DNA of 26,462 bases. Origin: Candidatus Njordarchaeota archaeon. Its GTDB lineage: Archaea; Thermoproteota; JANJXX01; Panguiarchaeales; Panguiarchaeaceae. Every line of letters begins with the position of its first letter. Position 1 is the stretch's first letter. Under the pieces are notes generated by a model, which was not told the origin of the DNA, did not search any database, and saw only the letters and a list, made by a program, of their open reading frames with translations. Made by a program: the position numbers and the translations under genes. Positions 1 through 26,462 of the stretch are shown here, piece by piece. The stretch is from contig JAGSHR010000175.1 of the NCBI GenBank assembly GCA_029855985.1, positions 1-26,462 of the forward strand. The letters run 5' to 3'.

Positions 1-531
1 CCCAGTAATACTCCCGACCACTCGCGGAGCTGGTTTTACCGCGGCGGCTGGCACCAGCCTTGCCCTCCGCTTTCTAAGCCGGCTTTTTTACGGCCGGCCA
101 CAGCCACCCTCACGGGTGGCACTCGGGCTGACCCCGTCACGCTTTCGCGCATTGCGGAGGTTTCGCGACTGCTGCACCCCGTAGGGCTGAGGCCCTTGTC
201 TCAGTGCCCCTCTCCGGGCTCCGCCTCCCAGCGCCCGTACCCGTCATAGGCTAGGTGGGCCGTTACCCCACCTACTACCTGATGGGCCGCCCTCCCGTCC
301 TCGGGCAGTTACCCGGCCATGGCCCCGGGTAACCCTTTCGGAGAGGGCCCTTCCAGGCATCCTCTCCTATCCCGGATTAACCTCAGTTTCCCGAGGTTAT
401 CCGGGTCCCGAGGTTCGGTTGAGGACGTGTTACGGAGCCGTCCGCCGCGCAGTCGGGCATGGCGACTGCGCGCGACTTGCATGTCTTAATCCCAGCCCGA
501 TAGCAGTCGGGTCCGGCAGGATCAACCGGTT
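1..531 (-). rRNA. 16S ribosomal RNA, 5' part (continues beyond the window's left edge)
   Basis: The reverse complement of about 512-530 reads ACCGGTTGATCCTGCCGGAC, the hallmark archaeal 16S 5' end. The left edge contains the 530-loop sequence (GTGCCAGCCGCCGCGG read on the minus strand, about 37-52), so roughly the first third of the gene is present and the rest lies to the left. The stretch is very GC-rich compared with the protein genes around it, as expected for rRNA of a thermophile. The exact mature 5' base is uncertain by a few nucleotides (530-533). Open reading frames here are chance frames in rRNA. Confidence 0.97.
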
Positions 532-640
532 TCTGGGGAGTCGGCCTTGGGGGCCGTGTACGCCCGTTCTGGATTCGGGGTTGGCCTTTTTGTTGGTGGG
601 TGCCCCGTGTCCCTTTTTCTTTTGTCGCGGCTTGTGGATG

Positions 641-677
641 CCCCCCTTCATTCTAAGCCTTTCGGCTTTGTCGGGGG
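641..677 (-). other. Hairpin in the pre-16S leader
   Basis: In the roughly 170-nt 16S leader, the transcript can form an outer C5/G5 stem (about 673-677 with 641-646). An inner AGCC/GGCT stem at 656-667 is capped by a GAAA loop (GNRA type). It probably folds during pre-rRNA transcription. The usual processing stem of archaeal 16S pairs leader with trailer, and the trailer is outside this window, so it cannot be checked here. Confidence 0.5.
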
Positions 678-726
678 TTGACGGTCAAGCCGCGGTTGTC
701 AATTTCCTATTTTACTTGTGTTTTGT

Positions 727-738
727 TTTTAAATTTTT
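727..738 (-). promoter_or_regulatory. Probable TATA box of the 16S rRNA transcript
   Basis: On the minus strand AAAAATTTAAAA is preceded by an A-rich BRE-like stretch. A start about 25 nt downstream would fall near 705, giving a leader of about 170 nt before the mature 16S. Seen in sequence; promoter activity is inferred. Confidence 0.55.
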
Positions 739-768
739 CTATTTAGTTTTTTGGGGTTGTTTGGTTTG

Positions 769-1323
769 TTAGGGCCTGTGCCATTGGAATACATAGTATT
801 TTATTTTATTGTCTTTTATTGTTGCGATTACGAATTTTTTTCTTACCGATGTTGCGAGTCTCCCTGCCCTGATTAGGTCTATTCCTAGTAGTTTTGTGTC
901 TTTTGAGTATACTGTGACTAGGAATGGTGCGTGGTCGATTCCTGGTCCGTGCTCGTATACTGAGAAGTCTGCTCCGAATTTTAACCCGGGTCTTACTATG
1001 TATCCTTTTTCTCTTAGGTCTCTGTAGACTTTGTATTTGTTTTCGAAGTCCTTGTATGTTTTTTTCCCTATTTTCTTTATTGTCTCTATCTTTACTGTCT
1101 TGTTTTTCTCGTTTAGAACGGTTATTTTTCCTTTTTCTAGTAGGTATATTAACTCATAAAGTGATAGTTGAAGTGGTTGCTTAAACGGTTCGTTTGGTTT
1201 GGGTTTATTTATCCCGATTGGTTTTCCGTAGTACCCTTCGGCGTATACCCTTTGTCCTATTGCGTTGTTTAGGATGATTCCTCGATCTCCTATCAAGATT
1301 ACTTTTACCTCGTTTTTTTTCAA
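769..1323 (-). CDS. endA: tRNA-splicing endonuclease (EndA)
   Basis: This enzyme cuts bulge-helix-bulge (BHB) RNA motifs in pre-tRNA and other RNAs, leaving ends for RtcB-type ligation. The 184-residue length fits the single-domain archaeal subunit. The C-terminal catalytic domain shows the conserved stretch RPGLKFGADFSVYEHGPG (about 111-128). The catalytic triad is visible as Y123, H131 (in DHAP) and K162 (in RKKF); the H-K spacing of 31 matches the classic family enzyme. The N-terminal part has the YGKPIGI motif. The start is TTG at 1323, preceded closely by GGAGG. It lies on its own, divergent from a small RNA. Subunit architecture (homo-oligomer or heterotetramer) cannot be decided; no second subunit is in the window. 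Its substrates here plausibly include two tRNA introns and the permuted 5S precursor. Confidence 0.93.
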   Translation of the reverse strand: MKKNEVKVILIGDRGIILNNAIGQRVYAEGYYGKPIGINKPKPNEPFKQPLQLSLYELIYLLEKGKITVLNEKNKTVKIETIKKIGKKTYKDFENKYKVYRDLREKGYIVRPGLKFGADFSVYEHGPGIDHAPFLVTVYSKDTKLLGIDLIRAGRLATSVRKKFVIATIKDNKIKYYVFQWHRP

Positions 1324-1365
1324 GGTCCTCCACGCTCCACATGTTTTTGGTTACCTTTCTAGTCA

Positions 1366-1378
1366 TTCAATTTAAATA
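1366..1378. promoter_or_regulatory. Palindromic TATA box shared by endA (-) and a small RNA (+)
   Basis: The sequence ATTTAAATATA reads as a good TATA element on both strands. On plus it lies about 30 nt before the small RNA starting at 1404; on minus it lies about 48 nt before the endA start. Shared use is inferred from position. Confidence 0.5.
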
Positions 1379-1403
1379 TATTCTCTTTGGTTATTTATGT
1401 TTA

Positions 1404-1467
1404 GGCGGCGAGGATGTTTTCAGCCTTTTAGGTTATTGATGCCTGCCGATGGGCAGTCTGAGCCGCC
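1404..1467 (+). ncRNA. Putative C/D-box-like small RNA (K-turn RNA)
   Basis: This 64-nt segment is bounded by a perfect GGCGGC/GCCGCC terminal stem (1404-1409 with 1462-1467). Inside the stem a 3-nt bulge GAG is followed by GATG, facing CTGA (1458-1461). That gives tandem sheared G-A pairs, a U-U and a G-C pair, which is the kink-turn of C/D-box sRNAs bound by L7Ae. An internal TTGATGC (about 1436-1442) resembles a C' box; no good D' box is seen. A small hairpin CTGCC/GGCAG (1443-1456) occupies the expected guide segment upstream of box D, so guide function is doubtful. A TATA box lies about 30 nt upstream and a pyrimidine-rich stretch lies downstream. It could be an atypical guide RNA or another K-turn RNA. 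Confidence 0.55.
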
Positions 1468-1470
1468 ATT

Positions 1471-1487
1471 ATTAATCTTCTTCTTTC
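1471..1487 (+). terminator. Pyrimidine-rich terminator-like tract after the small RNA
   Basis: ATTAATCTTCTTCTTTC directly follows the terminal stem of the small RNA. Archaeal termination commonly uses T-rich tracts on the non-template strand. Inference from position and composition. Confidence 0.35.
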
Positions 1488-1495
1488 AGAAGGAA

Positions 1496-1515
1496 AGTGA
1501 AGGTTAGTGAAGGTT
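1496..1515 (+). repeat. Tandem 10-bp direct repeat
   Basis: AGTGAAGGTT occurs twice in immediate succession. It lies between the small RNA and the zinc-ribbon gene. The rest of 1488-1660 is AT-rich with no gene that I can support. Confidence 0.6.
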
Positions 1516-1660
1516 TTGGACTTGTTATTACCTTTTTCCTTGGGATTTATCATAAATAGTTTTAACACTAAGTTTACGTCCTTGAGAACGAGTCAAATAT
1601 TGCAAAAAATTTCTTCAAAAACCTGTTAAATTTTGGTTAATTGAAGGTTCTTGTTTGTCA

Positions 1661-1927
1661 TTATCCTTCGCTTCCACCTAATATCTCTAAGGCTTCTTTT
1701 ATTGAGTCTTCGTCTATTGTTATCTTTGGCGGTTTTTTGTCTTTTATTACTCCACTCTTTATTTTTTCTTCTTCCCTTATCTCTGCGGGCACGAGGCTTG
1801 ATGGTTTTTCTTTTATTTTATCTGTGGCTTTTTCTTCGTACCCGCAGACGGGGCATTTCCATATTTTCTTATTGTTTTTTATCTCGATTCTCATTATACC
1901 GCCACATTTTGGGCAGAACTTTGTCAT
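1661..1927 (-). CDS. RPB9/TFS N-terminal-like single zinc-ribbon protein
   Basis: The 88-residue product begins MTKFCPKCGGIMRIEI and continues with W-x-CPVCGYEEK. This is the N-terminal zinc ribbon (two CxxC knuckles) of RNA polymerase subunit RPB9 / transcription factor S. The C-terminal ribbon that carries the catalytic acidic hairpin of TFS is absent; instead there is a charged, Lys/Glu-rich tail ending in a short helix-like segment (SIKEALEILGG). It therefore cannot stimulate cleavage like standard TFS, and its role is unknown. The start ATG at 1927 was chosen because a TATA box (1949-1957) lies about 26 nt upstream, pointing to a leaderless transcript. The longer frame to 1948 would begin inside the TATA region. 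Confidence 0.75.
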   Translation of the reverse strand: MTKFCPKCGGIMRIEIKNNKKIWKCPVCGYEEKATDKIKEKPSSLVPAEIREEEKIKSGVIKDKKPPKITIDEDSIKEALEILGGSEG

Positions 1928-1948
1928 ACTAACACCGTTTGATGTCAA

Positions 1949-1957
1949 GTTTAAAAA
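1949..1957 (-). promoter_or_regulatory. TATA box of the zinc-ribbon gene (leaderless transcript likely)
   Basis: On the minus strand TTTTTAAAC lies about 26 nt upstream of ATG 1927, the spacing expected if transcription starts at the start codon. Used to decide the start of the zinc-ribbon gene. Confidence 0.5.
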
Positions 1958-2030
1958 GTTGATAAGCTACCTTTTTTATTAAAAATTTTTCTATTTCATG
2001 TAGTCAGTGTTGTACAAAGGGTGTGAAAGC

Positions 2031-2456
2031 ATGAGTGAAGAAATCTCTGGAGATATGAAATATACTCCAATTTCAAAGGTGAAAGTGGGTAGCTACATTG
2101 TCATCGACGGGGAGCCTTGTAAGGTGGTTTCCATCTCCAAGAGCAAGCCCGGTAAACATGGAGCAGCAAAAGCTAGAATTGTTGCAGTAGGCTTATTTGA
2201 TGGGGTTAAGCGCTCTATTGTTAGACCTGTTAGTGATAAGATTCCAGTGCCAATTATAGATAAAAGAGAAGGACAAGTTATTAATGTGTCTGAAGAATCC
2301 GTTGAGATAATGGACACCGAAACCTACGAGTACTATGAGGTTAGCTTACCAGATGACGAAAACATAAGAAATAAAATAGAACCTGGAGTCCACGTGGAAT
2401 ACTGGATGATCCTCAACCGACCGAAGATTGTTTCGCTCAAGAGAACAAGGGGATAA
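2031..2456 (+). CDS. eif5a: Translation initiation factor 5A (aIF5A)
   Basis: aIF5A binds the ribosomal E site and helps peptide bond formation at difficult sequences, after a lysine is modified to hypusine or deoxyhypusine. The 141-residue protein has the family layout: an N-terminal SH3-like barrel with the exposed loop KPGKHGAAKARI, where K42 is the predicted modified lysine, and a C-terminal OB fold (about 70-141). ATG 2031 was chosen because GGGTGTGA sits just upstream; the in-frame TTG at 2007 adds eight unconserved residues. A TATA-like AT-rich stretch lies near 1978-1988. The methionine aminopeptidase gene follows 27 nt later in the same direction, a pairing that makes sense since both act early in protein synthesis. 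No deoxyhypusine synthase gene is in the window. Confidence 0.95.
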   Translation: MSEEISGDMKYTPISKVKVGSYIVIDGEPCKVVSISKSKPGKHGAAKARIVAVGLFDGVKRSIVRPVSDKIPVPIIDKREGQVINVSEESVEIMDTETYEYYEVSLPDDENIRNKIEPGVHVEYWMILNRPKIVSLKRTRG

Positions 2457-2483
2457 AATCTATAATTAACTGGTGGAGCTCAA

Positions 2484-3410
2484 ATGTCCCATGAACAAAA
2501 CGAGAGAATACAGAAATTCATCAAAAGCGGCGAAATAGCTAAAACAGTAAAATTGGAGTTACCTAACATAGTTAAGGTCGGCACCTCGGTTCTAGAAATC
2601 GCTGAAAAAATTGAGGGACTCATTGCCAACAATGGCGGCGTTTTCGCTTTTCCCGCAAATATAAGCATTAACTCTGTGGCAGCCCATTTTACACCAACCG
2701 ACGAGGACATAAAAATAAACGAAGATGACATGGTTAAGGTGGATTTTGGGGTTCATATCGACGGTTACCCTGTGGACAACGCTTTAACCTTTTATTTTGG
2801 AGAAAATGATGAATACAAGTCAATGGTGGAAACTGCAAAAGACGCCGTGATGAGAGCAATTTCAGAGTTTAAAGTTGGTGTAGAGTTAAGTCACATAGGG
2901 GAAGTAATCGAAGAGCTTGTTAAGGAAAGGGGATTTAAAGTCATCAGAAACCTAACGGGACACATGCTTGATCAATATGAGTTACATGGGGAAAAAGAAG
3001 TACCAACTTTTGCGGGGAGTAAAGCTATTGGTAAAATTGAAGAAGGAGAAGTCTATGCAATAGAGGTATTCGTAACAAACGGGGAGGGATATGCGAAATC
3101 CATCGATGAAGTTCACATTTATAGTTTATTGCCAGAGCTTCCCAAAAGATTACCAATTAGAGTGAAAGCCGCTAGAGATATCCTCAATTTCATAAGAAAG
3201 GAAAGAAAGGGACTGCCCTTCTCGGTTAGGTGGCTTAGGAAGCACTTTGATAACGCAACCGTAAAAGTTGGATTATCCTTGCTAGAGCAATATGGTGTCC
3301 TAATTCCTTACCCTGTGTTAGTTGAGAAGGGAAATGGTATTGTCGCACAACATGAAGAAACTGTACTTGTTAAAAAAGATGAAACAATTGTTTTAACTCA
3401 GGTGAAATAA
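2484..3410 (+). CDS. map: Methionine aminopeptidase, type II
   Basis: Removes the initiator methionine from new proteins using two metal ions. The 308-residue protein shows the pita-bread fold motifs. Metal ligands are visible as D87 (KVDFGVHIDG), D98 (PVDNA), H160 (TGHMLDQY), E194 (AIEVF) and E291 (AQHEETV), and H68 in AAHFTP is the substrate-binding histidine. The roughly 60-residue helical insertion before the last ligand (about 215-280, including a winged-helix-like part) marks type II, as in archaea and eukaryotes. The start is ATG 2484 with GGTGGAG eight nucleotides upstream. It is followed with a one-base gap by a small membrane protein gene, so the two are probably co-transcribed and translationally coupled. 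Confidence 0.96.
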   Translation: MSHEQNERIQKFIKSGEIAKTVKLELPNIVKVGTSVLEIAEKIEGLIANNGGVFAFPANISINSVAAHFTPTDEDIKINEDDMVKVDFGVHIDGYPVDNALTFYFGENDEYKSMVETAKDAVMRAISEFKVGVELSHIGEVIEELVKERGFKVIRNLTGHMLDQYELHGEKEVPTFAGSKAIGKIEEGEVYAIEVFVTNGEGYAKSIDEVHIYSLLPELPKRLPIRVKAARDILNFIRKERKGLPFSVRWLRKHFDNATVKVGLSLLEQYGVLIPYPVLVEKGNGIVAQHEETVLVKKDETIVLTQVK

Positions 3411-3411
3411 A

Positions 3412-3813
3412 ATGCCGTCGATACTGGAGATTATTAAAAGAAGTATCATAACAGTTGATATGCCTCTTATAAGGATAGTAAACTTGTTCGGGATAATTTA
3501 TCTAGTTGTTTGGATTGCGGGATTAGGCATAGTGTTTGCAGGCGGTCTTTTCGCGAACCAATTTATGATTTACTATATAGTACCCTTGTTACTAGCATAC
3601 TACTCGTTCTATTTAAGAATTAAAGCTAATGAAAAGCTCAGCCAAATTGACGACCAATATAAAACAACAGCTAAAACATTGAAGATAAGTGAAAATGAAG
3701 CCCGAGAGTACTTAAGAACAAAAATTGAAAATGAATTGTTTGTTAAGTGGGTGAAATTCAATATTTTGGTCTTCGTTGTGGTAGCTTTAATAGTCGGAAT
3801 GTTCTATATCTAA
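3412..3813 (+). CDS. Small membrane protein of unknown function
   Basis: I do not recognise this 133-residue protein. It has two adjacent hydrophobic segments (about 23-46 and 50-68), a charged middle part (about 69-112, Lys/Glu-rich and probably cytoplasmic) and a third hydrophobic segment at the extreme C-terminus (about 114-133). There is no signal peptide or known motif. Its ATG lies one base after the methionine aminopeptidase stop codon, so it probably forms an operon with it and perhaps with aIF5A. A T-rich stretch at 3839-3848 follows and could end the transcript. Confidence 0.75.
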   Translation: MPSILEIIKRSIITVDMPLIRIVNLFGIIYLVVWIAGLGIVFAGGLFANQFMIYYIVPLLLAYYSFYLRIKANEKLSQIDDQYKTTAKTLKISENEAREYLRTKIENELFVKWVKFNILVFVVVALIVGMFYI

Positions 3814-3837
3814 AACTTAATAGAGAAAAATCTTAAA

Positions 3838-3850
3838 TCCCCTTTTTTAT
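3838..3850 (+). terminator. T-rich terminator-like tract after the map operon
   Basis: A run of Ts follows CCCC between two convergent genes. This is consistent with archaeal T-tract termination of the aIF5A-map-membrane protein transcript. Confidence 0.35.
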
Positions 3851-3854
3851 AATT

Positions 3855-4391
3855 CTAGGAACCCTTTAGGATGTTCTCAATAGTCCCCTTTACTCTCTGA
3901 AATTCTTTATAAAGTTCATCCTCGAACGCCACGAGGATTAATTTTTCTATTGACTTAAACTTTCCCCGTTTTTTCATGAATTGCCTTATAGCATCAACGA
4001 ACGCATCTGCACCTTCTTTAGCAGACAAACCACCAACACCAGTCCCCATGCCCGGAAACGCTATTGTTTTTAGCCCGTTTTCCTCGGCTTTATTTAAAGC
4101 GGCTAGTATCGCTTTAACTGCCTTTTCCTTATTTATCCTCATAGCAGGCCTCTCCATTGTTGGAGCATGAATTACATATCTTGCTTTTAGTCGGTAGCCC
4201 TTAGTTATTACGGCTTCTCCAACGGGGATCGGAGCTTTTTTCATTGCTTCTTTCTCAATTTCTTCTCCACCCTTTCTTTTGATGGCTCCTGCTACACCAC
4301 CACCCATTATTAACAAAGAATTAGCCGGATTAACAATAGCGTCAGCCGACACTTCAGTAATATCCCCCTTTAATACTTCAACGGTAATCAT
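3855..4391 (-). CDS. Macro-domain protein (ADP-ribose / O-acetyl-ADP-ribose binding)
   Basis: Macro domains bind ADP-ribose and often remove ADP-ribose or acetyl groups from proteins or metabolites. This 178-residue stand-alone domain has the expected motifs in order: GDIT (9-12), NPANS (22-26), GGGVAGAI (30-37) and GMGTGVGGL (about 114-122). The N and the GGGVAG loop are the usual catalytic and ligand-binding parts of MacroD-like enzymes, so hydrolase activity is plausible but not proven. The start ATG 4391 has GGTG upstream. It lies 12 nt downstream of polB on the same strand, suggesting co-transcription, possibly linking it to DNA damage or NAD metabolism (inference). Confidence 0.9.
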   Translation of the reverse strand: MITVEVLKGDITEVSADAIVNPANSLLIMGGGVAGAIKRKGGEEIEKEAMKKAPIPVGEAVITKGYRLKARYVIHAPTMERPAMRINKEKAVKAILAALNKAEENGLKTIAFPGMGTGVGGLSAKEGADAFVDAIRQFMKKRGKFKSIEKLILVAFEDELYKEFQRVKGTIENILKGS

Positions 4392-4403
4392 CTAATTTCA
4401 CCC

Positions 4404-7184
4404 TTAACTAAAGAATTTCGTTATATCTGTTACACCTTTCGACTCTGATAAAATTTGCTCTATATCCATACCGAGTGCGTCAAGCAGTTGATCAAAAACA
4501 GACTTTGTGTATTCCTCGTACTTTTGCCAGTCCACTTCCCTTCTCCAATCCGTTCTTTTCTTTAACGCGATTTCTAGTGGTTCCACACCACTCTTAGTTT
4601 TTATGTAAGAGATAATTTCCCCTGGCAGAGGCTCCCTATCTAATTTTTTGGCAGCTTTTACGTGTTGCGGTGTTGTCTTAGTATATGCAGAGATCGGTTT
4701 TGTCAATTGAACCTTAAAAGCCAGATCCTCAAGATCATATTGCTTCTTCTGAATTTTCTTGAAGATCTCGCTGATAACCTCTTTCACTTTTCTCTTTGCT
4801 TGCTCCATCTCCGCCTCATTTGAAACATTCCTTAAAATCTCAATAACTCTTTTGAATTCCTTCTTCAAAAACTCAGGGGTGTTCCGCTTTTTCCCCATTA
4901 GACCTTTTATATCGGGTGAACCGTCTTGAAGTATTCCAAAGTAATTCTTTTTTCGAGCTGAAAATGCAACGTACTTGTATATTTTATCCACTTCCAAGTC
5001 AACCTTTAACACTCTTGAACTCCAATTTATTAGCTCGTTAACTACCTCCGGTTTTGGGTTGCTTATGAAGATGCTATCTGTGTCACCATAAATGACAGTT
5101 AACCCGAGTTCCCTAGCTTTTTCCGCAATTCTCATGATTTTCTCTCTTCCCAACCCCGTTATTGATTCAGCTACAATTAAGCTGAATAATGGGAAGTGCT
5201 CGGCTCCAAAGACACCATAACTAGCATTTATTAATACTTTTAATGCACCTTGAATAACATTCAGAAATTCTTTCTCTTCGCCGGTAGCCTTTTTTGCTTT
5301 CTTTTTGAAATAATTAACTCTTAAATCTCTTATGAAGCCTATGAGTTCTGAAGTTATACCCCTCCTTTTTTTGCAAACCCAGTATTCAGAGATCACGCCA
5401 CCGTTAGCCGAGAAGGTTAACTTGTTGTCTTTGCATTCCTCGTGTACACAGCACAATGTTTCATAACTTATATTATGAACTTTTATGATAGTCGGATATA
5501 TGCTTGCGAAATCAAGAACCCATACATTAAACCATATTCCTTGCTTAGGTGTAAAAACAATTGCGCCTCTGTAACGTTTACCCTTAATAACAGGAGGAAG
5601 CCTAGCCATATTTCGAGTTATTCTTTTATCTTTTTCGGATAACTCATAGGGGTTAGGGATTAAATAATTCCTCTCCCTATGTTCTGCATAGAACCAGTTT
5701 TCGATCCAAGATGAAACACCGCGTCTCGTGACTTCAAAGATAGGCATTCTAGTTATTCTTGATAATGTTACCATTAGTTTGAAGGGAAGCCAATTGTTCA
5801 TTTTAAATAGTTCAGCCGTAAGGTATGAGTCCCACCAACAGTATTTTGCTAGGTCTAGCAATGTTAACTTTTCGATTTCTTCTTTTTTTACCTCTATTTT
5901 TCTTTTTCCCAATAGGGCTTCAGCAATCGCATCTAGACTAACGTTGTCATATTTATTCGAGAAAGAATAGACTTTTATTGCCGCATTTGAATAGAATTTG
6001 TATAAATCAATATGAACTCCATATCGTATCCTTGCTTCTCTCAAGGGACCTTTTGCGCTCAATTTTATAGGTATAACTTTATCTGGAATACCTATGTGTC
6101 TTGCTCTTTTAACCATATATCGAAAATCAAAATTATCTCCGTTGAACGTTACTATTATGGGGGCTTTATAAAGCATCTTGAAAAAATCTAGCAACATTAT
6201 TTTTTCGCTTGTATATATTCTTGCTTCGACTACTTGCCCACCTACGTTGATTTCCCCAACTTTATATGCGCCTTCCTCTCTCTTTATCGATACGTTATTC
6301 TCAATGCCTGCCCTTTCATATAACATTATTATTTTTACGTCCTTTTTACTCTTGTTTTCTCTGATTACCCCCGTTAAAGATATTGCAATTATTGGGTATA
6401 TGGGTTCATCGGATTGGGGGATCCTTCCCCCTCCAGCAACTTCGATATCAACTGAGATAAATTCTATTTCTGGAATCCTAGCCAGAAGAGCAGGGAGAAA
6501 CTTTTCTGCAAGTGGTTTTAGATCATCTTCAACAGATGAAAGAATTTCATCAATTTTTTCTTTAGGAACTTTAAGTTCGCTTAGTTTTAGGGGTTTTGCT
6601 ATACCATTATCGAGTTTATGATAGTGGGATGGCCAAAGATAGTTGTCATATATGTAGTTAAGGTGATATGGTATCCACGCTTCCCAGGAATTATCTTCGC
6701 CTATTTTCTCCCTTAAACCACCCCTACCACCAACGGCGAGAGGATCACTTACAATTATTTTACTCATTTTAATTGTCTTATCCATTAGGGGATGGTATTT
6801 TGTGACATCCTCTATTTTTATAACCTTTTCCCCGTATCGCTTCTTGATTTCCTCCTTTTGCATTTCGGTTAGTTGATTAGTGAGAAAGTAGGGTCGATGA
6901 TTTGTTTTGTCGCGCACTATTAGAACATTCCCAGTATTCTCATCGTAGAATTTAAGTAGAGCGGTATTGCGTTCGGAGTCATATTCAACGGATAGTAAGA
7001 ACAAATCTTGCCCTTCTTCCACCTCTTTTGGTTCTGCCAAGGAATATAACTCTTTTAATAGGGTAGATTCATAATCCATTATGTTTTTTTGTGTGTCTCT
7101 GATTACAACTTTTTCTTTTCTCTCTTCCGTCGGGGTCTCTTTTTGTTCCGACAAAAACATGTCAAGGGTTGCATTCGTAGACAT
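4404..7184 (-). CDS. polB: DNA polymerase family B (replicative type)
   Basis: Copies DNA and proofreads. In a product of about 926 residues all motifs are intact. Positions here count from the longer in-frame GTG at 7196; subtract four for the chosen start. The 3'-5' exonuclease has Exo I D250/E252 (SVDIEV), Exo II (VTFNGDNFDF, about 349-358) and Exo III (YCWWDSYLTAE, about 452-462). The polymerase has motif A LDFASIYPTII (D562), motif B KVLINASYG (about 653-661) and motif C YGDTDS (about 703-708). The C-terminus ends TDITKFFS, a PCNA-binding (PIP) box-like tail. The start was set at ATG 7184 rather than GTG 7196; no clear ribosome binding site decides. An extended N-terminal tail before about residue 60 is charged and poorly conserved. 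The macro-domain gene follows in the same transcript. Confidence 0.97.
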   Translation of the reverse strand: MSTNATLDMFLSEQKETPTEERKEKVVIRDTQKNIMDYESTLLKELYSLAEPKEVEEGQDLFLLSVEYDSERNTALLKFYDENTGNVLIVRDKTNHRPYFLTNQLTEMQKEEIKKRYGEKVIKIEDVTKYHPLMDKTIKMSKIIVSDPLAVGGRGGLREKIGEDNSWEAWIPYHLNYIYDNYLWPSHYHKLDNGIAKPLKLSELKVPKEKIDEILSSVEDDLKPLAEKFLPALLARIPEIEFISVDIEVAGGGRIPQSDEPIYPIIAISLTGVIRENKSKKDVKIIMLYERAGIENNVSIKREEGAYKVGEINVGGQVVEARIYTSEKIMLLDFFKMLYKAPIIVTFNGDNFDFRYMVKRARHIGIPDKVIPIKLSAKGPLREARIRYGVHIDLYKFYSNAAIKVYSFSNKYDNVSLDAIAEALLGKRKIEVKKEEIEKLTLLDLAKYCWWDSYLTAELFKMNNWLPFKLMVTLSRITRMPIFEVTRRGVSSWIENWFYAEHRERNYLIPNPYELSEKDKRITRNMARLPPVIKGKRYRGAIVFTPKQGIWFNVWVLDFASIYPTIIKVHNISYETLCCVHEECKDNKLTFSANGGVISEYWVCKKRRGITSELIGFIRDLRVNYFKKKAKKATGEEKEFLNVIQGALKVLINASYGVFGAEHFPLFSLIVAESITGLGREKIMRIAEKARELGLTVIYGDTDSIFISNPKPEVVNELINWSSRVLKVDLEVDKIYKYVAFSARKKNYFGILQDGSPDIKGLMGKKRNTPEFLKKEFKRVIEILRNVSNEAEMEQAKRKVKEVISEIFKKIQKKQYDLEDLAFKVQLTKPISAYTKTTPQHVKAAKKLDREPLPGEIISYIKTKSGVEPLEIALKKRTDWRREVDWQKYEEYTKSVFDQLLDALGMDIEQILSESKGVTDITKFFS

Positions 7185-7254
7185 ATTTAAACACACTTTA
7201 TCAATAGAAGAAACAAGCCCAAATATTCCTTGAATAATATTTTCCTTTTAATTC

Positions 7255-7262
7255 GTTTAAAT
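7255..7262. promoter_or_regulatory. Palindromic TATA box between polB (-) and the zinc-ribbon gene (+)
   Basis: GTTTAAAT contains TTTAAA, which serves both directions. On plus it lies about 30 nt before ATG 7289, fitting a leaderless mRNA. On minus a transcript would start near 7232, leaving a leader of about 50 nt before polB. Dual use is inferred. Confidence 0.5.
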
Positions 7263-7288
7263 CTTGCTCACTTCATTGGGTGTCTAAT

Positions 7289-7531
7289 ATGCAATTTGAG
7301 TGCCTTAAATGTGGAGGGCGTTTTTATGGTGATAAAAGCAGGTTTCCAACTAAATGCCCTTATTGTGGCTCTCGTTTTTTCAGATTATTAAAACGCAAAG
7401 AAGAAGATGTGGAGAACTTCTCTATACTTAAACCCGGTGTTTATAAGATAAACGTGAAAAATATTTTAGAGCAGGATGGTGCATTCATCATTAAGACGAA
7501 AGAGGGGGAATACCATATAACTTTGACATAG
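7289..7531 (+). CDS. Small zinc-ribbon protein, function unknown
   Basis: The 80-residue protein begins MQFECLKCGGRF and has a second knuckle CPYCGSRFF, so residues 1-35 form a rubredoxin-like zinc ribbon. The second half (about 45-80, ending EGEYHITLT) looks like a small beta domain. No family that I can name confidently fits. It is not RpoP, which is found separately at 14663. ATG 7289 is favoured over GTG 7280 because the TATA box at 7255-7262 places the transcript start almost at this codon. It is divergent from polB and convergent with the methylthiotransferase gene. Confidence 0.75.
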   Translation: MQFECLKCGGRFYGDKSRFPTKCPYCGSRFFRLLKRKEEDVENFSILKPGVYKINVKNILEQDGAFIIKTKEGEYHITLT

Positions 7532-7544
7532 ATACCTCTTGACT

Positions 7545-8933
7545 TCATGAAAATTCTTTCACTTTATTGACTACTTGTGTATTTAGCTTATTGATTAGCA
7601 TTGTGCCATATAGTGCCTTCCAAGTCACATCCCTAATATGAACTGTTGCCCACTCGCCTAAAAAATCTCTAGCACCCTCAGGATCATCTACATAAACTAG
7701 CTTGTAATTTTTAGTCCTGCCTATCAATCTTTTATCATCCATATCAAGAATTAGAACATCAAATTTATTGTGTAGGAATTCTAAGTTTTTTTCTAGGCTT
7801 ATCTTACGAACAAGCCTGGATATCTCAGCTGATCTTTTTTTAGCTAGACCACTATGAACCTTCGGGTACATTTTTGATGCAACAGTCATTGGTCGGTCAC
7901 CATATCTTGAAACATTAACTACATCCGGCCTTGTCTCTTGCAAAAGTTTCAATGTTAGATAATGATCCTCCTCGGTCTCCCCTGGAAATGCTACTATTAT
8001 ATCTGTAGCTATCGAAACATCGTTCCCCAACTTTCGCCTAATGATCTTTACTTCCTCCTTAAAGAGATCTGCTTTATGGCCCCTTTTCATCAATTCAAGA
8101 ATTCTATCCGAACCAGATTGAACAGGTATGTGTAAAAACTTGTATATCTTGTTACACTCTTTCATTACATCTAATAGTCGATCTAAAACTGGATATATCG
8201 TGTTTGGACTGGCCATTCCAACTCTAACCATGAACTCCCCACGAATTTCACATATTTTTTCAAGTAATTCAGCTAAGTCCGTTTTAATATCTGTACCATA
8301 TGGACCTAAGTCTTGTCCTGTTAGTCTGATCTCCTTCACGCCTTTCTCAACAAATTTTTTCACGAGTTTTATAATTGAATCTGGAGGGTACGAATAATGG
8401 TGCCCCCTTGCAAATTTGGTTATACAGAACGTACATGTACCTAGACAACCTTGGGATATGGGTATAACCCCAACCCTTTCTTCACTAGGATTATCACTAT
8501 TTAATAGTATGGAAGGTTTTTCTAAATAGACCTTACCTATGGCTTTTATTGTTTCCCCTTTTAGAGCTTTTTTTACGTACTCCGTAATTTTATCGATATG
8601 ATAAGGGCCTACGAGACTTGCCTTGGGATTTATTTTCTTCACGAGATTTGGTAGAGCTTCTGCCATGCAACCTGCTACGATTAAAGGTTTATTAAGAGTT
8701 GAGAGCGCTTTTATTCTATATCGCATTCTATCCTCTGTGACTTTCTTTACAATACATGTGTTAATAATTATAATATCTGCGTCGTACGGCGAGAACGCTC
8801 TTTCAAACCCGCTCAGGCGCAGTAAATTCTCCATTGCTTCAGTGTCATATGCATTAGCAGCACATCCATAAGATTCAATGTAATATTTTACCAACGGGCT
8901 CACCTGAGATACGCCATCATAAATATCCATCAT
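7545..8933 (-). CDS. tRNA-t6A37 methylthiotransferase (radical SAM, e-MtaB type)
   Basis: Adds a methylthio group to N6-threonylcarbamoyladenosine at tRNA position 37. The 462-residue protein has the full family order. The N-terminal UPF0004 domain starts YYIESYGCAANAYDTE and has cluster cysteines C24, C60 and C89. The radical SAM domain has SQGCLGTCTFC (C163, C167, C170), and a C-terminal TRAM-like domain spans about 390-455. The YGCAxNxxD start is typical of the archaeal/eukaryal e-MtaB (CDKAL1) branch. The start is uncertain. ATG 8933 lies about 32 nt from a TATA-like TTATATTATAAT (about 8958-8970) and would be leaderless. TTG 8894 has a strong GGTGAG ribosome site five bases upstream and begins just before the conserved domain. 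Confidence 0.92.
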   Translation of the reverse strand: MMDIYDGVSQVSPLVKYYIESYGCAANAYDTEAMENLLRLSGFERAFSPYDADIIIINTCIVKKVTEDRMRYRIKALSTLNKPLIVAGCMAEALPNLVKKINPKASLVGPYHIDKITEYVKKALKGETIKAIGKVYLEKPSILLNSDNPSEERVGVIPISQGCLGTCTFCITKFARGHHYSYPPDSIIKLVKKFVEKGVKEIRLTGQDLGPYGTDIKTDLAELLEKICEIRGEFMVRVGMASPNTIYPVLDRLLDVMKECNKIYKFLHIPVQSGSDRILELMKRGHKADLFKEEVKIIRRKLGNDVSIATDIIVAFPGETEEDHYLTLKLLQETRPDVVNVSRYGDRPMTVASKMYPKVHSGLAKKRSAEISRLVRKISLEKNLEFLHNKFDVLILDMDDKRLIGRTKNYKLVYVDDPEGARDFLGEWATVHIRDVTWKALYGTMLINKLNTQVVNKVKEFS

Positions 8934-9030
8934 GAGTTATCTATCATGTATTAATAGTGGGATTATAATATAACATCTTTATCAAGGAGACAAGAAGTTT
9001 TATTTTACTAGAAAGACGAAATATTTCGAT

Positions 9031-9051
9031 AAGAAAATAGAAGCAGAAGAA
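9031..9051 (-). terminator. T-rich tract downstream of the 5S precursor
   Basis: Reading the minus strand, GTTCTTCTGCTTCTATTTTC directly follows the 3' arm of the 12-bp flanking stem. It is a plausible archaeal terminator for the 5S transcript. Confidence 0.45.
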
Positions 9052-9200
9052 CGACCCTAGGAATTTCCGCGTTCAGATGAGTGCGGGTATTACCACCCCC
9101 CTATGGCCCTCCCGAAGGAGAGCAGAGGGCTCTCCCGCGGCCTCCCGGACCGCAGTACTCACCCTCCGTGGGGGTGCTTGACTTACGGTTCCTAGGGTCG
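9052..9200 (-). ncRNA. Precursor of permuted 5S rRNA with flanking stem and BHB-like splice motif
   Basis: The minus-strand transcript starts with CGACCCTAGGAA (9200-9189) and ends with its perfect complement TTCCTAGGGTCG (9063-9052), a 12-bp stem. Next to it CCGT (9188-9185) pairs with GCGG (9070-9067), giving a 4-bp central helix with one U-G pair. It is followed on each strand by a 3-nt bulge: AAG (9184-9182) and AAA (9066-9064). This is the archaeal bulge-helix-bulge arrangement, with both bulges 3' of the central helix as in tRNA introns. Cleavage after the second bulge base on each side would free 9182-9065. The inner flanking helix is weak, so this is a relaxed BHB. The central strand GCGG is also the 3' strand of mature helix III, so the precursor and mature folds are alternatives. 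Confidence 0.8.
9065..9182 (-). rRNA. 5S ribosomal RNA, circularly permuted gene (predicted 118-nt circular product)
   Basis: All 5S elements are present but in rotated order. Reading the transcript: loop B (GTCAAG), helix II 3' strand CACCCCC (9176-9170), then the helix V/IV arm. In that arm GAGGG (9166-9162) pairs with CCCTC (9129-9125), and GCGGTC (9153-9148) pairs with GGCCGC (9142-9137), with the loop E bases GAGTAC and GGGAGAG. Then follow helix I, GCTCTCC (9123-9117) with GGAGGGC (9112-9106), closed by a TTCG tetraloop (9116-9113); helix II 5' strand GGGGGTG (9100-9094); and helix III, CCGC (9086-9083) with GCGG (9070-9067), plus loop C CACTCATCTGAAC. In ordinary 5S genes helix I holds the two ends; here it is sealed, and the ends lie in loop B. 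Joining 9065 to 9182 recreates CGGAAGUCAAGC, matching the conserved CGGAAGUUAAGC. No linear 5S copy is seen in the window. Confidence 0.9.
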
Positions 9201-9221
9201 AAATCTAATAATCCTAAGATA

Positions 9222-9231
9222 GTTTAAAAAG
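9222..9231 (-). promoter_or_regulatory. Strong TATA/BRE promoter of the 5S gene
   Basis: The minus strand reads CCGAAAACTTTTTAAAC: a BRE-like purine tract followed by TTTTTAAAC. It lies about 26 nt upstream of 9200, so transcription should start at or next to the first base of the flanking stem. The 5S gene is thus its own transcription unit, separate from the 16S gene. Confidence 0.75.
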
Positions 9232-9582
9232 TTTTCGGTTTCTATTTTGCACTTTAAGCACTCTCATAAGCGCATAATTTTTAACGAAAACTCTGTCGGA
9301 AACACGAAATAAACCCATAAGACGAATCGATTAAACTTAATCCAGATCGGATCAGAGACAGGAGAAAAAACCATTAATGCTATTGTATTCGCTTCTTTAT
9401 ATAGTTTATTGAAATAATTGCTTTTAGTGCGAATAAAGGTTTTTGGTGTCTCCCCTAGTTGTGGGACTTAAACTTATTGCAACACTCTTGATGGTTTCCG
9501 AGCTAAGTTCATATGAGCTAAGTTGATGGAAATAATGGAGTTAAACCTCTAATACATAGCCTTTCGTCGAATGCCCAAAGAA
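9232..9582. other. Intergenic region without a supported gene
   Basis: About 350 nt between the 5S promoter and an inverted repeat. It is AT-rich and I see no coding frame with good content. GAGCTAAGTT is repeated at 9500-9509 and 9515-9524, and TTGATGG occurs on either side of it. No RNA gene can be supported. Confidence 0.5.
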
Positions 9583-9604
9583 CCTCAACGCTGAGGCGTT
9601 GGGG
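9583..9604. repeat. 9-bp inverted repeat (hairpin) upstream of the HerA-like gene
   Basis: CCTCAACGC (9583-9591) and GCGTTGGGG (9596-9604) form a stem with one G-U pair and loop TGAG. Such hairpins occur at ends of IS200/IS605-type elements, but no transposase is present, so a remnant is only a possibility. It could also be a terminator or regulatory hairpin. Confidence 0.5.
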
Positions 9605-9637
9605 GTTAACCAAAAGGGTTCTCTATTGGTATTAAAT

Positions 9638-12211
9638 ATGCAATATCCAGGAAAAAAGAAAAGTAACATCGAGTTAATCAATGTGGACAACAGATTATTA
9701 TTTGCTGTTAAAAAGAATTTGGGTTGGGATCTCTTTGCAATATATTTAGTCTCGCCCCAGCATGGCAACTACAAAAATTTGGACCTACTCCAGCACAATG
9801 CCAATTTTGATTTGATCTTGTGCAGCAACGATATGAAGAACATTTCTGTTAGTTTTCTTTTCATTAGGAGGCAAAATATCTTCAAAGTGCTATTGATATT
9901 TCATAAATCGATACTTTATTTGACAAACAGAAACATTAACGACTTTTTTGATAAAGTCGACGGATTTATAAGTTTTTTTAGTATTCTAAATGCAACCTCG
10001 CAACCTTTTCTTGTGAACGAAAAACAATTTAGAAAGATTATCTTTAACAAATTCTATTTTTTGCGAAGGATAGGTATCCTTGAATTATATCGCGAAGAGA
10101 ACCCCCTTATTAAGATAAGTAAAAGAGAAGAGGACCTAAGTGAACTTCATATAGATACTTCTCTTCAAAATTTCCAAATAAGATTTCCTGAACACTCAAC
10201 TGGTTTTTTGGTAACACTAAAGTGCTCAAACAAAACAAGGATTTTCTATCCTAAGGCAAATGGTTCACCTAGGCAAAGTATAATACTATCAATGGCTATT
10301 TTCGGAAAGAATGATAAACGCTTTTCCTACAAAAAACCTATGAATGATATTATATCGCTACTTGTCGCATTAGGGATCATTAAGAAGCGAAACTATTTAA
10401 GGGAAACTTACAATAAAAAAACAATTTTCTCCTTAATTACAAAACAACCGCTCTTAATACCAAATATGCCCGTAGAATCAAGTTTATTTAATAAGGTTGT
10501 TCAAATTTTCGTATCGCTCGCGATAATCTGGAGCCCACAGGAAGAGAGAACCCCACTGAATACGGTAATCCTTAAGGAAAAATCCCGAGGAGACATATTC
10601 ATAGGCTACCAGAAATTTGGAAATATGAAAGCGCTGCCTTTCTACCTTACATTAGATGATCTAGAGAGGCATGTTTTAATAGTGGGCCCCTCGGGAAAAG
10701 GTAAAACACGCTTAGCAATGCAAATCGTGAAAGAAATAGTTAATAAAGGACTTGGAAATGTTTGGATAATCGATTTTCACGGAGAATACCAGTATCTCAA
10801 AGACATGGGATTTTTACACATAACTTTTGACGACCCTTTGAATCCAATAGGGTTAAATATCTTCGATACCAAAGAGGACCCTCAAGATTATGCCTACTTT
10901 TTATCTAGACTGTATTCTGAAACACTCAAAGGGACGTCTTTTGAGCTTTCCCCCCAGATGGAGTATATTTTCCACGAGAGTATTTTTAGAACTATTGTGG
11001 AGGATAAGGAAATATTAAGAAATGCTTTAGGTTTCATAATAAATCTGTGGAGTGCCTCTAATCAAACAATTAAGGTCCAAATGCATAATACTTTCTTCGC
11101 TATTATAAATCGGGTGAGACCTCTCTTTACGGGGGTTATTTCATCCATATTTTGGGTTAAGGAAACTAATTTAAACTTTGACAATCTCGTGGGTAAAAAT
11201 GTCATATTTGATTTATCATCACTTGTACACAAGGGGGCCTCTAAAAGGGACCTCATAATACTTATGAACATATTGTTAAAATTGTTGTTCAATACCCTTT
11301 TGAAAACAATGAATTACGACTTGAATAGAAGAACGTTCTTAGTAATAGAGGAAGCAAGGTATATTGTTCCGTGGCGAAATAGACAGAGTGCTGCGGACAC
11401 TTCTATTATAGAGGATTTTGCGATTCTTGCTCGAAAGTATGGCTTGTCGCTTATCACAATTACTCAATCATTCTCATCGATATCTACTGATATTATCGAA
11501 AATGTTGGTACTTTTTTTCTATTGGGAGCTGACCCCAAAGCGACAGATATACCGATAATAGAACTACCAGAAGCCATAAGTGCTAGTAAGTTACCCCCCA
11601 AGAACGCTTTAGTCTTTACAACTACCATTCCTGGAATCGTTCATATCGAAATTAACCACATTTCCAAAAAAGTTCAAAAGAGAACTAACGTTAGAGAGGA
11701 ACGTATAATTAAAGTAAAACAAAACGTGATGAAAAAATATGAGCCATTACTACTACCTTTCGATTATGTTGTCGGATTACTTATTAATGAAAGCATAAAT
11801 GAGGATAATCTAAAAGAATACCTTCGAGACGATGATGCAGTGAATACATGCACAGATGAATTCAGTGGTCATATCAATACACTGAACTACGTTACACTGA
11901 AACTTTCAAATTGGTTTTTCAATCAACACGAGAACAATATACCTAGCCAGCCATATGTAGTTATTCAAAAAGCAAGAGAAAAACCAGAGCAATTTTTTGA
12001 AATCATAAAACCAATTTTTCTAATAAAAGAAAACCAGAAACTAAGAGAATTATTACTATGCGTTCTCAGAAGAGCTTTAGACTTGGCCTATAGGAATCTC
12101 GATGAAAATACGAGACAAAAGTTATTAAAATCTGCGGAACTCGAATGGGAATTACAAGACTTGGCGCTTAACCTCATTAGACAATTTGAAAACGTTTCAG
12201 CGCTAAAATGA
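9638..12211 (+). CDS. HerA/VirB4-like P-loop ATPase, orphan
   Basis: The 857-residue protein carries a FtsK/HerA-superfamily ATPase core. Walker A is GPSGKGKT (about 350-357), preceded by DDLERHVLIV. The HerA-type strand WIIDFHGEY is at about 376-384. Walker B with its catalytic glutamates is FLVIEEAR (about 567-574), and the sensor strand LITITQSFSS lies near 605. The roughly 290 residues before the core and 150 after it match nothing I recognise. Such ATPases pump DNA in conjugation (VirB4), act in DNA end processing (HerA-NurA) or serve defence systems; no NurA, Mre11 or transfer genes adjoin. ATG 9638 was preferred over TTG 9599, which lies inside an inverted repeat. The gene is long, alone and AT-rich, and follows a noncoding stretch, suggesting an acquired or mobile origin (inference). 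Confidence 0.8.
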   Translation: MQYPGKKKSNIELINVDNRLLFAVKKNLGWDLFAIYLVSPQHGNYKNLDLLQHNANFDLILCSNDMKNISVSFLFIRRQNIFKVLLIFHKSILYLTNRNINDFFDKVDGFISFFSILNATSQPFLVNEKQFRKIIFNKFYFLRRIGILELYREENPLIKISKREEDLSELHIDTSLQNFQIRFPEHSTGFLVTLKCSNKTRIFYPKANGSPRQSIILSMAIFGKNDKRFSYKKPMNDIISLLVALGIIKKRNYLRETYNKKTIFSLITKQPLLIPNMPVESSLFNKVVQIFVSLAIIWSPQEERTPLNTVILKEKSRGDIFIGYQKFGNMKALPFYLTLDDLERHVLIVGPSGKGKTRLAMQIVKEIVNKGLGNVWIIDFHGEYQYLKDMGFLHITFDDPLNPIGLNIFDTKEDPQDYAYFLSRLYSETLKGTSFELSPQMEYIFHESIFRTIVEDKEILRNALGFIINLWSASNQTIKVQMHNTFFAIINRVRPLFTGVISSIFWVKETNLNFDNLVGKNVIFDLSSLVHKGASKRDLIILMNILLKLLFNTLLKTMNYDLNRRTFLVIEEARYIVPWRNRQSAADTSIIEDFAILARKYGLSLITITQSFSSISTDIIENVGTFFLLGADPKATDIPIIELPEAISASKLPPKNALVFTTTIPGIVHIEINHISKKVQKRTNVREERIIKVKQNVMKKYEPLLLPFDYVVGLLINESINEDNLKEYLRDDDAVNTCTDEFSGHINTLNYVTLKLSNWFFNQHENNIPSQPYVVIQKAREKPEQFFEIIKPIFLIKENQKLRELLLCVLRRALDLAYRNLDENTRQKLLKSAELEWELQDLALNLIRQFENVSALK

Positions 12212-12251
12212 GAGAAGACAATTAAAAAAGGAGAATCAGACAAAAACTTAT

Positions 12252-12845
12252 CTATTTCTTTTGCAACTTTAGTTTAGTATAGCTAAGTATCACTTTTGCT
12301 AGAAAATTGAAGGCCTCATTTATGTTTTCCCCTGTTTTTGCAGATGTTTCAATATATGGTATTTGAACGCCTACTGTTTTTGAGGTGATTTTAGCATATT
12401 CTCTCCCAGCTTCGGGAGGTACAGGATTCGGGCTACTATCCCTTATATCAATTTTGTTTCCCACCAGTACAAAAGGCAAAACCGCACCACAATGTCTCCA
12501 ATACTCAGATAGCCACTTCGGAAGATTATAATAAGTCTCAGGCCTAGTTACATCAAAAACTAAGAGAGCCCCTTGGGCACCCCTATAGTAGAGCGGTCTT
12601 ACTTCATTGTAGGCTGGCTGCCCAGCCAAGTCCCATATCAACCACTCAAACATTATTTTTCCTAAATCTGGGTCCTCATAAACATTTCTCTTAACATAGA
12701 AATCAGCACCTATCGTTCTTTTGTACTCATGTTCGAATGATTCCCCAAGATACCTTTTGGCAATAGATGTTTTACCAACTCCTCCATCTCCAATTAACAC
12801 AATCTTTACTCGTATTCTTTTCATCGGCTTCTCATAACTAGCCAT
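12252..12845 (-). CDS. Rab/Ras-like small GTPase
   Basis: A 197-residue GTPase with all G boxes. G1 is GDGGVGKT (19-26), the G2 switch I threonine is T44 (KRTIGADF), G3 is WDLAGQ (71-76, with Q76 in the position of Ras Q61), G4 is NKID (130-133) and G5 is ETSAK (166-170). The tyrosine-rich YYRGAQGALLVFDVT stretch after G3 is strongly Rab-like. There is an acidic insertion (about 56-66) between the beta strands of the interswitch. The C-terminus (LKLQKK) has no cysteine, so eukaryote-style prenylation is not expected. ATG 12845 was chosen because GGTGAT lies just upstream; the longer frame adds 15 unconserved residues. Such proteins are abundant in Asgard archaea and are thought to act with roadblock-type regulators. 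Confidence 0.93.
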   Translation of the reverse strand: MASYEKPMKRIRVKIVLIGDGGVGKTSIAKRYLGESFEHEYKRTIGADFYVKRNVYEDPDLGKIMFEWLIWDLAGQPAYNEVRPLYYRGAQGALLVFDVTRPETYYNLPKWLSEYWRHCGAVLPFVLVGNKIDIRDSSPNPVPPEAGREYAKITSKTVGVQIPYIETSAKTGENINEAFNFLAKVILSYTKLKLQKK

Positions 12846-13254
12846 CAGATCACCACTACAACATCTAAAATTATTCCCAACGATAATCACAATAGCATAT
12901 TTTAATTAAAGATAAATTGCTATATAAAATTAATTTCAAAATTAACTAACAGCTAACAACAAACATTTTTCAAGATGACATAGACCATATCTAAAAAATC
13001 ATTAAAAATAAATGTTAATTTCTTGATAATTATAAATACTAAAAAATTAACTAGTTAAGATAGACACACAAATTATCCACGAAAAGATTGCCCAAGTTTA
13101 TTCAGAAATGTCTAGCCTTATATAAACTGAATAGATACCCGCCCTAAGAGTGTACTTCTTACGGACTTTTTATAGGGACCTATTTCCCTTTTTCTAAATT
13201 CCATAACATTTAGTGTATTTTAGATTAAAATAAAAAAACTAAACTAAATCAGTA
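12846..13254. other. Intergenic region; possible small transcript near 13117-13195
   Basis: This very AT-rich stretch has no supported coding gene. Inside it CTTATATAAAC (13117-13127) resembles a TATA box. About 20-25 nt on lies a GC-richer patch with an imperfect hairpin: CCTAAGA (13143-13149) pairs with TCTTACGG (about 13157-13164). T-tracts follow at 13167-13171 and about 13186-13193. This might be a small RNA, but I cannot place it in a family. Confidence 0.3.
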
Positions 13255-13340
13255 TGGTGCGGGGGGAGGGATTCGAACCCTCGCAGGCCTACGCCACCAG
13301 AGCCTCAGTCTGGCCCCTTTGACCTCTCGGGAACCCCCGC
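13255..13340 (-). tRNA. tRNA-Leu (anticodon GAG)
   Basis: The minus strand folds as a class II tRNA. The acceptor GCGGGGG pairs with the 3' side, the anticodon arm is CCAGA-CTGAGGC-TCTGG (anticodon GAG), there is a long variable arm, and the T loop is TTCGAAT. The 3' CCA is encoded (13255-13257). No intron. It lies 16 nt downstream of tRNA-Ile on the same strand. Confidence 0.95.
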
Positions 13341-13356
13341 TTTTCTAGAATAGAAT

Positions 13357-13454
13357 TGGTGGGCCCGGGCGGATTCGAACCGCCGACCTCCCGGTCTCTG
13401 AAGACTAAAATTGCCTCTATCAGCCGGGCGCTATAGCCACTAAGCTACGGGCCC
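13357..13454 (-). tRNA. tRNA-Ile (anticodon GAT) with a 22-nt intron
   Basis: The exons fold as GGGCCCG acceptor, CCCGG/CCGGG anticodon stem and loop CTGATAA (anticodon GAT). The 22-nt intron (13396-13417) sits at the usual position 37/38. Its BHB is canonical: CTGA of the exon pairs with TCAG of the intron, with bulges TA/G and AG/A on opposite strands and an inner AGGC/GTCT helix. CCA is encoded. Its 5' end is only five bases from the end of the RNase P protein gene upstream, so both may be in one transcript. Confidence 0.96.
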
Positions 13455-13459
13455 TCATT

Positions 13460-13861
13460 TCATCTTCTATATTTTCTATGTTTTTGCTTTATAATTTTTT
13501 TGGTTTTAAACATTTTCTCCTTTGTTTTAATCTTGGAATTGAGGAAGCTTCTTGATTGACCGACTAAGTACCTCTTAGAACCGTTACATAGCGTACAAGT
13601 TATAACAATTCTTTTTCTATTACTTCTCGTTCTGACTTTCATGTTTACTCCAGGAAAAATAAATGATTTACACCTTTTGCAGTAAAAATACTTGATTTCG
13701 GGACTCCATTTTAAACCAAAATTTTTGATAAAGGATCTTACCAATTTGCCCATTTTCTTGGCAGCTTTTATTTCTCCTTTTTTATATAAGATTAAACCAT
13801 ATTGATGCAACATTCTAACATGGTTTATAGCAATTTTATTTCTTATTAATAACTTGTTCAA
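13460..13861 (-). CDS. rnp4: Ribonuclease P protein component 4 (Rpp21/RPR2 family)
   Basis: A protein subunit of archaeal RNase P, which trims tRNA 5' leaders; it works as a pair with Rpp29. The 133-residue protein has two N-terminal helices (about 8-50, with MLHQYG and KKMGKLVRSFIKN) and then a zinc ribbon. The ribbon has CKRC (61-64), the strand FPGVNMKVRTRSNRKR and CTLC (about 89-92), the usual four-cysteine layout. The tail is strongly basic, as expected for RNA binding. It is followed after five bases by tRNA-Ile and preceded after 13 bases by a small membrane protein gene, all on the minus strand. Its coding end therefore lies practically within the leader of an RNase P substrate. Confidence 0.9.
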   Translation of the reverse strand: MNKLLIRNKIAINHVRMLHQYGLILYKKGEIKAAKKMGKLVRSFIKNFGLKWSPEIKYFYCKRCKSFIFPGVNMKVRTRSNRKRIVITCTLCNGSKRYLVGQSRSFLNSKIKTKEKMFKTKKIIKQKHRKYRR

Positions 13862-13874
13862 TCTATCACCCGAA

Positions 13875-14216
13875 TTAAACTACGAGAGACCCAAACCTAA
13901 AAATCACTAAATAAACCCATAATAGAACACTTAGTTTGAAAAAAATAAAAACAGATGATGTCTCCAAGGATACTGAAGCTAACTTTCTAAATAATTCCAC
14001 TAGTATGGGCACTTCAACTGAAGCAACCAAAACCAATAAAGAAGCGTTAGGAGTTATTGCTATGATAATATAAAGAAGAGAAAAGACAATAGCTAAATTA
14101 GGAAACAAACTCTCAAATCTAAGATAATACAACGAAATCAAATTCAACCCTACAGCGGTCCCACTCATATATGAAACAAGGCGTGACAAAACAAACACCA
14201 AAAAACACATTAACAA
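13875..14216 (-). CDS. Small hydrophobic membrane protein, function unknown
   Basis: A 113-residue frame that is almost wholly hydrophobic, with about three or four membrane segments (near 3-20, 42-55, 58-75 and 88-106). I recognise no family. It lies between tRNA-Arg and the RNase P protein gene on the same strand, 13 bases before the latter. No clear ribosome binding site precedes ATG 14216, and internal ATGs (for example at 14210 or 14168) are possible starts. Coding status is moderately likely because of its length and consistent hydrophobic pattern. Confidence 0.5.
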   Translation of the reverse strand: MLMCFLVFVLSRLVSYMSGTAVGLNLISLYYLRFESLFPNLAIVFSLLYIIIAITPNASLLVLVASVEVPILVELFRKLASVSLETSSVFIFFKLSVLLWVYLVIFRFGSLVV

Positions 14217-14243
14217 CGAGAAATAAAAGCAAACAAAAACAGT

Positions 14244-14321
14244 TGGCGGGCCCGGCGGGACTCGAACCCGCGACAGACGGCTTAGGAGGCCGCCGCTCTA
14301 TCCATGCTGAGCTACGGGCCC
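14244..14321 (-). tRNA. tRNA-Arg (anticodon CCT)
   Basis: On the minus strand the acceptor GGGCCCG pairs with CGGGCCC. The anticodon arm is GCGGC-CTCCTAA-GCCGT (anticodon CCT), and the T arm is GCGGG-TTCGAGT-CCCGC. Discriminator G, with CCA encoded. No intron. Confidence 0.95.
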
Positions 14322-14340
14322 ATCCATCATTAAGTTAAAT

Positions 14341-14416
14341 TGGTGCGCGGGCCGGGATTCGAACCCGGGCAATCGGCTTGGGAGGCCGACGTCCTAACCA
14401 GCTAGACCACCCGCGC
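14341..14416 (-). tRNA. tRNA-Gly (anticodon CCC)
   Basis: On the minus strand the acceptor is GCGCGGG with CCCGCGC, and the anticodon arm is TCGGC-CTCCCAA-GCCGA (anticodon CCC). The T arm is CCGGG/CCCGG with TTCGAAT. CCA encoded, no intron. It lies 19 nt upstream of tRNA-Arg. Confidence 0.95.
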
Positions 14417-14428
14417 AGGATACAATTT

Positions 14429-14506
14429 TGGTGCCCCGGGCGGGATTTGAACCCGCGTCGCGGACTTGAGAGGCCCGCATGCTTGGCCGGGCTACACCAC
14501 CGGGGC
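14429..14506 (-). tRNA. tRNA-Glu (anticodon CTC)
   Basis: On the minus strand the acceptor is GCCCCGG with CCGGGGC, and the anticodon arm is CGGGC-CTCTCAA-GTCCG (anticodon CTC). The T loop is TTCAAAT. CCA encoded, no intron. It is the first gene of the Glu-Gly-Arg tRNA group. An AT-rich stretch at about 14515-14530 could be its promoter. Confidence 0.95.
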
Positions 14507-14662
14507 GAAAGCGTTCTTATGTATTTTCTAACTGCGAACCTAAGCTTATTTCATCTTAAAAGTCATTTTATAGTTTTAGTGATAGAAAATTTAAATTTTT
14601 AAGCATTACTCTAACTATTAATCAATTTGAGTCTTTTGAAATGATGACTGATAGTGATCAAG

Positions 14663-14851
14663 ATGGTAAAAGAAACCGAGAATCTACCTCATGGAGCTAA
14701 ATCTAGATATATGTGCGAGAAATGTGGTGCGGTGTTCGAGATCAGTGAAATTTTTATGAGTGAAAATGATTTACCGATGTGCCCAATTTGTGGCCACGTG
14801 ATATTAGTTAAGGTCAGACCAAAAACTAGAAAGATAATTCTCGGAGTCTAA
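14663..14851 (+). CDS. rpoP: RNA polymerase subunit P (Rpb12)
   Basis: A small zinc-ribbon subunit of archaeal RNA polymerase that sits near Rpo3 and Rpo10. The 62-residue product has CEKC and CPIC knuckles and the family tail ILVKVRPK, which inserts into the polymerase core. The spacing between knuckles (about 20) is a few residues longer than in many homologues because of an EISEIFMSENDLP loop. ATG 14663 is favoured over GTG 14654, since GTGATC lies just before it. A TATA-like GAAAATTTAAAT lies near 14584-14595. The priS gene follows 13 nt later in the same direction, so transcription and replication genes are linked. Confidence 0.88.
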   Translation: MVKETENLPHGAKSRYMCEKCGAVFEISEIFMSENDLPMCPICGHVILVKVRPKTRKIILGV

Positions 14852-14864
14852 AAATGGTGTTTCA

Positions 14865-15752
14865 ATGGTGACAACGAGCTTAACAGAAGCAGCAAAAATT
14901 TATTATTCCAAATTCTTCTCTTTTGAACCAATGTTCAAAGTTATCCCAATAAAGACATTCCACTTAAGGGAATTCGGTTTTACTGTTTCATCCAACGAAG
15001 AACTCCGTTTCATACGAAATATATCGTTTAAAAACCCATCTGAACTTAAAAAATTCTTACTCGAAAGAAACGTTGTAGGCGCATATATTGGCGCCGTTTA
15101 CACTGAAGGTCCAACACCCAAAAACCCTATCTCTAAAGAAAACTGGATAGGAAGAGAACTAGTAATAGATCTAGATCTCACAGACTACGATGACATTAGG
15201 ACATGCGGGAAAGGAAAAGATCACTATTGCCCCAAGTGCTGGCCGTTAATAACTAATGCCGCCCTATTTATAGACGAAACATTAAGGGAAGATTTTGGTT
15301 TTGAGAAAATAACATGGGTTTACTCAGGTCGCCGCGGACTCCACGCATGGGTTCATGATGAAAACGCATTCCACTTAGGGGAATTAGAAAGAGAAGCAAT
15401 AGCAGATTACATAAACATGTCGCAACATGGTTTTTACCCTATAAAATATAGGGAAAGGGCCCTCAAAATTTATGGAAAAGAATACCAAGTAAACATGATA
15501 GACCCTAAACAGCAGAAGATCATGCTTAAAAAAATATGGAGCAAAATCGTTGAAAAGCTACCCCGAATAGATAAAAAAGTCACAATGGACACTGTTAGAC
15601 TACTTAGAATGCCAGGTAGTATACACGATTCAACAGGTAGGATAGTCACGATAATAAAAGATATAGAAACGTTCTACCCCGATCAAATTCCCAACGTATG
15701 GGAGATAACAGGACTAGAAAAACCAAAAATTAAATTTAGGAAAAATGACTAG
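14865..15752 (+). CDS. priS: DNA primase small (catalytic) subunit
   Basis: Makes RNA primers for replication together with PriL. The 295-residue protein has the catalytic motif ELVIDLDLTDYDD (D102, D104), a zinc knuckle (C114, H120, C122, C125) and the nucleotide-binding SGRRGLHAWV (about 154-163). The third acidic residue lies near D242 in MDTVRLLRMPGSIH. It is somewhat shorter than the roughly 330-350 residues common in this family, mainly at the C-terminus. ATG 14865 has GGTG upstream. PriL is not in the window. Confidence 0.95.
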   Translation: MVTTSLTEAAKIYYSKFFSFEPMFKVIPIKTFHLREFGFTVSSNEELRFIRNISFKNPSELKKFLLERNVVGAYIGAVYTEGPTPKNPISKENWIGRELVIDLDLTDYDDIRTCGKGKDHYCPKCWPLITNAALFIDETLREDFGFEKITWVYSGRRGLHAWVHDENAFHLGELEREAIADYINMSQHGFYPIKYRERALKIYGKEYQVNMIDPKQQKIMLKKIWSKIVEKLPRIDKKVTMDTVRLLRMPGSIHDSTGRIVTIIKDIETFYPDQIPNVWEITGLEKPKIKFRKND

Positions 15753-15863
15753 GCCTTAAGTTTTAGAGTTTATAAAAAATTCAAAGCAAAACAGAATCAT
15801 CCAAAAGAAAAAACGCATGTCCCTTATTTTAGGATTTTAATTATTTGAATTTAGAAGAAAATT

Positions 15864-15939
15864 TGGTAGCCCCGGAGGGATTCGAACCCTCGTCGCCTGG
15901 TCCAGAGCCAGGCATGCTTGTCCGCTACACCACGGGGCT
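15864..15939 (-). tRNA. tRNA-Gln (anticodon CTG)
   Basis: On the minus strand the acceptor is AGCCCCG with CGGGGCT, the anticodon arm is CCTGG-CTCTGGA-CCAGG (anticodon CTG), and the T arm is GAGGG-TTCGAAT-CCCTC. CCA encoded. A TATA-like TTCCTTATAAG lies about 20-25 nt upstream (15957-15967). Confidence 0.95.
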
Positions 15940-16068
15940 ATCAAGACACTTGCATTCTTATAAGGAATTAAAGTATTCCCAAAAAACAAAAACAAATGAC
16001 GATACTATTTAAGATTAACTCTCCTCAAGCAGATAAATATTTGAGTGAGATATACCTTCAAAAAACAT

Positions 16069-16722
16069 TTACTCTTCAGTGTATGCGTCAATCTCTTCTA
16101 GAATTTGATCTATTCTCTCCAAGGCTTCTTCTATCATTTTCTCACTCTTCGCACCAGTGCAAACAACTTTACCAGATCTAAACAGTAAAAGAACAACTTT
16201 TGGTTGGTCCATCTTAAATATTAACCCAGGGAATATCTCGGGTTCATAATAAGCATTTTCACCCATTATCGAAGCGACTAGCTCTAGATTAATGGATTTG
16301 CCTAAATCGGCGCTAGCAACTATATTTTGAAGCTTTATCTTTGGAACTTCTTTAATCTTAAACCCACACCTATTGAATAACTCAACTACAATTTTTGCGA
16401 CCTTATCTAGTTCTTCTTTATTTTTAGCTCCTGTTATAACAATGTTCCCTGAGGAGAACACAAGGAGGCTAGCTCTAACTTGAAATCTGAGTTTCAAAAT
16501 CAACCCAGGGAATTCTCTTGGTTGATGCCTAACAAGGAATGGGTACTCCCCCCCAATTAAAATATCATCACTTTCCCCCTTATCCCTTAATTCACTTTGT
16601 AGCTCGCTTTGAAGTCTAATCAAGTATTTATACAATTCTTTTAAGTTGAGGCTTGTTCCTAAATTAGCAGAGCCAACACAATTTTCTATTTTATAACTAA
16701 AAGAGTGTTTTTTATCGGTCAT
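16069..16722 (-). CDS. tbp: TATA-box binding protein (TBP) with an insertion in repeat 1
   Basis: Binds TATA boxes and, with TFB, recruits RNA polymerase. The 217-residue protein shows the two TBP repeats: IENCVGSANLG...FPGLILKL...LLVFSSGNIVITGAK, and LQNIVASADLG...FPGLIFKM...LLLFRSGKVVCTGAK. It ends with the acidic tail common in archaeal TBPs. Unusually, the first repeat has about 26 extra residues (roughly 35-60, QSELQSELRDKGESDDILIG) between the first helix and the FPGL strand; repeat 2 lacks them. ATG 16722 was chosen since GGAGTG lies upstream and the family N-terminus begins there. A TATA-like TAATATAAAT (about 16785-16795) could be its own promoter. Confidence 0.94.
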   Translation of the reverse strand: MTDKKHSFSYKIENCVGSANLGTSLNLKELYKYLIRLQSELQSELRDKGESDDILIGGEYPFLVRHQPREFPGLILKLRFQVRASLLVFSSGNIVITGAKNKEELDKVAKIVVELFNRCGFKIKEVPKIKLQNIVASADLGKSINLELVASIMGENAYYEPEIFPGLIFKMDQPKVVLLLFRSGKVVCTGAKSEKMIEEALERIDQILEEIDAYTEE

Positions 16723-16847
16723 TACACACACACTCCAAAATTTTAGAAGAGTTAGATTAAACATACATGAATCTTTTTACCATGAATTTATATTACTATC
16801 AAATTGCGTAATCATGATATAAAAAACATATTTAAAAAAGTAGTGCC

Positions 16848-17249
16848 TTAATTACCTTTCTCATAAAATGTAACTAATAATTTCCCCCTATAATAAAGCT
16901 CCTCCTCGAAATTAAGGGGTATGACCGAAAAAGGTTGCAGGTAAATCTCGTCTTTCCAGTGCTTGAGCATACCTAAAACTAAAACAAAATCCCATGGCTT
17001 AAATATTTCTAATTCCTTTAACTGACGGTCATCTTTAACGAAAAATTTAACTAAAATACTCCCACTGCCGTCGTCAACACGAAGAAAAAGATAGCCTCTA
17101 TCCCTTCCGTCAACTATATTAGTTATAAACCCTGCGATTCTCACAAATAAGAGGTTTTCGTGATTTTTTGTTTCGTAGCCTACTTGTCCAAACTCGCTTA
17201 GCGATCTGGCACCCCTTAACTCCCCGATTTTTATTAACGGTGCTTGCAT
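16848..17249 (-). CDS. Single OB-fold nucleic-acid-binding protein (RPA32-like)
   Basis: A 133-residue protein with one OB fold. The central pattern VRIAGFITNIVDGRDRGYLFLRVDDGSGSILVKFF, followed by WDFVLVLGMLKHWKDEIYLQPFSVIPL, matches the strands of RPA32/RPA-like single-stranded DNA-binding domains. There is no zinc finger or winged-helix C-terminal domain, so it is shorter than full RPA subunits. It ends 125 nt before the TBP start and begins eight bases after the nucleoside phosphorylase gene, suggesting co-transcription with the latter. Binding to single-stranded DNA as part of an RPA complex is likely; other OB-fold roles (tRNA binding, telomere-like complexes) cannot be excluded. Confidence 0.75.
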   Translation of the reverse strand: MQAPLIKIGELRGARSLSEFGQVGYETKNHENLLFVRIAGFITNIVDGRDRGYLFLRVDDGSGSILVKFFVKDDRQLKELEIFKPWDFVLVLGMLKHWKDEIYLQPFSVIPLNFEEELYYRGKLLVTFYEKGN

Positions 17250-17257
17250 TCAACCAC

Positions 17258-18016
17258 CTATAACATATCAATTATATGCGAAATTAACTCCACAAGTTTT
17301 CCTAACATCTCATTAAATAATTCTATGACTTCCTCGTGAGTAATCTTTTTCTGCATACCAGCTGCTAGGTTCGTGACAACTGAAATCGAAGCGTAACATA
17401 ACTCTAATTCTTTAGCTAGAAATACTTCTGGTGAGCTCGTCATACCAACAATATCCCCTCCAATTAGTTGGATGAATTTTATCTCAGCGGGCGTCTCAAA
17501 TCTTGGGCCTTCCATACATACATAAGTTCCACCATAGATATACTTTAAACCGAGTTTCTCCGCTGCATCTTTTATTTTTGACCTCAATAAGTTACAGTAG
17601 GGCTCCGAGACATCCGTATGAATGACTCCACTTTTCTTTCTACCATCGGGAAATTCGACTTCGAAATCACCATCAAAGAACGTATAAACCCTGTTTTTAG
17701 TTAAATCAATGATTTGATCGGGAATAACAATATATCCTGGTTCTATATATTCCCTTACAGACCCCACAGCGTTTGTAGAGATCACATAGTTTACGCCTAA
17801 CTTAAATAACGCATAGATGTTTGCCCTATAGTTAATCATGTGGGGAGGAACCTTATGCCCTTTTTGATGCCGCGATAAGAAAAACACTTCCTTATCCCCT
17901 TTTAAACCCCACAGTAAAGTAACAGAACCAAAAGGAGTGTTGACCATTATTTCCTCTGCGTTAGATAAACCCGGCAACTCGTATAATCCAGAACCGCCGA
18001 TTACACCGATTTTCAA
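17258..18016 (-). CDS. Methylthioadenosine/purine nucleoside phosphorylase family protein
   Basis: Splits a purine (or methylthio-purine) nucleoside with phosphate. The 252-residue protein has GGSGLYELPG (8-17), the phosphate-binding RHQKGHKVPPHMINYRANI region, NAVGS, and the active-site stretch MEGPRFETPAEI with GMTSSPE. The base-specificity segment reads VVTNLAAGM. An asparagine here is typical of enzymes acting on 6-oxopurines (inosine, guanosine, methylthioinosine), whereas methylthioadenosine phosphorylases usually have aspartate (TDYD). It may therefore be a methylthioinosine or purine nucleoside phosphorylase rather than MtnP. The start is TTG 18016 with GGTGAT upstream. The OB-fold gene follows eight bases after it. 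Confidence 0.88.
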   Translation of the reverse strand: MKIGVIGGSGLYELPGLSNAEEIMVNTPFGSVTLLWGLKGDKEVFFLSRHQKGHKVPPHMINYRANIYALFKLGVNYVISTNAVGSVREYIEPGYIVIPDQIIDLTKNRVYTFFDGDFEVEFPDGRKKSGVIHTDVSEPYCNLLRSKIKDAAEKLGLKYIYGGTYVCMEGPRFETPAEIKFIQLIGGDIVGMTSSPEVFLAKELELCYASISVVTNLAAGMQKKITHEEVIELFNEMLGKLVELISHIIDML

Positions 18017-18085
18017 AACATCACCTTTTTAAAAACTTTGAAACTTTAAAGGTATAATCTTAATCCAAAAATTTTTATCTTAAAA

Positions 18086-18095
18086 CTATAAAATC
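18086..18095 (+). promoter_or_regulatory. TATA box of the ribosomal protein operon
   Basis: CTATAAAATC lies about 60 nt before the uS13 start, giving a leader of about 30-35 nt. Inferred from sequence and position. Confidence 0.4.
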
Positions 18096-18150
18096 AAAAC
18101 AATATGATGGAATTAAAGAGAATAACGTAAGTTTGCGAGAGTGAATTACA

Positions 18151-18660
18151 TTGAGTAAATCTAAGAAAGACACAAGAGCAAAAAAGATACAGGGCTTATT
18201 AGCAGAATTCACCAAGCCAGCAGAATACAGACACTTGGTCAGAATATTAAGCGTAGACGTGCAAGGAGATGTCCCAGTTAGATATGCATTATTAAAAATT
18301 AAGGGAGTGGGTCAGTCACTTGCCAACGCCATATTAAAGGTAACAGGTATTGATCCTAATAAACTAGCAGGATTCCTAACAGATGAGGAAATAGCGAAAA
18401 TACACGAGGTCCTATCAGACCCAGAGAAACATGGTATACCTGGATGGATGTTAAATAGACAGAGAGACCCAGAAACAGGAAAAAACCTGCATTATACGGG
18501 ATCCAATCTAATCTTAAGGACAAGAAGAGATATTGAGTTGATGATAAAGATTAATTCATGGAAAGGACTAAGACACAAATTGGGATTAAAGGTAAGAGGC
18601 CAAAGAACAAAAACTACGGGAAGAAAAGGATTAACAGTGGGAGTTAAAAAGAAGAAATAG
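18151..18660 (+). CDS. rps13: 30S ribosomal protein uS13
   Basis: Contacts the 16S head and the P-site tRNA. The 169-residue protein has the archaeal/eukaryal S13 pattern: EYRHLVRILSVDVQGDVPVRYALLKIKGVGQSLANAI (helix-hairpin-helix), DPETGKNLHYTGSNLI and the basic tail RGQRTKTTGRKG. The start is TTG 18151, with GAGTGAA upstream; the ATG frames nearby are not conserved. It is first in a tight uS13-uS4-uS11 operon (11 nt to the next gene). Confidence 0.96.
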   Translation: MSKSKKDTRAKKIQGLLAEFTKPAEYRHLVRILSVDVQGDVPVRYALLKIKGVGQSLANAILKVTGIDPNKLAGFLTDEEIAKIHEVLSDPEKHGIPGWMLNRQRDPETGKNLHYTGSNLILRTRRDIELMIKINSWKGLRHKLGLKVRGQRTKTTGRKGLTVGVKKKK

Positions 18661-18671
18661 GAGGGGATTAG

Positions 18672-19199
18672 ATGGGCGACCCAAAGAAACAAAGAAAGAA
18701 ATATAAAACTCCTTCTCACCCATGGCAGAAGGATCGCTTAGAAGAGGAACTCCAATTAGCTGGAGCTTATGGATTAAGAAATAAGAGAGAATTGTGGAGA
18801 CTTAGAACAATGCTTAGCCACTATAGAGCAAGAGCCAGAAAACTTTTAGCGATCCCTCCTGAGCAAAGAAAAAAAGAAGAACAAGAATTAATCAGACAAC
18901 TATATAAACTTGCAATCTTAGACGAGAACGCGACTTTGGACGACATTCTGAATCTCACAGTCGAAGACCTCTTGAAGAGGAGGCTCCAAACGGTAGTATT
19001 CGAAAAGGGCATTGCTACAACCATACATCAAGCAAGACAAATGATCACACACAGACACATCACTGTGAATGGTAGAATTGTTACGGCCCCAGGATACTTA
19101 GTCAAGAGAGATGACGTAGTGGAGCTTCACCCTAGATCACCCTATGTTAAGATGAAACAACTAATGGAAGAAGCTCTAGAAGAAAAAGCAGAAGAGTAA
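18672..19199 (+). CDS. rps4: 30S ribosomal protein uS4
   Basis: A primary 16S-binding protein. The 175 residues begin MGDPKKQRKKYKTPSHPWQ, typical of archaeal S4. An S4 RNA-binding domain (about 103-165) contains RRLQTVVFEKGIATTIHQAR and ITHRHITVNGRIVTAPGY. GGAGGGGAT precedes the ATG. It lies 11 nt after uS13 and 13 nt before uS11. Confidence 0.97.
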   Translation: MGDPKKQRKKYKTPSHPWQKDRLEEELQLAGAYGLRNKRELWRLRTMLSHYRARARKLLAIPPEQRKKEEQELIRQLYKLAILDENATLDDILNLTVEDLLKRRLQTVVFEKGIATTIHQARQMITHRHITVNGRIVTAPGYLVKRDDVVELHPRSPYVKMKQLMEEALEEKAEE

Positions 19200-19212
19200 G
19201 AGGTGAATCCAT

Positions 19213-19617
19213 ATGTCAACGAAAGAAAAAGTGGAGAAAATAGGGATCGCATACATATATGCGTCAAAAAATAACACCATAGTTCATATTACTGATGCCA
19301 CAGGATCCGAAACCATATCAAGGAAAAGCGGTGGAATGTTCACAGATGTTGACAGAAATAAACCCACCCCTTGGATTGCAATGAGAACAGCTGCAGCTGC
19401 AGCAGAAGAAGCTAAAGCTGCAGGCATTACACGCTTGATTGTAAAAGTAAGGGGACGTGGGGGAAACAGGAGCACACAACCTAATAATAGGGCGGCTAGC
19501 GCGGCTATAAAGGCACTAGTTAGAGCGGGGTTGAGAATTATTTCAATCGAGGATGTTACACCACTACCCCATGACTCCATAAGAAGGCCTGGTGGAAGAA
19601 GAGGAAGAAGAGTATAA
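19213..19617 (+). CDS. rps11: 30S ribosomal protein uS11
   Basis: Platform protein of the small subunit. The 134 residues show [23 protein letters not shown], the GGMFTDVDR stretch, [10 protein letters not shown] and the conserved C-terminal [20 protein letters not shown] precedes ATG 19213. In many archaea rpoD and more ribosomal genes follow; here the next gene is on the opposite strand, so the operon ends at this point. Confidence 0.97.
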
Positions 19618-19646
19618 ATTTCTTATTCAAGTTCTCCAAAGGTATT

Positions 19647-20288
19647 TTATTTCCTCAATAAAACATTTTTTAGGTTCTTAACCACCTCACCTGGTTTCTC
19701 TGACTTGTATATTGCTCCACCAACAACAACGATAGAGGGGTTAAACACTAAAATCTCATGTATATTGTGGGGTCCTATCCCCCCCGCCACAGAAAGTTTC
19801 TGCTTTGGTATTAAATCCGCTACGGGCCTAATAGACTCAACAATATTTAGCCCCCTTGCTTGCTGATCTAGCCCCAAATGTATTAGAATATAGTCTACAT
19901 TGAGATTAAGCAACCATTTTATTTTCTCTCTCATTTCCTTTACATTTAATAAATCAACGCACACTTTCCCTCCATGCTCTCTTGCAACGTCAATGACATC
20001 TGTGATCGTTTTAATATCCGCTAAGGCGCTTATGGAAACTATATCTGCGCCGCTTGAAAATGCTATTTCCGCCTCTAATTTCCCTGCATCAAGCGTTTTT
20101 AAATCGGCTAAAACGAGCTTATCTTCGGCAATTTCCTTGAAAATTTTGATGGGTAGGGTCCCGTGCATTTTTATTAGGGGTGTTCCAGCTTCAATTATAT
20201 CGGCGCCATTTATATAGGATTCATATGCGATTTTTACCGCTTTGCTTAGCTCTATAACGTCAACAGCTACTTGGAGCATCCTTTCCAT
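19647..20288 (-). CDS. 3-hexulose-6-phosphate synthase-like protein
   Basis: Acts in the ribulose monophosphate pathway, which many archaea run backwards to make ribulose 5-phosphate for nucleotides. The 213-residue TIM barrel of the OMP decarboxylase superfamily shows LQVAVDVIELSKAV, GADIIEAGTPLIKMHG, the catalytic LADLKTLDAGKLEAEIA (D-x-K-x-x-D), VDLLNV, IHLGLDQQARG and AVAGG-like phosphate loops (SVAGGIG, VVGGAI). These fit HPS better than OMP decarboxylase. It begins four bases after the pelota stop codon on the same strand, so the two are co-transcribed. ATG 20288 has GGTGTGATC upstream. No 6-phospho-3-hexuloisomerase gene is in the window. Confidence 0.88.
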   Translation of the reverse strand: MERMLQVAVDVIELSKAVKIAYESYINGADIIEAGTPLIKMHGTLPIKIFKEIAEDKLVLADLKTLDAGKLEAEIAFSSGADIVSISALADIKTITDVIDVAREHGGKVCVDLLNVKEMREKIKWLLNLNVDYILIHLGLDQQARGLNIVESIRPVADLIPKQKLSVAGGIGPHNIHEILVFNPSIVVVGGAIYKSEKPGEVVKNLKNVLLRK

Positions 20289-20292
20289 ACGA

Positions 20293-21381
20293 TCACACCT
20301 CTGTTTTATATCTTAATATTGCTGCGATACCCCCCATTCGCTCAAATTGTTCTCCAAGAGGATGCAAATTGGAAATAAAGACAGTCTTAACCTTATATAT
20401 TTTTGCTTGCTTAAGAATCTCCATTAATTTTTCTCGTTCTTCCCCAATTAGCGAATTTATTTTTGAGAAACTGACCAGTATTTTTTCTGCAACTCCATAT
20501 GTTACTGCATTGTAGACACGATCTAAGCCTAATACAACTAGGCCATCGTTTTTGCCGAGATGCATTAATAATTCCTCTATGGCTTTGGCTTCCTCAACGA
20601 TTTTATGCTGTTGGACTATCTTATCTGGGATACCTCTCCTAATGATCTCATATAAACCATTTTCAGTCGCATTAGACACAGAATCAGTATATACTGTTAG
20701 ACTTTTGTTCATTTCTTTTAAGAATTTGCTGAAGTGTTCTTTAGTAAACCCTGGACCGGCCACTATAACAATATCCGTATTATATTGATCGAGGAGTTCC
20801 TTAATTATGTTGAAAACCTTCGTGAAGAATACATTCATAAATTCCTTATCATTTTTCGCTGAAGAGAAACCTTTTTGGGGAGAACTATGATACACGGTTT
20901 TCACAATTCTTAGACCCGTTGGTGTTAAAACCCCAACAGTTGCTTCATCATCACTAATAGCAGTTAACACAACGGGTTTTCCATGAAATCTTTCCTGTGT
21001 TTCTTTTAATAAGTCCAGATCCTCTTCAGTAAAACCATCTTCACGAATCAATTCAAAAACATCGTTAACCTCAAGATTAATTGTGTGATGCGAACCTATG
21101 GAAACAAATCTTTCAGGACCCTCAACGATTTTACCTTTAACTCGGATTCGTTTGGCAAATTCTTGGAAACCTATTTGATCAACATGTATCGTTAGATTCA
21201 TAGGGATCCTTACTTGTTCACCGCTTTCACCGCCAACTTGAACTTTTCGAGTTGTCTTAGCCCTAACTAGATCACCCTTTCGAATGAAATTGTAAAGAAA
21301 GTAGAAATCATCTAAACTTGTTATTTTAAGCTTCAGTTTGTTCTTTTTTTCATCATAATCGAGAATCTCCAAAGAGAACAC
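20293..21381 (-). CDS. pelA: Pelota (Dom34 homologue), ribosome rescue factor
   Basis: Binds the A site of stalled ribosomes with aEF1A and, together with ABCE1, splits them. The 362-residue protein has the three pelota domains: an N-terminal Sm-like domain (about 1-130, with FYFLYNFIRKGDLVRAKTTRKVQ), a central eRF1-like domain (about 135-265, AGPGFTKEHF) and a C-terminal domain ending HPLGEQFERMGGIAAILRY. It lacks a GGQ motif, as expected. The start codon is GTG 21381, without a strong ribosome site. It is upstream of the hexulose-phosphate synthase gene. ABCE1, its partner, is encoded about 1.2 kb away on the other strand. Confidence 0.96.
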   Translation of the reverse strand: MFSLEILDYDEKKNKLKLKITSLDDFYFLYNFIRKGDLVRAKTTRKVQVGGESGEQVRIPMNLTIHVDQIGFQEFAKRIRVKGKIVEGPERFVSIGSHHTINLEVNDVFELIREDGFTEEDLDLLKETQERFHGKPVVLTAISDDEATVGVLTPTGLRIVKTVYHSSPQKGFSSAKNDKEFMNVFFTKVFNIIKELLDQYNTDIVIVAGPGFTKEHFSKFLKEMNKSLTVYTDSVSNATENGLYEIIRRGIPDKIVQQHKIVEEAKAIEELLMHLGKNDGLVVLGLDRVYNAVTYGVAEKILVSFSKINSLIGEEREKLMEILKQAKIYKVKTVFISNLHPLGEQFERMGGIAAILRYKTEV

Positions 21382-21468
21382 CGAAAAATTATCGACACTC
21401 CATCTCTCACGTATGAACTATCCAATGCTACTTATCAATTTAAGCAAAGAAGTTAAATTAAACCTGAA

Positions 21469-21574
21469 TGGTGCGGGGGGAGGGATTCGAACCCTCGAAG
21501 GCCTACGCCACCGGATCTTGAGTTTGGCCCCCCTTGACGGGGTCCGGCCCCTTTAGCCGCTCGGGAACCCCCGC
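21469..21574 (-). tRNA. tRNA-Leu (anticodon CAA) with a 20-nt noncanonical intron
   Basis: The exons give a class II tRNA with acceptor GCGGGGG, anticodon stem CCGGA/TCCGG and loop CTCAAGA (anticodon CAA), plus a long variable arm; CCA is encoded. The 20-nt intron (21524-21543) lies between positions 30 and 31 in the anticodon stem, not at 37/38. The BHB is clear: GGCC pairs with GGCC, with bulges GG/A and AA/A, and an inner helix CCCC/GGGG with loop GTCAA. The outer helix is weak, so this is a relaxed BHB. Confidence 0.93.
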
Positions 21575-21611
21575 AATCAATTACCTCGCTTTTCTCAATA
21601 TATGTTTTTGA

Positions 21612-21932
21612 TTAAGGTTGTTTTTTTAAGTTTTTTACTCCTATCTTGTTGAGTTTCTGGTAGAAATCAAGTAGGAGATCAGCCAGTGCATTTCCAACAT
21701 TTAGCTTGAATATTCTTGTTTTTTCGCTTCCTTCTACGAACTTTATAACGCCTAATTCTTTTAGATAAGTGATTCTTTTTGATATGGAACCTGGCGATGC
21801 ATCAATCATTTTAGCCATCTTGCTTAGTGTGAAGTAGTCATCATGGTACTGAAGCAATATCTCGATCATCTTCACTTGTATCGGTGTTCTAAACAACTTT
21901 AAGAGCAAGTAACTTTCTTTCCCTTCACTCAT
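21612..21932 (-). CDS. Winged helix-turn-helix DNA-binding protein
   Basis: A 106-residue protein whose core (about 14-75) fits an ArsR/MarR-type winged helix. It reads RTPIQVKMIEILLQYHDDYFTLSKMAKMIDASPGSISKRITYLKELGVIKFVEGSEKTRIFKLN, with the recognition helix around SPGSISKRITYLKELG and a short wing. There is no metal- or ligand-binding motif, so the signal is unknown; a C-terminal helix (about 80-98) may mediate dimerisation. It is probably a transcription regulator. The start ATG 21932 has GTGAT upstream. It is divergent from the GNAT-ABCE1 operon, which it might regulate (inference). Confidence 0.82.
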   Translation of the reverse strand: MSEGKESYLLLKLFRTPIQVKMIEILLQYHDDYFTLSKMAKMIDASPGSISKRITYLKELGVIKFVEGSEKTRIFKLNVGNALADLLLDFYQKLNKIGVKNLKKQP

Positions 21933-22024
21933 TTAAATCACTTTAACTATCATTGAGTATAATTTGTGTGAAAATATTTAATAATAAATTAATTTCGACT
22001 AAACAAGTGCTCAGGGAGATGACG

Positions 22025-22600
22025 TTGAGTCTCCATAAAACTGATCGAACAACCATCACAAATAATAATATTACCTTTAGAAATATTAATTTTATAGACA
22101 TTCCTGATGTGATGTATGTAAATCGAGTGTCCCTTCCTGAAAATTATTCACGATACACTTTTATTGCGTTATACCGTCTCTTTAAAGACATATCTTTCGT
22201 TGCAGTAGATGAGCAATTAGACAAAGTAGTGGGATATATCATCAACAAAGAAGATAAAGGCAAATCTTTCTTTAACACAGATCACATAGTGAGAAAGGGA
22301 CACGTATTTTCAATTGCCGTACTACCAGAATACCGAAGGAGACATATAGGAGAAATTCTTTTGGCACTTGGAATGAATGCAATGTTTAAAAAGGGCCTCG
22401 AAGAAGTCTATTTAGAAGTAAGAGTAAGTAACACACCCGCCATAAAGTTATATGAAAAATTTGGGATGGAAAAAGTGGGAGTAGTTAAAAAATACTACTC
22501 AGATGGAGAAGACGCATACATTATGGCTACAAACGTTAAAAAGTCACTTGATACTGCCTTGAACATCATAGAAACCATACAAGGTGAGAGAAATGAGTAA
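22025..22600 (+). CDS. GNAT N-acetyltransferase (RimI/Ard1-like)
   Basis: Likely a protein N-terminal acetyltransferase. Motifs of archaeal Ard1/Naa10-type enzymes are visible: an N-terminal RNINFIDIPDVMYVNRVSLPENYSRYTF (substrate side), acetyl-CoA motif A VFSIAVLPEYRRRHIGEILL (Q/R-x-x-G-x-G/A variant), then VYLEVRVSNTPAIKLYEKFGMEKVGVVKKYYSDGEDAYIMA. TTG 22025 was chosen because GGAGATGA lies at suitable spacing and a TATA-like AATATTTAATAATAAA (about 21973-21988) rules out the upstream TTG 21953. ATG 22019 is an alternative but directly abuts GGGAG. Its end overlaps the ABCE1 start by eight bases, so translation is coupled. Confidence 0.87.
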   Translation: MSLHKTDRTTITNNNITFRNINFIDIPDVMYVNRVSLPENYSRYTFIALYRLFKDISFVAVDEQLDKVVGYIINKEDKGKSFFNTDHIVRKGHVFSIAVLPEYRRRHIGEILLALGMNAMFKKGLEEVYLEVRVSNTPAIKLYEKFGMEKVGVVKKYYSDGEDAYIMATNVKKSLDTALNIIETIQGERNE

Positions 22601-24398
22601 AAAAAGAATTGCCGTGATTGACTATGAACGATGTAAATTTGAAAAATGCGGTTATGCTTGTATAAACGTATGCCCACCACAACGCTCGGGAATTGAGGTC
22701 TTCGAAAAAAACGATGAAGGATACCCCATCATCGACGAGGAACTATGCATAGGATGCGGCATTTGCGTTAAAGTATGCCCTTATCACGCCATCACAATCG
22801 TTAATCTCCCTGCACCAGTTGAAGATGAAATCGTTCATAGATATGGCCCAAATGCATTCTCTCTCTACCGCCTCCCATATCCCTCCGAGGGGAAAGTACT
22901 AGGCTTATTAGGCCAAAATGCCATGGGAAAATCCACGTCCATGAAGATATTATCAGGCCAATTAAAACCAAACTTTGGAGATTATAAGAACCCCCCTGAT
23001 TGGGATGAAATCATAAAACACTTTCGCGGAACCGCGCTTCAGAACTACTTCAAATCTCTTGCTAATGGGAAACTAAAGGTAGTTCTTAAACCCCAATACG
23101 TTGATGCGATCCCTAGGGTAGTTAAAGGCCAGGTAGCTGAAATTATCGATAAATACGATCAAGTTAACGGAAAAGACGAAGTTATAGAGAAACTTGCTAT
23201 GAAGAATTTCCTAAATAGAAACATAAAAGATCTAAGCGGAGGAGAACTCCAAAAACTAGCTATAGCTATCGCATTATTGAAAGACGCAAACGTCTACCTT
23301 TTCGACGAGCCAAGTTCATATTTGGATGTCTCAGAAAGAATGAGAATATCCAAAGCCATCAGAGAGCTAGCAGAAAAAAAGAAGACCGTTATAGTGGCCG
23401 AACACGACTTAGCCATACTCGACTATATTAGCGACGTAATATCAATATACTATGGAGAACCAGGCGCGTTCGGTATCGTATCAAAACCAAAAGGAGTAAG
23501 AGAAGGCATAAATTACTTTCTCGAAGGATACATCCCCGACGAAAACGTAAAGTTTAGAGATTCCCCAATTAAATTCACAATTTGGGCCCCCGAAGAAGAT
23601 AAAACAGAAAAAGAAACATTAGTAGAGTACCCCAAGATGAAAAAGACACTTGGAACTTTCAAGTTAGAAATAGAACCGGGAACAATAAACAGAGGAGAAA
23701 TAGTAGGAATACTAGGCCAAAACGGTATAGGTAAAACAACATACGTTAAAATAATCGCTGGAATATTAGAACCAGACGAAGGCGAATATAAACTACCCAA
23801 AAAAATAACTATAAGCTATAAACCCCAATACCTAACCGAATTCGTTCAAGACGAGGACTGGAAAACAGTAAGAGAAAAAATAAGAGAAGTAAACAAAGCA
23901 GCCCTAAACGATCAATGGTATAAAACATATGTTATGAAACCATTAAGAATCGAGAAAAACCTTGACATTCCCCTAGGAGACCTAAGCGGAGGAGAACTCC
24001 AAAAAGCAGCCATCGCAGTAAGCCTAGCACAAAAAGCAGACATATACCTATTCGATGAACCCTCTGCTTACATATCTGCCGAAGACAGGTACTGGGTCGC
24101 AAAAACAATCAAAAATCTAAGTTCACGCATAAATTCAGCCATAATAGTCGTAGACCACGACATAATGCTCATTGACTATATTGCAAGTAGACTACTCGTC
24201 TTTGAAGGCGAACCTGGAGTCCACGGACACGCAACAGGACCCTACCAAATGGCTGAAGGAATGAATAAATTCTTGAGAAACCTTGGAATCACGTTTAGAA
24301 GAGACCAACATACTTACCGTCCGAGAATAAATAAACCTGGAAGCATTTTAGACAGAGAACAAAGAAGCAAAGGACAATACTATTATCTTAGCCACTAG
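22593..24398 (+). CDS. abcE1: ABCE1 (Rli1), ribosome recycling ATPase
   Basis: Splits ribosomes after termination or rescue, with aRF1 or pelota. The 601-residue protein has the full layout. N-terminal [4Fe-4S] domains have C14, C19, C23 and C27 and then C52, C55, C58 and C62. Nucleotide-binding domain 1 has GLLGQNAMGKST, LSGGELQKLAIAIAL, VYLFDEPSSYLD and AEHD. Domain 2 has GILGQNGIGKTT, LSGGELQKAAIAVSL, IYLFDEPSAYI and VDHD. The Walker A of domain 1 has Ala where Gly is usual (GQNAMGKS). ATG 22593 follows GGTGAGAG. It overlaps the acetyltransferase gene. Confidence 0.97.
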   Translation: MSKKRIAVIDYERCKFEKCGYACINVCPPQRSGIEVFEKNDEGYPIIDEELCIGCGICVKVCPYHAITIVNLPAPVEDEIVHRYGPNAFSLYRLPYPSEGKVLGLLGQNAMGKSTSMKILSGQLKPNFGDYKNPPDWDEIIKHFRGTALQNYFKSLANGKLKVVLKPQYVDAIPRVVKGQVAEIIDKYDQVNGKDEVIEKLAMKNFLNRNIKDLSGGELQKLAIAIALLKDANVYLFDEPSSYLDVSERMRISKAIRELAEKKKTVIVAEHDLAILDYISDVISIYYGEPGAFGIVSKPKGVREGINYFLEGYIPDENVKFRDSPIKFTIWAPEEDKTEKETLVEYPKMKKTLGTFKLEIEPGTINRGEIVGILGQNGIGKTTYVKIIAGILEPDEGEYKLPKKITISYKPQYLTEFVQDEDWKTVREKIREVNKAALNDQWYKTYVMKPLRIEKNLDIPLGDLSGGELQKAAIAVSLAQKADIYLFDEPSAYISAEDRYWVAKTIKNLSSRINSAIIVVDHDIMLIDYIASRLLVFEGEPGVHGHATGPYQMAEGMNKFLRNLGITFRRDQHTYRPRINKPGSILDREQRSKGQYYYLSH

Positions 24399-24787
24399 CC
24401 TCTAATTTCATTTATTATCCCCATAAAACCCAAAATGTTCATGAATAGGACCATTGCCTCATGTTTCTTGGAAAGTTATTTATGCTTCCGGATTTCTCCA
24501 GGCTAACCCTCTACAACTATAAGCCCTCTTATTATTGAATTTAAGAATAAGAACAAGAAAACTCCTTTAATAAAAAAGGGCGTACAATAGTAGACTGCTT
24601 AGTAGTGCTTAATATAGCTTTAGAACTTTTAAACATCATCAATTTAAAACCATATTACACTTTCGATTCATGCAAGACAAGACATTCAATAAAAAAATAT
24701 AAATCAGGTAAATACACTATCTACATAATAACCACATGGTTTTCCACTCTATACACACATAAAAACCCAAAATTACTTGGTGATCCT
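24399..24787. other. Intergenic region before the second small GTPase
   Basis: About 390 nt with no supported gene. The in-frame extension upstream of the GTPase start has no conserved content. AAAATATAAATCAG (about 24696-24709) may be the TATA box of the GTPase gene, giving a leader of about 60 nt. I see no RNA gene. Confidence 0.5.
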
Positions 24788-25327
24788 ATGAGCACCCCTC
24801 CTCAAAAATACATAAAAGTTGCATTTATCGGGGATTCTGGAGTAGGTAAAACCTCACTCATAAAAGCGTTTATTGGAGAAGACATAGCCAATGTTAAAAG
24901 CACCGTGGGAATCGACAACTACACACTGAAAAAGGAAGGTCTAAATGTGATTATATGGGACTTTGCAGGTCAAAAATGGTTCCTTGAAATCTTAATAGAT
25001 TTCCTGAAGGGAGCGAAGATTATAGTTTTAGTCTTCGATTTATCAGAACCAAGAACATTAATGAACATAGTAAGATATTGGGTACCGAACATTCATAAGC
25101 ACGCAGACAAAGATGCATTCATTATCCTCGTTGGCAATAAAAAAGACATAAAGACTATATCCGATGATGTTCTTATAAAGTTCGTGGATGACCTAAAACA
25201 AAAGATAAAAATTCAACTATTCTTACAAACCTCAGCAAAATTGAAAGAAAACGTCTCCCGACTATTCGAAGCAATATTCGAAATAGTTAAAATGAATGAA
25301 AAAATCAGAGAAAACAAGAAAGCATAA
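24788..25327 (+). CDS. Divergent Ras-like small GTPase
   Basis: A 179-residue GTPase. G1 is GDSGVGKT (15-22), switch I has T39 (STVGIDNYT), G3 is WDFAGQ (57-62), G4 is NKKD (117-120) and G5 is TSAK (148-151). It is shorter than the GTPase at 12252 and lacks its acidic insertion; switch II (KWFLEILIDFLKGAK) is hydrophobic and unlike Rab. There is no C-terminal cysteine. ATG 24788 has GGTGAT five bases upstream; the longer frame adds 61 residues without GTPase features. It converges on the V4R-like and roadblock genes, which are typical partners of such GTPases. Confidence 0.92.
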   Translation: MSTPPQKYIKVAFIGDSGVGKTSLIKAFIGEDIANVKSTVGIDNYTLKKEGLNVIIWDFAGQKWFLEILIDFLKGAKIIVLVFDLSEPRTLMNIVRYWVPNIHKHADKDAFIILVGNKKDIKTISDDVLIKFVDDLKQKIKIQLFLQTSAKLKENVSRLFEAIFEIVKMNEKIRENKKA

Positions 25328-25414
25328 ATAAAATAAATCACATTCAGAAAATAGTTCGCTTAAAAAATATATTAAAAAAATTAAATTTACCGCACACAGG
25401 AGGATATTTACTCC

Positions 25415-25876
25415 TTATACTTTATGTGAGATTTTAAGAACACAACGCTTATTTTCAATATCCACCTCGTTTTCAGCGAGATTCAACTCATAGCCTTTAG
25501 ATATTGTAGCAGGTATCGCAACAACTAGAGAGATTAAACACAAAGGACAGGTCTTTTCACCATTTTGTATCGCTTTTTCTGCCATAGGTAGAAAACTACA
25601 GTTACTCACTTCTAGGGTTACATGATCCTCATTTTTTGTGATCTTTATATCCTCGACAATGCCCTCATTTTTCATAACGTTCGACAGATCCTCTATCATC
25701 TGCTCAAAGTTACTAGTATCGATCTTCCCACCAAAGAACTCCTCTGAAATGCTTTTAATATCACCAGAAGCCGAGACAGCAAATCTCCTAAACAAGAGAT
25801 TTAGATCAACACCCAGCTCTCTCACAGATCTAAATAAATAATACAAGAGAGCACCTCTCAACTTATCACCCCTCAT
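25415..25876 (-). CDS. V4R/TRAPP (Bet3)-like small-molecule-binding domain protein
   Basis: A 153-residue protein that I assign tentatively to the V4R/TRAPP-like superfamily. The first half is helical (LLYYLFRSVRELGVDL, FEQMIEDLSNVMKN). The second half has VSNCSFLPMAEKAIQNGEKTCPLC followed by a helix and the final strands VDIENKRCVLKIS, the cysteine-dotted pattern of V4R domains, which bind hydrocarbons or form TRAPP-type complexes. Cys residues at about 93, 109 and 112 could bind metal or a ligand. It lies 31 nt downstream of the roadblock gene on the same strand, so the two are likely co-transcribed. Confidence 0.55.
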   Translation of the reverse strand: MRGDKLRGALLYYLFRSVRELGVDLNLLFRRFAVSASGDIKSISEEFFGGKIDTSNFEQMIEDLSNVMKNEGIVEDIKITKNEDHVTLEVSNCSFLPMAEKAIQNGEKTCPLCLISLVVAIPATISKGYELNLAENEVDIENKRCVLKISHKV

Positions 25877-25907
25877 GGATCAGCCCCCCTCTACGAAGGG
25901 GAAAAAC

Positions 25908-26312
25908 CTATTCACTTTCTATAATTTTTAATATTTTATCTTTAGCCTTTTTCATTGAAAGCAATAACAAACCAAGGTTAACATCTTTTTTAGCCATTGT
26001 TGCTAAAACAATTTCAGGATTCACCGAAATAATCGCTATTAAACCATTCTCCCCCTTTACAACAAGATCTTCAACAGAACCTTTTTCTAACTCTTCTAGA
26101 ACCCTCGAGCTAACATTAAGTAGAGAAGCAGACATAGCTGCTACCAAATCCCTATCCAAATTTTCTCGAATCAATGAAGCTATAACCAACCCATCATTCC
26201 TGACAATTAAACCACCATCAATTTCTCTTACTTTACTTTCTAATTCTTTTAGAACACCAGTAAGAGCTTCGCCAAGGGTCTCTACTGGTTTTCTCCTAAG
26301 CGATAAGGGCAT
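25908..26312 (-). CDS. Roadblock/LC7 (MglB-like) protein
   Basis: Roadblock proteins form dimers that bind and regulate small GTPases. The 134 residues show the fold order. They start with the helix LGEALTGVLKELESKV, then the strand DGGLIVRNDGLVIASLI, the helix DLVAAMSASLLNVSSRVLEELEKG, and the strands VEDLVVKGENGLIAIISVNPEIVLATMAKKDVNLGLLLLSM, ending in a long helix. ATG 26312 is preceded by GGGGGTTGA. TATA-like AT-rich stretches lie upstream (about 26331-26343 and 26374-26386). The V4R-like gene follows it. Confidence 0.9.
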   Translation of the reverse strand: MPLSLRRKPVETLGEALTGVLKELESKVREIDGGLIVRNDGLVIASLIRENLDRDLVAAMSASLLNVSSRVLEELEKGSVEDLVVKGENGLIAIISVNPEIVLATMAKKDVNLGLLLLSMKKAKDKILKIIESE

Positions 26313-26330
26313 AGCTCAACCCCCCACTAT

Positions 26331-26386
26331 ACTTTTATAATTTATGACATTACCTTAATATATGACCGCTTACTTTATATAAATAT
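26331..26386 (-). promoter_or_regulatory. Probable promoter region of the roadblock-V4R operon
   Basis: On the minus strand TTTATATAAAG (about 26375-26385) and AATTATAAAAGTATAG (about 26328-26343) are both TATA-like. The farther one gives a short leader containing the ribosome site; the nearer one would start close to the ATG. Which is used cannot be decided. Confidence 0.35.
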
Positions 26387-26462
26387 ATCGCTAAATTAGG
26401 CTATAATCATATATAGGAAAATATTTACAAATAAATTCAACTATTCGATAAAGACATTATGA

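Follow-up and report, generated by a model that had tools for sequence, protein, structure and literature searches.

A rotated 5S rRNA gene in the genome of a likely member of the Njordarchaeia, and the predicted splicing of its transcript

Introduction

The 5S rRNA is nearly universal, and the order of its helices is treated as fixed. In a piece of archaeal DNA of 26,462 nucleotides (called the window below), a locus was noticed in which all 5S helices appeared to be present in another order. This raises the questions of whether the locus is a true 5S rRNA gene, whether the cell uses it and, as the usual ends of the molecule are gone, how its transcript might be turned into a mature RNA.

Genomic context

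Apart from the 5' part of an archaeal 16S rRNA gene, the window encodes EndA, TBP, Rpp21, two Ras-like GTPases, and a Roadblock protein, which marks it as a piece of an archaeal genome. Among the best 120 of 7,997 matches to its ABCE1 protein, the nearest named ones were from Candidatus Njordarchaeia (77%) and Njordarchaeales (66%), and copies that were 100 and 96% identical were seen in other public sources. The host is likely a member of the Njordarchaeia, ABCE1 being the one basis of this assignment. The genes of the two Ras-like small GTPases and the Roadblock/LC7 protein, located at 12252-12890 (minus), 24605-25327 (plus), and 25908-26312 (minus), are eukaryote-like signature genes. EndA and the 16S rRNA gene share a strand, with EndA upstream and 236 bases between the two. 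A 3' CCA is encoded in all six tRNA genes called by ARAGORN (13255-15939, minus).

The 5S locus is located on the minus strand between the genes of a MiaB-type methylthiotransferase and a HerA/CedD-like ATPase. The latter gene is divergent to it and starts some 400 bases away; its product scored 70.5 bits with the CedD model, far under the cut-off of 600, and is possibly a DNA-transfer ATPase.

Gene order and fold

The 5S gene occupies 9200-9052 of the minus strand, that is, a 12-bp outer stem and everything inside it (Table 1). Read from 9200, it opens with the 12-nt arm CGACCCUAGGAA followed by CCGU and AAG, after which come the 3' strand of helix II, the arm of helices V and IV, helix I closed by UUCG, the 5' strand of helix II, and helix III. 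The V/IV arm contains GAGUACUG and the GGGA of loop E. When the minus strand is folded without constraints, the minimum-energy structure (-77.6 kcal/mol) shows the outer stem, the V/IV arm, and helices I to III; helices I, II, and V are complete with 7 bp each, and helices III and IV are present as well. A reading of the plus strand was dropped, the 5S being on the minus strand, and the plus-strand fold was not used.

The original prediction had placed the 5S helices in rotated order within 9052-9200, with the 5' strand of helix I starting at 9112 and the usual ends joined by TTCG (9116-9113). It had named no strand. The order was borne out by the minus-strand fold together with the rotated covariance match described below; the TTCG joint agrees with both the sequence and the fold, and the start of helix I was likewise confirmed. 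That the locus is a real rotated 5S gene is regarded as virtually certain.

Table 1 Features of the rotated 5S locus and of related genes in the window
Feature	Position	Strand	Basis or remark
BRE/TATA-like element GAAAACTTTTTAAAC	9222-9236	minus	11/12 scored consensus positions
Leader arm of 12-bp outer stem, CGACCCTAGGAA	9189-9200	minus	pairs with 9063-9052 in minimum-energy fold
Central BHB helix, leader strand CCGU (predicted)	9185-9188	minus	four pairs, one G-U, with GCGG 9070-9067
Bulge AAG (predicted), cut 9183/9182	9182-9184	minus	geometry; cut rule from tRNA-Ile intron
Mature circular 5S, 118 nt (predicted)	9065-9182	minus	full-length rotated-model match with the same ends
Loop B GUCAAG (9182-9177), then helix II 3' strand CACCCCC	9170-9176	minus	rotated covariance alignment, fold
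Arm V/IV with loop E	9124-9167	minus	rotated covariance alignment, fold
Helix V, GGAGGGU with GCCCUCU; helix IV between 9155 and 9135	9167-9161 with 9130-9124	minus	
Helix I, usual 3' strand GCUCUCC	9117-9123	minus	pairs with 9112-9106
UUCG tetraloop joining usual 3' and 5' ends	9113-9116	minus	sequence, fold
Helix I, usual 5' strand GGAGGGC	9106-9112	minus	fold; best HMM rotation starts here
Loop A CAUAG; helix II 5' strand GGGGGUG	9105-9101; 9100-9094	minus	fold, rotated covariance alignment
Helix III, CCGC with GCGG, around loop C	9086-9083 with 9070-9067	minus	fold, rotated covariance alignment
Bulge AAA (predicted), cut 9065/9064	9064-9066	minus	geometry
Trailer arm of outer stem, UUCCUAGGGUCG	9052-9063	minus	fold
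T-rich tract TTCTTCTGCTTCTATTTTCTTA, likely terminator	9030-9051	minus	sequence; directly after stem
16S rRNA, archaeal, 5' part	1-532	minus	Rfam search
EndA, tRNA-splicing endonuclease, proposed processing enzyme	769-1323	minus	PF01974 E 7.4e-31; PF02778 E 3.1e-14
MiaB-type methylthiotransferase	7545-8933	minus	
HerA/CedD-like ATPase, 870 aa, DUF87	9599-12211	plus	
tRNA-Ile(GAU) with 22-nt strict BHB intron in anticodon loop	13357-13454	minus	sequence reading; ARAGORN call tRNA-Ser(aga)

Comparison with 5S models

At gathering score, the Rfam model RF00001 found no 5S match anywhere in the window. In native order, two minus-strand matches stayed below the cut-off of 38, one with 20.4 bits (nominal 9-111) and one with 19.8 bits (nominal 1-120); either aligned well in one half only. 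The expectation that a standard tool might miss or split the gene was thus correct. Order aside, the 5S helices and the conserved loop sequence of an RF00001-type RNA are present in one connected molecule. A match to the model of the permuted mitochondrial 5S, RF02547 (106 positions), was not listed for 8940-9300 at E <= 10, the best alone of overlapping same-clan matches being kept.

Two covariance models, one linear and one rotated, were built from the same 26 rows, comprising 15 bacterial 5S genes from the phylum to which a Ruminococcaceae genome belongs, 10 5S genes from haloarchaeal plasmids, and the Rfam consensus. For the rotated model, the rows were cut between GGAA and GUUAAG and given arbitrary tetramers at the joint, so UUCG was not favoured. 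The rotated model matched 9182-9065 over its full length (positions 1-121) with 58.9 bits (E 4.5e-11), and nothing else in the window matched it at E <= 10; 27 of the 32 model pairs were standard in the alignment and five were not. The linear model reached 15.8 bits (E 0.059) with a good alignment in the first half only. The E-values from both custom models are rough. As the ends of the rotated match follow the chosen rotation point, they agree with the cut sites proposed below and are no proof of them. Neither Rfam nor the two covariance models gave a second 5S match within the 26-kb window.

A sequence-only HMM made from 25 linear 5S genes was scanned over all 118 rotations of the 118-nt circle. 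The best rotations started at the 5' strand of helix I and scored 31.2 bits (profile 7-101), against 8.1 bits for the native order, while shuffled circles gave a match in 11 of 500 cases with a top score of 5.0 bits. With an HMM from the 10 haloarchaeal rows, opening at helix I gave 28.9 bits and the native order 10.9; here, 21 of 500 shuffled circles matched, the highest at 2.6 bits.

Specificity of the rotated model and search for relatives

The rotated model was rejected as a general detector of 5S permutation, as it also matches ordinary bacterial 5S loci. On 16 bacterial loci, it produced 36 matches at E <= 10, of which 34 overlap 5S genes by coordinates; the other two, both weak (19.2 and 14.9 bits, in L010), overlap none. 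The top scores were 95.9 bits, spanning a pair of neighbouring genes in L009, and 48.6 bits, which came from L012. The L009 pair (1501-1800, minus) consists of tandem linear 5S genes, one truncated by the contig end, and is a false positive. Matches at E <= 0.001 were present in at least 68 of 119 genomes from one bacterial phylum, and the best among the matches listed had 50.8 bits over 142 nt. At the few places where positions were compared, the matches overlap 5S genes (G009:C1:33382-33465 with 33415-33531 and G001:C25:226-320 with 270-386). The 58.9 bits of the locus described here thus surpass the bacterial single-gene matches only modestly. What sets the window apart is that both halves are in a single 118-nt match, without any further 5S match. 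In another bacterial genome (G016:C1, at 49574-50133, 422988-423547, and 1058611-1060051), each of the ordinary 5S genes has weak 5S-like copies in tandem behind it (38.5-45.1 bits).

Two genome scans yielded no archaeal relatives, one being empty and the other giving two bacterial proteins with 24-26% identity. In viral contigs, neither the rotated-order pattern nor a linear archaeal 5S pattern nor an exact piece of the rotated gene was found, and no match at E <= 1 was obtained for the ring sequence in plasmids or for 9045-9215 in phages. RF02547 gave nothing in two bacterial genomes; it gave nothing in 14 control genomes either, so this result is uninformative on absence.

Transcription signals

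Upstream of the rotated gene, GAAAACTTTTTAAAC was scored against a general archaeal BRE and TATA consensus; a score of 11 or more was reached at 45 of 52,898 positions on both strands. Its TATA-like part (9231-9222) has its centre some 27 nt before C9200, from which a transcription start at around 9200 is predicted. At the other end, the outer stem is followed by the T-rich tract, and a scan of 8900-9400 for bacterial-type terminators detected none. With a promoter-like element and a T-rich tail at the rotated ends, the transcription unit appears to start and end there. Independent transcription of 5S is a crenarchaeal and probably a TACK pattern (PMC8339473), with which a separately transcribed rotated 5S would fit.

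The joint between leader and trailer

A guide to the processing of the transcript may be found in the same window. One of its tRNA genes reads as a tRNA-Ile with a strict bulge-helix-bulge (BHB), CCCGG-CUGA-UA^G-AGGC ... GUCU-UCAG-AG^A-CCGGG. If both bulges are cut after their second nucleotide, 22 nt are taken out and the correct loop CUGAUAA results. Leader and trailer of the 5S gene are complementary over 12 bp, and the same cut rule applied to the predicted bulges next to this stem restores loop B. Cutting at AA^A and AA^G and joining the ends gives GCGGAA-GUCAAGC, compared with CGGAA-GUUAAGC in the consensus; there is no indel, and the right-hand half differs by one substitution. The bulges have the same polarity as in the tRNA-Ile intron, being on the same strands relative to the part that is spliced out.

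BHB-circularised permuted RNAs are defined by a leader and a trailer that can form a central helix of 4 bp with at least one bulge of 3 nt (PMC4731332). The permuted 5S gene has a predicted 4-bp central helix, CCGU/GCGG, and a predicted 3-nt bulge AAA, both in a minor conformer. A strict BHB with helices on both sides is absent from the 5S joint: on the 5S side, AAG is opposite AC in an uneven internal loop, and the weak helix beyond it, UCA/UGA, has three pairs at 37 and 60 °C and is lost at 80 °C. The BHB-constrained fold has -76.0 kcal/mol, as compared to -77.6; its distance from the minimum, 1.6 kcal/mol at 37 °C, grows to 2.0 at 60 °C and to 2.4 at 80 °C. Owing to competition from helix III, the central helix forms with a probability of just 6-9% in the unconstrained ensemble.

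BHB-like geometry with 10-bp arms occurs 19 times on the minus and 11 times on the plus strand of the window and, in shuffled sequences (n = 10), 8 times on average and 14 at most. With a 12-bp arm and a spacing of 60-259 nt, one case was found on the minus strand, at the 5S locus, and one on the plus strand at 1322/1485. As the 10-bp-arm motif is this common, the BHB was rejected as a proof by itself; it has weight only because it is placed at the 5S ends and its product is seamless. Uncut ends also fit loop B, with AAAUU for AAGUU in the RF00001 alignment. The relaxed nature of the BHB, its low share of the ensemble, its one G-U pair, its common geometry, and the fit of the uncut ends all count against a splicing reading.

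The proposed processing enzyme is encoded in the window itself, as is expected of a genome with a BHB-circularised permuted RNA. EndA scored 112.5 bits with TIGR00324 (cut-off 59.6), and the closest solved chains are 3p1z and 3ajv (both 'tRNA-splicing endonuclease'), 2cv8, and 2zyz, which are subunits of crenarchaeal heterotetrameric splicing endonucleases. Enzymes of this type have the most relaxed substrate recognition (PMC4731332), and EndA is also described as taking part in the processing of 16S and 23S rRNA (PMC7714728).

Proposed processing and alternatives

In the scheme that we favour with moderate confidence, the permuted 5S transcript is cut by EndA at the relaxed BHB and then likely ligated to a ring of 118 nt. 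Transcription would begin at about 9200, and the transcript ends would fold into the 12-bp stem. EndA would cut both bulges, and a ligase such as RtcB would join 9065 to 9182. The precursor would switch, GCGG (9070-9067) pairing with CCGU of the leader for cutting and afterward with CCGC, which creates helix III in the ring. The weakest step is the choice of substrate, as EndA would have to pick a minor conformer or act during transcription. The ring would then enter the ribosome. With helix I capped by UUCG, there are no usual ends to open, and the 5S would remain a ring when mature; the predicted restoration of loop B by the BHB cuts makes a ring likelier than a linear RNA with rotated ends. 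Of the original interpretation, the rotated 5S with all its helices stands; the outer arms may be more than new ends, as leader and trailer can form a relaxed BHB. Chances are about even that the ribosomes of the cell use a circular 5S, which would make this the first spliced 5S gene and the first circular 5S of any cellular genome. As to its origin, the gene may have arisen by tandem duplication of a 5S gene with a BHB intron in loop B and subsequent loss of the outer halves, in which case leader and trailer would be remnants of the intron; tandem 5S genes do exist, as in L009.

The working RNA could also stay linear. Its ends would then be rotated, and the 12-bp stem, whether trimmed or left whole, would serve as a new terminal helix at loop B. 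The minimum-energy fold holds helix III and this stem together, helix III beats the BHB helix by the 1.6 kcal/mol given above, and the permuted 5S of brown-algal mitochondria (PMC11528492) offers a precedent. A linear RNA would, however, turn the match of the leader tetramer to GCGG and the two in-register 3-nt spacers into an accident, the chance of which is estimated at a few per cent, and a long helix at loop B could clash with 5S-binding proteins. We consider a linear product rather unlikely.

The remaining doubts concern the gene rather than its product. It could be a rearranged copy, either unexpressed or accessory, with the ribosome supplied by a normal linear 5S elsewhere in the genome, of which 26 kb were covered; the five nonstandard pairs in the rotated alignment would suit a copy of this kind. 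Against it speak the full set of helices and the match of promoter-like element and T-rich tail to the rotated ends; moreover, archaea of this type usually have one 5S gene. A dispensable copy thus seems improbable, and the rotated gene is very probably the working 5S of the cell. An assembly artefact, such as two tandem 5S genes collapsed to one rotated copy, is brought to mind by the score of the L009 pair with the rotated model. A collapse would, nevertheless, not be expected to create a 12-bp stem, a UUCG exactly at the helix I ends, and a promoter-like element 27 nt upstream, and the 26 kb gave no further match to 5S; such an error is judged extremely unlikely.

Significance

Standard searches seek a linear 5S and therefore miss the rotated form, and genomes scored as lacking 5S may carry rotated copies. 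Should the ring prove real, the machinery of tRNA splicing would be needed for the third ribosomal RNA as well, and the predicted route would amount to a novel way of making a ribosomal component that is nearly universal. A real ring would also widen the pattern in which rearranged archaeal RNA genes (tRNA, SRP RNA, and 5S) depend on one endonuclease. Moreover, the reason why 5S exists as a separate molecule with free ends would become testable, the usual ends being gone here.

Comparison with known systems

In the open-access literature, we found no bacterial, archaeal, or nuclear genome whose 5S is described as permuted or circular, and no report on 5S rRNA in Njordarchaea. The original prediction knew of no natural permuted 5S at all, which has to be corrected. 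The mitochondrial form to which this correction refers is not known to have a BHB. It is the permuted 5S of brown algae (Valach et al. 2014, cited in PMC11528492 and PMC10352661), represented in Rfam by mtPerm-5S, RF02547 (PMC5753348). Like the archaeal gene, it is a 5S rRNA with a rotated gene order; unlike it, it is organellar, and the archaeal gene is without a listed match to its model. In an engineered system in E. coli, a permuted 5S was fused to 23S rRNA (PMC7283268). As in the archaeal gene, a 4-nt connector joins the usual ends and the new opening is in a loop, but the construct is man-made and was opened in loop C or D.

In the archaeal pure cultures studied, 16S and 23S rRNAs are often circularised but 5S is not (a background statement in PMC12918454), which counts against the ring reading. 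In its favour, the same paper reports circular transcripts of 16S and 23S rRNA for Asgard archaea. The 23S rRNA of Pyrococcus furiosus differs from the present case in that its gene has the normal order and the permutation comes from RNA processing, with helix 98 excised (PMC7758197). Permuted tRNA genes, described from algae and one archaeon (cited in PMC7758197), resemble the 5S gene in having the 3' half before the 5' half and in passing through a circular intermediate, likely by splicing enzymes; they differ in being reopened at the usual ends, whereas the archaeal 5S is capped by UUCG and a ring may persist.

The SRP RNA of Thermoproteus has a permuted gene and is a circular RNA, its 23-nt leader and its trailer forming a BHB that is cut by the splicing endonuclease (PMC4731332). 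It is not ribosomal, and its ring was shown by RNA-Seq and Northern blot and its BHB cut by a recombinant enzyme. The two genes share a permutation in the DNA, a BHB from a short leader and trailer (predicted for the 5S), a TATA box some 26 nt upstream of the start (for the 5S, a TATA-like part about 27 nt upstream of the predicted start), and ends joined at a functional loop, which was demonstrated for the SRP RNA and which we infer for the 5S. By this analogy, the 5S would most likely be cut by EndA and circularised by a ligase in the same way as the Thermoproteus SRP RNA.
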